From Motilimonas sp. E26 (lineage in GTDB: Bacteria; Pseudomonadota; Gammaproteobacteria; Enterobacterales; CBDFNC01): 64,000 nt of DNA. Positions 1-64,000 of the stretch are shown in pieces; positions within the stretch are counted from its first letter, which is position 1, and every line of letters starts with the position of its first letter. Location of the stretch: assembly GCF_021278025.1 (NCBI RefSeq), contig NZ_JAIBHJ010000021.1, positions 1 through 64,000 of the forward strand. Direction: 5' to 3'. The translations under genes were made by a program, and so were the position numbers. The notes beneath the pieces were generated by a model. That model searched no databases, was not told the origin of the DNA, and saw only the letters and a program-made list of their open reading frames with translations.

Positions 1-256
1 TTTTACTTTTGGCGAAGCAAATTATAACCCTTTACCATGCTGCTCAAAAATCCATCGCGAAAGATCAACACGCCCTAAGGTTTCAGTTAAAGAAAGAGCA
101 CTATTTATAATTAGCAAAATTTAGTCAAAAATATATATAATTCTTTTTTTTTTGGTAAGATTCTTTAATGTCCATTAGTTACCCTGGTCAGTTAACTTGC
201 TAAACAGGCACCTTAAAGACATTTCAGTTAGACTAAGCCAATTATAAGAGTGAAGA
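1..256. other. Left-edge region without a confident gene
   Basis: Two plus-strand frames are open from the left edge, one ending with TAA near 110 and one with TAG near 124. Either could be the 3' end of a gene cut by the window, but they overlap and neither is recognisable. The rest is A+T-rich and includes a T-run near 144-154, which could lie at the end of an upstream transcript. A weak Shine-Dalgarno (AAGAGTGAAG) precedes the ATG at 257. Confidence 0.3.
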
Positions 257-733
257 ATGAACTATCTAAGTAACAAATTTTTTCCTAAATCAATATTGCC
301 CATTTTTGCGTGTTTTTTAATTTCTTGTACTAGTGAGTCCTCAGATAACCAACCTGTGCCACTAGATGTGAAAAATAAACTCTCAATTACTCAGGGGGTT
401 TTTGGTGCGATAACTAGCCATGATGATATTGGTGATAACCATGTTGAATTTGCCTCAGGTTTCAACATTGATATTTTTTATGATCAACCTTCAATGGATC
501 TAAATGAAGCCGTGACACCATTAGTGTCAATACAAAGTGACGAGAAAGGTTTTTATGAACATGAACTAGAGACGGGTGAGTACTGTATTTGCACTCGTTT
601 TCGTCGATGCGCCCCTATTGTAATTCATGAAAATGAGATGTTGAGATTAGATTATGAACTCAGCACTGGACCAGGTTGGTCTTTGCCTAATGATCCTGAA
701 AGAGCCCTTGAATTTTCATGTAAAAAGCCATGA
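257..733 (+). CDS. Small predicted lipoprotein of unknown function
   Basis: 158 residues with a type II signal peptide: a basic N-terminus, a hydrophobic stretch and the lipobox LISC at about residues 21-24, so an envelope lipoprotein is expected. The middle part (DEKGFYEHELETGEYCIC) resembles the 'default value, step, then GxY' strands of carboxypeptidase-regulatory-like or prealbumin folds. That likeness is by eye only. Several Cys in the C-terminal third (CICTRFRRC) could form disulfides. It stands alone, with a convergent hairpin terminator at 865-898 between it and the acylase gene. I do not recognise the family. Confidence 0.7.
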   Translation: MNYLSNKFFPKSILPIFACFLISCTSESSDNQPVPLDVKNKLSITQGVFGAITSHDDIGDNHVEFASGFNIDIFYDQPSMDLNEAVTPLVSIQSDEKGFYEHELETGEYCICTRFRRCAPIVIHENEMLRLDYELSTGPGWSLPNDPERALEFSCKKP

Positions 734-864
734 TTGCTAGCTAGAGGTTTCTCGCCTCCTGCACCACATTACCCTTGAAGCATTTTGATAAAAAGTGAAA
801 TGGGTAGTTTATTTTCCAAAATGATTTTTATCCAAAAGTCTTGTCCTTCAATGGTTATTTCAAG

Positions 865-898
865 GCCCCTGCGCAATGATTACTCGTTGCTCAGGGGC
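865..898. terminator. Convergent hairpin terminator
   Basis: GCCCCTGcGCAA pairs with TTGCtCAGGGGC around a 10-nt loop, with a short T-rich stretch (TATTTT) on the plus side. It lies between two convergent genes and could serve both. Confidence 0.55.
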
Positions 899-955
899 AG
901 TATTTTGGCTCGATCTTAGACAAGTCCCTTGTTTAAACTGCTTAGGAACCTGCGG

Positions 956-3238
956 TTATTTAATATAAACCAGCTCAAAGCGGTAATCCTCATCGGTGAG
1001 TATGTCGGTTTGCTTAAACCGTATTGGTTTGTATTGCGCGCCTTCGATTAAGGGGGCTTGATCAAAGTAGTGGGGTGAGTTTGGATTATTTGATTGACTA
1101 TAAAGCAGCACACTTCGTCCATTTACACCTTGGTCGGTGAACTCCGCGAGAAAGATAAAGCTGTCGCCAACATTAATGCGATAGCCTTTTTCCGTTAGTG
1201 CATTAGCAGGGTTTTGCGACATGTTATCGGCAACAGTACTAAAGCTGCCTGTCACGTCACCATACCCTCCCGCAATAGGATACTCCGCTTCACCTTTGAC
1301 GAGGGATTGAATGTTGCCTAAAGGGGCGTTTAAAGGAATATTGGCTTGGTTAAGCTGGATGACTGCTTTGGCTAATGCGACCAGATGAAGATCGGTAGTT
1401 GGATCTGATACCGCGGGCAAACCAGCCGGTGTATTAACCGGATCTTGTGGGTCAAATTGAGTTAGCCAACATTGGCCATTACAACTGGCCAAATCGCGAA
1501 TTTTGTAAAACTGCAGGGCGTATTCTCTGAATATATGAGTGCCAACGCTGTCGATATTGGCTTTTTTGTCCCAGTTAGATAGTACTTGGCAAGCTTGTGT
1601 TATGTTGACAGTCTCGTCGTTCACTTGCACTTGATCATAGCTTTGGCAGCGTTGGATCAAGTCTTCAATGACCAACTCAGCTTGAAAGATGCGCTTGTCG
1701 GACATGGTATGTTGCAGATCCCCTAGGGTGACTTTTTTACCACTTGTTTTAAATTGCTCAAGCATTGCCACACTTAATCGAGTGCGTGGTGATTGCGGGT
1801 ATTCACTGGGTCCATATAGGGGCGAATAGCCAACAATGGGGTTTTCGATATTAACCAGCCAAGGGGATTCATTGGCATTTTGTACATAATGTTCAGATTG
1901 GCGTTGTGGTACTTGGTTAAAAGGAACGGCTTGTTGCCACTCAAAGACGGGATTAGAGCCGTCGAGTAATACACCGCCCCAAGCGCGTAATTCAGGTACT
2001 GCGTTGATGATTGACCACGCTGTTGCACTGAGATCAGGCACGGATGCCAAGTCAGCATAGAAGGTATTGCCTTGATCATCTGACATCACTATATTTTGTG
2101 AGCCAGTGCGATAGCCGAGTTCATTTAAAGCGATGGCGTCATCTACATTTTGACTTAGGGCTAATTTTAGCCAGTAATCAGTTTGATCACTGCGTTGGCT
2201 GGCTCCATCTTTCAAGCTGACAAATCCACCTTGTGCCGTAAATTCGATGATTGGCCCGTAGTGACTTGAATATAAGGTACGTGATAGCTCAGATAATGAG
2301 CCATTGGGTTGTTTAACACTAATCTGATAGTTGTTGGCTTGCAGTGGCTTAACTTGATTGCCATATTGGTACGCTAATGCTTGATCAGCGGCGGGAGTTA
2401 ACGTGTAAACCGAGCCTGGCGTTGAGTTGGTCCAAGTGTGCGTCCAAGCGAAGCGCTCATTAAAGCCAAGAGCAGGAGTAACAAAACCGGGTAAAAAACT
2501 GCCATAGACATTCAGTTCGTCAGGGATAGTGAGCTGCGCTTCATACCAAGCAAATTTGCCGCCATGGGGCAGATGTGTATTTGACAGTAACATGCCTTTA
2601 CCGCTGTCGGTCATTGCTTTACCTAATGCCCAACCGTTGCTGCCCTTCATTTTATCAAGGAACGAATCGGGCTTGTTTAATAGCCGCTTGTTCGCGCTGG
2701 GTGCCGTTGGTTGTGCTGAGCCAATCTCAGCCAAGAATACTTCAACAAATGCCCAGTAATTCAATGATTGGTTAAGTGCATACAGATCGTATTGATCTAT
2801 CGGTTGCACGAGTGCTGCACACTCTTTTGCGTAATGTTTATTTTTCTGTACCGCATGATTAAATCCTTTAGTAAAGCCAGTCATCAACGCTTGGCTTCTA
2901 GGATCAAGTTGCTGAAAGTTTGTTTTTGCATTTTGGTAAGTGGCTAAGTGTAGATAAGCAAAGTCGGAGGTAATGTTGGCATTATTGATACCTGCTCCTA
3001 GGAACTTAGCGCGCTCGCCTTTTGCGGTAATAATACCGTCAAGGTAGTTACACGCGCGGTCTTGTGCCATCACGTAACCCAGCCCTTTGCCCAGTGCCGT
3101 GTAGTTATTGGCTTTAATGTGCGGCACCCCATAGCTGGTCCAGTGAATTTCAGCCGTGTTTGAATCACAGCCCGATATCACTGCGGCAAGGGTGAGTGTT
3201 AATGGAAAATAGCTAAGCTTTTTAACAATCGTTTGCAT
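956..3238 (-). CDS. Penicillin-acylase-family Ntn hydrolase (AHL acylase/PvdQ-like lipoprotein)
   Basis: A member of the penicillin amidase (S45) family, whose members hydrolyse amide-linked acyl groups such as beta-lactams, acyl-homoserine lactones or pyoverdine precursors. The GSNGWA motif is the expected autoprocessing site: cleavage before Ser (about residue 200 from the chosen start) would make it the N-terminal nucleophile of the beta chain. The downstream motifs LLSNTHLPHG and ALGFNERFAWTHTWTNS are also typical. The start at 3238 is preferred over the GTG at 3259 because AGGAATGAGACC precedes it. This leaves a lipoprotein signal with lipobox VISGC, so it is probably exported and lipid-anchored. 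The length, about 760 residues, suits the family. The substrate cannot be told from sequence alone. Confidence 0.88.
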   Translation of the reverse strand: MQTIVKKLSYFPLTLTLAAVISGCDSNTAEIHWTSYGVPHIKANNYTALGKGLGYVMAQDRACNYLDGIITAKGERAKFLGAGINNANITSDFAYLHLATYQNAKTNFQQLDPRSQALMTGFTKGFNHAVQKNKHYAKECAALVQPIDQYDLYALNQSLNYWAFVEVFLAEIGSAQPTAPSANKRLLNKPDSFLDKMKGSNGWALGKAMTDSGKGMLLSNTHLPHGGKFAWYEAQLTIPDELNVYGSFLPGFVTPALGFNERFAWTHTWTNSTPGSVYTLTPAADQALAYQYGNQVKPLQANNYQISVKQPNGSLSELSRTLYSSHYGPIIEFTAQGGFVSLKDGASQRSDQTDYWLKLALSQNVDDAIALNELGYRTGSQNIVMSDDQGNTFYADLASVPDLSATAWSIINAVPELRAWGGVLLDGSNPVFEWQQAVPFNQVPQRQSEHYVQNANESPWLVNIENPIVGYSPLYGPSEYPQSPRTRLSVAMLEQFKTSGKKVTLGDLQHTMSDKRIFQAELVIEDLIQRCQSYDQVQVNDETVNITQACQVLSNWDKKANIDSVGTHIFREYALQFYKIRDLASCNGQCWLTQFDPQDPVNTPAGLPAVSDPTTDLHLVALAKAVIQLNQANIPLNAPLGNIQSLVKGEAEYPIAGGYGDVTGSFSTVADNMSQNPANALTEKGYRINVGDSFIFLAEFTDQGVNGRSVLLYSQSNNPNSPHYFDQAPLIEGAQYKPIRFKQTDILTDEDYRFELVYIK

Positions 3239-3648
3239 GGTCTCATTCCTTTTATTCACCCTGGAACCCGACGCAATTAACTTGGGTTGTAGGTGAGGGT
3301 TAATGTCATTTATAAAAGATTCAACTTCGCCATTAACACCTCCTTTTATTTGATGATTACTTTAGTGTAGCTTGATAAAAATAGATCCAAGTAGGGGAAA
3401 AGCACTAGGTGATTTAAACTGTTTTGTGTTGTTGATTCTGGCTGGGCGCTGTCTGTCAGAGTACTCTCTGAGTACTTATTCTCTCTGTACTAAGGGAGGT
3501 GTTTAAGGGAAAAGAGCAAGGAGTGAATGGCAGCTTATTGATGTGAGTATTTGCCAATATGCTCTTTTGATGAACCATTGCGGCTGCTATCAGCGCAATG
3601 GCCCATTAAATGGTTTGTTGGTTCTGGAGAGCGAGCATGTTAATCATG
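3239..3648. other. Intergenic region with an AGTACTC palindrome
   Basis: No gene seen. It contains a perfect 7-bp inverted repeat AGTACTC-TCT-GAGTACT at 3460-3476, followed by a related half-site (TGTACT). It lies upstream of the acylase gene and downstream of fumC, so it may be an operator or a small terminator. Confidence 0.4.
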
Positions 3649-5013
3649 CTAAATTAAGGCTTCGGGGTTGAGCAACTTAGCTAAATAAGCCTCGTCTAAA
3701 TCGGTCATCTCTTTTGCGACATCTAATATTGGGCGCTTTTCCGCGTAGGCACGCTTAGCTATCTCGGCTGCCTTGTTATAGCCAATTTCGTTATTCAGGG
3801 CGGTCGCTAAGATAGGGTTACGAGCTAAGCTTTGCTCTAACTGGCTAGCATTCACTGTAAAATCAGCAATGGTGGTCATTAAGGCGTCGCAGCTTCCGGT
3901 GAGTAGTTCAACACTTTGTAATAAGTTGAAAGCAATTACAGGTAACATTACATTTAATTGAAAATTGCCTGAGCCGCCAGCAATCGTAATCGTTGTGTCA
4001 TTACCTATCACCTGTGCCGCTGCCATTGCCACGGCCTCAGGCAGTACGGGATTAATTTTGCCGGGCATGATACTGCTACCTGGTTGCAGCGGTTTAAGGG
4101 TTATTTCAGCAAGGCCGGTTAACGGGCCACTGTTCATCCAGCGCAGATCATTGGCTATTTTCATTAACGCGACTGCTAATGCCTTCAGCTGCCCTGATAC
4201 CTCAACCGCGGTATCTTGACTACTCAGTGCACTAAATAGGTTATCGGCGCTGCTAAATGGTTGACCAGTTAAGGTTGATAATTGCTGGGCAAATAGTGCG
4301 GCGAAATCATCGGGGGCATTGACTCCTGTGCCAACGGCGGTTCCCCCTTGTGCTATTTGGCATAATCTTTTTTGACTATCAGTAATTCGATTTGCCGCTA
4401 GGGATAATTGCGCGCGCCAGCCGGAAAGCTCCTGCGCTAAGCTCAGAGGCATGGCATCCATTAGATGGGTACGGCCGGTTTTAAGCTGGCCAGCCACGTC
4501 TTGCTCTTTTGCTGCTAACGTAGCTTGTAGCTTAGTTAAAGCAGGGAGTAGTTGTTGTGAAATGGCCAATTGCGCACTGACGTGAATGGCCGTTGGAATG
4601 ACATCATTACTACTCTGACTGCAATTTACCGCATCATTGGGGTGAATACTTTGTTTGAGTTGTTCGCTGGCAAGGGTGGCGATCACTTCATTGGCGTTCA
4701 TATTGGTACTGGTGCCCGAGCCAGTTTGAAATACGTCGACGGGAAACTGTTCAATATGCTGACCTGCAGCTAAAGTCATTGCTGCGTGGTAGATGGCATC
4801 TGCAACGGTTGGCTCCAGTAAACCCAGTTGGCCATTCACTTTGGCAGCAGAGGCTTTAATCAGGCCGAGACTTTGAATAAATTGGGCGGGCATCAGCAGA
4901 CTACTAATGTTGAAGTTATCTTTGGCGCGTTGAGTTTGTGCGCTAAACAAGGCGTTTGATGGCACTTTTACTTCACCTAAACTGTCTTTTTCTGTGCGGT
5001 ATTGTAAATCCAT
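3649..5013 (-). CDS. fumC: Fumarate hydratase class II
   Basis: 454 residues, the usual length for oxygen-stable class II fumarase, which interconverts fumarate and malate in the TCA cycle as a soluble tetramer. Visible signatures are TGSGTSTNMNANEV near residues 97-110, the B-site-like HPNDAVNCSQSSND, the TGRTHLMDAMP segment and the superfamily signature GSSIMPGKINPV near residue 313. The start is set by GAAGGAAATAAA before the ATG. It lies 91 bp downstream of acnA on the same strand and is probably co-transcribed with it. In E. coli both enzymes belong to the SoxRS oxidative-stress response; whether that holds here is not visible. Confidence 0.97.
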   Translation of the reverse strand: MDLQYRTEKDSLGEVKVPSNALFSAQTQRAKDNFNISSLLMPAQFIQSLGLIKASAAKVNGQLGLLEPTVADAIYHAAMTLAAGQHIEQFPVDVFQTGSGTSTNMNANEVIATLASEQLKQSIHPNDAVNCSQSSNDVIPTAIHVSAQLAISQQLLPALTKLQATLAAKEQDVAGQLKTGRTHLMDAMPLSLAQELSGWRAQLSLAANRITDSQKRLCQIAQGGTAVGTGVNAPDDFAALFAQQLSTLTGQPFSSADNLFSALSSQDTAVEVSGQLKALAVALMKIANDLRWMNSGPLTGLAEITLKPLQPGSSIMPGKINPVLPEAVAMAAAQVIGNDTTITIAGGSGNFQLNVMLPVIAFNLLQSVELLTGSCDALMTTIADFTVNASQLEQSLARNPILATALNNEIGYNKAAEIAKRAYAEKRPILDVAKEMTDLDEAYLAKLLNPEALI

Positions 5014-5104
5014 TTTATTTCCTTCAATTCAAAGTAGGCAACCCAAAGAGGGGAACAGCAAGGTAATTGATGGGCCTGCCGGCCCATCAGGTTTACGTTT
5101 AGCC

Positions 5105-7789
5105 TTAACGCTCAGCGGCCATGCGATTAAGCACATAAGTCAGCACGCCGCCGGCGCGATAATATTCAACTTCTACCGCGGTATCGAGTCGCGACCGCAA
5201 TTGAATGTTACGCTGCTCACCGGACGGATAATAGATCACCGCATTTAAGGTTTGATTGGCCTGCATTTTTTTGTCCAAACCTAAAATGTCGAACGACTCA
5301 TTACCAGTTAACTGTAATGTCTTTCTGTCTTCACCCGGCATAAACTGTAATGGCAACACGCCCATACCAGCAAGGTTAGAGCGGTGAATGCGTTCAAAAC
5401 TTTCTGCTATCACGGCTTTAACCCCGAGTAATAGCGTGCCTTTCGCGGCCCAGTCTCGGCTTGAGCCGGTGCCATACTCTTTACCGGCAATGACGACACT
5501 GGCACGTTTTTCTTGCTGGTATGCCATGGCCGCATCATAGATAAATAAGGGCGTAGACTGACCTTGGAGATGGGTATAGCTGCCTTCGCACTCGGGTGTC
5601 ATTTCATTGCGGATGCGAATATTGGCGAAGGTGCCACGCATCATGACTTGATGGTTACCGCGTCGTGAGCCGTAAGAGTTGAAATCGGCCTCATTTACAC
5701 CATTACTGCGTAAATAATCAGCTGCGGCGCTGTCTTTGGCTATCGCGCCAGCAGGTGAGATATGATCTGTGGTCACTGAATCTCCCAGCATCACGAGGAT
5801 AGGAGCGTTAACAATGTTGCTGTTATTATCGCGATACTCCGGTTCAAAGAACGGCGGTAATTGGATATAAGTAGACTGCTCTGAAAAGGCATAATTAGCC
5901 TGTTTACCTGCTTCAATTGCTTGCCATATTTGGTCACCATCAAAAACAGCACTATAGCGCTGTTCAAACATTTGATGACTGACGCTGTTAAGGCACTCGG
6001 TAATTTCAGCATTACTGGGCCAGATGTCTTTTAGGTAGACTCTTTCGCCGTCAGCGCTAGTGGCAATAGGATCTTGAGTGAGATCGATACGCGTGGTGCC
6101 CGCTAATGCATACGCAACGACTAATGGCGGCGACGCTAACCATGACGCTTTGACCAGTGGATGGATTCGGCCTTCAAAGTTACGGTTACCCGATAATGCC
6201 GCGCAGACGATCAGATCGTTTTCTACTATGCATTCTTGCACCGCCACGGGCAGCGGGCCGGAATTACCAATGCAGGTTGTGCAACCGTAGCCAACCAAAT
6301 TAAAACCTAATGTGTCTAACGATTGCTGTAAACCGGTGGCTTGTAAATAATCGGTGACCACTCGCGAGCCGGGGGCGAGGGAAGTTTTAACCCATGGTTT
6401 GGTGACAAGTCCCTTGTCGATGGCTTTTTTCGCGAGTAGCCCTGCCGCGAGCATCACTGCAGGGTTAGAAGTATTGGTACAGGATGTGATAGCAGCAATC
6501 ACGAGATCGCCATGGCTCAGAGTCTGATTACTAAGCGTTTGTTCGCTACTTTTAAGTGGAAATGCAGTCGATTTTTGCGCCTCTTTACCTTTCAGCGCAA
6601 TAAAATCATCGGTGGCTGTTTTAAGCTGGCGCATCGGTACGCGGTCTTGGGGACGACTGGGTCCCGCGAGGTTTGGCTCCACTGTACTGATGTCTAGGGA
6701 TAGGGTTTCAGAGAAATCTGGCTTAACGGTGTTTTCATCGCGCCATAGCCCTTGTAATTTACAGTAGTGCTCCACCAGTGCGATTGTTTGTTGATCGCGG
6801 CCTGTTAGGGCTAAGTAATCAAGGGTTTGCTGATCGACCGGGAAAAACCCACAAGTGGCGCCATATTCCGGTGCCATATTGGCAATGGTGGCGCGATCTG
6901 CCAATGGTAAATGCGACAGGCCCGCGCCATAAAACTCGACAAATTTGCCGACCACGCCATGTCGCCTTAGTATTTGCACCACTTGGAGCACTAAGTCAGT
7001 TGCGGTGATCCCTTCTGCTAGTTTACCGGTTAGCTCAAAGCCAACCACATCGGGTATTTGCATAGAAATTGGCTGACCGAGCATCACAGCTTCAGCCTCA
7101 ATGCCGCCTACGCCCCAGCCGAGTACGCCCAAACCATTAATCATAGTGGTATGGCTGTCGGTTCCAACCAGTGTATCGGGATAAACCACGCATTCGTTTT
7201 CGTTGGTTTCAGTCCATGCCACCTTAGCGAGATATTCAAGATTGACCTGATGACAAATACCGGTACCTGGCGGCACTACGCTAAAGTTATGAAAATTTTG
7301 CTGGCCCCATTTTAAAAAGGCATAACGCTCGTCGTTTCGTGCCATTTCAATGGCGACATTTTCTTCAAATGCTGATGAGTTAGCAAACTTATCGACGTTA
7401 ACTGAGTGATCGATGACGAGATCAACTTTGGCTAGCGGATTTACTTTTTGCGGGTCTAGCCCTTGTTTAACTAATGCATCGCGCATAGCGGCAAGATCAA
7501 CAATCGCAGGTACGCCGGTAAAGTCCTGCATTAACACGCGCGCAGGTTGATAGTTAATCTCTTGGCTGCTGGCGTGGCCGGCACTGCTGATCAGTGCGTC
7601 AATAGCTGCTTGGTTATCTGCTCCGTTATCATGATGACGTAACAAGTTTTCTAATAATATTTTGATTGAAACGGGTAAGCGAGCAATGTCATTTTGATTG
7701 GTTGTCTGCGCGCAGGATAGGGGGTAGTAATGGTAAGCTTGGCCGTTAATGTTGAAAGTATGTTTAGTATTGACTTGATTTCCAGGCAT
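5105..7789 (-). CDS. acnA: Aconitate hydratase A
   Basis: 894 residues, matching the AcnA/IRP family, which isomerises citrate and isocitrate using a [4Fe-4S] cluster. Seen: the cluster-binding Cys in AITSCTNTSNP and the pair GYGCTTCIGNSG, the substrate-binding region VVPPGTGICHQVNLEYL, the DSHTTMINGLGVLGWGVGG motif, and the swivelling C-terminal domain with GDSVTTDHISPAG and EYGTGSSRDWAAKG. A strong AAGGAG precedes the ATG. The unusually long upstream region holds two inverted repeats, described separately. It forms a TCA pair with fumC downstream. Confidence 0.97.
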   Translation of the reverse strand: MPGNQVNTKHTFNINGQAYHYYPLSCAQTTNQNDIARLPVSIKILLENLLRHHDNGADNQAAIDALISSAGHASSQEINYQPARVLMQDFTGVPAIVDLAAMRDALVKQGLDPQKVNPLAKVDLVIDHSVNVDKFANSSAFEENVAIEMARNDERYAFLKWGQQNFHNFSVVPPGTGICHQVNLEYLAKVAWTETNENECVVYPDTLVGTDSHTTMINGLGVLGWGVGGIEAEAVMLGQPISMQIPDVVGFELTGKLAEGITATDLVLQVVQILRRHGVVGKFVEFYGAGLSHLPLADRATIANMAPEYGATCGFFPVDQQTLDYLALTGRDQQTIALVEHYCKLQGLWRDENTVKPDFSETLSLDISTVEPNLAGPSRPQDRVPMRQLKTATDDFIALKGKEAQKSTAFPLKSSEQTLSNQTLSHGDLVIAAITSCTNTSNPAVMLAAGLLAKKAIDKGLVTKPWVKTSLAPGSRVVTDYLQATGLQQSLDTLGFNLVGYGCTTCIGNSGPLPVAVQECIVENDLIVCAALSGNRNFEGRIHPLVKASWLASPPLVVAYALAGTTRIDLTQDPIATSADGERVYLKDIWPSNAEITECLNSVSHQMFEQRYSAVFDGDQIWQAIEAGKQANYAFSEQSTYIQLPPFFEPEYRDNNSNIVNAPILVMLGDSVTTDHISPAGAIAKDSAAADYLRSNGVNEADFNSYGSRRGNHQVMMRGTFANIRIRNEMTPECEGSYTHLQGQSTPLFIYDAAMAYQQEKRASVVIAGKEYGTGSSRDWAAKGTLLLGVKAVIAESFERIHRSNLAGMGVLPLQFMPGEDRKTLQLTGNESFDILGLDKKMQANQTLNAVIYYPSGEQRNIQLRSRLDTAVEVEYYRAGGVLTYVLNRMAAER

Positions 7790-8320
7790 TCTTTATCTCC
7801 TTAATAAATCGTTAACTAAAAATCCTTATTAACACAATTAATGGTGGCGCTAATTAATTGGACTCGGAATAAGAAAACGCCGAGTTAAGGTTGCTTAATA
7901 AGCGATGAGCTAACTAACCTAACATCTTTCCCTTTGTTATTTCAAAAAAGGATCGCTATTTTATTAGCCATTAACTTAGTTTAGCCGTGTTCGTCAATGT
8001 TAGTGATACGCTACTTTATGGTTAGCTTAGGAGAGAAGGGCGAAGATTGGGTTGGTTAATGGGTATTTTGTTATTAATAAAGTGGGTTGTACAAGTAGCC
8101 ATTTCTTATTCTTATTGGAATTACGGTTAAATTACCCCTCAAATGTGCTAGAAGGAAATGGCAATTTACACAAACGAAATCACTACTTGTGTTCAACATC
8201 AGCCATTTCAAAAAATTAATTGTATTGAATAAGTGCCTTTGTAGCTCGCTTGTTGAACGGTGAAAAAGCGAGCTGAGTAAGCCTTATGGGATTAAAGTAT
8301 TTAGCCGACTGTAATGGGCT
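7790..8320. other. Long intergenic region upstream of acnA with inverted repeats
   Basis: No convincing gene. Three dyads can be seen. ACTCGG/CCGAGT (7862-7885) falls in the presumed acnA leader. A nested repeat spans about 8086-8197, with outer arms GTTGTACAAGTAG and CTACTTGTGTTCAAC and inner arms GCCATTTC and GAAATGGC. AGCTCGCTT/AAGCGAGCT (8243-8274) lies just after the EIIB gene. The first could affect acnA expression. Confidence 0.45.
8243..8274 (-). terminator. Hairpin downstream of the EIIB gene
   Basis: A 9-bp stem AGCTCGCTT/AAGCGAGCT lies 47 bp after the EIIB stop codon. There is no clear U-tract after the stem on the minus strand, so factor-independent termination is uncertain. Confidence 0.4.
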
Positions 8321-8578
8321 TTATCCTTTCAGCGCTTTAAGCTCGGTTGCTATATCACTGGTAGTAAAGTCGTGCTTATATTGATTAACAACGAGATGAA
8401 CACTGCCTTCAACAACGCCTTTTACCGCACTGTCATATTCTTTGCTTAACTGGGCGAAGTCGACTTTAGCGTAATCGGCCACTTTAACGCGCACCCGTGT
8501 AATACAGTGGTCAATTTCAGTGATATTTTTGCTACCACCCAGTAATGCGATTGTTTCTGTTGCGAGTTGTTTTATCAT
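8321..8578 (-). CDS. Stand-alone PTS EIIB domain, glucose/sucrose type
   Basis: An 85-residue protein equal to a single EIIB domain of the glucose/N-acetylglucosamine/sucrose PTS family. The phosphorylation motif DHCITRVRV places the phospho-accepting Cys at residue 25, matching the DACITRLRV pattern of PtsG and NagE. In those systems EIIB passes phosphate from EIIA to the sugar held by membrane domain EIIC. No EIIC, EIIA or HPr gene is present nearby, so this is an orphan domain. It could serve a remote EIIC, or be regulatory like BglG-type relays. The start is well supported by AAGGA upstream. I do not know a gene name. Confidence 0.85.
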   Translation of the reverse strand: MIKQLATETIALLGGSKNITEIDHCITRVRVKVADYAKVDFAQLSKEYDSAVKGVVEGSVHLVVNQYKHDFTTSDIATELKALKG

Positions 8579-8696
8579 AAAAATCCTTATTATGTTGTTG
8601 AAACCATGGTTATTCTAACAGCCAGTGATTACATTTTGTATGATGTTACTCATGGAAAACGATAGACTTACAGTCTCAATTAGTTTGATTCATACT

Positions 8697-9251
8697 TTAT
8701 GCTGGGCAGTAGCAACCTTTCGCTTTATCGATGATTAGCTCAGGGTTGAAGCCTTTATTGTAGTTATTTATTGCTAACTCAATAAGACTATTCGAGCTTG
8801 AGCAAGCTAAGCCCTCTGAGTAAGGACCAAAATAGACTAATTTACCTTTATTACTCATAACCAGCGCGGCGGGGGTTGCGGGGACTAATTCACGCAAGGC
8901 CGCTGTCATTGTCAGGTTAATGACTTGATAACCGTCGCTTATTGCTTGCTGGTTTAGGCTTTGTTTGTGAGCTTGACTATAGGAATTACACACGCAGCCT
9001 GAAGCGGTAAAGTGGATAATGGTATTGCCCATATTGAGAGGGTCTAGCTGGATCTGTTTCAATAATGATAATGCAAAATCTTGGCTATCTTGTTGTCTCA
9101 GTTTACCAGTGGGATCGAAGTCAACTAATCGCGCGCCGATAAAATAGATAGCAGCAATTAACGTACTCATGATCCACAGTAACACTATGACCACATGGCG
9201 GCGCTTAACTTGTTGATTGGGATCTGGGTTATTTAAAGCTTTCAATATCAT
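8697..9251 (-). CDS. DUF6436-type membrane-anchored thioredoxin-fold-like protein
   Basis: One N-terminal membrane segment ([20 protein letters not shown]) is followed by an extracytoplasmic domain. This contains [22 protein letters not shown], which is arranged like the strand-CxxC-helix start of thioredoxin folds but with a CxC spacing. More Cys occur near the C-terminus (ACSSS, GCYCPA). Family assignment as DUF6436 is from memory of this pattern. The start at 9251 overlaps the end of the chemoreceptor gene by 23 bp, suggesting coupled translation. A longer in-frame extension to 9323 is unlikely, as it lies inside the receptor gene. A redox or metal role is inference. Confidence 0.7.
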
Positions 9252-10695
9252 GTTGTAGGCTTTCGGTGGCTCGCTTAATGTTATCTGTCTCAATGGACAG
9301 TTGTGCAATTTGTGACAGATCATCTTGGCTGGTCAACTTCATGTTTTCGGTGCTGGCGGCAATACTGGCGGTAGCCTCAGATTGTTCATTGACGGCATTG
9401 GCCACCGAATTTGCTATTTCATTTGCAGAGCTGACCAATTGTGAGGTCTCTTTCATTTGTTGATTGGCAGACGTTGCCACAGCAATAACGTCGTCAACAA
9501 TGCTGATACAAGACTGCATTGCTTGCGTTGAGCTTTTTGAATGCGTGTTAAGCTCACTAATTGTTTTGGCTATTTTAGTAGTACTGTCTTTAGTGCGATT
9601 TGCTAAAGCCCTCACTTCATCAGCAACGACGGCAAAGCCACGGCCTTGTTCCCCAGCTCGAGCCGCTTCGATGGCGGCATTTAGTGCCAGCAAGTTAGTT
9701 TGGTCAGCAATGCTGGTAATGTCCTCAAGCACCTTGGTAATAACGTCACTGGCTTGTGCTAGCTGATGTATTTGTTCACTGGTCCCATTTAATGCATCTA
9801 ATAGATGCTGGTTTTTACTGTTAATGTCATTGACGTTGTTTTCGGTCAAATGGCTTAATGTGTTGGCTTGGGTCATTTGACTACTAAGTTGCCCAGCTTG
9901 ATTGGCAATCATGTTTACGGTGTCAAGCATCTGCTCAACGGATAAGGCAATGCTATCCGTTTCTTGTCGCTTAACATTGGCCGAAGTATTCAGAGACTCT
10001 TTGAGTTCAGCCAAGGTTGTGGTGTTTACCACTAATTCTTTGGCTTGGGTTTTAACGTCGTGAATAAGGGTGTTAAGTAATGTTAACAGCTCGTTAAACC
10101 CACGTAGCGTTTTACTTTTTTTGCTTTCCACTCGCAACGTTAAATCAATCGACTGCTTGTTTTGGGTTAGTTGCTTAGTAATAGCAGCAAGCTCAGCGCC
10201 AACGTAACTATCGTCTCTTAAGGTTTTAGCAATAAAACCTGCCACGATTGACTCGACGATAGCATAAACAGCGTGAATAATTACCGTTGAGAACATTAAG
10301 CGGTCAGCGTCAAAGATGTAAACGCCAGCGTTGTTCAGTTGTAAAAAATAAAATGACATATGATGGACGGCTACAACCGTCACAGCAGTGATAAACACCT
10401 TCCAGTCACTAAAAATAATTAAGAATGCCATCAAAATGAATATCTCAAAGTGCACCTCAATCAAGCCATTCATTTGATGAATATGTAAACAAGCAAAAAT
10501 CATTGCTGCTATGGCTGAAACGTGTCGGGTAAGCGGGCTCGTTGGCACTGACTTGATAAGATAAAGAGGAACGATAAGCGCAGGTAAACCAATAAAGATC
10601 ACTTCAAGGTAGGTAGAATGGACAAACGACATGGCCACGGATTCAATGAAAAGAGCCACAAACAGGAGAGAAAACATTTTGCTTTGGGTTTTCAT
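9229..10695 (-). CDS. Methyl-accepting chemotaxis protein with a multi-pass sensor
   Basis: 488 residues. The first ~175 residues form about five or six hydrophobic segments with very short loops, so the sensor is membrane-embedded, with no periplasmic ligand domain. A HAMP domain is not obvious. The C-terminal half is a clear MCP signalling domain with the conserved hairpin tip [20 protein letters not shown] (about residues 327-346) followed by [18 protein letters not shown]. It should signal to CheA/CheW. No che genes are nearby. The downstream DUF6436 gene overlaps it and may share its transcript. Confidence 0.93.
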
Positions 10696-11037
10696 ATTTT
10701 GTTATCCGCTTACAAAGGAAATAATTTTAATACATGATTGCATGTAAGTGTGGTTGATGAATAGTCGACTTGACAAATGAATCGGGTGATTTCGCTATAT
10801 TTTATATGTTACTGACAGTGTCTTGACTAAAATATCAGTGAAAAATGTTGCCGTCGGAACTCTACGTTGGCTTGCTATGTTCGGATCGAAAAAAATGGCT
10901 TAGACAGAAAATTTGCCCAATACTTGAGTTTTTTACATGAAGCAGGAAATGTTGGTGTAATTGGGCTGGGTAAACAGGGGAAATAATGCTTATAATACAA
11001 GATGATGAGCCGAACGTACTATTAAAAAGGAGTCAAC
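10696..11037. other. Divergent intergenic region
   Basis: No gene seen. It should hold the promoters of the divergent chemoreceptor and K+ channel genes. A perfect TATAAT at 10991-10996 is a plausible -10 for the channel gene, about 40 bp before its start; no good -35 was found. Confidence 0.4.
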
Positions 11038-11742
11038 TTGTTTAAAACAATTAAAGACATGGTAGAGGATAACAATACTGCCATAGGTCGTCGCTTTGAG
11101 ATTTTTACGCAGATCATGATAGTGTTATCACTAATCAGCTTTTCTGTTGAAACCTTACCGAATATCAGTGCAGAGTTAAGAGCTAACTTATTTTTGTTTG
11201 AAGCCGTAACTGTGTTTATTTTTACCTTTGAATATATTGCTCGGGTAGTGGTGGCTGATAGTAAACGTAAGTATATTTTTTCATTCTTTGGCATGGTTGA
11301 TTTACTTGCTATTCTGCCGTTTTACCTCGCCATTGGATTAGATTTACGTACTGTGCGGGCCTTTAGAATGTTGCGGTTGATCCGTATTTTAAAGTTAGTA
11401 CGTTACAGTGCTGCATCACGCCGCTTTTACCGCGCATTTATTATTGCAAAAGAAGAATTAACCTTATTCTTGTTCGCTTCACTGATCATCCTCTATTTAG
11501 CTGGGGTAGGAATTTACTACTTTGAACATTCAGTACAACCTGAGGCCTTTAGCTCAATATTTCATAGTTTATGGTGGGCTGTAGCTACGTTAACGACCGT
11601 GGGTTATGGCGATATTTACCCCATTACGGTTGGCGGCAAAATTTTCACCTTTTTTATCTTAATTATTGGACTAGGTGTCGTTTCTATTCCCGCGGGTATG
11701 GTGGCTTCAGCCTTGTCAAAAGCCCGAGAAATGGAAGATTAA
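11038..11742 (+). CDS. Voltage-gated potassium channel (Kch/ion-transport family)
   Basis: 234 residues with six hydrophobic segments. S4 carries regularly spaced arginines (RTVRAFRMLRLIRILKLVR). The pore loop holds the selectivity filter TTVGYGD at about residues 186-192, followed by S6. This is the architecture of a tetrameric inner-membrane K+ channel; no cytoplasmic RCK domain follows, and the chain ends about 16 residues after S6. The start is TTG, chosen because AAAAAGGAG lies 5 bp upstream and no ATG fits the N-terminus better. It appears to be monocistronic. Confidence 0.9.
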   Translation: MFKTIKDMVEDNNTAIGRRFEIFTQIMIVLSLISFSVETLPNISAELRANLFLFEAVTVFIFTFEYIARVVVADSKRKYIFSFFGMVDLLAILPFYLAIGLDLRTVRAFRMLRLIRILKLVRYSAASRRFYRAFIIAKEELTLFLFASLIILYLAGVGIYYFEHSVQPEAFSSIFHSLWWAVATLTTVGYGDIYPITVGGKIFTFFILIIGLGVVSIPAGMVASALSKAREMED

Positions 11743-11882
11743 TGATTTATGATGCTTTGAGAAGGCCAGTGTTTTAGTTTGCGCTAAAATGCTCGCTAAC
11801 TTACTCATTATCATCACTAAAGCTTGATTATCTTTTTGATAAGCATAGGATGAAGTATTCCTTTGATGAGAGGCAATAGACG

Positions 11883-12500
11883 ATGAGCCATAAAATATCT
11901 GATTTTGAAGTGCAACTTGCTATCAACCCTGAGTTGTTTGAATTTCAAACTCAAATGAAAGAAAAGCTTTATGACTTTAACCATGCTCGGCCTTCTCAAC
12001 ACGCATTAAAAGCTACGCTACTGGGGGACATTCTTGGTAGCTATAATGGCGCCACTATTGTGCCACCATTCTATTGCGACATGGGTAAAAACATCCACTT
12101 TGCAGAAGGAGGGTTTCTCAACAGTGGCGTGACTATTTTAGACATTGCCCCAGTCTATTTTGGCCGTTATGTGCAAATCGGGCCAAATGTGGTCATCAGC
12201 ACCGCAGGGCATCCACTTGATATAGCGGAGCGCGTATTACCTTTGGCATTAGGCAATCCTATCCACATAGGTGATAGTGTTTGGATTGGTGCAGGGGCTG
12301 TTGTTGTAGACGGCGTTACCATTGGTGCTCGCAGCGTGATTGGTGCTGGCAGTGTTGTTACCAAAGATATCCCTGAAGATTGTTTAGCCTTTGGCAACCC
12401 ATGTAAAGTGATCCGTAAACTTGAGCACGGCGAAGTGCCTTCTGAAGAAGAGCTATATGAAATGTGGAAGCCGATGATAGAGCTTAAATCATCAAGCTGA
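11883..12500 (+). CDS. Maa/LacA-type sugar O-acetyltransferase
   Basis: 205 residues of the left-handed beta-helix acetyltransferase family (maltose/galactoside acetyltransferases, NodL). Hexapeptide repeats are clear from VWIGAGAVVVDGVTIGARSVIGAGSVVTKDI. The catalytic His lies in STAGHPLD. The N-terminal ~60 residues match the Mac domain (YDFNHARPSQ). These enzymes transfer acetyl from acetyl-CoA to sugars, often for detoxification. Its substrate is unknown. GAGGCAATAGACG precedes the ATG. No sugar pathway genes adjoin it. Confidence 0.9.
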   Translation: MSHKISDFEVQLAINPELFEFQTQMKEKLYDFNHARPSQHALKATLLGDILGSYNGATIVPPFYCDMGKNIHFAEGGFLNSGVTILDIAPVYFGRYVQIGPNVVISTAGHPLDIAERVLPLALGNPIHIGDSVWIGAGAVVVDGVTIGARSVIGAGSVVTKDIPEDCLAFGNPCKVIRKLEHGEVPSEEELYEMWKPMIELKSSS

Positions 12501-12968
12501 GACACTAAAAACGCTGCTCGCTGTTTGGAAACGCTTTTTTACTAAATGATGTTCAGGACAATCCACGCAGTCAGGCCTTTGTGATGATATCGTTATCAGC
12601 TAAGGCGTGACACTGAGGCGCTTTCATCGTGAAGGTTGCTGGCTCCCATCCAGAAAGACAAACCGTTTCAGGCTAATGTTGACGTTGAAAAATTTGCGTG
12701 GAAAACAGGTCGCAAGCTGCAACCTTTAAGTAATTCTGTTATGCCATCATGCTATGTATTGATTAGTGCTTTTAGGTGAGCATTCATGTCAGTAACATTA
12801 ATTGTCTGCTAATAAAGAGGCTGGTGAAGTGATTCGATGGGGCAGATGGTCATATATAGCGTTATAGAGAGTTAAAATTAAACATTTTGTGTAGCAGCGT
12901 GTTAACCATGTGCAAAAGTGACAAAGTTAAGCGGCTGCTTCCAGCCGCTTAATGTTGATGTATTTCTG
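12501..12968. other. Intergenic region between convergent genes
   Basis: 468 bp. Apart from the glpQ-side terminator at 12929-12950 nothing could be assigned. Both strands between 12560 and 12760 show short open stretches of protein-like composition broken by stops, so a decayed gene is possible but cannot be identified. Confidence 0.35.
12929..12950 (-). terminator. Terminator hairpin of the GlpQ-like gene
   Basis: AAGCGGCTG-GAAG-CAGCCGCTT (minus strand) has a 9-bp GC-rich stem, 19 bp past the stop codon at 12969. The downstream tract AACTTTGT is only weakly U-rich. Confidence 0.6.
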
Positions 12969-14264
12969 CTAATTATCCATACAATTTGCGTAGTAAGTTA
13001 CCGTTGCAGGCCAGTCAGAAAACACACCTATCACGCCGACTTGTTTTGCTAGTACGTCTAATACTTCAAAGGTATCGCCTTTGTTGTCAATTGCGTTTGC
13101 AATCGACTGGTGATACCAACCGCCATTGCCTTGGCTGAGTAGCCCAGAGCGCTCTAACGTCCAAGTAATGATTTTTAAATTAGCCGCTTTCGCCGCCTTG
13201 GCATACTCGGATGGGACAATGTTGTTGTCGGCATCTAAGGTTAACAATACCCATAGCGGTGGGGCGATGATTTTAACGCCATCATTTGCTAACTCAGTCA
13301 TAGAGGGTGACCAAGTCGTCGCATTTTGTGGATCAAAATTAGCTAAGTCGTAACGGTCGTCCAGATAGACACCTTGCTGGCCAAACTCTGGTGTATTCGC
13401 TATCCAGTATTTTACATCTTCTAAATTAAATGATTGTGGATAAACGTCGGCCGGATCAACACCAGCAGCAGTATATTCATTAATCATTTTTTGCGCATAG
13501 TCTTGTTGAGTAAAGCCATCAAACGGCATCGTCACACTGGCAGACTTAAGCTCTGGTGTCATCTTAACCCCAGCTGCTTTAAATAACGCGATGCTTTCGG
13601 CATGAGTCATCAATGTTCCATTGCCAGAGTACAAGTCGGTTCGCCAAGTTGGGGTACCCGCCATAAATTCTTCAACTGTGGTTGCATTAGGGTTACTGCC
13701 ATCCATTTTGCCTTTCAAGGTTTTAAACTCTGCTAGGCTAATGTCGCTGGTACAACAGGTTGCGGTGGCTTTTACACCGTTAGCGGGATCGGCTGGGCTA
13801 AATGGCACAGAACACTTTTTTGCCAATTCTGGCATTGCCAGAATGTTGGTAGTGGTGGCTAAATCACATTGCGAATGGCGACACACAAGCGCTTTATCTT
13901 TAGTAAAAGTGACGTCACATTCTACTATGCCTGCGCCAGTATCAATGGCTGCTTGGTAAGACTCTTTAGTGTGCTCCGGAAATTGTAGCGCTGCGCCGCG
14001 GTGGCCAATGGAAAAATCGCTGCGATAAAATGAGCCAGATGCACATTGTTCAAGCTTGGTTTTCAGTGGGCTTGATTGCATTTCAGACACCAGAAACAGT
14101 GGGCGAGGGCCAACAGTAACCGCGTTAGCGTCTGGTTTAACGACTTCGTTAATCACATTTTTTGCCGTTTTCTCAACACTGTCATTGTCATTGCAGGCAC
14201 TGAGAAATAATACGCTGCTTAATGTACTTGCCATTCCCAGTTTACGTTTCCAACTTATCGACAT
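12969..14264 (-). CDS. Glycerophosphodiester phosphodiesterase, GlpQ-like lipoprotein
   Basis: A GDPD-family enzyme that hydrolyses glycerophosphodiesters to sn-glycerol-3-phosphate plus an alcohol. Core motifs: [15 protein letters not shown] with the catalytic HR, the metal ligands [11 protein letters not shown], and the second His in [10 protein letters not shown]. The C-terminal half has the TIM-barrel strand IITWTLER. The start at 14264 is preferred because GGAGCC precedes that ATG and because it puts a lipoprotein signal with lipobox LSAC at the N-terminus. An upstream in-frame extension to 14480 has no signal-like character. A Pho-box-like pair of half-sites lies at 14526-14554, consistent with phosphate control, but tentative. 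Confidence 0.9.
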
Positions 14265-14687
14265 GTTATGGCTCCATTGTATAGATATGATAGTTAACCC
14301 GAGCTCTGGATAAGCAAAGCAGTATTTTTCCTGCAAAAACGCGTAAATAGACCTAAAAAATAACGTTGGACTTTGCTTCTTGATATTGTTTGGGTATATC
14401 CCTATACGCTTTGCGCTTTCATCACTGAAAACGAACTTGGCAGTAAAATATACGGTATCCGCTCGTAATTGGCTTAGCAAAACTGAGGTTAGTTATAAAA
14501 ACAATGGTTAGACTAAGTTGTTAATGTGACAAGTAAAATAAGTATGGATGACAGTTTAACTAGCATAAATGAGCTATTTAATTGTAACTGTCGTGCTGAC
14601 TCCACGCTGGCAAGATAGCAAGCAGGGCGGTCAAGGTTACATGTCAATAATAACCTACAGCCCTGCTCTTTATCCCTAAAGAGCTGG
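14265..14687. other. Upstream region of the GlpQ-like gene
   Basis: No gene accepted here; a 61-residue open frame at 14513-14698 (minus) has no recognisable features and overlaps the oxidoreductase end. The region should contain the glpQ-like promoter and a possible Pho box. Confidence 0.4.
14526..14554 (-). promoter_or_regulatory. Possible PhoB box upstream of the GlpQ-like gene
   Basis: On the minus strand CTGTCAT and TTGTCAC lie 22 bp apart, the distance of two 11-bp PhoB repeats. The repeat expected in the middle is poor (ACTTATT). It is about 260 bp upstream of the start codon, rather far unless the leader is long. Confidence 0.22.
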
Positions 14688-15755
14688 TTATTGGTCAAAC
14701 CCTTCTAATACCACCTTACCCACGGCTTGATGGGTTTCAATATAGGCATGAGCGCGTTTAAGGTTACTTGCATTGATTGCGCCATAGTGCTGCCCTAAGG
14801 TTGTTTTCAGTATCCCCGCGTCAACCAGTTGCGAAACTTGAGTTAAGAGATCATGCTGCTTTTGTATATCCCAAGTAGTAAACATGGCGCGTGTAAACAT
14901 CAACTCCCAATGCAATGAGAGGGATTTTTGCTTAAGTTTTTTAATGTCGATATCTTGCTGTGGGTCGTCAATCAGCGCTAGTTTACCTTGCGGCGCGAGC
15001 ACTTCTATTAATTGGCTGAAGTGTTGATCAGTATGGGTCAGGCTGATCACATGACTGACGTGTGAAATGCCTAATTTGTTGAGTTGAGGTAGCAATGGCT
15101 GATGGTGATCAATAACATGATCAGCACCTAACGCTTTAACCCAATCTTGGCTTTGTGGCCGCGATGCGGTGCCAATGACCGTAGCCTGAGTTAATGTTGC
15201 CGCCAACTGCGTTAAAATCGAGCCAACGCCGCCGGCCGCGCCCATGATTAAAATGATGGGTTTGGGTGCAGATGGTTTTGCTTGCTGTATGGCTACATTT
15301 GAATCTGATTGAGTAGGTAAATTCGGTGTAAAGTCGAGTCTATCGAACAATAATTCCCATGCGGTGATAGCTGTTAGTGGCATTGCCGCTGCTTCAACGT
15401 CTGATAATGAGGCAGGTTTAATTCCAACAATACGCTCGTCAACTAATTGATATTCAGCATTAGAGCCTGAGCGAGTGATATCGCCGGCATACCACACTTT
15501 GTCGCCAACCTTAAACAGGCTTACTTCGCTGCCGGTTGCAACCACTTCGCCAACGGCATCCCAACCCAGTATTTTATGTTCACCGGGCGTAGGTGATGCC
15601 GATTTACGTACCTTAGTATCGACGGGATTGACAGAAATGGCATGAACCTTAATAAGAAGATCGTGGCCTTGTGCTTGAGGTATATCTAGCTCAATATCAA
15701 TCAAACTGTCTGTTTGTGTTATGTCTTGCGGTTGTAAATATCCGACTGCTTTCAT
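14688..15755 (-). CDS. Zinc-free MDR alcohol dehydrogenase / quinone oxidoreductase
   Basis: 355 residues of the medium-chain dehydrogenase/reductase superfamily, the quinone-reductase-like 'zinc-binding alcohol dehydrogenase' branch. The N-terminal GroES-like domain includes VHAISVNPVDTKVR and GWDAVGEVVATGSEV. The Rossmann domain carries LIMGAAGGVGSILTQLA. Catalytic-zinc ligands of true alcohol dehydrogenases are not evident, so NADPH-dependent reduction of quinones or enones is more likely. An insert of about 15 polar residues (LPTQSDSNVAIQQAK) precedes the Rossmann core. AAGGATCAGCT lies before the ATG. It appears to be a single gene. Confidence 0.88.
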   Translation of the reverse strand: MKAVGYLQPQDITQTDSLIDIELDIPQAQGHDLLIKVHAISVNPVDTKVRKSASPTPGEHKILGWDAVGEVVATGSEVSLFKVGDKVWYAGDITRSGSNAEYQLVDERIVGIKPASLSDVEAAAMPLTAITAWELLFDRLDFTPNLPTQSDSNVAIQQAKPSAPKPIILIMGAAGGVGSILTQLAATLTQATVIGTASRPQSQDWVKALGADHVIDHHQPLLPQLNKLGISHVSHVISLTHTDQHFSQLIEVLAPQGKLALIDDPQQDIDIKKLKQKSLSLHWELMFTRAMFTTWDIQKQHDLLTQVSQLVDAGILKTTLGQHYGAINASNLKRAHAYIETHQAVGKVVLEGFDQ

Positions 15756-16135
15756 AGCTGATCCTTGTAAAGGTGAGGTGTTACGCGATTAAAACGCGTG
15801 TTGTAAACTGTTGCCTGCGATATCATTCCGTTAGTTACGTTAATATGTTGCTGTAAGATGATCCAAGCTTAATCATTCACCACATAAACTCAGTTAATTT
15901 TAAGTGAATCAATCCCTTTTGCTTACGTCAAATTCGTAAATTTCTGCAATTACGCATTTTGGGTCAGACTTTTTTCCCTTCAGTATATAATCTAAGTCCA
16001 TTGCTGTAAGCAAGTCTATATATATGATTTTTAAGTGCTATATACCCAATCATCTTGAAGGTGCATTGAAATTATGCATTTCTAGGTTGATTAGGTATAT
16101 ATCGTTCTTGCATGTGTAATAAAAAGGACTATTGA
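15756..16135. other. Divergent intergenic region with a repeat element
   Basis: 380 bp between the MDR gene and the MoxR operon. It carries the 63-bp palindromic element at 16039-16101. The operon promoter must lie in or just after it. Nothing else was identified. Confidence 0.5.
16039..16101. repeat. Palindromic MITE/REP-like element, 63 bp
   Basis: The left arm TATATACCCAATCATCTTGA is mirrored by a right arm ending TTGATTAGGTATATA, and GGTGCAT/ATGCATTT extends the dyad. The CCCAATCAnCTTGAAGnTGCAT terminus recurs at 21071-21092, which marks a dispersed family rather than a local operator. Confidence 0.65.
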
Positions 16136-16999
16136 ATGTTAAATCGCGCCACACGTTTTTATCTTGCGGCTTTTATTCTGGCGGCTTTATTGCTTAGTTG
16201 CATTAACAGCATCGCGTTGCAAACTCAGGTGCCTGAGTATTATAAAGATGCCCTCAACATCATGCTTGGCAGTCCAATGGGGATCCCCCTTATAGGCTTT
16301 ATGATAGTGGCAGCTGGCGGATGTTTTTTTATTTTGTTTAACGCGGCTCATATTCGTCAAATTGTGATTGCTTATGCCATTGGCATGGTGCTTTTCTTTG
16401 GTGCATTCACCTTATTTATGAATTCGGTAGCAACCGAGCAAACAGAATTCTCAGCGTCTGTTGTGGCGAAACAAGAAAGGCCGACTTCCATTGAAAATGA
16501 GCAAGTCTTACCCCTTTGGACTGAGACCGAGCCTGAGCAACTTCAGCAACAGATTCGCCAATCTATTCACATTAGTCCGTGGGTGATTGCCGCTATTTTA
16601 GCCACACTGTTAGGGTTGATCGTCGCACCAATGTTACGAAAGCGGCGCTCGCGCAGGGACATAGGTGCGCCCGTTGCTCCTGTGCCAGTGCTGGCAAGCC
16701 TAGCAAAGGCCCAAGCAGAAACGATGCAAACTAACCAAGCGGCAGGTAAAGAACAAATTATTGAATGTTATCAACAATTATTAACGTTACTGGCTGAGCA
16801 ATACCAACTAGTGCGGCAGCCAACGCAAACTGCACATGAGTTTTATCAGCTGTTATGTCAAGGGAACTTGCCTGCCAAGCCCCTTTATCAAATAACCTTG
16901 CTGTTTGAAAAAGCCTGTTACAGCCAAGCACCATTTGACCAACAAGACTTGTCGCTAGCTATTGGCTATTTAAATCAAATTGCGGAGGCGAAGGCATGA
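16136..16999 (+). CDS. DUF4129-domain membrane protein, first gene of MoxR operon
   Basis: 287 residues. Three N-terminal hydrophobic segments lie at about 8-28, 45-65 and 72-100, followed by a polar linker, a further membrane segment near 150-170 (PWVIAAILATLLGLIVAPML), then a cytosolic C-terminal domain. This last part (IIECYQQLLTLLAEQYQLVR ... TAHEFYQLL ... ITLLFEKACYS) has the DUF4129 pattern, which in TgpA-type proteins follows a transglutaminase domain. Here no transglutaminase domain is present. Its stop overlaps the next start (ATGA), so the operon is translationally coupled. Function unknown; a membrane-linked chaperone or peptidase-accessory role with MoxR is inference. Confidence 0.72.
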   Translation: MLNRATRFYLAAFILAALLLSCINSIALQTQVPEYYKDALNIMLGSPMGIPLIGFMIVAAGGCFFILFNAAHIRQIVIAYAIGMVLFFGAFTLFMNSVATEQTEFSASVVAKQERPTSIENEQVLPLWTETEPEQLQQQIRQSIHISPWVIAAILATLLGLIVAPMLRKRRSRRDIGAPVAPVPVLASLAKAQAETMQTNQAAGKEQIIECYQQLLTLLAEQYQLVRQPTQTAHEFYQLLCQGNLPAKPLYQITLLFEKACYSQAPFDQQDLSLAIGYLNQIAEAKA

Positions 17000-17565
17000 A
17001 CAAAAGCAGCGCTTATAGCATTCGAAAAGTATTGATCTTTATTTTGATGTCATTGGTCACTCTACTAATACTGGCTAGCTATCCACCACTATGGCTGTTG
17101 ACATTATTCACTTGGGCATTGGCGCTGCCAGCGGTGTTTGTTTGGGTGTCATTACTATTGATGCTGTTTTTTATCAGTATACAACGCATTAGAAAAGCGG
17201 ACTTGGCTGCAGAAGTGTTGCTGATTAATTACCAAGGCACGCCAGCAACAGATGAGCATTTACTGCAAACATTAAGTGATTATTTTGAAGCGGGAAATGA
17301 GTCCCAATTACACAGCTATGTAAAAGGTTTGTATATGAACAGGTATTGTACGCAACATCAGCTGAGCAGCAGAGACGGACTAAAACAGTTGCAGCAAGAC
17401 CCCGCCATTGCTACGGACTTAAAACAAGCGCTGGCGTTTGCGGTAAAGCCAAATTGGCAACAAACCTTGAGCTTTGGTTATTGGCCAGTGAATACGCAGC
17501 CTTACTTGCCACATACTCAAATTATCTTAACGGCTTTGTGTAGCCATCACTCTAATCAATCTTAA
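16996..17565 (+). CDS. Operon membrane protein of unknown function
   Basis: 189 residues. Two adjacent hydrophobic segments in the first 70 residues are followed by a soluble domain with no recognised motif. The coding region overlaps the upstream gene by 4 bp (ATGA) and ends 10 bp before the MoxR gene. The position matches the small membrane proteins often found beside MoxR and DUF58 genes. No function can be assigned. Confidence 0.7.
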   Translation: MNKSSAYSIRKVLIFILMSLVTLLILASYPPLWLLTLFTWALALPAVFVWVSLLLMLFFISIQRIRKADLAAEVLLINYQGTPATDEHLLQTLSDYFEAGNESQLHSYVKGLYMNRYCTQHQLSSRDGLKQLQQDPAIATDLKQALAFAVKPNWQQTLSFGYWPVNTQPYLPHTQIILTALCSHHSNQS

Positions 17566-17575
17566 GGAATCAGCG

Positions 17576-18556
17576 ATGAACGAACATAAAATAGGCTTAC
17601 AACAAGTTCCTGATATTTGTCAGGCGGTATTGGCAGAGGTTGAAAAAGCAATTATCGGCAAAAGGCACGTATTAGAACAAGTGCTTGCAGCGTTATTGTC
17701 GCAAGGGCATGTGTTACTTGAAGATAATCCGGGGGTGGCTAAAACCCAAATAGCGAAAAGCTTTTCCAGGGTGTTAGGATTAGACTTTAAGCGCATTCAA
17801 TTTACCCCTGATTTACTCCCTGGTGATATTTTAGGTGGCTTTATATTTGATCGCCAAAACAATCAGTTTCAGCTAAAAAAAGGCCCCATTTTTACCTCAC
17901 TGCTATTAGCCGATGAAATTAACCGCGCATCACCTAAGGCGCAGTCGGCCTTGTTAGAAGCGATGGAAGAAAAGCAAGTGACCCTAGACGGTGAAACCTT
18001 AATGTTGCCACAGCCGTTTTTTGTCATGGCGACACAAAACCCGATTGAGTATGAGTCTACTTTTCCGTTGCCAGAGGCGCAGTTAGATCGGTTTTTACTC
18101 AAGCTCTCTGTCGGTTACCCCTCGCAAGAGCAAGAAATAGCCATTCTAGCCGCCAGGCAACACCGCCATACAGCGCAAGCTAGTTTAGAGGTGATCACCG
18201 AGTGCAGTGAACTTGTTGCGATGCAAAATGCCATCGAGCAAGTCACAGTGAGCGATGCACTGCAAAGCTACATAGTACAAATTGTTAGAGCTACCCGCAA
18301 TTTGCCCAATGTAGTGGTTGGCGCCAGTCCGCGAGCCAGTCTCGCGTTGCTAAGTATTAGCCGAGCATGGGCTGCCATGCAGGGACGCGATTATGTATTG
18401 CCAGACGATATTAAAGCTATTGCCATACCGTGTTTAGCCCATCGATTAAGTTTATCGCCTGAGCTATGGGGGCAAGATCAAGCCGCTGAAAAAATCATTC
18501 AAGGCATTTTGAATAAACTTGCCGTGCCAATGGAGCAAGGTAATGGAGCAAACTAA
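17576..18556 (+). CDS. MoxR-family AAA+ ATPase
   Basis: 326 residues. Walker A is VLLEDNPGVAKTQIAK (MoxR proteins commonly have an A before KT), Walker B is LLLADEINRASPKAQSALLEAMEE, sensor 1 is FVMATQNPIEYESTFPLPEAQLDRF, and the C-terminal lid contains GASPRASLALL. MoxR ATPases act as cytosolic chaperones for complexes, often with vWA or DUF58 partners. TAAGGAATCAGCG precedes the ATG. The DUF58 gene begins inside its last codons. Confidence 0.95.
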   Translation: MNEHKIGLQQVPDICQAVLAEVEKAIIGKRHVLEQVLAALLSQGHVLLEDNPGVAKTQIAKSFSRVLGLDFKRIQFTPDLLPGDILGGFIFDRQNNQFQLKKGPIFTSLLLADEINRASPKAQSALLEAMEEKQVTLDGETLMLPQPFFVMATQNPIEYESTFPLPEAQLDRFLLKLSVGYPSQEQEIAILAARQHRHTAQASLEVITECSELVAMQNAIEQVTVSDALQSYIVQIVRATRNLPNVVVGASPRASLALLSISRAWAAMQGRDYVLPDDIKAIAIPCLAHRLSLSPELWGQDQAAEKIIQGILNKLAVPMEQGNGAN

Positions 18557-19838
18557 ATCCTTACAGCTGTTGTTTGTTATCTTTTTTGTAATGGGCTTGG
18601 TTACCACCAATGTCACGTTAGTCGCAATGAGCTTGTTCCCGCTGGCGTACTTATTAGCGGCTGCAGCAACTCAGCGGCCTGTTAAATTAAAAGTAAGTCG
18701 TGATGTGGCCACAAGCGAGAGCCACTTTACCCTGAGTTATCAGGTTGAAAATTTGGCAAGCAGTTTACAGTTGATATACCTCAAAGAGGCGATACCAGAG
18801 GCCCTAGCGCTTAATGAACAGGCATTGAACCAAGCTAACGGGACCAGTGTAACCATGGCTGCGCCGTTAACACAAAAGCGAGTTTTCAATCACCAACATG
18901 AATTAGTGGCAAAGAGAGGGCATTTTGAATTTAGTGATATGGAAATATCTGTAGCAGATTTTATTGGCCAAGTTTATCACCGTGAAAATGCACGTGATGT
19001 TCAAACTGTGAGTAAGGCTCCTGTGGCAAAACACATGGGCAGTATTCCACTTAAATCTAATAAAACCTTTGGCTTTAATGGTGTGGTAGCTGCGGGTAAG
19101 GCGGGCACGGGTGAGGCTTTTTTTGGCTTAACTCAGTATCAAGACCAGATGTCAAGTCGAGGGATCAATTGGCGTGCCAGTGCAAAACATGAAGAGTTGT
19201 TGCTGGCCAACGAGTTTGAACAAGACAGCAATATGAATGTTGGCTTGATTGTTGATGGTCGTCAACACGGCCATTTACATGGCAGCAGTGAGCTAGCTAA
19301 GGCGCTGGCAACCTGTTTAGACAACACTTTATCGCTTGGTTTAACCATGGCTAAGAGCTTACTGAACAGCGGTCACCGTCTAGGCTTGCTTACTCTCGGC
19401 CAGAAAATGGATTATGTGTATCCAAACTTTGGTCGTAGGCAATTGCTCAAAATAGAGCAAGCATTGACTAAAGTGGAGCCATCAACGGGAAGTGAAATTA
19501 ACCTGTGGGCTCTTGAGCACAAACCGACAATGTACTTTCCAAATAAAGCGAATATCGTATTTATTAGTCAATTACAGCCCAGTGATTTGCCGCTGCTAAA
19601 AGGCCTTAAACGCGCCGGTTATTGTATAACGGTGATTGTACCCGATCCCTCTGGTTTAGTGACAGGCGAGCATCACGAGCAGATAAAAGCGTTGTATCAT
19701 TTAGCGCGGCAAAACATCTTGGATAAATTTAGGCAACAAGGCTTTTATTTAATCAATTGGCAGATGGAGCAATCTTTTAACGCTTTTTACCACCAAAAGT
19801 TACTACCTGCTTTGCGGCTACAGAGGAAGATGAAATGA
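18543..19838 (+). CDS. DUF58 domain-containing protein
   Basis: About 431 residues. Two hydrophobic segments at the N-terminus are followed by a beta-rich part. The DUF58 signature then appears as GEAFFGLTQYQDQM-SRGINWRASA with a downstream vWA-like fold (NVGLIVDGRQHGHLHG). The start at 18543 is chosen over 18519 because GAGCAAGGTA precedes it; it overlaps the MoxR gene by 14 bp. MoxR-DUF58 pairs are widespread and thought to act on membrane or envelope complexes. The MIDAS-like DGR differs from the canonical DxSxS, so metal binding is doubtful. Confidence 0.88.
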   Translation: MEQTKSLQLLFVIFFVMGLVTTNVTLVAMSLFPLAYLLAAAATQRPVKLKVSRDVATSESHFTLSYQVENLASSLQLIYLKEAIPEALALNEQALNQANGTSVTMAAPLTQKRVFNHQHELVAKRGHFEFSDMEISVADFIGQVYHRENARDVQTVSKAPVAKHMGSIPLKSNKTFGFNGVVAAGKAGTGEAFFGLTQYQDQMSSRGINWRASAKHEELLLANEFEQDSNMNVGLIVDGRQHGHLHGSSELAKALATCLDNTLSLGLTMAKSLLNSGHRLGLLTLGQKMDYVYPNFGRRQLLKIEQALTKVEPSTGSEINLWALEHKPTMYFPNKANIVFISQLQPSDLPLLKGLKRAGYCITVIVPDPSGLVTGEHHEQIKALYHLARQNILDKFRQQGFYLINWQMEQSFNAFYHQKLLPALRLQRKMK

Positions 19839-20290
19839 TCTATGCATTTTTATTACAACTATTACCCGTGCTTGGTATTGGCGTTATGTATTATCCAACG
19901 GGGACGATGGTGTTAGTTATTGTGTGTTTATTTCCTTTTTATCGATTCCATAAAAATATCTCTGCGACCATTTTTTACCTTAGCAATGTGGCACTGTGTT
20001 TAATTGCCATAAATAGTGCGGGAGGGCAGGGAGACTTTTACTTTATTGTTACCGCTTTTGCTGCCGGGCTGGCAGGTTGGCAATTACGCCAGCAGCAGCT
20101 TGAACAAGATACACCCGCCTCATTAAAGCAAAAATTTAAACAATTAATGTTGTTAAGTACTGTGTTACTGCTTGTAACTAGCTTACTTAATTCATTACAA
20201 CTTGGCTTAAACATGGTGTGGGCGGTGTTGTTGGTTTCAATGGTGTTTTGTTTATTTATTTTTGCAATTCAGTGCGTTAGAGATAAATAA
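19835..20290 (+). CDS. Operon-terminal membrane protein, possible TgpA N-terminal remnant
   Basis: 151 residues made mostly of five or six hydrophobic segments, with a short charged loop (RQQQLEQDTPASLKQKFKQ). It overlaps the DUF58 stop by 4 bp. In many operons the gene after DUF58 encodes TgpA, whose N-terminus is a bundle of membrane helices followed by a transglutaminase and DUF4129. Here only the helix bundle is present and DUF4129 is encoded by the first gene, so this may be a split or reduced form. That is inference. Confidence 0.65.
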   Translation: MIYAFLLQLLPVLGIGVMYYPTGTMVLVIVCLFPFYRFHKNISATIFYLSNVALCLIAINSAGGQGDFYFIVTAFAAGLAGWQLRQQQLEQDTPASLKQKFKQLMLLSTVLLLVTSLLNSLQLGLNMVWAVLLVSMVFCLFIFAIQCVRDK

Positions 20291-20438
20291 GTAGCATGTG
20301 CGCTGTTCTTGCGCTGGCGCAATTTGAAGCTTTGCTCAGTTGCTTTATAATAGCCGCGAAAAATAAGGGCATGAAGTGGCCGAGATGGATGACTCGGCGA
20401 AGTATGCAAACGCAATAAATAATGGAAAACAAGCTGTA

Positions 20439-21017
20439 ATGAAGTTATCAAAACGCCAAGCAAGAGCGAAAAGTAAAAAACAAAAATTTAACCAACAAAA
20501 AGCACATAAAGCGCAATCTGTTAATAAAGTCGCGCACAGAGCTGCCTCGGCATCAAAAAGCCAACCTGTTGCTAAAACAACAGCGACTAAAGTAACTAAG
20601 GCTGCAGCAAACAAATCTGAAGTCACTCATTCTGAAGCTGCCAAGCCCGTTGCAACAGCTAAGCCTGCTGAGCCAACCACTGCTTTTGACGTGAAGCACC
20701 CACTAGACGTGGTCAAGGCCGTTGACACAGCAATTAAATCTGACGATTTAACGCCAACCATCATGGGTAAACTGCTTAATGTGGGCGCGGCAAAAGTGAA
20801 TAAACTTCTTGAAGATATTGCCTTTCAAGAAGCCAAACAAACAGGTAAAGCGCGCCAAGCAACGCCAGCGGGCGAAGTTTTTCTTTCAAAAAATAAAGCC
20901 AGTGGTTTAACTTGGAAGTTTGCTGCAGTTGAGCAAATAGCGTCACAGTTATCACTTGAATTAGACCAAGACTTGGTTAGCGAAGATTACCGCACCTTTG
21001 TGTTAAGTGCAGCATAA
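20439..21017 (+). CDS. Lys/Ala-rich protein of unknown function
   Basis: About 192 residues from the ATG at 20439; a longer form from a GTG at 20376 is possible. The first ~80 residues are highly basic and low in complexity (KLSKRQARAKSKKQKFNQQ, then A/K/T/S-rich), probably disordered and possibly nucleic-acid or ribosome binding. The C-terminal ~110 residues look folded (LTPTIMGKLLNVGAAKVNKL). No family recognised. It follows the MoxR operon by about 150 bp and may have its own promoter. Confidence 0.68.
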   Translation: MKLSKRQARAKSKKQKFNQQKAHKAQSVNKVAHRAASASKSQPVAKTTATKVTKAAANKSEVTHSEAAKPVATAKPAEPTTAFDVKHPLDVVKAVDTAIKSDDLTPTIMGKLLNVGAAKVNKLLEDIAFQEAKQTGKARQATPAGEVFLSKNKASGLTWKFAAVEQIASQLSLELDQDLVSEDYRTFVLSAA

Positions 21018-21359
21018 CTCGCACATGCTAGCGCTGTTGATGTAGTAATCTGAACCACATCAAGCTTATGCCCAATCAACTTGAAGATGCATGTTTCAGA
21101 GCGTCACCGTGTTAACAACGATCTTAATTTTAAATTAGGGAAACACGGTGGCACTCCCAAAGGGCAAGTTTTACAGGCGTTTATGCCACGTGATTGGTTT
21201 TGATAAGGGAAAGCATTACCTGCTCAATGCCTTGCCTAAACGCCTGCAAACGCTTGCTGAAACCAAGCATCTCCAAATTGATTGAGTACTTACATGCCAG
21301 CTATCTTCCTACCTAGCCGTCATCGCCTCAAGGTGCACAAGCGCACGAACAATAACAGC
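21018..21359. other. Intergenic region occupied by a TIR element
   Basis: 342 bp between two convergent genes. Most of it is the terminal-inverted-repeat element at 21066-21290. The last 70 bp before the ATPase stop codon show nothing identifiable. Confidence 0.5.
21066..21290. mobile_element. MITE-like element with terminal inverted repeats
   Basis: Left end TTATGCCCAATCAACTTGAA (21066) and right end CTCCAAATTGATTGAGTACT (to 21290) are imperfect inverted repeats of about 24 bp. The left end matches the 63-bp element at 16039. The interior holds a plus-strand open frame of about 45 codons starting GTG-GCA-CTC and reading VALPKGKFYRRLCHVIGFDK before reaching a stop in the right repeat. No transposase domain is recognisable, so this is a non-autonomous or decayed element. 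Confidence 0.6.
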
Positions 21360-22520
21360 TTAAAGATTTAAATCTTTCTCGATATAGGCCTTAAGGCCAG
21401 CTTTCTCAAAAAACATACCTGCATCATATTCGGTGACGAGTTTCAGTCGTTTAAGCTTACTGATGGCATTTTGCACTGAGCTTTTTTTAATGCTTTTCCC
21501 CATCTGCTCTGAGTAAAACAGCATGTCTTGTTGCGAATATTTGCTACGGGTGCCATGAAGGCGAAGATAAACCAACTTGTCAAGTTTACTGAGCCCAGCA
21601 GTAATGTAATCCAGCGCACCATCCACCTCTATTTTTCCCTTGATGGTCTTCATCGCCGAGCTAACATCTTGCATATTGGCGGTCATCTCAGTGAGTAACA
21701 TACGCAACCAAAAAGGTGAGTAGTCTAGCTCTTTAAAGGCATCAGACAACTCGCGCTTAGCACAGTTAATACTAAATCGCTGCGCCAACACACCAAGAAA
21801 AAAATCAATACACTCAGGCTCAAGGTGAGGGAACTCAACCAAAGATGCGCTGTTATAAAAGGGCATTTCCCGCTTCGCAAATTTATCACCACTTAATACT
21901 TCAGCTTCCTTTTGATTGAACATGGCAGCAACACCGCCGCGCGAAGAGCCTGCGTATATAGCGCAAATTTCATCAAAGGTGTCAAAGTTGGTGCGCAAGC
22001 AGGCTTGCAGGGGCAAAAATTTTTCAGATGAATTTAAAATCTGCACCTCGTCTATGATAAACAGAGGGCGCTTGTTCATCTCATTCGCTAGTCTGATCAC
22101 CTCTTTGATCTGTTCGCTTATTTGAGAAATTTCAGAAGGTGTCACCGTGGTGTGCACTGTTGATGTATCAACCGTTGCTTTGATCAAACCTAGGTTGATA
22201 TCCAGTTTTTTTACCTCAGACGCAAGTAAGTCCTTTATCGATTGCTTAGCGCTCGATTTCATTGAACTGATAAAGCGATCAAGGGTCATAATGATATGTT
22301 CTTGCGGGCTTTCTTCATTCTCCCAAATATTGAGATAAATCGGCACAAAGCCAAGCTCAGATGCTTTTGGCGCAAGATCTTTCAGCAAAAATGCGGTCTT
22401 ACCAATGCGCCGTACCCCTAACAGCGCAATCCGCGAAATAGGACTTAAGCCAACGGATTTTAGATACTGAGTGGCAAGCTCAGGTCGCTTATAATGCCAA
22501 TCAACTTGTCTCATACCCAT
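21360..22520 (-). CDS. P-loop ATPase with C-terminal winged helix (archaeal-type/STAND-like)
   Basis: 386 residues. Walker A is GVRRIGKTAF (Lys at about 41), and Walker B is PLFIIDEVQ. The arrangement of an N-terminal P-loop NTPase, a helical lid and a C-terminal winged helix (SKYSQQDMLFYSEQMGKSIK to KRLKLVTEYD) fits the archaeal-type ATPases related to STAND NTPases, often mobile or defence-linked. A TATAAT at 22527-22532 lies only 6 bp before the ATG, with a 7-5-7 palindrome directly upstream, so the mRNA may be leaderless and autoregulated. A second ATG 6 bp downstream is an alternative start. It has the same strand as the MoxR-vWA module but a terminator separates them. Confidence 0.82.
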   Translation of the reverse strand: MGMRQVDWHYKRPELATQYLKSVGLSPISRIALLGVRRIGKTAFLLKDLAPKASELGFVPIYLNIWENEESPQEHIIMTLDRFISSMKSSAKQSIKDLLASEVKKLDINLGLIKATVDTSTVHTTVTPSEISQISEQIKEVIRLANEMNKRPLFIIDEVQILNSSEKFLPLQACLRTNFDTFDEICAIYAGSSRGGVAAMFNQKEAEVLSGDKFAKREMPFYNSASLVEFPHLEPECIDFFLGVLAQRFSINCAKRELSDAFKELDYSPFWLRMLLTEMTANMQDVSSAMKTIKGKIEVDGALDYITAGLSKLDKLVYLRLHGTRSKYSQQDMLFYSEQMGKSIKKSSVQNAISKLKRLKLVTEYDAGMFFEKAGLKAYIEKDLNL

Positions 22521-22526
22521 CCCAGT

Positions 22527-22552
22527 ATTATAAAGTACAAAAATATTGTACT
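22527..22552 (-). promoter_or_regulatory. Promoter with 7-5-7 palindromic operator for the ATPase gene
   Basis: On the minus strand AGTACAA-TATTT-TTGTACT is a perfect inverted repeat, immediately followed by TATAAT and then ACTGGG-ATG. The dyad overlaps the spacer between -35 and -10, a typical repressor position. Transcription would begin at or next to the start codon. Confidence 0.5.
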
Positions 22553-22790
22553 AGTCTATACCAAGCAAATGTAAGGTGCAAAGCGAATAGTAATTAAGCG
22601 TAGGTTTGTGTCAGTGACAATGAGCTGCATTCCTAACAGCGACGACAGTGCAACTATAGTGATACATTTTGTGCTGGAAACAACCATGAAAGTGGAATGA
22701 GCAACAACACTCAAACGACAAGCCACCAAGATCTTATCAGAGCTACACGCTTCTAAAGAGCAGTGTTGATCACCGAACATGCAGAGCAGA

Positions 22791-22814
22791 AGAGGCCAGC
22801 ACATGCTGGCCTCT
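22791..22814 (-). terminator. Terminator of the MoxR-vWA-repeat operon
   Basis: AGAGGCCAGCA-TG-TGCTGGCCTCT has an 11-bp GC-rich stem 11 bp past the stop of the 990-residue protein. The following tract (TCTGCTC) is only partly U-rich. Confidence 0.65.
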
Positions 22815-22824
22815 TTACGCCAAG

Positions 22825-25797
22825 TTAAGACAAGGGCTCTTTAACTTCTATTTCAAGTAACGTAAGTAGCTCAGCGAAGCTGTGTGGGTAATATAAAGGA
22901 GTGAACATATTCTCTGGGACGTCTGAATCATGTCCATATAAATAAGCTTCATTGGCAAATCGCTCTCTGCTAATGGGCTTAACGGAATGATGAGCCATAT
23001 TTGTTATTTCAACTAGCCCCTTTTCCAGTAGTTTTTTATTGAAATTCTTAACCGTCATCTTTAAGTCAAACAGCTTTAGTAGGTTCGGTAGAGTCATTAT
23101 GATTTTGTGACTTTTAATTCCTCTTAATTCGAGGACTTGGGCAACACGCTCACGAACAGTCCCCCAGTTAGTGTAGTGATAAGCTTTACATAAAGCCCAG
23201 GTAGGTAGGCAATTTAGATCTAAATGCTCAGAACTTGCTAGGTTATAAACGATAAACTCACGATCATGGCAAAGACGTAAAATCTGTTCATTATCTAACC
23301 TTTGATTACAGGCGATGTTTTTTCGTACTTGTATATCCTTGCTGTTGATTAACTGATTCACGTGAAGGGGATTCAGGTACTTATTACTAGCCAAACTCGG
23401 ATAGTGTATATTTACATCCCCGCGCTGGGCGGCAAAGAAGGCTTTATCAAGAAACTCGCTGCAATTTGATTTCGCCAAGATAATTTTGTCCAGATCACTG
23501 GCACCGTTGATGAACTGAGAAGCTAATAGAATTCCATCATCGATGACTTTAGCCGCCTCGACGCGGAGGCGCTCAGCGCGGTTATCATCAACAAATATAT
23601 CCTTGATTACTTGTTGCAAGCGTTCATTTTCAGACTTAGACAGTGTAAGTTCTTTCAAATTTTTAAGTGCATATAGAGTGATCAAATCATCTTTATCGGC
23701 TACGAGCAATAGGAGTAGCTCGGGTGAAACATTCTTGTTGTTGGTGACTTGTTCTCTTACATCTCGGGTTTTATCAGATGCAAGAATAGTCAGTAGTGCT
23801 AAATCTGACGTTTCCTTTGCAAGTTCTACCCGTTCTGGTTTGTTACCTAGGCTATTCTGGCGTGGGTGTTTCTTTACGGCAGTTGTCGTGTTGACATTAA
23901 GCTTGCGTTTTTTCGCAAGTTTTAATGCGTAAGTTTTCACTGAACTATCATTGTGTTCAAGTAATTCTTTCAACGAATCATTATCAATATATTCAGATTT
24001 GATCAGACTTTTAAGGGTTGTTGCATTGCCTATGGTTGCTAACATCCGATACTCATAGAATGAATACTTCCTAGCTGACGTGGCAACAAAGCGTCGTAGC
24101 GTTTGATCATCCGCTGAGATAGCCAAGTGGCGCACTTTATTTGGGTTTAACCTTGGTACTGATATACACCTGCGAATATCACGTTCATCGGTTAAGTTCT
24201 CAAGTACCCATTCGTATACAAAACTGTAGCCTTCACCTGTCATCAGCAAGTTTTCAATTTTTCCAGTGCTGTATTGTTCGGCTTGTGCACTTTCAGGATC
24301 TTCTTGTAGCTTAAGCACATATTTTGTATTGAGCTTAGTGTCTTGCGGAAAATACGCTGCAAGTCGAATAATGAAGTTGATTGGACAGCGAGCGTGGCGG
24401 GCCATCAATCGAGAAAACACAATGCCATGAGGGTTTGTTTTGCCTTGGATTTTAACAACATCTTTACTTGAGGTGTCAGGGTCGAGCAACATTTTTAGAT
24501 GTTTTTGCCAAAGTACTTTTTTGCCACGCTGGTTGAGGATAATGTTAAGGACTTCATGGTTATCAATAAAGGAGTTGGCAATTCCACACCAAATGACTTC
24601 ATCCTTACTTTTAACGATCAGCGTTTCTGCCTGAGCTGCGCTAAGGTTTGGGTTATCACTTAACGCAAACCAGAGATCTTTGTTGCCCGTTGCTATCAAT
24701 GCATCGATTTGTGCAGCATCTTGCGTATGCAGTGCAATACCTATTTTGGCCCAGTTAGGCAAATCCTCTCGCTGCCAAACAGCGTTAAACACCTCTTGTG
24801 TTGCAGACTTGTGCAGAGTGGCTGCACAGCACCAGAGCGGCTCAGCGGTTGTGGCTATTTCTAATAATGCTTGTGTGGATACCGCTTCAATTCGCAGTAA
24901 ATCAAGCAGTGCTTTGTCATCCAGCTTGTTATTAAGAGCTGTAGTGGTTAGAGCCTGATTCAGCTCACTCAGGCGTTCCTTAGAAAGCTTTTTTTTAGCC
25001 ATCACAGCTATTTTGGCGTTTAAATCTTGTGCCAGTTGAAGCAACACCGTTTCATCAGCCCATTTGTTTTCTAACAATCGCTTTTTAATTTTTACAGAGC
25101 GATGAGATGCCAGAAAGTGTTGGATTTCAACGGTCAGGTCGTCTCTTTGTGCAACAAACTCAAGTTCGGTGACCTTCATTGCCGCTAATCTATTAGCGAG
25201 AGCTTGGATAGGTTGAAAAGCGGCAAGGGAGATTGGGGTTTTAGCCTCCTCGGCAAAGGCGTCGAAAATGAATGGAGGAGTTAATGCAAACAAATTACGC
25301 ATCAGGCCCTGTCGGTATTCTTGATATCGATTACGGTTAGCGCAAAGCACTAGGATTTCATCAAAGTGGTCTTTGTCGTAAGTGTAGTGATTCAGAATAT
25401 AGCGTCTTTCTTGTTGAAACAAACCAGAATAGATAAACATCGCTAGCTCTTTATGGGCGAGCGAACTTTTAGTCGTTTCCCATTCTTTTTTACCATCTGG
25501 ATCTAACATGCCAAGCTGGATCAGCGCCATTGCAGGTGAGTCGACTATCCACTCAGGTTTAAACCGTTGCGCTATGGCGATCAATCTTGGTGGGCAATTA
25601 GGGTGCTGAAAAATAGACTGATATACCTTATCATCATTATCCACCCGGTGATGGAATACCCCATTTAAGAACCAGCCTTGGGTATTTTCTGACGCAACAA
25701 AGTTATCTATTTTCTCACGGCTGGCGGCGATTAACTCAGGGAGCCACTGGGTTTTAGGCGGGCATGTTTCAGCCTGGTATATCTCATTTAGTGTCAT
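22825..25797 (-). CDS. 990-residue LRV/HEAT-like repeat protein, third gene of MoxR-vWA module
   Basis: Large helical repeat protein without signal peptide or membrane segment. Units resemble leucine-rich-repeat-variant (LRV) or HEAT repeats: FQHPNCPPRLIAIAQ near the N-terminus, LSDNPNLSAAQAETLI in the middle, and SDKTRDVREQVTNNKNVSPE and CNQRLDNEQILRLCHD in the C-terminal half. Such repeats form binding solenoids. Its ATG overlaps the vWA gene's TGA by 4 bp, so the two are translated together. It is probably the substrate- or target-binding partner of the MoxR/vWA pair. No catalytic motif was recognised. The repeat assignment is by eye. Confidence 0.82.
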   Translation of the reverse strand: MTLNEIYQAETCPPKTQWLPELIAASREKIDNFVASENTQGWFLNGVFHHRVDNDDKVYQSIFQHPNCPPRLIAIAQRFKPEWIVDSPAMALIQLGMLDPDGKKEWETTKSSLAHKELAMFIYSGLFQQERRYILNHYTYDKDHFDEILVLCANRNRYQEYRQGLMRNLFALTPPFIFDAFAEEAKTPISLAAFQPIQALANRLAAMKVTELEFVAQRDDLTVEIQHFLASHRSVKIKKRLLENKWADETVLLQLAQDLNAKIAVMAKKKLSKERLSELNQALTTTALNNKLDDKALLDLLRIEAVSTQALLEIATTAEPLWCCAATLHKSATQEVFNAVWQREDLPNWAKIGIALHTQDAAQIDALIATGNKDLWFALSDNPNLSAAQAETLIVKSKDEVIWCGIANSFIDNHEVLNIILNQRGKKVLWQKHLKMLLDPDTSSKDVVKIQGKTNPHGIVFSRLMARHARCPINFIIRLAAYFPQDTKLNTKYVLKLQEDPESAQAEQYSTGKIENLLMTGEGYSFVYEWVLENLTDERDIRRCISVPRLNPNKVRHLAISADDQTLRRFVATSARKYSFYEYRMLATIGNATTLKSLIKSEYIDNDSLKELLEHNDSSVKTYALKLAKKRKLNVNTTTAVKKHPRQNSLGNKPERVELAKETSDLALLTILASDKTRDVREQVTNNKNVSPELLLLLVADKDDLITLYALKNLKELTLSKSENERLQQVIKDIFVDDNRAERLRVEAAKVIDDGILLASQFINGASDLDKIILAKSNCSEFLDKAFFAAQRGDVNIHYPSLASNKYLNPLHVNQLINSKDIQVRKNIACNQRLDNEQILRLCHDREFIVYNLASSEHLDLNCLPTWALCKAYHYTNWGTVRERVAQVLELRGIKSHKIIMTLPNLLKLFDLKMTVKNFNKKLLEKGLVEITNMAHHSVKPISRERFANEAYLYGHDSDVPENMFTPLYYPHSFAELLTLLEIEVKEPLS

Positions 25798-27074
25798 ACG
25801 GATGTCTCCTTAAGTCTTACGATGATGCCAAATGGCACATTGCTATCATCACAACCATCTTCGGTAATTAGCCAGAGGACCGGGATTGAGGGGGCTTGAG
25901 CAGGGTAATCCCCAAAGCCGTCAGTGAAATAAATTACGGCTTGAGGTGCATCAGTAAATCGATTCTTCAGCTTTAACGCATTGAAGTAAGGTGCAAAGCT
26001 TGTTCCCCCACAGCCAATCGGCATCTGCAATTCAGACACCTTTTCAGGCATCTCGTAGGGGCCATATAATTCATCGTCTGCGTAATACACCTTAATATTT
26101 ACCAGCGGGTGGCAGCGTTTTATGGCAATCATTTCGCTGACAAAACTTGATAGCTCACGTTTTGAGATTGAACCACTGGTATCAATGATCAGATCAATAC
26201 TAAGAGATTCAGCCTGTAATGTTTCTGTGTAATACCCACAATAGATAAAGCGGTTATCAAACTCGGTATAGTCAGACAGAGTGGGGGTTGCATATTTCCA
26301 AAGCATTTGCCGCCAGTCGAGCTGTGTTTTGCAACTGAGCTCAACTTCTCGAGCCAAGCTATCGGAATGATTGCCGTAGTGAGGATCGGGATGCAATTGA
26401 GTGGCTTTAGTCGCCGCGCTGCGCCAATAGGTTTTCGCCAATTCGGTCTCTTCACTAGGAAGAGTGCTGAAATCAGCATGGACCTCATATAGCTTTATAA
26501 GCTGTTTAATAGCTTGCGTTTCGCCTATACCTTGAAGGTGTTCAGGTGCGTTGATCTTTTCAGTCGAGATGTCGTCTTTAGGCTTACCATCTGAGCTACT
26601 GTTTTGTGCATGATAACTTGACTGGACCGCCAAGGCATTTAAGTGAGCAGCTGTTTTGGCTACTTCTTTTTGCAGTGAAGCATATATTCGCTCAACTGAG
26701 TGTCCTTTAAAGCGGTGGTCCCAGGCAGTCATCGGGGCTATAGGCCAGTCTGTGGTATCGCTGATAATTTGATTCACTGATATATCGGCAGCGATATTCC
26801 ACAATGGCTGGTAGCGTCCTTCACCTCGTTTAATGTGCTGCAAGGCAAGATGTAACACCTGATGTAGCATGTAACTAAACTGTTGTTGCTCGCTAAACTG
26901 TTGTAAAAACGCCGGCGATATGACCAGCTTTTTATGCTGTGTTTGAGCGTGAGTAATGTTGTCATTGAGCTCAAAGGTTGCGAACATCGCTAACGTTGAA
27001 AAAAAAGGGTTCTGCATTTTGAGCTTGAGCAAAAACTTACTCCATAGTTTCGCAGAGTCATTTGTTGCATTCAT
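25794..27074 (-). CDS. DUF2201-type protein: degenerate metallopeptidase domain plus vWA domain
   Basis: 426 residues. The N-terminal part has the 'putative metallopeptidase' arrangement, with HQVLHLALQH at residues 71-80 where an active enzyme would have HExxH; Glu72 is replaced by Gln. WNIAADISVN follows, as usual in the family. The C-terminal vWA-like domain has the MIDAS motif IDTSGS (Asp298, Ser300, Ser302) and later GCGGTSFAPYF and YFTDGFGDYP. A charged, disordered stretch lies between them (about 150-180). It starts 3 bp after the MoxR stop and overlaps the next gene by 4 bp, so the three form one operon. Confidence 0.9.
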   Translation of the reverse strand: MNATNDSAKLWSKFLLKLKMQNPFFSTLAMFATFELNDNITHAQTQHKKLVISPAFLQQFSEQQQFSYMLHQVLHLALQHIKRGEGRYQPLWNIAADISVNQIISDTTDWPIAPMTAWDHRFKGHSVERIYASLQKEVAKTAAHLNALAVQSSYHAQNSSSDGKPKDDISTEKINAPEHLQGIGETQAIKQLIKLYEVHADFSTLPSEETELAKTYWRSAATKATQLHPDPHYGNHSDSLAREVELSCKTQLDWRQMLWKYATPTLSDYTEFDNRFIYCGYYTETLQAESLSIDLIIDTSGSISKRELSSFVSEMIAIKRCHPLVNIKVYYADDELYGPYEMPEKVSELQMPIGCGGTSFAPYFNALKLKNRFTDAPQAVIYFTDGFGDYPAQAPSIPVLWLITEDGCDDSNVPFGIIVRLKETSV

Positions 27075-27077
27075 TTG

Positions 27078-28073
27078 CTAGGACACCAGTGAGACAAAGT
27101 CAGCAAGGAAGCGTTTGGCTGAGTTGTCCGTCACTATTTTGCGGGCAAACCCTTGATACTGTTCCAATGCTCGAAGGCGCGGGAAAAGGTCACTAGCGAA
27201 AAGATGAACCCATTCTTCATTGGCGTTAGTAATTAACCATTGAAATGCGGCTACGGCCTGTTCAGTATTTTGGAACCGTGACACCAATGCGGCAATGGTG
27301 GCATATCTTATGGACGGGTCGGGAGGGAAGGCCTCGGATGTTTTACCCTCAAGAATAGCGTCAATATTTGGTAGATGGTCACGAAGTTGTACAAAGGCAC
27401 GGTATTCTTCAGCAGGGCCTTGACCCACAGCTGATTCAATAGATAGCCCAGCGCGAACCAGATTGGATGCCATTTCCCAGGTGCGAGGAGAAGGCCAAGC
27501 TGGGTCTGATGGGTGCATTTTGTGCAGCAGATCAGGACGGTATGTCAGAAAACCTATGATGGTTTCGCAAACATTATTAGCAAAAGCAAATTGTTTAAAA
27601 TCGGTAAGTGAGGGGGCAACTTCTAAATGTAAAAAGCGGTTTGCCAGTGGCCCAGGCATCTCATATACCGCGGCGCGATCGGTGTTTCGGTTACCTGCTG
27701 CCCAAACTAGCCAGCCTTCAGGTAAGACATAATCGCCTACTTTTCTATCTAGGATAAGTTGTTGTGCCACGCCTTGCAGTGCAGGCGGAGCCATATTGAG
27801 CTCGTCCATAAACAATACACCGCGTCCCGCTGTCGGTAGAAATGCCGGAGGGTTCCAATGAGTCACCCCATTTACGGGTGAGGGTAAACCACGCAGGTCA
27901 CTGGGCATCAACTGACTCAAGCGCACATCAACAAAGCCTATTTTGTTCGTTTTGCAAAGTTGAGAAACGATAGACGATTTGCCTACGCCCGGTGGGCCCC
28001 AAATCATCACGGCATGTTTTACGTCATTTTCAACAATGGATTCAAGGAAGGTAACTAGTTCAGATGGTGACAT
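27078..28073 (-). CDS. MoxR-type AAA+ ATPase of the vWA module
   Basis: 331 residues. Walker A is IWGPPGVGKSS (residues 24-34). Walker B is GVLFMDELNMAPPALQG. Sensor and arginine-finger region: AAGNRNTDRAAVYEMPGPLANRF. The QLMPSDLRGLP motif is typical of MoxR-like ATPases that pair with DUF2201/vWA proteins. It is unrelated in close detail to the MoxR at 17576. The RBS AAAAAGG precedes the ATG. It is the first gene of the three-gene operon, so its promoter should lie in 28074-28250. The role is probably NTP-driven remodelling of a complex containing the vWA protein. Confidence 0.93.
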   Translation of the reverse strand: MSPSELVTFLESIVENDVKHAVMIWGPPGVGKSSIVSQLCKTNKIGFVDVRLSQLMPSDLRGLPSPVNGVTHWNPPAFLPTAGRGVLFMDELNMAPPALQGVAQQLILDRKVGDYVLPEGWLVWAAGNRNTDRAAVYEMPGPLANRFLHLEVAPSLTDFKQFAFANNVCETIIGFLTYRPDLLHKMHPSDPAWPSPRTWEMASNLVRAGLSIESAVGQGPAEEYRAFVQLRDHLPNIDAILEGKTSEAFPPDPSIRYATIAALVSRFQNTEQAVAAFQWLITNANEEWVHLFASDLFPRLRALEQYQGFARKIVTDNSAKRFLADFVSLVS

Positions 28074-28292
28074 TAAATAACCTTTTTAAAAAGCTGACTG
28101 CTTATTTTGCTATATGTGCAATAAAGAGAGATCTAGAACTATAGACATTTAATCTTTTTGTCATAAGAGAGAAATGGCACCTCTGTGAGGTTTATCATTA
28201 TATTTATTTGATGTAATGGAGTACCACAAAACTGAGTGGGTATTTTAGACTTGCCCAATTTTGCTTATTGAGGTGGTATTGAGTCTTGTATC

Positions 28293-28517
28293 ATGTGTAT
28301 TGATGTACACAAAAGAATTTTGTTGAATAAGAAGTCGTTTATTATCTGGTGCTTGGCAATTTTTTTATCTAGTGTTTCATATCCTTTTGCAAGGGCATTT
28401 TTGGTTGAGCTTTTTCCGACTGTTTATGAAATTGTGCTATCAATGATCTATTTTGATGTGATTCTATTATCTTTAGATCGTTTTAGGCCAAGATACAAAA
28501 TTGAGTATGTTCTTTGA
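28293..28517 (+). CDS. Possible small membrane protein
   Basis: 74 residues with one or two hydrophobic segments (FIIWCLAIFLSSVSYPFARA and a second near IVLSMIYFDVILLSL) and basic ends. No good ribosome-binding site precedes the ATG; GAGGTGG lies about 17 bp upstream, too far. It could be real, or chance in A+T-rich DNA. No family recognised. Confidence 0.33.
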   Translation: MCIDVHKRILLNKKSFIIWCLAIFLSSVSYPFARAFLVELFPTVYEIVLSMIYFDVILLSLDRFRPRYKIEYVL

Positions 28518-28707
28518 AAATCCTAGGGCCAAGTAAACTTGCCTTGATCCAAGCCGCCGTGTTGCCATTTTCATCGGTTTTTAAGTTGGCAAAGGCAAAA
28601 CTGCCAAAGGCTTTTTCTCTGTTTACCACAATGGCGAGAGCTCCGTAATTTACAAAACAGCCTTCCGCTAGCTTATGAAGATTGGCAATATTAAGAGCGC
28701 ATGTTGT
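28483..28707 (-). pseudogene. C-terminal remnant of an unidentified gene
   Basis: An open frame of 74 codons without a start codon, bounded upstream by a TAA. Its translation is protein-like (ANLHKLAEGCFVNYGALAIV, then FGSFAFANLKTDENGN) and ends with a stop at 28483. The absence of a start and the gene-poor surroundings suggest a decayed 3' end. Family not recognised. Confidence 0.35.
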
Positions 28708-28908
28708 TTATTTAAGTGGCTTGTTGTTGGTGTTTCGGAGCAGGGAACAATGTGCTTAGCAACGACACAGAATTAAGCAGGAATAGTCAAAGAATTGATG
28801 AGATAAAATAATGGTATTTCTTGGCATTAGAGCTATCGAAAAATAACGATTAGACTATAATTAAATTATGAATGAAGTAAGATGTTGAATTTTAGAATAA
28901 TTTAGGTT

Positions 28909-29020
28909 GGGTGGTAACCCTAAAGCCACATCCCGGCACTTGAGTCATCCGCTGCGGTTGCTACCTTCCGGTCCTGGCCGAGTTCACGGAGTATCAATGC
29001 GAGAGGACCCTAGGGTCACC
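28909..29020 (-). ncRNA. ffs: 4.5S signal recognition particle RNA, bacterial small type
   Basis: The minus strand carries the conserved SRP domain IV core GGCCAGGACCGGAAGGTAGC followed by AACCGCAG and later GATGACTCAAGTGCCGGGATG, in the same order and spacing as E. coli 4.5S RNA. The 5' segment GGTGACCCTA pairs fully (with one G-U) with TAGGGTTACC at the 3' end, closing the long hairpin. The length is about 110 nt, like the 114-nt E. coli RNA. The RNA binds Ffh for co-translational membrane targeting. The exact ends are inferred from the terminal helix; a short 3' tail (ACCC) is included. Confidence 0.95.
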
Positions 29021-29197
29021 ATTGATTCATTGCTTTCGCAACGGTGTGGATTATTACCTAACGGACTGGTCATTTCAATCTTTAATCTATCATTTTTGTT
29101 TGAATGCTGATTTTTAAAGCAATTTGATTTTTTGTTGCGCACTCGGTGTTTAGAGTTGCTGTTTTTTTGCCCATTAGAATAAGAGTTTTGTTTAACA

Positions 29198-29986
29198 TTA
29201 GCTGAAGAACAAAAACTTAATGGCCACCAGCGATAAGATAGCTGCAAACAAGCGCTTCATTAGCAGTGGAGGCAGTTGGTGGGCAAGTTTTGCGCCTAAT
29301 TTAGCAAATAGGGCACTGGTTAAAATAATGCCTAGCCATGCAGGTAGATAGATATAGCCAAGGCTGTATTCAGGTAATTGCGCGCTATCCCAACCTGAGT
29401 AAATATACCCTAAGGTCCCTGAAATGGCGATGGGCAGGCCGAGGGCTGAGGAGGTCGCCACGGCATTGGGCATGGCAACGCTACAATAAGATAAAAAAGG
29501 CACAGAAAGTGAGCCACCACCAATACCAAATAGAGACGATATGCTACCTATCACCGTGCCTGCAACACTTTGTCCCCATTTATTAGGCAGCTTACGCGCG
29601 GCGCTGGGTTTGAGGTTAAGTGCCATTTGCAATGCTACGCATAATGAAAATACGCCAATGAGTTTTTGTAATGCAGGGCCTGAAATATAATCAGCGGCAA
29701 ATGCGCCGAGCCAAGTGCCAATAATGATGCCTATGCTCATTTGCTTAACCACTGGCCAAGAAATAGCTCTGCGTTTGTGATGAGCTAAGACAGAGCTACT
29801 TGAAGTGATGATGATGGTAGCAAGGGAAGTTCCTACGGCTAAATGTACCAAGACATCGGCTGGGAAGTTGAGCAGTCCAAAAGCAAAAATCAGCACAGGG
29901 ACGATAATCACACCACCGCCAAGGCCAAATAAGCCAGCGATTAGCCCTGCACAGGCCCCCAAAATTAAGTATATTATAATGCTCAT
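29198..29986 (-). CDS. TauE/SafE-family sulfite/organosulfur exporter-like membrane protein
   Basis: 262 residues with about eight membrane segments in two repeats. Each repeat starts with the Gly-rich family motif: GACAGLIAGLFGLGGGVIIVPVL at the N-terminus and GSISSLFGIGGGSLSVPFL in the middle. Family members export sulfite, sulfoacetate or related anions. No sulfur genes adjoin it, so the substrate is open. It is followed by ffs on the same strand after about 180 bp. Confidence 0.9.
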   Translation of the reverse strand: MSIIIYLILGACAGLIAGLFGLGGGVIIVPVLIFAFGLLNFPADVLVHLAVGTSLATIIITSSSSVLAHHKRRAISWPVVKQMSIGIIIGTWLGAFAADYISGPALQKLIGVFSLCVALQMALNLKPSAARKLPNKWGQSVAGTVIGSISSLFGIGGGSLSVPFLSYCSVAMPNAVATSSALGLPIAISGTLGYIYSGWDSAQLPEYSLGYIYLPAWLGIILTSALFAKLGAKLAHQLPPLLMKRLFAAILSLVAIKFLFFS

Positions 29987-30096
29987 ATTTGCCTGCTAAT
30001 CTGGAAATTTGATTTATTTTGCAGCAGGTTACCATTGGGCGTTTGAGAACAACAGTGTTTATCTAGGCTGTTTTTGAGCTGTTGAGTGAATAAACA

Positions 30097-30135
30097 AAAA
30101 ACTCAGCTTGGCGCGTTAAAGTCAAACCGAGTTTG
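30097..30135 (-). terminator. Terminator of the antiporter gene
   Basis: Minus-strand AAACTCGG...(loop)...CTGAGTTT followed by a T-run (TTTTTTGTTT). The stem is interrupted but ends in a good U-tract, 28 bp after the antiporter stop. Confidence 0.5.
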
Positions 30136-30162
30136 TCATTATCCTGTCAGATGGCAATGTTG

Positions 30163-31587
30163 TTATAGGTTGATGGTGCCCGTTGCAATCATGTAACAGG
30201 CCGTTATGGCCATAAAAATAAGTAAAGCAGCAAAGGTTTTTTCTTTGTGGCTAGTTAAGAAGCTTTCATCGGCTTCTTTTTTGGCTTTGCGATATACCCA
30301 GATGCCAGGTGCATATAATAATGCGCAAAGTAGTAGTGCGTCTAAACCGGCGGCATAAACTAGCCAACAGCTGTAGAGAGTAGCGATAATGGCAATGATT
30401 AAGCTGCTCATTTTGTGTTCGCGCTTTTGTTGGCTAATAACCAATTTAACGGCGTAGGCGGCAGCTAATAAGTAAGGTAGCAGTACCGCTGACGTGGCGA
30501 TGTAAACCAACGCTAAGTAAGTGCTTTCTTGTACCAGTGTCATGATCAAGAAAAACTGTACTAATAACGTGGATGCCCATAATGAAAACGAGGCTGAGCC
30601 ATTTTTGTTTTCACGACGAAAACAACGAGGAAATAACCCCGATTTAGCGGCAACAAATGGCGCTTCAGCCGATACCACAGTCCAACTTAGTAATGCACCT
30701 GATACCGAAATAACCAAGCCTGCACTAACAAATTTAGCCCCCCATGGGCCTAAGATATGCGCTAAAATTTGCCCCATAGATGGGTTATGTAAAGCGGCTA
30801 TTTCTGGTTGTGTCATAACACCAAAGGTAAACAGCGTTACCATGATATATAAGGTGAGGGCGCAGATCAGCGCAATGATCGTCGCTTTGCCAACGTCACT
30901 GCGGTTTTTGGCGCGACCAGAAACGATCACCGCGCCTTCAATACCAATAAATACCCATAAGGTCACCATCATTGAGGCTTTAACTTGATCCATAACGCTA
31001 CCGAGCTCAGGTGTGGCAGTTCCCCAAAAATCGAAGCTAAATTTTTCATACTGAAAGGCTAAGATCACTGCCACTATAAATACGATAATTGGCAGTAATT
31101 TAGCTATCGTGGCCACGATGTTGACAGCTGCCGCCACTTGCACGCCCCGCAGTACCAAAAAGTGCATGGTCCAGACTAAAATAGAGGCGCCAATAATAGC
31201 GGCAACGGTATTTCCTTCACCGAACAGTACCCAATCAGTGGTGTCGGTGAAAATACTTAATGCACCGAAAAACACTACGGCATAAGACACATTGGCCAAT
31301 AAGTTACAGATCCAATAACCCCAAGCGGAGTTAAAACCCATAAAATCGCCAAATCCTGCCTTGGCATAGTCAAAAATGCCACCTTGAAGCTCAGGTTTCA
31401 CTTTGGCTAAAAAATGAAACACCAGCACCAAGGCTGACATGCCTACGCCGGTGATCAACCAAGCGATACTAACCGCACCCGCAGAAGCGCCGGCCGCAAT
31501 GTTTTGTGGCAAGCTGAAAATACCAGCCCCAATCATAGTGCTAATGACTAAAGCGACTAATGATGCAATGCCTAGTTGTTTTTGCAA
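30163..31587 (-). CDS. Basic amino acid/polyamine antiporter, APA family (ArcD-like)
   Basis: 474 residues with 12-13 predicted membrane segments. The N-terminal ALVISTMIGAGIFSLPQNIA is the helix I signature of amino acid/polyamine/organocation antiporters, and KPELQGGIFDYAKAGFGDFM with GYWICNLLANVSYAV matches the arginine/ornithine and lysine antiporter branch. It probably exchanges a basic amino acid or its decarboxylation product. The start is TTG at 31587, preceded by GAGG 6 bp upstream. No arc or adi genes are nearby. Confidence 0.9.
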   Translation of the reverse strand: MQKQLGIASLVALVISTMIGAGIFSLPQNIAAGASAGAVSIAWLITGVGMSALVLVFHFLAKVKPELQGGIFDYAKAGFGDFMGFNSAWGYWICNLLANVSYAVVFFGALSIFTDTTDWVLFGEGNTVAAIIGASILVWTMHFLVLRGVQVAAAVNIVATIAKLLPIIVFIVAVILAFQYEKFSFDFWGTATPELGSVMDQVKASMMVTLWVFIGIEGAVIVSGRAKNRSDVGKATIIALICALTLYIMVTLFTFGVMTQPEIAALHNPSMGQILAHILGPWGAKFVSAGLVISVSGALLSWTVVSAEAPFVAAKSGLFPRCFRRENKNGSASFSLWASTLLVQFFLIMTLVQESTYLALVYIATSAVLLPYLLAAAYAVKLVISQQKREHKMSSLIIAIIATLYSCWLVYAAGLDALLLCALLYAPGIWVYRKAKKEADESFLTSHKEKTFAALLIFMAITACYMIATGTINL

Positions 31588-31806
31588 AGGAAACCTCGAT
31601 TAGTGAATAATTTTATATAATTAATATTATTGAGCTCACCATTCTGCCATATATTAAATTAACAAATATAAGTAGGGTTGGTTAGCAGGTCGGGCACAAT
31701 AAATGTAATGCGTTGAGAATTCAACTAGCAAGGTGTGTAAAACACAAAAATGAATAAAAATTCTCTTTTAATGTTGGTTTATGTCAAAAAATATTAGCCT
31801 AATAAG

Positions 31807-32001
31807 CTATTCTTCATCTGAATTAACGATGACTTCTAGTCGGTTTGTTAGTTCATTTGCGTGTAAATGAATATGAATAGGATGGCAACATTGACGGCAA
31901 TCTTCGTAAAAATCTTGATCCCCATTACTGGCGTCGAGAGATACGTCAGTGTGATTACCACAAATAGGGCAAGTAATTGATGCTTCATAAAAGTTGATCA
32001 T
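31807..32001 (-). CDS. CPXCG-motif cysteine-rich protein
   Basis: 64 residues with CPICG near residue 11 and a second pair CRQCCHP near residue 35, a rubredoxin/zinc-ribbon-like arrangement typical of the CPXCG cysteine-rich family. Role unknown, probably a single zinc site. AAGAGGTGTAGC precedes the ATG. It follows the fructosamine-kinase-like gene by 23 bp and is probably co-transcribed. Confidence 0.85.
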   Translation of the reverse strand: MINFYEASITCPICGNHTDVSLDASNGDQDFYEDCRQCCHPIHIHLHANELTNRLEVIVNSDEE

Positions 32002-32024
32002 GCTACACCTCTTTCATGTGTTGA

Positions 32025-32888
32025 CTACAGTAACATTATTCGTTTAACCAACATTTCAGTTTTGAATTGATGGTCGCTGCCATCTTGATTACACAAGGTT
32101 AATAGATAGTATAACTGATAGATCAGTTCGCGGTCGGTGTAGTCATGGGCCAGTGGCCACACATGTTCATAACCTTGATAAAAAGACTCGGGAAATACAT
32201 TAAATAAACGGCTTCGTGCAATTTCAGCTTCGCGATCACCCCAATAGCTTGCTGTACCAAACACAACAGGCTCATCAAGATGGAAGCCAATGTTACCTAG
32301 CCATAAGTTGCCATGAAGTAGGCTAGGGGTCGGTTTATGATGGATTAATACCTGGTGGGCTTGGTCAACAATTGAGTTGATATTTCCAAATGCCATGCCA
32401 TTTTCTAAGGCTAGCTCTAGTTGCCAGCCAATGCGCTGTTCTGAAAAAAAGGTAGACCAACGTTTGGCCCATCGATTCGGTTGTACCAAGGCGCTGATGT
32501 AGTTGTCTGTGTCCCAACCGAACATTTTTTGCTCACCGTATTGATGCATACGTGCTATTTGTTCGCCAGTAGCATACCAGCTTTGATCCTTTGCATAGGA
32601 AAAGTTAAAGTATTCAAGTACCAAGTAGCTAAACGCTCTGGTGGTGCCATAACAAATTACTTTTGGACATTGGATTGTTTGGCTTTGGCTGATTTTACTT
32701 AAGTTATCGGTCTGGCAAGCAAAAAGTTCGAGTTTATCGAGCTCATCAATTTTGACAAAAAACTGTTCATGAGCACTGCTTAATCGATAAGTATGGGATA
32801 TGTTCCCATTTAATAGTGGCTTTTTCTCTATGGGTTGGAATTCTTGGTTGAGCGCGCTGCTGATGTTTTTACAGATGTCTGACCACAT
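32025..32888 (-). CDS. Fructosamine-kinase-family protein, predicted pseudokinase
   Basis: About 287 residues from the ATG at 32888, favoured by AAGGATACTTCCT and by alignment with E. coli YniA (an upstream extension to 32936 is not conserved). The fold features are all there: the ATP Lys in FFVKIDE, WSTFFSEQRIGWQLELA, and YWGDREAEIA. However, the catalytic HGDLW is HGNLW (Asn194), and the metal-binding FDPA is FGTA (Gly211). Both Asp needed for phosphotransfer in the APH/fructosamine kinase fold are missing, while Asn199 remains. It may bind ATP or ligand without kinase activity. Confidence 0.9.
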   Translation of the reverse strand: MWSDICKNISSALNQEFQPIEKKPLLNGNISHTYRLSSAHEQFFVKIDELDKLELFACQTDNLSKISQSQTIQCPKVICYGTTRAFSYLVLEYFNFSYAKDQSWYATGEQIARMHQYGEQKMFGWDTDNYISALVQPNRWAKRWSTFFSEQRIGWQLELALENGMAFGNINSIVDQAHQVLIHHKPTPSLLHGNLWLGNIGFHLDEPVVFGTASYWGDREAEIARSRLFNVFPESFYQGYEHVWPLAHDYTDRELIYQLYYLLTLCNQDGSDHQFKTEMLVKRIMLL

Positions 32889-33068
32889 AGGAAGTATCCT
32901 TGTAGTTAAATAAAACAAGCGTTTAGTCAAAATCAAGTATAGTAGACTATCTACTAGATAGGATGTTTGTTATTGGCTTTTTTGTTGTTTGTTTTTTGCT
33001 AGCGCGACAATCACGTTATAAAAGGTTGAATGTATCGCCAGTGTTGTCTTGTTAAAAATAGGAATATT

Positions 33069-33515
33069 ATGATTGCTGCATTAAAAAGTTTTTTTGCTGA
33101 TTTACAGATAGAAGAAAAACCAGATCGAATTGAGATTGAGCTAGCGGTGGCGGTGCTTCTGACAGAAGTTGGACAAGCTGATAGTGAGATGTCAACGGCA
33201 GAACAAGACAAGATTGAGCACATGTTGGTGAAGGCTTTTGGTTTAAGTGATGAAGAGGCAAAAGCCTTGTTACTTAAAGCGCAACAACAGCAAGACAAGT
33301 CAGTTTCAATGCAAACGTTTACGTCGGTGCTAAAAGAGCAACTCAGTTACGAGCAGCGAGTTCGTTTCGTTAAAGGTATGTGGTTAGTAGCCTATGCTGA
33401 CAATCAGCTAGACCCCTATGAAGATTACATCATTCGCAAAATTGCGGATTTACTCTATCTAAAACACAGTGATTTTATTCAGACTAAACTCAGCGCTGAA
33501 TCACAGAGCAAGTAG
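33069..33515 (+). CDS. TerB-family protein
   Basis: 148 residues, all-helical, acidic. ELAVAVLLTEVGQADSEMS and the second half FVKGMWLVAYADNQLDPYE show the two TerB/TerB-like motifs, with acidic residues that bind divalent metal in the family. TerB-like domains also occur fused to DnaJ. No other ter genes are near, so tellurite resistance should not be assumed. The start at 33069 follows AATAGGA. Confidence 0.88.
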   Translation: MIAALKSFFADLQIEEKPDRIEIELAVAVLLTEVGQADSEMSTAEQDKIEHMLVKAFGLSDEEAKALLLKAQQQQDKSVSMQTFTSVLKEQLSYEQRVRFVKGMWLVAYADNQLDPYEDYIIRKIADLLYLKHSDFIQTKLSAESQSK

Positions 33516-33522
33516 CATTAAG

Positions 33523-33551
33523 GCTCAGCCAAACCTATTTATTTGGCTGAG
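33523..33551. terminator. Bidirectional terminator
   Basis: CTCAGCCAAA-(loop)-TTTGGCTGAG is a 10-bp stem between the convergent terB-like and mepK genes, with a T-rich tract (GGACTTTTCC) on the plus side. Confidence 0.65.
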
Positions 33552-33573
33552 GACTTTTCCTGAGTATCTATTA

Positions 33574-34119
33574 TTATCCCCAGGCGCGAGTAGGCCCAGT
33601 GTCAATATGAATGAAATCGCGGTAGCGACCGACACCACCAGAGCGTAAAGACATCGCTGCTTGGTGAACATCTTTCATTGGCACACCTTCAATAAAAAAG
33701 TCGATTGCTTGACCTGTCATGTGAAAGCTTTTTTTGGCGACCTTGCTTGATTTGCTACGTAGCATTTTATTAGTAGCAGGTGAGCGATAACCACTGATAA
33801 TTTTAATTGGCGCATCTTCAACCTTAAGTTTAAGGCGGATTGCGTTTAGCTTGTCGTACAACCTTGCGTCCATCATAGTGGCTTGATCTTGTCTAAAGTC
33901 ACGGCAGATATGATTTAGCTCCAGTAATCCTTCGCGTACGTATTGTGAGCCATTGAAGTATTCACAACTAGCAGACTCGCCAGTATGAACACTTGAAAGG
34001 GTCAAAATGCGATTACTTGGTACAACGGTTTTAGTTGCATGAGCAAGGTTAGGTAATAGGGTTGAAGCTGCTGTCAGCCCGCCTAATGCTAAAAATTGTC
34101 TACGATTTATCGAAGCCAT
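33574..34119 (-). CDS. mepK: Murein endopeptidase MepK/YcbK-like (DUF882, M15 family)
   Basis: 181 residues. The N-terminus has a twin-arginine signal (NRRQFLALGG), ending near LAHA, so it is exported folded. Zinc ligands of the M15/DUF882 fold: His and Asp in SFHMTGQAID and His in FIHIDTG. In E. coli YcbK (MepK) cleaves peptide cross-links, including 3-3 links made by L,D-transpeptidases. Here it lies next to ldtD, as in E. coli, but a terminator separates them, so each has its own promoter. Confidence 0.9.
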   Translation of the reverse strand: MASINRRQFLALGGLTAASTLLPNLAHATKTVVPSNRILTLSSVHTGESASCEYFNGSQYVREGLLELNHICRDFRQDQATMMDARLYDKLNAIRLKLKVEDAPIKIISGYRSPATNKMLRSKSSKVAKKSFHMTGQAIDFFIEGVPMKDVHQAAMSLRSGGVGRYRDFIHIDTGPTRAWG

Positions 34120-34265
34120 AAATACTACTCAACTGTTATGGAATGGGTAAAACGTGGAAAGCAATTATGTTGCCATTCATGTGCAACAAACTTTATTGTA
34201 GGATGATATCCGTATTAGAAAAGTATGAGCCGTTCCAAGCCCAGTCACCATAACGGTAGTACAAA

Positions 34266-34292
34266 AAAGGGTCAAACCTATGTTTGACCCTT
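34266..34292 (-). terminator. Rho-independent terminator of ldtD
   Basis: Minus-strand AAAGGGTCAAAC-ATAG-GTTTGACCCTTTTTTGT: a 12-bp stem plus a U-run, 35 bp past the ldtD stop. Confidence 0.85.
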
Positions 34293-34326
34293 TAGTGTGT
34301 TTTGTGAGAGATGCACCCTCAAATTA

Positions 34327-35955
34327 TTATAATTTTGCCAGCGGTTTTGCACTATTACGAACAGTCTGGCGAATGTTTGTGTCAATAACTGGTTGATCGA
34401 AATCATAAATATCATTTCTGAAATTTAATTTGCCCTTATCATCGACCCACGCTGTTTGGTAGATGGTGTGTACCGGCAATTTTAAGCGTAATGAAATCGC
34501 TTTGGTTTTAATTTCGCCTTCATTTTTTTGCAGGTACTCAAAATCTTTTGGATTCTTCTTCGATAATGTAAGCAATTTTTCTGCAAACTTACTTGCGTGC
34601 TCAACCCTGACACAGCCGGAGCTAAGAGAACGGTTTTCTCTATTAAATAGCGATTTTCCTGGTGTGTCGTGCAAATAGATCGCCATGTCATTAGGGGTGT
34701 TGAACTTATAACGACCTAATGCATTGCTGTTACCTGGCGGTTGACGCATACGGTAAGGAAAACGTTTTGGGTTAATTGTCTGCCAGTCTATTTCCTCAGG
34801 AGCAATCACTGGAGCATTCGCTCTCCAACTTTGGATCACTTGGTAGCCTTTGCTCGGTAAGTAACTTTCATCACGCTTGGCCTTTGGGATAATATCCTCT
34901 TGCATTATCTTTACCGGGATATTCCAGCCTGGATTAAACACAATGGAGTCGAGTCGAGTGATAAATATCGGCGTTTGACGAGAAGGGCGGCCAACAATTA
35001 CACGCGTTTCAAACACCCGTTGTTCGTCAACCCATACATCCATTTCAAACGCAGGTACGTTTACTACCACTATGCCTTTTTTGTCTTCAGGCCATAATGA
35101 TAAACGTAACATGTTAAGGGCTAATAATTGCTGACGCTTTTCGATAGAAGCATTGAGCCATGCTAATGTTTTGGGGCCGATAATTCCGTCTGCATATAAG
35201 CCATGACGGCGTTGAAACACTCGGATATGCTCTTGCAGTTCAGCAGACAAATAAGTGAGATGTAAATCTTTTAGCTGTTGTGCCTGTTCGGCTGAAATAT
35301 CACCGAGTAGGGCAAGAATATCAATCACTTGCTCAGCACTCTGTAGAGGGTCATTGTCTCTAACCACTCGCACTGGCTCGTTTACAACTGGCCAGCTTAC
35401 ATCTGCTAAGGTATTAAAATGCTCTTTAACTGCCGCCATTTGTTGGTATTGGCTAAAGTGAGACTGCTGCTCTTCGATAAAAGTTGATAATTGATTTAGC
35501 TTTAGAGCCTGATAAAGGGCATAGGCTTGAGTTCGCTCTCCTATCAATACAACCTTTTGCTTTTTCTTTGAGTTTGGCTGAAAGAACCAATCTACACCGA
35601 CTTGTTGCATTGATTCTTTGTAGCGATAAACATAAAGCAAGGCATTAGCAAATAGCTGACGGTTTTCAGCGCTGGATAACGAAAAATTGACCTGTTGTAG
35701 TTGCTGCCAGTTATTGGTGAGTTGTTCATCAACACGAGACTCACCAGCCATCGTAATCTGTTGCTTGGCTGCTTCAAAATGACGGCTGTCTAGCCAAGTG
35801 TCATAATGCATCAACCGTTGGTAGTTCTCTCCTTGCAAGGAGACATTTGATACATCGGTTTGTACTTGCCATTCACTAGGAAAACTGTGCTGCGGGCTAG
35901 CACTTACCACAGGGGTCAGTAGTATCGACGCAAACGCGGCTAAGAAAGGTTTCAC
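34327..35955 (-). CDS. ldtD: L,D-transpeptidase LdtD/YcbB-like
   Basis: 542 residues with an N-terminal signal peptide, a long N-terminal scaffold domain, a peptidoglycan-binding domain around 235-270 (IRVFQRRHGLYADGIIGPKT), and a C-terminal YkuD catalytic domain. The active-site motif is SLSSGCVRV with the nucleophile Cys at about residue 448 and the upstream His in AIYLHDTPGK. It forms 3-3 peptidoglycan cross-links, resistant to most penicillins, in the periplasm. The adjacent mepK gene encodes the likely opposing hydrolase. Confidence 0.95.
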   Translation of the reverse strand: MKPFLAAFASILLTPVVSASPQHSFPSEWQVQTDVSNVSLQGENYQRLMHYDTWLDSRHFEAAKQQITMAGESRVDEQLTNNWQQLQQVNFSLSSAENRQLFANALLYVYRYKESMQQVGVDWFFQPNSKKKQKVVLIGERTQAYALYQALKLNQLSTFIEEQQSHFSQYQQMAAVKEHFNTLADVSWPVVNEPVRVVRDNDPLQSAEQVIDILALLGDISAEQAQQLKDLHLTYLSAELQEHIRVFQRRHGLYADGIIGPKTLAWLNASIEKRQQLLALNMLRLSLWPEDKKGIVVVNVPAFEMDVWVDEQRVFETRVIVGRPSRQTPIFITRLDSIVFNPGWNIPVKIMQEDIIPKAKRDESYLPSKGYQVIQSWRANAPVIAPEEIDWQTINPKRFPYRMRQPPGNSNALGRYKFNTPNDMAIYLHDTPGKSLFNRENRSLSSGCVRVEHASKFAEKLLTLSKKNPKDFEYLQKNEGEIKTKAISLRLKLPVHTIYQTAWVDDKGKLNFRNDIYDFDQPVIDTNIRQTVRNSAKPLAKL

Positions 35956-36131
35956 TGTATAACTCCAAAATATTCAAAGTTGGCTATAAGCCAAGAGGCT
36001 GGAGAGCTGAAAATATTATTATGTTTGTGCGGTTTTATAGCGTATTAGTAAACGCATTATTTTTATATTGCACAAGGTAGAAAGTAAGAGGCTGTTTGTC
36101 AATTATTAATAAAGATTAATCTTGATATAAC

Positions 36132-36155
36132 GAAAAAACGCACCCGAAGGTGCGC
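36132..36155 (-). terminator. Rho-independent terminator of leuB
   Basis: Minus-strand GCGCACC-TTCG-GGTGCGT followed by TTTTT, 24 bp past the stop. A UUCG tetraloop caps the stem. Confidence 0.9.
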
Positions 36156-36178
36156 TTTGAAATACGATTTAGGCGAAA

Positions 36179-37285
36179 CTATGCCACTGGCATTTCAGCG
36201 AGTGCGGCACATACCATGTCACCGAATTTTTCGGTGCTGATTAATGTAGCTTCGCTGTCTTTTGACAGGTCAGGTGTTGAAAAGCCAGCGCCAAATACAC
36301 TTTGCATTGCTGCCCACAGGTTTTTCGCTTCTTGCTCCATGCCAAAGCTCATTTCTAGCATTAATGCTACTGAGCCGATCATAGAGTAAGGGTTGGCAAT
36401 GCCTTTGCCTGCGATGTCAGGTGCGCTGCCGTGAGAAGGCTCGTAGTAAGATTTCTCTGGGCCCTTACATGCTGAAGGCATTAGACCTAGAGAGCCAAGA
36501 ATACCGCCACCTTGGTCACTTAGAATGTCACCAAACATGTTTTCCATTACCATCACGTCAAATTGTGCTGGGTTTAAACATAGGTAGGTAGCTGCCGCAT
36601 CGACTAAGATGTTTTTCACTTCAACGTCAGGGAAGTCTACAGCTACTTCATCGACAATCTCGTTCCAAAGCACAGATGATTTAAGTACGTTTGATTTATG
36701 AATATTGTGCAGTACTTTCTTACGTTTTTGCGCAACTTCAAAACCAACTACAATGATTTGACGGATTTGGTCTTCATCGTATTCAAGCACTTCACGGACA
36801 TAACGCTTGCCGTCTTCGTTAACGCCAACTTCTTTATGACCAAAGTAAAGACCACCCACTAGCTCGCGGATGATCATAATGTCGATACCTTCGCCAATCA
36901 CTTCTTGCTTAAGAGGAGAGAAGTGAGATAGGGCTTTTGGTAAATAAACTGGACGGAAGTTCGCGTATGTGTTGTAACGACGACGCAGAGGTAATAACGC
37001 ACCGCGCTCTGGCTGCTCGTCTACTGGGATCTTTTTCGACTCTTCATGGCTTAAGCCAATGGTGCCTTTTAAGATAGCATCAGCTTCATCACAAGCTTTA
37101 ATTGTTTCTTCAGGGAATGATTTGCCGGTGGCAAAATAGGCTGCTGCACCAAATAGCACATCGTTAAGTTCAAAAGATACATCTTTGTTACGTTGTTCAA
37201 CTAACTTTAGTACCTTTACCGCTTCCTTCATTACTTCTGGACCGATACCGTCACCTGCAAGTAATGCAATTTTATAGTTTTTCAT
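36179..37285 (-). CDS. leuB: 3-isopropylmalate dehydrogenase, stand-alone
   Basis: 368 residues of the beta-decarboxylating dehydrogenase family. It oxidises 3-isopropylmalate in leucine synthesis with NAD+. Seen: LLAGDGIGPEV, the LPLRRRYNTYANFRPV segment that reads the substrate, YVREVLEYDEDQIRQI, the catalytic K/D sites HKSNVLK and ENMFGDILSDQGGG, and EPSHGSAPDIAGKG for NAD. No leuA, leuC or leuD are present, unlike the usual leuABCD order. It could be a paralogue acting on another beta-hydroxy acid. AAGGAAAATA precedes the ATG; a strong terminator ends the gene. Confidence 0.87.
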   Translation of the reverse strand: MKNYKIALLAGDGIGPEVMKEAVKVLKLVEQRNKDVSFELNDVLFGAAAYFATGKSFPEETIKACDEADAILKGTIGLSHEESKKIPVDEQPERGALLPLRRRYNTYANFRPVYLPKALSHFSPLKQEVIGEGIDIMIIRELVGGLYFGHKEVGVNEDGKRYVREVLEYDEDQIRQIIVVGFEVAQKRKKVLHNIHKSNVLKSSVLWNEIVDEVAVDFPDVEVKNILVDAAATYLCLNPAQFDVMVMENMFGDILSDQGGGILGSLGLMPSACKGPEKSYYEPSHGSAPDIAGKGIANPYSMIGSVALMLEMSFGMEQEAKNLWAAMQSVFGAGFSTPDLSKDSEATLISTEKFGDMVCAALAEMPVA

Positions 37286-37535
37286 TATTTTCCTTAGCTA
37301 GCGCTACTTCCTAATTTCTGCGCAGAATAATAAGGAAAAGGGGGCCTTAATGCAATCCGAGTGTGGTGCAATGTTAATAGTTATGCACAATGAGTAAGTA
37401 ACTTTTCAAAAGTGATCATCGCCTACGTCATAATTTGTCATTATTGCACCCAGATTTGCCTCAGTTTAGCCGTCAAATAACCCTTTTTTATTGTTGTAAT
37501 GTTTTCTATAGGCAGTTCAATGAAGGAAGGGAACA

Positions 37536-37943
37536 ATGAAATATCAACTAGGAAAGACAATACTCAACAGCGTGCTCATTACTTTACTATTACTATTTCT
37601 AACGAATTTACTGCAACCGTTAAAGGCTGCCACTTGGTCGGAGCGAGAAGTTGCTGAGAGTTTGGAAGGGCAGTTAACTGAAGCGCTTTCTCATTCTGGT
37701 TGGGCGATGGCAAGTACAGTCGGAGCATCATTATTGGATAATTCTAAAGCGCACCTCGAAACTTCGGGGGCAAACAATGACCCAGATGCGGTTCTCAACA
37801 TATTTAAAGCAGGTTTAGCGCTACCTGAGTCGGAAAAGAATCTTCATTTAATGGCTATTTTTACCTTAATTTTGTTGTTGAGCGGCGCGAGTCTGTTTAT
37901 GCGACAGCAGTGTCAAAAAATGCAACTGTTAAAGGATGAGTAG
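37536..37943 (+). CDS. Small double-membrane-segment protein of unknown function
   Basis: 135 residues. An N-terminal signal/anchor segment (SVLITLLLLFLTNLLQPLKA) and a C-terminal membrane segment (LMAIFTLILLLSGASLFM) flank a polar part with acidic and Ser residues, which probably faces the periplasm. GAAGGAAGGGAACA before the ATG is a strong RBS. It is divergent from leuB. No family recognised. Confidence 0.65.
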   Translation: MKYQLGKTILNSVLITLLLLFLTNLLQPLKAATWSEREVAESLEGQLTEALSHSGWAMASTVGASLLDNSKAHLETSGANNDPDAVLNIFKAGLALPESEKNLHLMAIFTLILLLSGASLFMRQQCQKMQLLKDE

Positions 37944-38067
37944 CGACTTTAGCGCGTTATGGATCAGCAAATGGTACGTTTTATCCGCTTAAGTAACACT
38001 GAGGTTATTTACTCGGGCCTGTATAAAGACAACAATGTAGTTTTGTATTTTACTGTTTGGAGAAAAA

Positions 38068-38274
38068 ATGAACTTCAGCCAATACTTAACCATGGATATT
38101 AATATGTTACTGAGCATTGTTAATATGAAGTTGCGTGATGAAGGGGAGCAGTTAGACGATTTTTGCCAGCGCTATGAATTGGATAAAACGCAGCTTGAGC
38201 TGCGTTTGAATAATCATGGCTGGTTCTATCAATCCAGTCGTAATCAGTTCTCTCAAACAGATCAAAGAACTTGA
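38068..38274 (+). CDS. DUF4250 protein
   Basis: 68 residues. MDINMLLSIVNMKLRDEGEQ and NHGWFYQSSRNQF are the two ends of the DUF4250 pattern, with a short helical middle resembling a helix-turn-helix. Function unknown. TTTGGAGAAAAA precedes the ATG. Its last 13 bp overlap the convergent trxC gene. Confidence 0.85.
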   Translation: MNFSQYLTMDINMLLSIVNMKLRDEGEQLDDFCQRYELDKTQLELRLNNHGWFYQSSRNQFSQTDQRT

Positions 38275-38690
38275 TCTAGCCATTGGCTAAACTGGCCGGC
38301 GGGCAGAGCGCCTGCTAATTGCTGTACCACTTTGCCATCCTTAAACACCATTAAGCTTGGAATACTGCGAATACGGTATTGACTACCTAATTGTGTTTCT
38401 ACTTCAGTATTTACTTTGGCAAAAATAGCACGGTTTTTATAGCCATTGGCCGTTTGTGAAAATACCGGGGCAAACTGTTGGCAGGGACCACACCAGCTTG
38501 CCCAAAAATCAACCACAATTGGGACACCACTATTAATAAGGTGCGTAAAATTATCGCTGGTCGCCTCGACGGGCATACCTGCGAATAAATTTGTTTTACA
38601 TTTACCACATTGTGGTTGCTGCGCTAGCTTGTTGGTTGCGATACGGTTTTTAATACTGCAGTGGGGGCAGCGAATAATACAAGTGTCCAT
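38262..38690 (-). CDS. trxC: Thioredoxin 2
   Basis: 142 residues. The N-terminal zinc-binding domain has CPHC and CGKC (Cys8, 11, 28, 31), followed by the thioredoxin fold with active site WASWCGPCQQF (Cys67, Cys70) and the cis-Pro region RSIPSLMVF. TrxC reduces disulfides in the cytosol and in E. coli is OxyR-induced. It overlaps the convergent DUF4250 gene by 13 bp at the 3' ends. Confidence 0.97.
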   Translation of the reverse strand: MDTCIIRCPHCSIKNRIATNKLAQQPQCGKCKTNLFAGMPVEATSDNFTHLINSGVPIVVDFWASWCGPCQQFAPVFSQTANGYKNRAIFAKVNTEVETQLGSQYRIRSIPSLMVFKDGKVVQQLAGALPAGQFSQWLDQVL

Positions 38691-38888
38691 GATATTTCCA
38701 GTTTGTATGTTGATTGCGTATGAATGCTAATTTAATACATGCGTAAGCGTAGGTAAAACCCCCTGTTTTACATCAAAAAGTTGAGACTGATCCAATTTTT
38801 TCTAATGTAATTAGTGCCGCTTAGGTATTTTGATTTATGATGAAATGGCAATAAAGGAACTTATTGTAACAACTTCAGGATGAATACG

Positions 38889-41273
38889 ATGAATATGAAA
38901 CTATCGACCATCGCCTCTTTGGTGATTGGCGCTTGCGTTAGTTCGCAAGCGATGGCGGCTGAGCCAATTCAGTGGCAAGCCGGAAAAACACAAGTCAGTA
39001 ACGGTGATTTAGTTATTTATAATAACAGCTGTTACGTTGCTAAAAATAATCCCGGCACTTGGGAAACCCCAACTGCCACTTCTTGGTTTTGGTCAGCGAC
39101 AAGCTGTGGCACTTCTCCCACTGTTGAGCCAACAGTTGCCCCTACTGTTACTCCAACTGTAGAGCCTTCTGTTCCACCAACAACTGAGCCTACTATTGAG
39201 CCATCTCTACCACCGGTTGATATGATTGTTTGGGTACCAGGCAAAACCAGTGTGAGCAACGGCGACCAAGTCAGTTACAACAACCGCTGCTTTGAAGCGA
39301 AAAATAATCCAGGTCCTTGGGAAACGCCTGCGGCTGGCGGCAACTGGTTCTGGAATGAAATTAGTTGTGGTGGCACTGTGCCTACCCAGGAGCCGACTCA
39401 AGAGCCAACTCAAGAGCCTAGCCAAGAACCAACGCAAGAGCCGACCTTACCTCCGACTCAAGAGCCTACCCAAGAGCCAACATTAGAACCAACACAAGAG
39501 CCAACACCACCGCCATCTTCTGGCGTTTGTGATGAGCCTACTTATGTTGCTGGTACGCCTTATGCGGCTGGCGATGTTGTTCAAAATAATGAAAAAGGCT
39601 ACGAGTGTCTCATTGGTGGTTGGTGTTCATCTGACCAAGGCTTCTATTATGAGCCTGGTGTGGGCAGTGCATGGCAAGATGCTTGGGCAGAAGTTAAAGC
39701 CTGTCCAGCAGTGGTTACAGACGTTACCTTTACCGCGCCCGTTAAAGGCAGCGCACATTTACAAGGCAGTTTGATAGATGTAGCCGTTAACGCTAAATCA
39801 ACCGATGCTAACCGCACCATTACCAGTGTTGAGTTTTTTGCTAACAACGTCTCTATTGGCACAGACACTAACGCACCGTTTACCGTGTCTTATAAAGCAA
39901 TGGACTTAGGTGATGTAGCCCTTAAAGCCGTGGCTACTGACAGTAAAAACCTAGTTGGTGTGGCATTAAGTAACATCAAAGTAAGCGATAAACCTGTTGT
40001 AGTTGAAATTACTGCACCAAGTAAAGGTAAAGTAAACACAGGTAAAGCGGTTGCAATCGAAGTATCAGCTGAGTCAATTCCTGCTGCTATTTCTAAAGTT
40101 GATTTCTATCAAGATGGCGCGATGGTTGGCAGCGATACTAGCTACCCATACAGCTATAACATGACATTCACGACAGACGGTGATCACTTAGTTAAAGTAG
40201 TCGCTACCGACAGTAAAGGTAATGCTGCAGAAGATACTAAAACCGTTAAAGCGACGAGTATTCCACCTTTAGCTGATCGCGCTGTGATTGGTTACTGGCA
40301 TAACTTTGAAAATGGCAGTGGCTTCCCGCTACTACCTGAAGTGTCGCCTGAATGGGATATTATCAATGTTTCTTTTGCTGAGCCGAAACGTGGCAGCGAA
40401 TCAGACATGATTTTAGAAATTCAGACCAAGTTAGGTCACAGTGAAGCGCAAATGAAATCAGACATCGAGTTTGTTCAAGCGCGTGGCCAGAAAGTGTTGA
40501 TTTCTATTGGCGGTGCCAATGCCCATGTGAAATTGAAAACAGATGCTGAGCGCGAAGAATTCACTGCCAGTATGATAGCGATGATTGAAAACTACGGCTT
40601 CGACGGTCTGGACATTGACCTTGAAGGTGGTTCAACGTTAGCTCTGAACAGCGATGATAAGGATTTCCGTAATCCAACCACGCCAACCACAGTGAACATG
40701 ATCCGCGCGGTTAAAGACATTATTGCTCACTTTAACGGTGATTTAATCTTGTCTATGGCGCCGGAAACACTCTACGTGCAAAGTGGTTACCGTGCTTACG
40801 GCCCATTAGAAGGTGCTTACTTGCCGATTATCCACGCACTACGTGATGAGTTAACAGTTATCCATGTACAGCTGTACAACACGGGTAGCATTAACGCTCT
40901 AGATGGACAAGCATACGGTCAAGGTACACCTGACTTCATCGTGGCGATGACTGAAATGATGTTAACTGGCTTTAAAGTCGGCGATCACTTCTTCCCAGGC
41001 CTACGCCCTGATCAGGTGGCCATTGGTCTTCCGTCAATTCCAGCGGCAGCACCATCTGGCGGCTTTGTCAGTGTATCAGATACCCAAAAAGCAATGGATT
41101 ACTTGATTTCAGGTAAGAGCTTTGGTGGTAAATATGTACTGCAAAACCCAGAAGGTTACAATAATCTACGAGGTGTAATGACTTGGTCAATTAACTGGGA
41201 TCGTACCCAAGGTAGTAAATTTGTTAACGGTCACGCTAGCTACTTTGACAGTTTGCCACCAGTGACTAAATAG
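38889..41273 (+). CDS. Secreted multidomain GH18 chitinase
   Basis: About 794 residues. Numbering here is from an in-frame ATG at 38880; the ATG at 38889 has better spacing from AGGA. Domains: signal peptide 1-27; chitin-binding CBM5/12 at ~31-76; Pro/Thr linker with repeated TVEP/TVAP; second CBM5/12 ~117-163; TQEP repeat linker 168-211; CBM73-like module ~217-276 (YECLIGGWCSS, YEPGVGSAWQDAW); two Ig-like modules ~281-370 and ~374-458; GH18 barrel ~465-797 with the catalytic motif FDGLDIDLEG (acid/base Glu582). It hydrolyses chitin outside the cell, probably through type II secretion. Its own terminator follows. Confidence 0.95.
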   Translation: MNMKLSTIASLVIGACVSSQAMAAEPIQWQAGKTQVSNGDLVIYNNSCYVAKNNPGTWETPTATSWFWSATSCGTSPTVEPTVAPTVTPTVEPSVPPTTEPTIEPSLPPVDMIVWVPGKTSVSNGDQVSYNNRCFEAKNNPGPWETPAAGGNWFWNEISCGGTVPTQEPTQEPTQEPSQEPTQEPTLPPTQEPTQEPTLEPTQEPTPPPSSGVCDEPTYVAGTPYAAGDVVQNNEKGYECLIGGWCSSDQGFYYEPGVGSAWQDAWAEVKACPAVVTDVTFTAPVKGSAHLQGSLIDVAVNAKSTDANRTITSVEFFANNVSIGTDTNAPFTVSYKAMDLGDVALKAVATDSKNLVGVALSNIKVSDKPVVVEITAPSKGKVNTGKAVAIEVSAESIPAAISKVDFYQDGAMVGSDTSYPYSYNMTFTTDGDHLVKVVATDSKGNAAEDTKTVKATSIPPLADRAVIGYWHNFENGSGFPLLPEVSPEWDIINVSFAEPKRGSESDMILEIQTKLGHSEAQMKSDIEFVQARGQKVLISIGGANAHVKLKTDAEREEFTASMIAMIENYGFDGLDIDLEGGSTLALNSDDKDFRNPTTPTTVNMIRAVKDIIAHFNGDLILSMAPETLYVQSGYRAYGPLEGAYLPIIHALRDELTVIHVQLYNTGSINALDGQAYGQGTPDFIVAMTEMMLTGFKVGDHFFPGLRPDQVAIGLPSIPAAAPSGGFVSVSDTQKAMDYLISGKSFGGKYVLQNPEGYNNLRGVMTWSINWDRTQGSKFVNGHASYFDSLPPVTK
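39388..39510 (+). repeat. In-gene tandem repeat encoding the TQEP linker
   Basis: About a dozen copies of a 12-bp unit encoding (T/S)-Q/L-E-P within the chitinase linker. Codons vary between copies (GAGCCGACTCAA, GAGCCAACTCAA), so it is an old, drifting repeat. It could vary in number by slippage. Confidence 0.8.
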
Positions 41274-41295
41274 CACTTAGCTAATAAAATGAATG

Positions 41296-41322
41296 AGCCC
41301 TAGCAATGTTAGGGCTTTTTTT
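41296..41322 (+). terminator. Rho-independent terminator of the chitinase gene
   Basis: GCCCTAGC-AAT-GTTAGGGC followed by TTTTTTTT, 22 bp past the stop. Confidence 0.9.
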
Positions 41323-41384
41323 TATCTAAAAATTTCAATATGATAGGTGTAATTACTAATAATAAACAAGTCTTTGGTACTGTT

Positions 41385-41873
41385 ATGACACCCGCCGTAC
41401 GATTACTTAAAAAACAAAACATCCCCTACGAAATTCATGAATACCAGCATGACAAAGCCAATCATGACTTTGGTAAAGAAGCTGCTGAAAAGCTAGGCTT
41501 AGATCAAAACCTAGTCTTTAAAACTTTATTGGCCTGTGACGCAACAGATAAAAATAAACTGGTGGTCGCGATTGTTCCCGTGGCAGGTTTACTTGATTTA
41601 AAAGCATTAGCTAAAGCCGCCAAAATAAAAAAAATGGTGATGGCTGAACCGATGCATGCCGAGCGAGTAACGGGTTATATTGTTGGCGGCATTAGCCCCA
41701 TTGCCCAGAAGAAACGCCTACCTACTTTTTTAGACAGCTCTGCGGCCGGGTTAGAAACTTTGTATATCAGTGGCGGGAAACGCGGGCTTGATCTTGCCTT
41801 AAGTTGCGAAGGTTTAATGAAAGCAACAGGGGCTGCGCTTGCTGATATTAGAGAAGAAAAGGGAAGAAGTTAA
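41385..41873 (+). CDS. ybaK: Cys-tRNA(Pro)/Cys-tRNA(Cys) deacylase YbaK
   Basis: About 162 residues from the ATG at 41385, chosen because MTPAVRLLKKQNIPYEIHEY aligns with the E. coli YbaK N-terminus; an upstream ATG at 41340 adds an unconserved stretch. It hydrolyses Cys misacylated onto tRNA(Pro), a proofreading role. Family motifs: KTLLACD, VVAIVPVAGLLDLKALA, GYIVGGISPIAQKKRLP and ISGGKRGLDL. A weak RBS (TTTGGTAC) precedes it. Confidence 0.93.
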   Translation: MTPAVRLLKKQNIPYEIHEYQHDKANHDFGKEAAEKLGLDQNLVFKTLLACDATDKNKLVVAIVPVAGLLDLKALAKAAKIKKMVMAEPMHAERVTGYIVGGISPIAQKKRLPTFLDSSAAGLETLYISGGKRGLDLALSCEGLMKATGAALADIREEKGRS

Positions 41874-41926
41874 CCAATTAAGCAACAAGCTTACAAGGCT
41901 TCGCTATGGCATGTCACCAGCCATAA

Positions 41927-41950
41927 AAAACCGGCCAATCGGCCGGTTTT
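41927..41950. terminator. Bidirectional terminator
   Basis: AAAACCGGCC-AATC-GGCCGGTTTT is a perfect dyad with A/T tracts on both sides, between the convergent ybaK and nupC-like genes. Confidence 0.9.
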
Positions 41951-41976
41951 AATATATTCAGTTGCAGCAAAAGAGC

Positions 41977-43218
41977 CTATAGAGCGATAAACAAACCTGC
42001 TAATGCCGCGCTCATTAAGTTAGCTAATGAAGCCGCGATGATTGCTTTAACGCCTAATTTAGCAATGTCATGACGACGTGTAGGTGCCATGGTACCTAAA
42101 CCACCCAGTAGAATAGCCACTGATGACAGGTTAGCAAAACCACATAATGCGAAAGTAACGATAACTTGTGTGTTCATTGAAAGCGTTTCACGCATACCCA
42201 CAAAGTCAATGTAAGCAACAAACTCGTTAAGTACTAGCTTTTGCCCGATGAAGCTACCAGCAGTAACCGCTTCAGCCCATGGCACACCAATAAGCCAAGC
42301 AACAGGTGCAAAAACATAACCTAAAATTAATTGAATTGTGAAGTTGTCATGGCCAAATACACCACCAACGTAGCCGACAAAACTATTCATTAGCGCAATA
42401 AGACCAATGAAAGCTAACAGCATTGCACCAACATTAAGAGCAAGTTGTAAGCCTGACGATGCACCTGATGCCGCAGCGTCAATCACGTTAGCTGGCTTAT
42501 CTTCTTGCTCAGCCATCGCGTCATCCATGTTATCGATAACTTGTTGCGTTTCTGGCTTCATCATTTTAGCCATTAACAAACCGCCAGGGGCGGCCATGAA
42601 AGAAGCGGCAATTAGATACTTAAGCTCAACACCTAGACCTGCATAGCCTGCCAATACAGAACCAGCAACACTCGCTAAACCACCTACCATAATAGCGAAT
42701 AGCTCAGATTGGGTCATTTTAGGAATGAATGGGCGCACAACTAATGGCGCTTCAGTTTGGCCAACAAAGATGTTTGCAGTTGCAGACATGGCTTCAGGAC
42801 GACTAATGCGAAGTACTTTATGTAAACCACCACCGATTAGTTTGATGATCCATTGCATTACGCCAAGGTAGTAAAGTACCGCAATTAGTGAAGAGAAAAA
42901 GATAATAATAGGCAGCACGCGGAAAGCGAAGACAAAGCCGCCGCCACCGAATACTTCAAACATCTTATTGCTGACGAGACCGCCGAATAAGAAGTTGATA
43001 CCGGCTTGGGCACTATCAATAACAGCTTGAACGCCACCTGAGATGCTTTCTAATACATCTTTACCAAATGGGACGTATAGTACAAAAGCACCTAAGCCAG
43101 CTTGAATGGCAAATGCCCCCAAAATGGTTCTAAAGTTAATTGCTTTTTTATTATCGCTTAAGAGATATGCAATTAAGAGCAATGCACCTATCCCTATTAA
43201 ACTCATTAATGCTGCCAT
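41977..43218 (-). CDS. Concentrative nucleoside transporter, NupC family
   Basis: 413 residues with about ten membrane segments. Family motifs: [23 protein letters not shown] near residue 95, [20 protein letters not shown] near 145, and the C-terminal [23 protein letters not shown] proteins take up nucleosides with H+ or Na+. It lies 515 bp downstream of deoB behind a terminator, so it is transcribed separately but fits the local nucleoside theme. AAAAGGAACTACC precedes the ATG. Confidence 0.94.
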
Positions 43219-43732
43219 GGTAGTTCCTTTTATTATCTAGTTAATCATTGTGCTGTCGGTGACGGCTGGCTTACGCCTAATCTTGGTTAATCAGTTTTAG
43301 CAGGTTTATTCACTGAGTTTTTTCATTAATCTCGATGGATAATCCTGTCGTTGGGCATAGCACCACTTTGAGCGCTTGCCTGTAAATCACCCGTGCAATA
43401 TGCCTGAAATACAAGCCTCGATTTTCACCATGCCTCACATTTTTAGGGTAGATATCACTCAAATTTTAAGATGCTTACCGTTTGTGTTGTTGGACATGAT
43501 CAAGGGGATATTGTTTTAAGCGTTATTGCGTCTTTTAAGCCAGATACGCTGAAATAATCACCACGGATAAAAGTTAGCTTGTCATTAATAGTAGGTATTG
43601 ATGCTGAGGTAGCCAGTAAAGGGCGAATTTAAGGCAAAAAAAAGCCAGTCAATGGACAGACTGGCAAAACGGGAAGTAACACAAAAACGGGTATAACAAA
43701 TAATGGGGAAAAGGATAAATCGGCAAATTGGA
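43219..43732. other. Intergenic region between deoB and the transporter gene
   Basis: 514 bp containing the deoB terminator (43635-43666) and presumably the transporter promoter. No coding or RNA feature was recognised; no convincing CRP or CytR site was found. Confidence 0.45.
43635..43666 (-). terminator. Rho-independent terminator of the deo operon
   Basis: Minus-strand GCCAGTC-TGTCCATT-GACTGGC followed by TTTTTTTT, 67 bp past the deoB stop. Confidence 0.88.
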
Positions 43733-44953
43733 TTAAAGTAGGTTCACACCATAATCCATCTTTGTCAGACCAAAATAACTTGCTAAGGTTTGGCCAATGT
43801 CGGCAAAAGTCTCACTCTTTCCTAACTCGCCAGGCTTCACATTCTTACCGTAGATCAGTACTGGGATATGCTCACGGGTATGATCTGTACCAGGCCAAGT
43901 AGGATCGCAACCATGATCAGCCGTGATAATTAAAATATCGTCAGGCAGCATGGCATCGAGTACTTCAGGTAATCGTTGATCTAAATACTCAAGAGCTTGC
44001 GCATAACCCGCTACGTCTCGTCGGTGTCCATAAGCAGAGTCGAAATCAACTAAATTAGTAAACACAATACTATTAGCGGGCGCGGTGCTCATTTCAGCTA
44101 AAGTGGCATCTAACAGCGGGCCAATGCCAGTTGCTTTGGTCTTTTTGGTGATGCCACAGTGCGCATAAATATCTGCTATTTTGCCAACGGAAATCACGTC
44201 ACCTTGGATCTCATTAACTAGCTTGTCCAGCACAGTAGGTGCAGGGGGCTCAAGAGAGTAATCACGACGGTTACCGGTGCGCGCAAATTCGCCTTTTGCT
44301 GGGCCGATAAATGGACGAGCGATAACACGACCAATGTTATAAGGCTCAAGCTCTTCACGAACGATTAAGCAAAGTTCAAGTAAACGATCTAGGCCAAAGG
44401 TTTCTTCATGGCAGGCTATTTGGAACACCGAGTCGGCCGAAGTGTAAAAAATAGGCTTACCGGTTGCCATATGCTCTTCGCCAAATTGATCTAACACGTG
44501 TGTGCCCGACGCGTGACAATTAGCGAGGTAGCCTGGTAAGTTGGCGCGCTCGACAATCTTGTCTAATAGTTCAACTGGAAAACTGTTTTCTTTTTCATGG
44601 AAATAGCCCCAATCAAACAATACTGGTACTCCGGCTATTTCCCAATGGCCAGAAGGAGTGTCTTTACCGGTGGAAAGCTCTGCGGCATAACCGTATGCAC
44701 CAATAATCTCAGGGCTGCTTGAGCAACCAGCGGGAAGTTGGCCGGTTGAGCCTAATGCGGCTAAACCTAGACCTAGGCGCTCTAAGTTTGGCAGTTGTAT
44801 TGAACCACTGCGGTGTTCGTTATCGCAATGGCCTGCCGCACATTGCTGAGCAATATGGCCAAAGGTATCGCTCCCTTGGTCACCAAACTTTACTGCATCA
44901 TCTGCAGCGCCAATGCCAAAAGAATCAGCAACTAATATTATGGCTCTTTTCAT
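43733..44953 (-). CDS. deoB: Phosphopentomutase
   Basis: 406 residues. It interconverts (deoxy)ribose-1-phosphate and -5-phosphate after nucleoside phosphorolysis. Alkaline-phosphatase-superfamily metal motifs: [13 protein letters not shown] at the N-terminus and [19 protein letters not shown] near residue 330; [13 protein letters not shown] is the phospho-accepting Thr region. GAGGTAATAAAA precedes the ATG. It follows tal by 32 bp. No deoC or deoA is present here. Confidence 0.97.
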
Positions 44954-44985
44954 TTTTATTACCTCAGTAAGTGCGGCTAGGGTAG

Positions 44986-45948
44986 TTAGTGACGAGCTTG
45001 AAGACGCTCGCGGATAACTACTTCCAATTTTTCTTGGTCAGCGGCAAATAAACGAATGCCTTCTGCCAGTTTCTCAACGGCCATTGGATCTTGGTTGTGC
45101 TGCCAATAAAAATCGGCTTCTGTTAACGGCGTTGGTTTTGGCTCTACTGGCACATCTGCAGATAGCTTTTCGCTGACGGTTTCATTGCTTTGCTCTAATT
45201 GCGCCAGTAAACCTGGGCCAATAGTCAACTTATCACAGCCGGCTAGCGCAATGATTTGTCCCACATTTCTAAAACTGGCTCCCATCACTACCGTGCTGTA
45301 GCCATATTGCTTGTAGAATTGGTAAATTTTAGTAACAGACGCTACGCCTGGATCATTGTCAGCGGTGTATTCAACACCGTTCTGCTTTTTATACCAATCG
45401 TAAATACGGCCAACAAAAGGAGACACTAAATAGACATTAGCTTGGGCGCAAGCTTGGGCTTGAGCGAATGAAAAAAGCAAGGTCAGGTTACAACGAATGC
45501 CCTCTAGCTCTAGTTGCTCAGCCGCTTTAATACCCTGCCAAGTAGATGCCAATTTAATTAACACGCGGCTTTTATCAATGCCTTTACTTTCATACAGGGC
45601 AATCAGTTGTTTTGCTTTAGCAATGCTGCCTTGGGTGTCATAAGACAAACGCGCATCAACTTCTGTTGAAATTAAGCCTGGCACTTGTTTCACAATTTCA
45701 GCGCCAATGCTAACGGCTAAAAAGTCGCTAGCGGCATTGACTTGATCAGTTTCTGAGCCGCCTTGTGCGATTGCAAAGTCAATCGCTTGGCTGAAAACGG
45801 CCTCATATTCCGGTAACTTGGAAGCGCCTAAAATCAAAGATGGGTTTGTGGTCGCGTCTTCAGGCTTAAATTGTACGATGGCATTAATGTCGCCTGTGTC
45901 TGCTACCACCGAAGTGAAACGGCTTAATTGTTCTAATTGATTTGACAT
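44986..45948 (-). CDS. tal: Transaldolase
   Basis: 320 residues, TalB class. It moves dihydroxyacetone units between sugar phosphates in the non-oxidative pentose phosphate pathway. Family signatures: [20 protein letters not shown], the Schiff-base Lys in [11 protein letters not shown] (near 132), and [14 protein letters not shown]. Placed between deoD and deoB (11 and 32 bp gaps), it would channel ribose-5-phosphate from purine nucleosides into central metabolism. Confidence 0.97.
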
Positions 45949-45959
45949 ATTACTTCCTA

Positions 45960-46670
45960 TTAAAGCTCGATAGCTGTAGCAAGCGCGACTTGCATCATAT
46001 CGTTAAACGACGTTTGTCTTAGCTCAGCTGATAATGATTCATGACGACGAATATGATCTGACACGGTTAAAATACACAGTGCGTTGGCACCTAATTCAGC
46101 GGCGACACCGTAAAGGGCTGCGGCTTCCATTTCTACTCCAAGAATGCCGTATTTTTCCATAACATCAAACATTTCTGGCTGTGGTGTGTAGAATAAATCG
46201 GCTGAGAAAACATTGCCAACACGCACTTTAACGTCTTGAGCGCGGGCATTGTTAACTGCTTTTTCTAGCATGTTGTAGTCAGCAATAGCGGCAAAGTCGT
46301 GATCTTTAAAGCGCATACGGTTGATTTTTGAATCTGTGCTTGCGCCCATGGCAACAATTACGTCCATTAACTTCACTTCTTCACTGATCGCGCCGCAACT
46401 GCCGATACGAATGATGTTTTTAACACCATATTCGCTAATTAACTCGTGGGTATAGATAGAGCAAGATGGAATGCCCATGCCGTGACCCATCACTGAAATG
46501 CGCTTACCTTTGTATTCACCGGTAAAGCCCAGCATATTACGCACGTCAGTTACTTGCGTTACGTTCTCTAGATAAGTTTCAGCAATGAACTTGGCACGAA
46601 GCGGATCGCCAGGCATTAAAATAGTTTCTGCGAAATCACCTGGGTTTGCGTTAATGTGTGGAGTTGCCAT
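45960..46670 (-). CDS. deoD: Purine nucleoside phosphorylase, DeoD type
   Basis: 236 residues, hexameric PNP. It splits purine nucleosides with phosphate. Motifs: [42 protein letters not shown] for phosphate and base binding, and [17 protein letters not shown]; the catalytic Asp lies in LTVSDHI. AAAGGAATTTTTACC precedes the ATG. It is downstream of the xapX-like gene by 24 bp, in one operon. Confidence 0.97.
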
Positions 46671-46694
46671 GGTAAAAATTCCTTTACTAATAAC

Positions 46695-46865
46695 TTATGA
46701 AAAAAAACGTTCTATGATCATTGCGTAAGCTTTGCCGCCGAGATAAACACCGACGATACCCATTACACCACTCAAAACAGGCGGCGCTGGAATAGGTAGC
46801 TTCAAGGCGCTAAAAACAACACCTACGACAAACCCTGCCAATATTGCTATCACTATTTCGTTCAT
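46695..46865 (-). CDS. XapX-domain small membrane protein
   Basis: 56 residues, two membrane segments. The signature LPIPAPPVLSGVMGIVGVYL is the XapX family hallmark. In E. coli, xapX-like genes sit near xanthosine genes. Here it is the first gene of the operon xapX-like, deoD, tal, deoB and likely shares its CRP-like control. AGGTAAGGC precedes the ATG. Function unknown. Confidence 0.88.
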   Translation of the reverse strand: MNEIVIAILAGFVVGVVFSALKLPIPAPPVLSGVMGIVGVYLGGKAYAMIIERFFS

Positions 46866-46928
46866 GCCTTACCTGTTCTGTTGTGTTTAATTGATGTAAT
46901 CAGTCTAGGCGTCATGCTAGCTATCAAA

Positions 46929-46944
46929 CGAGATCTAAATCACA
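46929..46944 (-). promoter_or_regulatory. CRP-like site upstream of the xapX-deoD-tal-deoB operon
   Basis: Minus strand TGTGA-TTTAGA-TCTCG matches the CRP consensus TGTGA-N6-TCACA fully in the left half and partly in the right. It lies about 65 bp before the first start codon. CRP control of deo genes is known in E. coli, which supports but does not prove the site. Confidence 0.45.
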
Positions 46945-47068
46945 CTAAACATCCAAATATATTATTTAAATCTCAATATTAACCCTTTGAGTTGTTATTC
47001 GTGAAAATTAGGACTAGGTTTTTAGCATTAAAGAGCGACACTTCGTTCGCTATTTTGTTGAGGGTTGA

Positions 47069-48454
47069 ATGGTGTTTCGTACCACTTTTAATTGTTGTAA
47101 AAGTTATCCGTGTCATAACTTAGGCGTTGAAAATAGCTCTGAATATCAAATGGAAAGTAATCATTTAGGCTATCCTGCCATTCACTGTCGTGCGTGTGGT
47201 AGTTACCCTCCACTGGTCGATGATGTCAGTGTTGCACTGTTGCTAGAAGAGAAAATTAATATTCATTTTGGCCAACCCTTAACCGGTTGTACCCACTGTG
47301 AGAATATTTTTTTTATTGCGTACTGTACAAACAAGCCAGCAGAAAACAGTGCGAAACGATATGGCCACACCAGTGCCGGTCAGCAGCGTCTCAAGTGTGG
47401 AAATTGCCAAAATGTTTACAGCCTTAAATCAATTAAGCAAGTAGATAAGTTAGAGGGGTTGCTACACCTGATTGCTGACAATAAATCGACCTCTGAAATC
47501 ATCGAACAGTTAGCCTGTGCGCCTAAAATTTACTACCAGTTACTGGCTAAACTAGCTGACATTTTACGATCTTATGCAAGGCTGAATGAGCAAATTTTAT
47601 TGCGAAGTAACTTTCTTGCCTTGCATACAGAAAGTGATTTATTGCGCTACGCTGGTGACAAAACATTGTGGTGTTTAGCGACGACAGAAGCACAATCAGG
47701 TTATTGTTTGTTATACAACCATAACCTGTTACTGACCACACCTGCCAATACCGTCTACGAAGGCAAGGCCAGTAGTATTTTACCTGAGCCTAAAGTGCCT
47801 TCCATTTTAGCCGCCTTAACGACTCGCTATCAAAGCACCATGAGAAGGCCACATTTTGAGTCCCTGCACTACGGAATTAATTCGCCTTTGCGTGGTGCTC
47901 ATTACGTTAAACCCAGTACTTTATCGTATGCTCATTTTCAGTTATTGCGCTTGTATTGTCAGCCGGCCAAGCACTTCCATCACTACATCGAGCATGAAAG
48001 TGCCATACGCGGCGCAGCATTAATGGCCAGTAGTGAGGAAATTAAAGCCGAGCAAGCGGAAGTTTTTTTCGTCTATCGTCACTTTACTGGCGGTAAAGAA
48101 TTGCCAAGTAATGGCAATAATATTGGGTGGTGGAGTGACCGTTGGTACGGAACCCATTATGGTGCCTATTGCCCGATTACTTATCGCAATAAATATCCGG
48201 TGCCATTTTCATTATTCGATGCTAACGGGCCAAAGAAAGTACATCAATGGATCCAAGATCATCAAGCAGCTAGCTTAAAAAGTGCAAAGTCACTGGATGC
48301 AATGATCGAGATCCAACGTAATATTTATAATTTTTGCCACTTGTTGAAAAGTGGTGATACGCCGGCAATGCGGCTGGGATTTACTAAGCAAGTGCTGAAT
48401 TTATCTGATTTGCTCAGCAGAGCCATTAATGCAGTACAAGGTGGACAGGTCTAA
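47069..48454 (+). CDS. Zinc-ribbon protein resembling a domesticated IS1595/ISXO2-type transposase
   Basis: 461 residues. The N-terminal third has paired zinc-ribbon Cys motifs: CRACGS, CTHCEN and CGNCQN. A helix-turn-helix-like segment follows at about 130-165 (NKSTSEIIEQLACAPKIYYQ). Next comes a region whose pattern (ALHTESDLLRYAGDKTLWCLATT) recalls the first strand of DDE transposases in the IS1/IS1595 group, but with no clear Asp at the usual place. No terminal repeats flank it. Probably a resident, catalytically altered DNA-binding protein; that is inference. TTGAGGGTTGA precedes the ATG. It sits between the deo and tsx-add arms. Confidence 0.6.
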   Translation: MVFRTTFNCCKSYPCHNLGVENSSEYQMESNHLGYPAIHCRACGSYPPLVDDVSVALLLEEKINIHFGQPLTGCTHCENIFFIAYCTNKPAENSAKRYGHTSAGQQRLKCGNCQNVYSLKSIKQVDKLEGLLHLIADNKSTSEIIEQLACAPKIYYQLLAKLADILRSYARLNEQILLRSNFLALHTESDLLRYAGDKTLWCLATTEAQSGYCLLYNHNLLLTTPANTVYEGKASSILPEPKVPSILAALTTRYQSTMRRPHFESLHYGINSPLRGAHYVKPSTLSYAHFQLLRLYCQPAKHFHHYIEHESAIRGAALMASSEEIKAEQAEVFFVYRHFTGGKELPSNGNNIGWWSDRWYGTHYGAYCPITYRNKYPVPFSLFDANGPKKVHQWIQDHQAASLKSAKSLDAMIEIQRNIYNFCHLLKSGDTPAMRLGFTKQVLNLSDLLSRAINAVQGGQV

Positions 48455-48714
48455 ATCAGGGGATTCACTGTTAACTGTTTATTAAACAAACAATTAACAT
48501 AAAATATAACAATAAATTGGTGTTTTATATTTTATTCATTAATAAACACGTGTGGTTAATACTGTAAAAACTGATAGGAAAAAGCATTAAAAGTGTGATT
48601 TTGCGCTGCTTTATTTGATTGACTGTCTTTAAAATCGGCCACCAGATTAACGCAATGGTTAACACCTAAACATTGCAATCTAATTACCGTGAGCAAAAAG
48701 ACAGGGATATTAAA

Positions 48715-49458
48715 ATGAAAAAAATTGCCATTGCAGCAGCTATCACTTTGGGCCTAAGTGCACCTGCTAGCGCAGAATACTTATACGGTTTTGGTAACGT
48801 AAGCGTTAACGCACTTGATTGGTCAAACGGCAGTGAAGAGCGTGCGGCACACCACAAAGACTTCGTTTACCTTGAGCTAGAGGGTGGCGCAGGCTTCTCT
48901 TGGGGTGAACTATACGGTTTCTTCGATGTTGAAAACGTACAAGAAGATTCAAGTGACCTACGTACTGCTTACAAAGGTACTGCAGCTTACAAGCTTGGCG
49001 AATCAGGCTTTCGCGCTTATGCTCAGCACTATGCGACAGACTCAAGTGGCTTCTCTTCGAGTAACACAGTGCTAGGTGGTCAATACCGTTTTGAAGGTGA
49101 AGGCTGGTTTGTAGCGCCATTCATTGGTAGCCACTACACCATTACTAACCCATCTTGGACCTCTGGTTTCTCTGGCTTCAACGGTGGCATGGCCGGTTGG
49201 ACTGCGGTTTACAACTTTACCGCATTTGATCAAAACTTCTGGGTATCTAACTGGCACGAGATGGAATTTAGCCGTAAAGATGCATATATTGCTTCTTCTG
49301 GTGAAGAAAAGGGCACATCAATGAACGGTGCACTTGGCTTCTGGTGGAATGCAACAGACAACATCACTGCAGGTATTCAATACCGTTACGCTGATAAAAA
49401 GCTAGGCAGTGCTGACAACCTAAACGCCGTGATCTACTCTATGCGTTACAACTTCTAA
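48715..49458 (+). CDS. tsx: Nucleoside-specific outer-membrane channel, Tsx family
   Basis: About 247 residues from the ATG at 48715 (a start at 48673 would place 14 polar residues before the signal peptide). Signal peptide MKKIAIAAAITLGLSAPASA; then alternating aromatic beta-strands ending in MRYNF, the C-terminal Phe typical of outer-membrane proteins. YLYGFGNVSVNALDW and WFVAPFIGSHYTI match the Tsx/OmpK family. It lets nucleosides cross the outer membrane and feeds the add and deo genes beside it. A terminator follows. Confidence 0.9.
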   Translation: MKKIAIAAAITLGLSAPASAEYLYGFGNVSVNALDWSNGSEERAAHHKDFVYLELEGGAGFSWGELYGFFDVENVQEDSSDLRTAYKGTAAYKLGESGFRAYAQHYATDSSGFSSSNTVLGGQYRFEGEGWFVAPFIGSHYTITNPSWTSGFSGFNGGMAGWTAVYNFTAFDQNFWVSNWHEMEFSRKDAYIASSGEEKGTSMNGALGFWWNATDNITAGIQYRYADKKLGSADNLNAVIYSMRYNF

Positions 49459-49482
49459 TTAATGCTTGCCATTAATTAATGA

Positions 49483-49508
49483 AAGTCAGGCTTAGGCCTG
49501 ACTTTTTT
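49483..49508 (+). terminator. Rho-independent terminator between tsx and add
   Basis: AGTCAGGC-TTAG-GCCTGACT followed by TTTTT, 25 bp past the tsx stop. add begins 35 bp later and may use readthrough or its own promoter. Confidence 0.9.
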
Positions 49509-49543
49509 ATAATCCACGATAACCCTAATCTGGACTGCAAAAA

Positions 49544-50542
49544 ATGATTAATAAGCAATACCCACTCGTTGATTTACACCGTCACTTAGACGGTAATGTG
49601 CGTGTTAACACCATTTGGGAGCTGGCACAACAACACAATATTAAGTTACCTGCTGACTCACTAGCAACGCTCGCTCCTTATGTTCAAATTCAAGGAAAAG
49701 AAAGTAGCCTAGTGGCTTTTTTAGCTAAACTGGATTGGATGGTGGGAGTGCTTGCCGATTTAGACGCAGTGAAACGTATTGCTTATGAAAACGTTGCCGA
49801 TGCGGCTATTTCAGGACTGGATTATACCGAATTACGTTTTAGCCCATATTACATGGCCATGGCTCATAAGTTACCACTACAAGGTGTGGTTGAAGCTGTG
49901 GTTGATGGTGTTCAAGCAGGTTTAAAAGATCACGCTATCAAAGTGAATTTAATAGGTATTATGTCGCGTACCTTTGGTCAACAAGCGTGTTTAGACGAAT
50001 TAAACGCTTTATTGGCGTGTAAACAGCATTTAGTGGCGATGGATTTAGCCGGTGATGAGCTTGGCTTCCCAGGTGAATTATTTAATGAACACTTTGCTAA
50101 AGTGCGTGCAAGTGATTTAGCCATCACTGTACACGCGGGTGAAGCAGCTGGCAGCGAAAGTATTTGGCAGGCCATTAACGAGCTTGGCGCGACGCGAATT
50201 GGCCATGGCGTTAAAGCAATACATGATGAAAAATTACTCGCGTTTATGGCGGCCAATAGTATCGGTATTGAGTCTTGTCCAACCAGCAATATTCACACCT
50301 CAACGGTGGCAGATTATAAAACGCATCCGATTAAAACTTTCCTTAACGCTGGTGTGCCCGTGAGCCTTAACACCGATGATCCAGGTGTCAGTAACATTGA
50401 TATCGCTCACGAGTATCAGATTGCCGCTAGCGAGATAGGCTTAAGCCAAAGCGAAATATTTACGTTGCAAAAGAATGGCTTAGCAATGGCATTTTTATCC
50501 GATAGTGAAAAACAAGCGCTGATCAGCCTTAAGCAGGGCTAA
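49544..50542 (+). CDS. add: Adenosine deaminase
   Basis: 332 residues. It deaminates adenosine and deoxyadenosine to (deoxy)inosine, which DeoD then cleaves. Metal and catalytic motifs: [13 protein letters not shown] (HxH), [21 protein letters not shown], and [11 protein letters not shown] (Asp for zinc). The gene is directly downstream of tsx, so uptake and first catabolic step are adjacent. A strong terminator follows at 50567. Confidence 0.97.
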
Positions 50543-50566
50543 GTTTTCGTTTTACACTCTTGCCTA

Positions 50567-50591
50567 AGCCGCTATGACAGCGGCTTTTTTT
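50567..50591 (+). terminator. Rho-independent terminator of add
   Basis: AAGCCGCT-ATGAC-AGCGGCTT with TTTTTTT, 25 bp past the stop. Confidence 0.9.
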
Positions 50592-50614
50592 GGCCATTTT
50601 TGTTTGATACTTTT

Positions 50615-50920
50615 TTAGACAGCCTCACTTAGTTCACTGATCCATTGCTCGGGATCCGAAATAATCAATTCGTAAACTTGTCCACTTGACAAGGTAATGC
50701 GTATCGCGTCTGTTGTGATAGGTAATATGCCACCGCCTTTACCTAAACACTTGGTCACTGAGGTGATTTCATTGCGCTTAAATTGGTAGGGGCCAAGTCC
50801 AAATTGCTGATTGTAAGGTTCAAAAATAACGACTGAATCTGTTAACAGCAGTTTGCCATCGGCTTTTGCTACGCCAACTTGAACGGTAGCCACAGAAGAT
50901 TTAATTATGTTTGTAGACAT
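50615..50920 (-). CDS. Small GRAM/PH-like domain protein, unknown function
   Basis: 101 residues from the ATG at 50920, preceded by AGGAGG. The series of beta-strands ending in a helix (LLLTDSVVIFEPYNQQFGLG, YQFKRNEITSVTKCL, DAIRITLSSGQVYELIIS, then PEQWISELSEAV) resembles GRAM/bacterial PH domains. No catalytic residues seen. It follows the GFA gene directly on the same strand and is likely co-transcribed. Confidence 0.72.
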   Translation of the reverse strand: MSTNIIKSSVATVQVGVAKADGKLLLTDSVVIFEPYNQQFGLGPYQFKRNEITSVTKCLGKGGGILPITTDAIRITLSSGQVYELIISDPEQWISELSEAV

Positions 50921-50949
50921 ATTGCCTCCTAAGTAGAGTATCTTACTCA

Positions 50950-51345
50950 TTATTCATGTGGGTGCTCAATAAATTGTTTTGCCTTATCACCAATTACTAA
51001 CCAACTTGGTTTCTCGGAAACAAACTCATGAAACTTAACTTCCAGATCGAGTTCACTGTCTATACAGTTGGCATTAATAGGGAAAAACTCCATATCTGAC
51101 AGTATTTCGCCAAGTGAGGTACCGCAAACAGAACAAAAGCAACGATTATATTGGTAAGGAGGCACTGCTTTAAATGTTGTAATTTTGCTTTGGCCTGCCG
51201 TAATACAGAAGGTATCTGATTTGACGAATGCCAAGGCGCTAGCGCCTACTTTTCGACATCGGTTGCAATGACACATGCCTATCATGTTCGGTTTTTCGCT
51301 TATTTCAAATTGAACAGTTCCGCAACAGCAGCTTCCTTTTATCAT
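50950..51345 (-). CDS. GFA/CENP-V-family zinc protein
   Basis: 131 residues from the ATG at 51345. Cys motifs GSCCCGTVQF, CHCNRCRKVG and CFCSVCGTSLG bind two zincs in the glutathione-dependent formaldehyde-activating (GFA) fold. Family members are mostly of unknown substrate; only some act on S-hydroxymethylglutathione, so the name should not be taken as function. A longer start at 51417 adds an unconserved segment. Confidence 0.9.
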   Translation of the reverse strand: MIKGSCCCGTVQFEISEKPNMIGMCHCNRCRKVGASALAFVKSDTFCITAGQSKITTFKAVPPYQYNRCFCSVCGTSLGEILSDMEFFPINANCIDSELDLEVKFHEFVSEKPSWLVIGDKAKQFIEHPHE

Positions 51346-51567
51346 AATATGCCTATTTATATATAAATATTTGATCAATGGAGAGGTTAAAGTACTGTGG
51401 ATAAATACAGTTGTCAACAGGTGTGGATTAAATCAGCTGAGTATGGCGTTTTTGTGTTGAACATGGTTATCGAGACGAAAAAAAATATCGTTTAGGTATC
51501 ATTGTTTGTTTGCTCTGTATATTCTTATCAACTAACTAATATTGACACCCAATCAAGGAGTTAACCT

Positions 51568-52515
51568 GTGAGCCAAGAGCCTGAACAGCAATGGATCAAA
51601 CAATATATGAAAGAAAGTTTTAGCGAGCAGAAAAAATCGCGGCGCTGGGGCATTGTTTTTAAACTACTGACTTTTATCTACCTGTTTGTTGCCTTGTTTA
51701 TGTTTTTAAACATAGGAGACTTGAAGCAGGGCGCATCTGCTGACAAAGAGCACACGGCACTGGTTAAAGTGACAGGCGTGATTGCGGCGGATCAAGATGC
51801 GAATGCTAATATTATTGTGACCGGACTGCGTGCGGCGTTTGAGAATGAGCACAGCAAAGCCGTTATGTTACACATCAACAGTCCCGGTGGCAGTCCGGTG
51901 CAAGCGGGTTATGTATATGATGAAATCAAGCGTTTACGCGGCATTTACCCAAACAAGAAACTTTATGCAGTTATTTCCGAGCTAGGTGCATCCGGTGGTT
52001 ATTACATTGCTGCTGCCGCAGATGAAATTTATGCTGATAAGGCAAGTTTAGTGGGCTCGATTGGGGTTACCGCTTCAAGCTTTGGTTTTACCGACACCAT
52101 GGAAAAACTGGGTGTGGAGCGCCGCCATTTTACGGCGGGGGAGCACAAGGCTTTCTTAGACCCATTTTCACCGTTAAAGCAAGAGGAAAAAGTGTTCTGG
52201 CAAGAGGTGTTAAACAAGACTCATCAGCAATTTATTAAAGTAGTTGAAGATGGGCGAGGCGATCGTTTAAAAGCCACTGAAGCGGATGGTTTGTACAGTG
52301 GCTTAATTTGGAATGGTGAACAAGCACTTGAGCTTGGCCTTATTGATGGTCTAGGCAGCCCAGGGCAAGTTGCTCGTAATGTGATTAAAGCTGAAGATAT
52401 TATTAACTACACAGTGCAGCCGTCACCGATAGATGCATTTACTAAGAAATTAGGCATAGCCTTAGGGCAGGGGATCAGTAGCCAAGTGGTTAGCTCTAAT
52501 ATCATTATGCAATAA
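51568..52515 (+). CDS. sppA: Signal peptide peptidase SppA, short S49 form
   Basis: 315 residues, the short '36K' type, anchored by one N-terminal membrane segment (IVFKLLTFIYLFVALFMFL). Catalytic Ser142 in ISELGASGGYYIAAAAD; the Lys partner lies in the preserved ERRHFTAGEHKAFLDPF segment. HINSPGGSPVQAGYVYDEI shapes the oxyanion hole. It degrades signal peptides in the membrane after cleavage. The start is GTG, with AAGGAG 8 bp upstream. It stands alone. Confidence 0.92.
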   Translation: MSQEPEQQWIKQYMKESFSEQKKSRRWGIVFKLLTFIYLFVALFMFLNIGDLKQGASADKEHTALVKVTGVIAADQDANANIIVTGLRAAFENEHSKAVMLHINSPGGSPVQAGYVYDEIKRLRGIYPNKKLYAVISELGASGGYYIAAAADEIYADKASLVGSIGVTASSFGFTDTMEKLGVERRHFTAGEHKAFLDPFSPLKQEEKVFWQEVLNKTHQQFIKVVEDGRGDRLKATEADGLYSGLIWNGEQALELGLIDGLGSPGQVARNVIKAEDIINYTVQPSPIDAFTKKLGIALGQGISSQVVSSNIIMQ

Positions 52516-52596
52516 CAATCCGCTGCTACTTAGAGAAATATGCTGTTAAGCCGTTTCCTTCTATACTTTACATAATGAAGTAGAAAGGAAGCGGCT

Positions 52597-53130
52597 ATGA
52601 TCCAAGCAAAACTGCAAGCCTTATTCGAGTTAAATCAAATTAGCTATTATATTGGTGAATTTGATCCCGCCTACACCTCCCAACACCGCGCGCAATCAGC
52701 ACACATTTCAGGCTATGAACTAGCTAAGGCCGTGATTGTCAATTTAGATGCACAACTTGCGATGGTTGTCGTGCCAGCCCCCTATAAGCTGGATGTAGAA
52801 GAATTAGCGCCGGAGCTAAATGCTGAGCGAATATTAATCGCCTGTGAAGAAGAATTTATGCCCTATTTTAGTCAGTGTGAGTCGGGGGCTGTCCCTCCGT
52901 TAGGGCCGCTGTTTCACTTACCGGTATATATGGCCGCAGACTTTGAATTACAACCTTGGATATATTTTAATGGTGGTAATCACCAAGAAATGATCAAAAT
53001 GAAAACCGTTGATTTTATTGGTTTAGTTTCACCCGTGATGATAGAAAACGGTTTTTACCTCGCCGGTGATGAGCATGCAAAATGGCGTGAGCAATTAAGG
53101 TTTCATCGTCACTCTAGTTTGCTGCATTAA
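52597..53130 (+). CDS. YbaK/EbsC-domain aminoacyl-tRNA deacylase-like protein
   Basis: 177 residues. GYELAKAVIVNLDAQLAMVVVPAPYKLDVEELAPELN and ESGAVPPLGPLF are the core of the YbaK/ProX editing fold (the GxVPPxG loop). It differs from the YbaK at 41385, so the window holds two paralogues. The length of 177 and the first ~20 residues place it in the broader YbaK/aaRS-associated family. The tRNA target is unknown. AGAAAGGAAGCGGCT precedes the ATG. Confidence 0.85.
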   Translation: MIQAKLQALFELNQISYYIGEFDPAYTSQHRAQSAHISGYELAKAVIVNLDAQLAMVVVPAPYKLDVEELAPELNAERILIACEEEFMPYFSQCESGAVPPLGPLFHLPVYMAADFELQPWIYFNGGNHQEMIKMKTVDFIGLVSPVMIENGFYLAGDEHAKWREQLRFHRHSSLLH

Positions 53131-53252
53131 TAATGCATACTTTATGTTCTCAAAAAATTTAACTATCACTAAGTGATAAAAATGGCTTGCTCAGTTCAGG
53201 CTCTGTTCAGTGTTAGGAGGATAATATACATGAAACGATGAGGAGGCCACTT

Positions 53253-53837
53253 ATGTATATTTCAAACACGACTACCCACACGAATATGCAACCTATGATA
53301 ATGAAAAACGCATTATCTCATTCTGCCTCAGTTGCTGGGCCTGCTCAAACCTCGGTGAGCCCATATTCCGATACCGTTAATATTTCAGATGCGGCAAAGC
53401 AGCTGATGTTACAAGAGCAGCAAGGTAAACCCGTGCATCCTGTTGCGCCATTACCAGAAGGGTCAAAACCAAGCGATTTTAAAGACGATTATATTGCGCT
53501 GAAAAAAACTCAATATAAATATAACGCTGCATCGGATGCAATTAATTTAGCAACGGGTAACGGAGCAGGGCTATCGGCATCTTCAGCGTATTATTTGTCT
53601 ACTCACGATGATGCCAGAGCTGAGACAATGGGAGTCTACGCAGCACAATCTCAAGCACAATTAGCCGAGTCTTTTATGGCGCAGAGCCATGAATCAGATG
53701 AACAAGAAACCAATAATAGTGTAGAGCCTTATCTTGTTTCATATGATGAAGCGCTAATGGCCGCGAGTGTGAGTTTATTGGCTGCGCAAAAACAACGCCG
53801 TGAAGTGACTGAAAATATGGCAAAAACCGCCGCTTAA
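53253..53837 (+). CDS. Conserved unknown protein with SDAAK motif
   Basis: 194 residues from the ATG at 53253, preceded by GAGGAGG (itself overlapping an ATG at 53238). PYSDTVNISDAAKQLMLQEQ resembles the motif seen in FlgM-like and other small cytoplasmic proteins. The N-terminus is polar and probably disordered. The C-terminal half is Ala/Gln-rich helical (AAQSQAQLAESFMAQS). No signal peptide or catalytic motif. Function unknown. Confidence 0.68.
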   Translation: MYISNTTTHTNMQPMIMKNALSHSASVAGPAQTSVSPYSDTVNISDAAKQLMLQEQQGKPVHPVAPLPEGSKPSDFKDDYIALKKTQYKYNAASDAINLATGNGAGLSASSAYYLSTHDDARAETMGVYAAQSQAQLAESFMAQSHESDEQETNNSVEPYLVSYDEALMAASVSLLAAQKQRREVTENMAKTAA

Positions 53838-53842
53838 TCCAG

Positions 53843-53870
53843 TGCTCACCTAGCTAAGGTTAGGTGCTTT
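53843..53870 (+). terminator. Probable terminator after the SDAAK protein gene
   Basis: CACCTAGC-TAAG-GTTAGGTG with a short T stretch (CTTTCAT). The convergent nspC gene ends nearby at 53918, where a second hairpin GGCGGCGAAC/GTCACCGCC lies. Confidence 0.5.
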
Positions 53871-53917
53871 CATAATAGGCGGCGAACTTCATCAGTCACC
53901 GCCGATTGCTATCGTTT

Positions 53918-55051
53918 TTATTGAGCCGAAACTGAATTCACCGACAGCATACGTTTGAAGTCTTCATAGCCAAATTGGTTAAGTAGCTCAACTTCACCAT
54001 TGCTGCGTTGGCAGTAAATCGCTGGCATTTTAATGCCGTTAAACCAGTTTAATTTTACCATGGTATAACCGCCGCTATCTGCGATGGTTAGGCGTTGGCC
54101 TATTTCAAGTGGCTCCGCAAACTTTGCTTCACAAAATTGATCGCCGGCAAGGCAAGAGCAAGAGCCGATCACATAAGCGTGCTCGCCGTCTTCAGTAGCC
54201 TCTGCGACACTAGCAGGTTCATTATAGATTAAGGTGTCTAAGCGATGCGCTTCAGTCGCACTGTCCACAATGGCAGTTAGCTTTTTGTTTTCTACTATAT
54301 CCACTACGGTCACGACTAAGTCAGTGGTTTTCGTGACGACGGCTTCACCTGGCTCAAGATAAAGTTGCACGCCGTGTAGTTCACTAAATTCTTTTAGCTT
54401 TGCGGCGAGAGCTTCAAGATCATAACCGGGGTAGGTAAAGAACACGCCACCGCCTAAACTAACCCATTCAAGTTTGGCCAATAAATCAGAAAAGTTTTCA
54501 GTGATATGGTCAAGTAGGGCGCTAAATGAAGACACCGACTTGTTTTCACAGTTCATGTGAAACATCACACCTGAAATTTTCTCCGCGATGTTAGCTTCTA
54601 GAATCGACTTTCTCACTCCTAAACGGCAAAACGGACGAGCAGGATCGGCTAAGTCTTGTCCCGCTGCGCTGCGCTGTGGATTTAGTCGCAATCCCACTTT
54701 ACATGAATCCGGCACAAGATGCGCAAAACGGTTAAGTTGTGATTGTGAGTTAAAAATGATTTTGTCGCTTTTGTTGGCAACATCAAGCACATCTTGCTCA
54801 CTGTAACCGACACTGTAGGCATGGGTTTCTTTACCGAAGGTTTCATGGCCTAGCATCACTTCATAAGGGCCACTACTGGTGGTGCCGTCTAGATAAGGTT
54901 CAATAATGTTGAACACCCCCCAGGTTGAAAAACATTTTAATGCTAATACCAGTTTAACGCCGCTGAGCTCTTTTAGTTTTTTACATTTTTCAAGGTTGTC
55001 GATTAACTTGTCTTCATGGATCATGAAGTAGGGAGTTGCTAATTCAGTCAT
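53918..55051 (-). CDS. nspC: Carboxynorspermidine decarboxylase
   Basis: 377 residues, alanine-racemase-fold PLP decarboxylase. It makes norspermidine from carboxynorspermidine, the last step of the Vibrio-type pathway. PLP Lys in [14 protein letters not shown] (residue ~39), LGVRKSILE, the Gly-rich [25 protein letters not shown], and the C-terminal [12 protein letters not shown] and [14 protein letters not shown] sites. AGAGAAATAAT precedes the ATG. A terminator-like hairpin lies between it and the upstream gene, so expression may be reduced relative to the first three genes. Confidence 0.95.
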
Positions 55052-55072
55052 ATTATTTCTCTTAAAATCTGC

Positions 55073-55100
55073 GAAAAAAAAGCCCCCAGTTGGGAGCTTT
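55073..55100 (-). terminator. Terminator-like hairpin inside the norspermidine operon
   Basis: Minus-strand AAGCTCCCAACTGGGGGCTT followed by TTTTTT, directly between the CANSDH stop and nspC. The stem AGCTCCC/GGGGGCT is short but ends in a good U-tract. Confidence 0.7.
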
Positions 55101-55104
55101 TCGA

Positions 55105-56325
55105 TTAAGCGTTAGGTGTGAGCTCTTGCACATCCCAGCTTAAGCCGATTTTCGGCATTAACTCTAAAAAGTCATCTGGGTTTAGTTGCTCTACATTATA
55201 CAGACCAGGCTCTGCCCATTTATTCTGGAAGTAAAGTAGCGCTGCTGTTATGGCTGGAACACCTGTGGTATATGAAATAGCTTGGTGTTCAACTTCGTTA
55301 TAGGCTTCTTCATGGTCACAGATATTATAGATAAATACACTACGTGGTTGACCGTCTTTTTTACCTTGTAACCAAGTGCCGATACAGGTTTTTCCAGTGT
55401 AACCGGGTGCTAAAGAAGTTGGATCAGGCAATAGCGCTTTCAATACACGCAATGGCTGCAATTCGACACCATCAACGTTAATCGGATCAGGGCTTAATAG
55501 GCCAATATCACGCATCACATTAAAATAGTTTAGGTATTTGTCAGAAAAGCCCATCCAAAATTCAATGCGTTTTGCCGGAATAAACTCTGCCATAGAGCGC
55601 ACTTCATCGTGAGCCATGGAATACACTTTTTGCTTACCTACTACTGGGAAGTCAAACTCTAACACGCGACTATGACAAGGCACTTGGTGCCACTCACCAT
55701 TTTCAAAGTAGAAAGAATCCCCTTGAATTTCAAGCATGTTGGTTTCTGGATCGAAGTTAGTCGCAAACTTACGTCCATGATCGCCAGCGTTTACATCCAT
55801 CACGTCGATGGAGTCAATTTCATCGAATAAGTGTTTGTGGCCATAAGCGGCAAATACACTGACAACACCAGGGTCAAAACCCGCACCTAAAATGCCGGTA
55901 ATTCCCGCAGCTTTAAAGCGTTCACGGTATGCCCATTGCACATCATATGCCTCTGGTACTTGTTGGCCAGGGCTACATAAGTCAGCCGCAACAGAGGTAT
56001 CTAAGTACGATGTTTTTGTGCGGTAACAAGCTTCCATAATGGTGACATTAACCCATGGAGGACCAGCATTAATCACGAGTTTAGGTTTAACGTCTTCAAT
56101 TAACTCTATCAGCGCATCTAAATCGTCAGCATCGACTTTTGCCGCACTGATAGCGGCATTTTTGTCTTTTTGATTATCACGTAACGCGATTGATGCAATG
56201 ATCTTTTCACACTTCTCAATATTTCGTGAGGCGATAGTAATATCGCCAAAAACATCATTATTTTGAGCGCATTTGTGCGCAATTACCCATCCGACTCCGC
56301 CGGCTCCTATTTGTAAAATAGACAT
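55105..56325 (-). CDS. Carboxynorspermidine synthase (saccharopine-dehydrogenase family)
   Basis: 406 residues. It reductively joins diaminopropane or putrescine with L-aspartate semialdehyde to carboxynor(sperm)idine using NADPH. The N-terminal Rossmann motif is [17 protein letters not shown]. Family features: [38 protein letters not shown] and [14 protein letters not shown]. It starts 15 bp after ddc and ends before the hairpin preceding nspC. The gene is often labelled as lysine 1-dehydrogenase-like. Confidence 0.93.
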
Positions 56326-56340
56326 ACTTTTTCCTAAAAA

Positions 56341-57798
56341 TTATTTAAGCGCTTTCGCAAATTTCACGATCTTTTCGAACAGCTCGTTAAAATTGTTCAG
56401 TGTTAAACAAGGGTTCAAGATAGTCAGCTTTAATGCTGCTTGGCCATCTACGGTTGTTTCCCCTAAAACCGCAATACCTGCTTTCAACAGTTGCACTCGT
56501 AACTGACGATTAAACTCGTCAACATTTGCACCCGTATTTTCACCAATGTATCTAAACAAAACAGTTGATAGTGGAGGTTGAGCTAATAACTCAAATTCAT
56601 TGTGCTGCGTCACCATGGTTGCGACTTGCTGGGTTTGTGCTAACAAGTGATCCACCATTTGCCCCAGTGTTTCAGAGCCCACAGCACGTAATGTCATGAG
56701 TACTTTTAACGCATCAAAGCGACGTGTTGTTGAGATGGTTTTATCCACTAAATTTGGCAAATCATCGCTTTCACGGTTTAAGTAGTCTGCATGATGTAAT
56801 AAGTACTTAAAATTCGTCTTATTTTTTAGCATCACCGCACTACAGCTAACCGGTTGGAACCATAATTTATGGAAATCGACCGTTACCGAGTCAGCTAGTT
56901 CGATGCCTGCTAAGCGCTGTTTAGATTGACTTAGGATCACCGCGCCGCCATAGGCTGCGTCAACATGGAACCAAATTTTGTGCTGCTCGGCAATGCTACT
57001 AATGGCCGTTAGATCATCAATGGCGCCATGATCAGTTGTGCCAGCGGTACCGACCACGACAAACGGAATTAATTCCGCTTGTTTTAATTGCGTTAACGTC
57101 TCTTCAAGTGCAGTTAAAATAAGTGTGCCGTCTTGGTGCGTTGGTACACACACGACAGCTTTTTCACCTAAGCCCATAATTGAAGCAGCTTTTTTAACGG
57201 TAAAGTGGCTCTTGGTTGAGCAAAGAATACGCAGTTTCGGTGCGTATTCAGGCAAGCCTTCTTTTTGAATATTATGACCGGACATCACATCAGCAACCCA
57301 GTCACGCGCCATTAATAGCGCCATAATATTACTTTGCGTCCCACCGCTGGTGAATACGCCATCACTGTGCTCATCAAAACCAAATTGCTTGCATAGCCAA
57401 TCAGTTATGTATTGTTCAACATAAGTGGCTGAGGCCGATTGATCCCACGAGTCCATCGATTGGTTCTGCGCGGCAATGAAGTTCTCCGCAGTGATCCCAG
57501 CAATCAGTGGCGGCGTGTGCAAATGCGCAATGCAATCTGGATGTTGCACAATAATGGCGTTGCGCGCGACCAGTTCAGCGGTTTCGCTGATCACTTGGCT
57601 CAATGGTGACACGCTACCTTGGTCAAGACGCAAATCATAAATAGCACGTTGTAATGTTGTTGCATCCATGGCTGAGTAAGGCTTATCTGCAGACTCAAAC
57701 ACCTTAACAATTTCGTTAACGCTGTTAGACATTGCATTACGGTAGTTATCGCTACCGTTTTCACCAACTTGAATAAAATGTTGTTGCCAATTATTCAC
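56341..57798 (-). CDS. ddc: L-2,4-diaminobutyrate decarboxylase
   Basis: About 485 residues from a GTG at 57798; longer in-frame starts up to 57867 lie inside dat. The GTG overlaps the end of dat and follows GTGGAGTGCGCAA. The decarboxylase makes 1,3-diaminopropane, the precursor of norspermidine. PLP Lys in DSVTVDFHKLWFQPVSCS; PLP ring-binding VDAAYGGAVIL; HTPPLIAGITAENFI near the N-terminus. In Vibrio cholerae this function is fused with the aminotransferase; here they are two overlapping genes. Confidence 0.93.
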   Translation of the reverse strand: MNNWQQHFIQVGENGSDNYRNAMSNSVNEIVKVFESADKPYSAMDATTLQRAIYDLRLDQGSVSPLSQVISETAELVARNAIIVQHPDCIAHLHTPPLIAGITAENFIAAQNQSMDSWDQSASATYVEQYITDWLCKQFGFDEHSDGVFTSGGTQSNIMALLMARDWVADVMSGHNIQKEGLPEYAPKLRILCSTKSHFTVKKAASIMGLGEKAVVCVPTHQDGTLILTALEETLTQLKQAELIPFVVVGTAGTTDHGAIDDLTAISSIAEQHKIWFHVDAAYGGAVILSQSKQRLAGIELADSVTVDFHKLWFQPVSCSAVMLKNKTNFKYLLHHADYLNRESDDLPNLVDKTISTTRRFDALKVLMTLRAVGSETLGQMVDHLLAQTQQVATMVTQHNEFELLAQPPLSTVLFRYIGENTGANVDEFNRQLRVQLLKAGIAVLGETTVDGQAALKLTILNPCLTLNNFNELFEKIVKFAKALK

Positions 57799-59206
57799 TT
57801 GCGCACTCCACAGACGCGTTGACTGCTTCGGCAAAAGCCCACGCAGCATAATCAATTTGCTCTTCATTGATGATCAATGGTGGCAAGAAACGTAGTACCG
57901 CACCGTGACGTCCGCCTTTTTCAATAATCAAGCCACGCTCTAGTGCTGCGCGCTGAATACGTGCCGCCATTTGTGGGTCGGCTAGTGGCTCACCCATTGC
58001 GTTAGTAGCGCCAGGCTCTACAATTTCAATGCCAATCATTAAGCCTTTACCGCGTACTTCAGCAATACAGGCTTGCTTACTTTGTAGATCAAGCAATTTT
58101 TCGGTTAAACGAGCGCCCATGTTTAGCGCGTTTTCAACTAAGTTGTCACGCTTAATAATTTGTAATGCCTTCGCGCCCGTTGCCATTGCTAACTGATTAC
58201 CACGGAAAGTACCGGTATGTTCACCCGCATTCCAGCTATCAAATTTTTTCTTAAATACTAAGCATGACAAAGGCAAACCGCCGCCAATAGCTTTCGACAT
58301 AATTAAGATATCAGGCTCAACGCCTGCGTATTCGAATGCGAAGTTACGACCTGAACGACCAACACCACATTGAATTTCATCAAAAATAAGTAGGATACCT
58401 TGCTCTTCGGTAATACGACGTAGCTGTTGTAACCAGTAAGCAGAAGCAGGGATGGCACCACCTTCACCTTGAATCGGCTCAACGATGATCGCGGCCGGTT
58501 TTACAATGCCACTTTCTTGGTCGTGCAATACTGACTCAATGTAACGAATCGATGCTTTGTCACCAGCTTCGCCGCCCAAACCAAACTTACAGCGTAAAGA
58601 ATAAGGGAAGGGGAAGAAATGCACATCTGACATTAAACCAGTACGGCGCTCTTTTGCATTTAAGTTACCTGTTAAAGCCAGTGAGCCATTGGTCATACCA
58701 TGGTAAGCACCATGGAAAGAAAAAATATTATTTTTTCCAGTGTACAGCTTAGCCAGCTTAATTGCTGCCTCTACTGCATCTGCGCCTGATGGGCCGCAAA
58801 ATTGAATACATGATTCATTAGCAAACTTAGCCGGTAAAAAGTCCATCACTTCTTTGATGAAGGCATCTTTAGTAGGCGTAGTAATATCAAGTGTTTGGTA
58901 AGGTACACCTGAGTTGAGCTTGTTAATGATTTCTTGATTGATTTCTGGGTGGTTGTAACCCAGTGGCAACGCGCCAGCACCGGCTAAACAATCAAGAAAA
59001 GTTTGTCCCTTGGTATCTTGAACCAATACACCCTTTGCATGTTGGATCGCAATTGGAAAACGTCTTGGGTAAGAGCGCACTTCTGATTCATAGTGCTCTT
59101 GGCTTAACAACACATTATCAGGTGTTAAGTCGTACACTGTTTTGAATTCAGGAATCATTTGGTCGTGGATTAGCTCCTCAACCCCTAGGTTAACAACGTT
59201 ATTCAT
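57791..59206 (-). CDS. dat: Diaminobutyrate-2-oxoglutarate transaminase
   Basis: 471 residues, class III aminotransferase. It makes L-2,4-diaminobutyrate from aspartate semialdehyde with glutamate. Motifs: DCLAGAGALPLGYNHPE, FCGPSGADAVEAAIKLAK, FHGAYHGMTNGSLALTGN, LIFDEIQCGVGRSGRNFAFE and the PLP Lys in IMSKAIGGGLP. The ATG has a weak RBS (GGGATAACC). It heads the operon dat-ddc-CANSDH-nspC and is preceded by a structured leader with two tiny ORFs (59334-59534). Confidence 0.95.
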   Translation of the reverse strand: MNNVVNLGVEELIHDQMIPEFKTVYDLTPDNVLLSQEHYESEVRSYPRRFPIAIQHAKGVLVQDTKGQTFLDCLAGAGALPLGYNHPEINQEIINKLNSGVPYQTLDITTPTKDAFIKEVMDFLPAKFANESCIQFCGPSGADAVEAAIKLAKLYTGKNNIFSFHGAYHGMTNGSLALTGNLNAKERRTGLMSDVHFFPFPYSLRCKFGLGGEAGDKASIRYIESVLHDQESGIVKPAAIIVEPIQGEGGAIPASAYWLQQLRRITEEQGILLIFDEIQCGVGRSGRNFAFEYAGVEPDILIMSKAIGGGLPLSCLVFKKKFDSWNAGEHTGTFRGNQLAMATGAKALQIIKRDNLVENALNMGARLTEKLLDLQSKQACIAEVRGKGLMIGIEIVEPGATNAMGEPLADPQMAARIQRAALERGLIIEKGGRHGAVLRFLPPLIINEEQIDYAAWAFAEAVNASVECASE

Positions 59207-59333
59207 ACTGGTTATCCCAACAATAAATTTTTTGTATTAATTCAAGCGACAATAAATGCTTCGAATTAACGAATAAATAAAATAAACCCATGCGAAAGCG
59301 CATAAGGAGAAATTTAAATTGAGTAAGGGGCGA

Positions 59334-59405
59334 TCAAGGCTCTGGCACCAGGCAAAATTGACTGGTGACCGGATGTAGGTTGGTCTGTTGAGAGATCATA
59401 ATCAT
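59334..59405 (-). CDS. Candidate leader peptide, 23 codons
   Basis: ATG-ATT-ATG... to TGA, preceded by TTAGGAG at good spacing, so likely translated. The peptide begins MIMISQQTNLHPVTSQ and ends CLVPEP. It stops about 127 bp before the dat start. No run of regulated-amino-acid codons is seen, so amino-acid attenuation is not evident; the two ending Pro/Glu/Pro codons could stall ribosomes. Confidence 0.35.
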   Translation of the reverse strand: MIMISQQTNLHPVTSQFCLVPEP

Positions 59406-59429
59406 TTCGGGCTCCTAAAACTGTTAATG

Positions 59430-59520
59430 AAAGACAAAATGTCTTTACACTATCCCTACTATTACGGGGGCTGGTTACCCCATACCGATTATCTTGTCCG
59501 TATAGATTAAGGCCATACGG
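59430..59520 (-). promoter_or_regulatory. Structured leader of the dat operon (three hairpins)
   Basis: On the minus strand: CCGTAT/ATACGG (59498-59520), GGGG/CCCC around a TAACCAG loop (59467-59481), and AAAGAC/GTCTTT (59430-59446). These occupy the region just before the leader-peptide RBS. The arrangement suggests a cis-acting regulatory RNA but fits no class I recognise. Confidence 0.4.
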
Positions 59521-59534
59521 CAAGGGCTGCTCAT
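59475..59534 (-). CDS. Second tiny ORF in the leader, 19 codons
   Basis: ATG-AGC-AGC to TAA, preceded by GGTGATAAA. The peptide reads MSSPCRMALIYTDKIIGMG. It spans hairpin CCGTAT/ATACGG and stops in the second stem, so its translation would alter folding downstream. Chance occurrence is possible. Confidence 0.25.
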   Translation of the reverse strand: MSSPCRMALIYTDKIIGMG

Positions 59535-59772
59535 TTTATCACCAACTTGAATGTTTTCAAGCTTAGCGATCTTCCTATCTCACACTTAATTAAATCGTCA
59601 TTTGTGTTGTTTGACGGATATAAAAAAGCGGCGAAAAAATACCATATATCGGTAAATGTGCAAGCTTTTTTAAAATTGATCTCGTAAAAAAAAATGCTGC
59701 ATTCAATTTAACCAATATAGAGAAAGTATTTTTCATTTATATGAAAGAGTTAGAAAAAAGTAGACGAGAAAT

Positions 59773-59808
59773 AAAGCGAGCTAAAATGGAAAGTAAAGCT
59801 CGCTTTTT
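59773..59808. terminator. Terminator downstream of the SYLF gene
   Basis: AAAGCGAGCT-(14 nt)-AGCTCGCTTT is a 10-bp stem with T-runs on both strands, about 92 bp past the SYLF stop. Confidence 0.65.
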
Positions 59809-59899
59809 CGTCACTAGAACTTTAACAAAACTGTAATGAATAACAACGGTGCAAAAAGTGGGGTTTAGTTTCACTAATATTGTTGTCTAACAATATCGT

Positions 59900-60439
59900 T
59901 TAGTAAGGAGTGAAATTAAATTTTTGTCCTCCAATGGCCGCTTCGTACATTAGGCCTCCTTTTGCATAAGTGAATATGGCCATGCCTTCAACGTAAGTAC
60001 CATGCTGATGCTTATGATCGGTACCAGCAGATGTCCCAGAGGTGCTAGCTTTCGCTTGCGCGCCTAACGTGATAACAACGGCTGAAACTTGCGCTGCTAA
60101 CTCGAAATTCCCACTGGTAAACTTGTCATAAGCGCGTTTATCTTGGAAAAATACAATCTCGCTAAATGCTTGCCCACCGGCTTGAAAGCCAAAGGATAGT
60201 TGCACTAACGAAGTATCACCCATCCTTTGATTTCCTTTAAATACCACACCTTCGCCATATGAGCCGCCAATACCTAACCCTCCTTTACCTACGGTTGGGA
60301 ATACAGCATAACCATAAGAGTTCTTGAAAAAGGGTTTAACTTGAGGGGCTTGCTTAAAATCATCAATTGTCACTTGCACTTCGTCAGCTAAAGTGGGCCC
60401 AGATATCAGTAGGCACAATATCAATAGAACTTTTTTCAT
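59900..60439 (-). CDS. SYLF/YSC84-domain exported protein
   Basis: About 179 residues from the ATG at 60439, preceded by GGAG. Signal peptide MKKVLLILCLLISGPTLA, then the SYLF domain: SYGYAVFPTVGKGGLGIGG, GSYGEGVVFKGNQRMGDTSL, VQLSFGFQAGGQAFSEIVFF, and the C-terminal KGGLMYEAAIGGQKFNF. SYLF domains bind acidic lipids. Function in bacteria is unclear, probably periplasmic or outer-membrane-linked. Confidence 0.9.
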   Translation of the reverse strand: MKKVLLILCLLISGPTLADEVQVTIDDFKQAPQVKPFFKNSYGYAVFPTVGKGGLGIGGSYGEGVVFKGNQRMGDTSLVQLSFGFQAGGQAFSEIVFFQDKRAYDKFTSGNFELAAQVSAVVITLGAQAKASTSGTSAGTDHKHQHGTYVEGMAIFTYAKGGLMYEAAIGGQKFNFTPY

Positions 60440-60589
60440 TTCAAACTCCATAAAATCAAAGGACAGGTAATAGGCTAGACCATGAAGTAATGATAAGGAT
60501 ACTTTGTTACAAAATCAGTGACCCAGTATTGGTTAAATTATGGGTAAACAAAGTTTAACCAAACCTTAACCAACACTGTAAAAATGAAA

Positions 60590-61303
60590 CTAAATACCAA
60601 GTTCGTCGAGTAGATCTTGGTCTATATCAACAGTCGGTGCTGGCGCAGGTTTATCGGATGCTTTTTGATTGTTCTGCGTATCACTGATGATTTGGTCAGG
60701 ATCAACGTCAGCTTTAGGATCAAAATCGTGTAGCTTGATAAATTCAGTTTTATCCATTGCCAATTCAAGGTAGAAAATATTGTGCTTTTCGGTAGTAAAA
60801 GTTACCCGCCTTGCCTGTGGGCGATCCAAGTTTGTGTCGATCGACACCACCACTTGTTTATTAATCGTTAACATTTTTGGTTGGTTTTGGGTAATTGAAG
60901 TATGCAGCTCTTTACCGATAGCGCCGGTAAAATCGCCCACAATTTGGTTCATTAATTCACCCATTACATTGCCAACATCATCGGAGGTGTGCATGGTGGC
61001 GAGCTCTTCTTTTGGAATGCCCATGTTGACCATGTAATTGTGATAAATTTCTAACGCCGCTGCCGCTGAGAAATTGATCAAAACTAAACCCGAGAAGCCG
61101 CCATCAAACAACACGAAACAACCAATGTCTGGTTTTAAACATGTTTTATTAATTTTTTGTACCATTGCAGAATAATTGATGTCGCTAGCGGTCGCACTGG
61201 CCAGTACGCCGGTGACTGATTTACATAACACTAATAAAATGTCGTCGGTGGTGACTATTTCTGTTTTTCTCATTGATTTTCCCGTATCAGTCGGTTTTTT
61301 CAT
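60590..61303 (-). CDS. DUF3334 / CheX-like protein
   Basis: 237 residues; an alternative start at 61273 has a better RBS (GGGAAAA). FVLFDGGFSGLVLINFSAAAALEIY and SDDVGNVMGELMNQIVGDFTGAIGKEL recall the CheX/CheC phosphatase fold, where E and N residues dephosphorylate CheY; the exact catalytic E-x3-N is present as ELMNQ, which is suggestive only. The last ~40 residues are acidic and Pro/Ala-rich. Monocistronic. Confidence 0.82.
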   Translation of the reverse strand: MKKPTDTGKSMRKTEIVTTDDILLVLCKSVTGVLASATASDINYSAMVQKINKTCLKPDIGCFVLFDGGFSGLVLINFSAAAALEIYHNYMVNMGIPKEELATMHTSDDVGNVMGELMNQIVGDFTGAIGKELHTSITQNQPKMLTINKQVVVSIDTNLDRPQARRVTFTTEKHNIFYLELAMDKTEFIKLHDFDPKADVDPDQIISDTQNNQKASDKPAPAPTVDIDQDLLDELGI

Positions 61304-61548
61304 GGATGTTTACTCTATATATGTCATCTCTTAGGGTTTTAAAATGGCTAAATTGATAATCTGCTACCTTTGTCTCTAGTTATATTAGGAGAAGGAAGCA
61401 AAAATGCCTTCCTTTAAGGGACTAATTGATCACTTTGTGACATTTATGCTTAACGTGCTACTCAGAGATTTTTATCCAACTGTTGATAATCGTTGAATAA
61501 AAAACCTGCATGGGTATCCTTTAACGAGTTAGAACTTAAGGTGTATTC

Positions 61549-62136
61549 ATGAATAATCAAGTGTTAGGTTGCCAAGTTAACTTGTTAGGCAATGTTGTTT
61601 CTAAGCAGAACACGGTGCGTTATTTTGCCGATGGCAAGGCTGTGCTGATGCTGGATCTTGTGGTTAAAAAGTCGTGGAAAACTGCTCAAGGCGAGCTTAA
61701 AAGCCATGATACTTTTGTTACCGTTCGAGTGTTGGATTCGCTAGCAGAGCAAATAGCTAAACAAGTACAAGCTGGCGATGCTTTATTTGTTCAAGGTCGC
61801 TTGGGCAAATACATCGAGGTGGCTCAGTTACAGTGGGCAGATAAAAACAAATTGTTTTGGAATCAAGTATATTGCAGCGGAGTAGTGAGCCAAATTGAGC
61901 GGCTAAAGAGTGTGAGTGATGCCGATTACCTTAAGTTGGTGTTGCAGCTTGAACAGACGACTTTAGAAGTCAATTTACGTGGTAAAACCGCCGAGCTGAT
62001 GTTGGATAAGCTGACGGAGCAGCAAAGTCTGTTAGTTGAAGGGGCCTTAGGTTCAAAATCGGTTAAAACCGCTAGTGGGTATGAGCGTCAATACTGGATT
62101 GACGGTCATACCTGTGTCAATTTTGAGGTAAAATAG
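61549..62136 (+). CDS. Tandem-OB-fold SSB-like protein
   Basis: 195 residues. The first ~95 read as an SSB-type OB fold: NLLGNVVSKQNTVRYFADGKAVLMLDLVV, then TFVTVRVLDSLAEQI, and AGDALFVQGRLGKYIEV. The second half (VYCSGVVSQIERLKS, LVLQLEQTTLEVNLRG, LVEGALGSKS) appears to be another OB fold in weaker form. The acidic C-terminal tail that recruits partners in true SSB is absent, so it is a paralogue rather than the housekeeping SSB. Role unknown; ssDNA binding is inference. AAGGTGTATTC precedes the ATG. Confidence 0.7.
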   Translation: MNNQVLGCQVNLLGNVVSKQNTVRYFADGKAVLMLDLVVKKSWKTAQGELKSHDTFVTVRVLDSLAEQIAKQVQAGDALFVQGRLGKYIEVAQLQWADKNKLFWNQVYCSGVVSQIERLKSVSDADYLKLVLQLEQTTLEVNLRGKTAELMLDKLTEQQSLLVEGALGSKSVKTASGYERQYWIDGHTCVNFEVK

Positions 62137-62143
62137 TGACGCT

Positions 62144-62770
62144 CTAAGCGGGATAAACTCGCTCTAACTCTTGATAGACCTCTTTAGCAAATTGCACCGA
62201 CTGACTGTCTAAGCGGTGCAATATGTCCATTAAGTGCTCATTGTCTTCTCTGTTATCCCACACTTTAATGTATTCACCGCTTTGATAGCCTTTATTTTGG
62301 CGAAACATGTTTAAGGTATTTTTACCCACATACATGCGATACATTTGATCAAAACTTAAGCCTATTTGTTGCATGCAACCAGCGAAGGCCCTTGCATCAA
62401 ACGATTTATTTGTTACGGCCGCACTTGCTAAGCGCTCTAACGTAGCGGGAAAGTCATCGCCTAAGCTTGGTTGTTCAAGCTCGCTTGCTAAGGTTTCAGA
62501 AATAACGTCAAATGACGTTTGGCCATCAATGCGAATACTTAAACCAAAGTGTAAAATATCAACCAGCTCAAGCATAACCTGCTCGGTATCAGGGTTTTGT
62601 TTTTTCCACCATTTCCAGCCAAAATGGTCTAGCATTTCAGCGCATTCCACCCAGATAGCACGATGCCAAGCAAAACCTTGATTGAACCATTGTGGGTGAA
62701 CCTTAGTATTCATTTGATGCTGCATATCCAACATTTGTTGAATTTGACTAGCGGCTGAGCGCGGAGACAT
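62144..62770 (-). CDS. Dimeric dUTPase (all-alpha NTP pyrophosphatase)
   Basis: About 208 residues from the ATG at 62770, chosen for AAGGATTATTTT. The all-alpha NTP-PPase motif appears as WVECAEMLDHFGWKWWKKQ and LELVDILHFGLSIRID, with the metal-binding E/E/E/D set. It hydrolyses dUTP to dUMP. This dimeric type is unrelated to trimeric Dut and is common in some marine bacteria and phages. It is convergent with the SSB-like gene, 7 bp apart. Confidence 0.9.
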   Translation of the reverse strand: MSPRSAASQIQQMLDMQHQMNTKVHPQWFNQGFAWHRAIWVECAEMLDHFGWKWWKKQNPDTEQVMLELVDILHFGLSIRIDGQTSFDVISETLASELEQPSLGDDFPATLERLASAAVTNKSFDARAFAGCMQQIGLSFDQMYRMYVGKNTLNMFRQNKGYQSGEYIKVWDNREDNEHLMDILHRLDSQSVQFAKEVYQELERVYPA

Positions 62771-62930
62771 AAAATAATCCTTCGTATTCAAAGCGCCATT
62801 ATACCCAAGCGACGGCATGTTCAGCGTTTGCTGCTTGGGTAAACACGATCTTAGTAATAAAAAGTGGTATTGTTACGGTTGCTAGTTTAATTAGCAAATA
62901 GTTTAAGCAAATGCAGTGCAAGGAGTACCT

Positions 62931-63692
62931 GTGTTAACTTGGTTGAAAAATTTAATGCGTCCAGCTGAACTGATTAGCGCTGAGCAGCAACAATGGCTAG
63001 AGCAGGGCATGGCGCAATTTAACCGTGTCATGGCTTTACATCAATTTAGTCCGCGACTGATAACCCCAACAATTAAAGACTTTCCGAGTAAGGCAGACTC
63101 GCCAGAAGGCATTGCGCTGGCAACCTTGCAACAGATAAAACAGTATATGGGTTTAGAGCAGCAGAGTTTTACCATTAAAGCACCCAATCAATTTGATGTT
63201 TCGCTCCCTGCTCACTTACTGCAGCCGATGGTGCTAAATCAAAAGCAAAATGCCCTTAGTCAACCGGTATATATTGATTATCATCCCGCGCACCTGAATA
63301 ATCCAAACGCCTTGGTTTCTGTCATGGCCATCCAGTTAAGTCATTGGTTATTGCAACCGTCTGAGTTGGATGCCATTGGCGGCGAACAAATGCGACCACA
63401 AGCGGCAGAGTTACTGAGTATCGCACTAGGGGCAGGGATCATGGTCGCCAATAGTGCCTTTACTTTTCGCGGTGGCGGCTGTGGCAGTTGTCATAACACA
63501 AAATTAGGCCGCCAAGCGATGCTTTCTGAGGCGGAAACTTGCTATGCTATTGCACTGTTTTGCCAAAGCCATGATCTTGACTATAAAAAGGCATTGCCCC
63601 ATTTAAAACCGCATTTACGTAGCATGGTAAAAATGGCAAACAAACAGCTAACAAAAAAAGCAGCGACTCATTTTAAGGCGATTACCCAATGA
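62931..63692 (+). CDS. Conserved protein of unknown function
   Basis: 253 residues from a GTG at 62931, preceded by AAGGAG (a GTG at 62916 lacks an RBS). No signal peptide. Mostly helical; a Gly-rich turn FRGGGCGSCHNTKLGRQAML near residue 180 contains C-x2-C-H, but without export this is probably zinc or redox, not haem. The next gene overlaps it by 4 bp (ATGA). Family unknown to me. Confidence 0.72.
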   Translation: MLTWLKNLMRPAELISAEQQQWLEQGMAQFNRVMALHQFSPRLITPTIKDFPSKADSPEGIALATLQQIKQYMGLEQQSFTIKAPNQFDVSLPAHLLQPMVLNQKQNALSQPVYIDYHPAHLNNPNALVSVMAIQLSHWLLQPSELDAIGGEQMRPQAAELLSIALGAGIMVANSAFTFRGGGCGSCHNTKLGRQAMLSEAETCYAIALFCQSHDLDYKKALPHLKPHLRSMVKMANKQLTKKAATHFKAITQ

Positions 63693-64000
63693 AAAAAAGA
63701 TTCACGCTATTTGGTTTCACTACGGCTCTGTTGTTACTTAGCGGATGCAGCGATGACGTAGGCAAAGTTAGTCTTGGCTTGTTTACGACTAAAGATGTGA
63801 TCATCGAAGCCATGACCGACCCTAAGCTACCCGGCGTGACTTGTCACCTAAGTCATATTAAAGCCAATCTTGATTTTGCCGATCCTTCCGATATGGCTAT
63901 TTCTTGTCGCCAAACGGGTCCCATTAGCGCTGCTGAAATAGCAAAAATCGACAAAAGTAAGAGTGGTGAAGTGGTTTTTTCTGCCTCTAAAAGTATTTTG
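63689..64000 (+). CDS. CreA-family lipoprotein, partial at right edge
   Basis: The first 104 codons are in the window. Signal and lipobox LLLLSGCSDD; then VGKVSLGLFTTKDVIIEAM, DPKLPGVTCHLSHIKANL and DMAISCRQTGPIS match the start of CreA-family proteins of unknown function. Two conserved Cys (TCHL and SCRQ) are present. It is coupled to the preceding gene by ATGA and runs off the window. Confidence 0.85.
   Translation, partial: MKKRFTLFGFTTALLLLSGCSDDVGKVSLGLFTTKDVIIEAMTDPKLPGVTCHLSHIKANLDFADPSDMAISCRQTGPISAAEIAKIDKSKSGEVVFSASKSIL

Follow-up and report, generated by a model that had tools for sequence, protein, structure and literature searches.

The window analysed here, a stretch of 64,000 nucleotides from the marine bacterium Motilimonas sp. 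E26 (contig NZ_JAIBHJ010000021.1), carries on its minus strand a gene of the fructosamine/ketosamine-kinase family, followed by a gene for a small zinc-ribbon protein. The kinase-family reading frame begins with ATG, has no internal stops and encodes 287 amino acids, of which residues 1-285 match positions 1-286 of the 288-position PF03881 profile (2.8e-94, 316 bits; curated cut-off 22.4), and this full-length match above the cut-off places the protein in the family. Protein and profile searches of the E26 genome found this single family member, with no second kinase copy able to do the chemistry, and an NCBIfam search matched neither this protein nor its CPXCG neighbour. The features discussed below are as follows.

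31807-32001, minus strand: CPXCG cysteine-rich zinc-ribbon protein, 64 aa, directly downstream of the kinase-family gene (PF14255, 1.8e-19); probably co-transcribed, possible partner
32025-32888, minus strand: putative pseudokinase gene of the fructosamine/ketosamine-kinase family, 287 aa, open frame, PF03881, single copy
32082-32099, minus strand: residues 264-269 (TLCNQD), replacing a stretch that in intact members carries the substrate-pocket Asn264, His265 and Phe269
32256-32258, minus strand: Gly211 codon (GGT), in place of the Mg-binding Asp (human FN3K Asp234), by sequence and alignment
32307-32309, minus strand: Asn194 codon (AAC), in place of the catalytic-base Asp (human FN3K Asp217), by sequence and alignment
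32712-32714, minus strand: Gln59 codon, in place of an alphaC-type Glu that is Glu in 70/70 class controls, by sequence and alignment

The E26 protein resembles YniA and the bacterial ribulosamine/erythrulosamine 3-kinases of PF03881 in its full-length match, the HG-LW---N loop, the YWGDRE, QxNxW and FFxxxRI motifs and the ATP lysine. It retains Lys46, Ile30, Trp196 and Asn199 in addition to these motifs, and the segments that an earlier note on this DNA had described as well kept, YWGDREAEIA and WSTFFSEQRIGWQLELA, are present as quoted. It differs from the YniA-type kinases in that the base Asp, the Mg Asp, the alphaC Glu and the sugar pocket are all replaced. HGNLW begins at residue 192 and FGTA at residue 210, which puts Asn at position 194, where ketosamine 3-kinases have the catalytic-base Asp of HGD, and Gly at position 211, where they have the Mg-binding Asp of (F/Y/I)DPA. 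Alignment bears out both of these substitutions, on which the earlier note had rested its case, and reveals others that it had missed, namely Gln59, Thr in place of Pro212, and Thr264, Leu265 and Asp269 in the C-terminal helix, where the pocket residues Asn264, His265 and Phe269 are at or near 100% in the class controls. The Glu59 column is presumably that of the kinase-fold Glu paired with the ATP Lys. Asp222 is changed to Glu and Gly27 to Asn, and by alignment offset residues 264, 265 and 269 correspond to N287, H288 and F292 of human FN3K. The AlphaFold model of the E26 protein, built from 5 sequences, is poor (mean pLDDT 58.5) and lends the kinase fold no support; that fold is implied by the sequence match to the solved structure 3JR1.

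Mutants of the human enzyme indicate what these replacements would do. According to PMC11754801, neither D217N nor D234N of human FN3K is active on small or protein substrates, and ATP is bound in a D217S crystal. PMC13223202 reports that D217A and W219A retain ATP binding and do not bind a substrate analogue, of which N287, H288 and F292 are contacts. Given that D217N is inactive, Asn194 alone should be enough to prevent the known reaction. The human changes fall at the same two positions as those of E26; the former are laboratory mutations, whereas the latter are natural, conserved and combined with further changes. As judged from its residues, the E26 protein is predicted to have no kinase activity, and after the loss of Asp211 and Glu59 it probably does not bind Mg-ATP. 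Some pseudokinases with Asn in place of the base can retain residual activity; residual or altered chemistry is possible in family members that lack a catalytic Asp and keep Glu59 and Asp211, and less so in the E26 protein.

Relatives of the E26 protein are found in M. cestriensis (92% identity) and M. eburnea (77%). An alignment of YniA homologues, which had been put forward as a check on the original observation, gives HGNLW/FGTA for M. cestriensis, HGNLW/FDSA for M. eburnea, in which Asp211 is thus kept, and an intact HGDLW/FDPA for a fourth Motilimonas, G003. Asn194 and Gln59 are common to three independently assembled species and Gly211 to two, and the frame is open in all three species with the changes. 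The four Motilimonas kinases form one group in the tree (support 88), and all four, intact G003 included, have the genes arranged as CPXCG - kinase - TerB - DUF882 - L,D-transpeptidase - leuB; the E26 gene is a single-copy orthologue of the YniA-type kinases, and the orthologue at this locus is intact in one Motilimonas species. Since lost and intact kinases occupy the same locus and the loss in M. eburnea is partial, the residues were lost stepwise at one locus, so that the base, the alphaC Glu and the pocket went first and the metal Asp later. Identity between E26 and G003 is 44% for the kinase, 51% for the transpeptidase, 55% for CPXCG, 54% for TerB, 70% for DUF882 and 91% for LeuB. A second DUF882-type gene lies a few kb from the first in G003 (L044:4025-4570).

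The dN/dS of the kinase-family gene between E26 and M. cestriensis is 0.069 by YN00 and 0.040 by NG86, and it falls within the YN00 range of the neighbouring genes, from 0.002 (LeuB) to 0.117 (TerB), for which only pairs with finite YN00/NG86 values were used. There is no sign of decay in these ratios. The E26 gene is thus a homologue that has lost its catalytic residues under purifying selection, which is what characterizes a pseudokinase. The proposal of the earlier note, that the gene reflects selection for a non-catalytic role and not decay, is supported by the open frames in three species, by the omega of 0.040-0.069 and by the stepwise loss; the change is not peculiar to the E26 gene, however, and the role itself we infer.

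Similar losses recur across the order Enterobacterales as defined by GTDB, in which 394 genomes were surveyed and the family was present in 166 and absent in 228. From the 166, 133 members were read first and 15 more were added (14 intact and one split across frames and unreadable), giving 147 readable members. Asp194, Asp211 or both are gone in 33 of these 147, a fifth to a quarter of the sample; these are referred to below as lost members. By family code they comprise 17/17 members of f9, 7/32 of f21, 4/22 of f7, 3/4 of f1, 1/2 of f11 and 1/22 of f18, with none in the others, and the lost lineages have Asn, Ala, Glu, Ser or His in place of the base. Family f9 is taken as Pasteurellaceae because one of its genomes, G215, is Histophilus somni, whose protein is nearly identical to PDB 3JR1; all 17 sampled Pasteurellaceae with the gene are lost, and all 17 have an open frame. 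Family f18 lies near E. coli (yniA 81% identical), and f21 is probably Vibrionaceae, since a NorM encoded nearby closely resembles NorM chains of solved structure. On a tree of 136 rows with the catalytic columns removed, the lost label needs at least nine changes, seven of them forced by well-supported branches, as undirected counts on a quick tree. Outside the order both Asp residues are kept in 114/114 sampled members, made up of 70/70 from the class (30 best-scoring and 40 picked from lower among the matches listed), 41/41 from further in the phylum, weak members included, and L007-L009; although the sampling was not random, the contrast with the order is large. Lys46 or Glu59 differs in 4 of the 41 members from further in the phylum.

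Individual loci show how varied these sequences are. In f7, L134 keeps HGD and has Lys for the Mg Asp, and HGH and Asn are found in its sister L136; loss can thus begin at the metal site. In f11 the catalytic loop is being remodelled, with VGDMR and DPA in L093 and LGNLL and FNPA in L113. Outside the order, the ATP Lys aligns with His or Arg in three f196 members (L278, L281 and L282) that keep HGD and DPA. The frames of L235-L238 in f8 (G292, G106, G194 and G160) start past the P-loop, at position 43-51 of our own profile, with HGD and DPA kept; this would reflect either N-terminal loss or a different start, and a single internal stop is flagged in three of them. In L239 (G291) and L240 (G324) the kinase gene is split into two parts that are read in different frames, which points to broken genes or assembly errors.

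The substrate pocket changes together with the base in several of these lineages. In f21, f7 and f1 the pocket residues go along with Asp194, and close intact relatives keep the pocket. The fraction with Asn264 is 1.00 in intact versus 0.29 in lost members of f21, and 1.00 versus 0.00 in f7; for Phe269 the corresponding fractions are 1.00 versus 0.43 and 1.00 versus 0.00. Joint loss is not universal, as the Pasteurellaceae retain Asn264 and mostly Phe269. Thirteen residues, Lys46, His115, Gly124, Gln136, Asn138, Trp144, Phe147, Arg152, Glu220, Tyr240, Arg253, Tyr257 and Tyr260, show no variation across the 33 lost members (30 from outside Motilimonas and three from within it), and Asn199 is kept in all lost members except L113, which has His in that column. 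A set of this kind would be expected of a protein retained for the sake of its fold or of a binding surface.

The CPXCG gene begins at 32001, 23 bases beyond the kinase stop at 32025 and on the same strand, as the earlier note had pointed out. The arrangement is no local coincidence, as five families of the order conserve the CPXCG gene next to that of the kinase. A PF14255-like protein lies 3' of the kinase on the same strand in 4/4 Motilimonas, at all f21 loci but L028 and at 6/6 f7 loci; none lies beside the kinase in 7 f18 loci, 5 f9 loci, 29 class controls (about 1.5 kb of flank) or L007-L009. Among the 62 genomes listed with both genes, CPXCG is downstream, on the same strand and within 1.2 kb in 49, and by family the pairing holds in 49/50 from f1, f7, f11, f21 and f25 and in 0/12 from f6, f8, f10 and f23. 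The CPXCG link is thus a feature of the subclade where the losses occur. PF14255 is found in 218/394 order genomes, as against 166/394 for the kinase, so that many CPXCG genomes have no kinase, and none of the 218 matching genomes of the order sample belongs to f9 or f18. Because intact kinases are linked to CPXCG in the same way as dead ones, and f9 and f18 have no PF14255, the pairing is a lead and not proof of partnership. With no CPXCG gene in the Pasteurellaceae of the sample, the protein cannot be needed for a non-catalytic role there. The idea of CPXCG as an obligatory partner loses ground accordingly, the Pasteurellaceae kinases being base-dead and PF14255-free and CPXCG often occurring apart from the kinase. 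At the f7 loci L225, L228, L231 and L233 the kinase adjoins thrS and three further conserved small genes, which from their size and order are probably infC-rpmI-rplT. The Motilimonas kinase/CPXCG pair sits elsewhere, beside the TerB and DUF882 genes.

Several other explanations of the E26 gene can be weighed against these observations. An error of sequencing or assembly, which the earlier note had allowed for at the two codons, is rejected by the independent genomes that share the changes, M. cestriensis with its HGNLW/FGTA among them, and its probability is negligible. A single loss without convergence, through transfer of an HGN gene from a Pasteurellaceae-like donor into Motilimonas, would account for the same D-to-N change and for the best solved match of the E26 protein being 3JR1 of Histophilus somni (204.8 bits over residues 1-267). 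The identity of the E26 protein to f9, however, is 33% on average (maximum 36.6%) versus 43-45% to f25 and G003, AU tests reject a clade of the lost Motilimonas with all of f9 (p 1.0e-4) or with its HGN members (p 1.7e-41), and intact G003 has the same gene order; transfer is rejected on the AU tests and identity and is very improbable. Slow decay, in which the kinase has become dispensable and its gene is gradually being lost, would agree with the stepwise fall of the catalytic residues, the split frames of L239 and L240 and the absence of the family from 228 of the 394 order genomes. It is opposed by open frames in 33/33 lost members, by the 17 open Pasteurellaceae genes that have persisted after an old loss, by scaffold residues that are 100% kept in lost members, and by an omega of 0.03-0.16 among lost members, similar to that of intact ones. 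Median order-wide omega is 0.089 for 31 lost-member pairs versus 0.072 for 142 intact pairs, where the pairs are not independent and were taken at NG86 dS under 3 and identity of 60-98.5%, saturated pairs being left out. We regard decay as quite improbable.

The alternative with somewhat more weight is that the protein is still an enzyme, using another residue as base or performing a different chemistry in the kinase fold. A change of chemistry within this fold is exemplified by SelO and SidJ. Lys46 and, outside L113, Asn199 are kept in lost members, and Asp211 and Glu59 stay in most lost lineages, where nucleotide binding is plausible; the human D217A and D217S proteins, according to the sources cited above, bind ATP. 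Against this, the E26 protein has also given up Glu59, Asp211 and Pro212 and has Asn for Gly27, the replacement of the base varies by lineage (N, A, E, H or S) with no recurrent compensating acidic residue in the loop, and pocket residues are lost along with the base. A surviving enzymatic function is unlikely on this evidence.

We therefore favour, with a probability of about 0.75, the reading that the E26 gene is a true YniA/FN3K-type orthologue that turned pseudokinase within Motilimonas and is held by purifying selection for a non-catalytic role. The stepwise disappearance of the base Asp, the metal Asp, the alphaC Glu and most of the sugar pocket is seen in the sequences; on this model, the selected role would need a folded protein and not phosphoryl transfer. 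That role is most likely protein binding, and the pseudokinase may act as a binding or scaffold subunit through a core retained in all lost lineages, which comprises Lys46, Gln136, Asn138, Phe147, Arg152, Asn199, Glu220, Tyr257 and the region of Tyr260. The most speculative step, which we consider doubtful, would make the probably co-transcribed CPXCG zinc-ribbon protein its partner. For the order as a whole we suggest tentatively, at not quite even odds, that a YniA-type kinase took on a further function independent of catalysis at or close to the root of the subclade, CPXCG-linked in most families, and that the chemistry was then dropped at least seven to nine times, including in all sampled Pasteurellaceae, with the protein still under purifying selection and Motilimonas the most advanced case.

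Pseudokinases as such are well known. HER3 and the JH2 domain of JAK2 have HRN-type loops, with Asn for the catalytic Asp, keep the fold and have non-catalytic signalling roles; the E26 protein is like them in this Asn, but they belong to a different kinase family and have a known regulatory partner. Another parallel is Histophilus somni 3JR1, a solved kinase fold that, like E26, has Asn at the base (HGNLW) and has lost the Mg position, there to Asn (CNPA); it differs in that it keeps the alphaC Glu and Asn264, arose by a separate loss and has no CPXCG neighbour (L216). The structure (L105) was deposited as a 'putative fructosamine-3-kinase' with Asn at both catalytic Asp positions, and a passage of PMC11754801 cites it for structural similarity as bacterial FN3K. 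Neither base-less bacterial fructosamine kinases nor the CPXCG link was found mentioned in the open-licence literature, and the text of a review of bacterial pseudokinases (PMC12599244) has no match for fructosamine or FN3K.

Bacterial homologues of fructosamine kinases are annotated as deglycation enzymes by family membership alone, and between a fifth and a quarter of those sampled in the order, 3JR1 among them, are without a residue whose loss kills the human enzyme. The repeated loss of catalysis with the protein retained is strong evidence for an unrecognised non-catalytic function in this family, for which the conserved CPXCG gene offers the first candidate partner.
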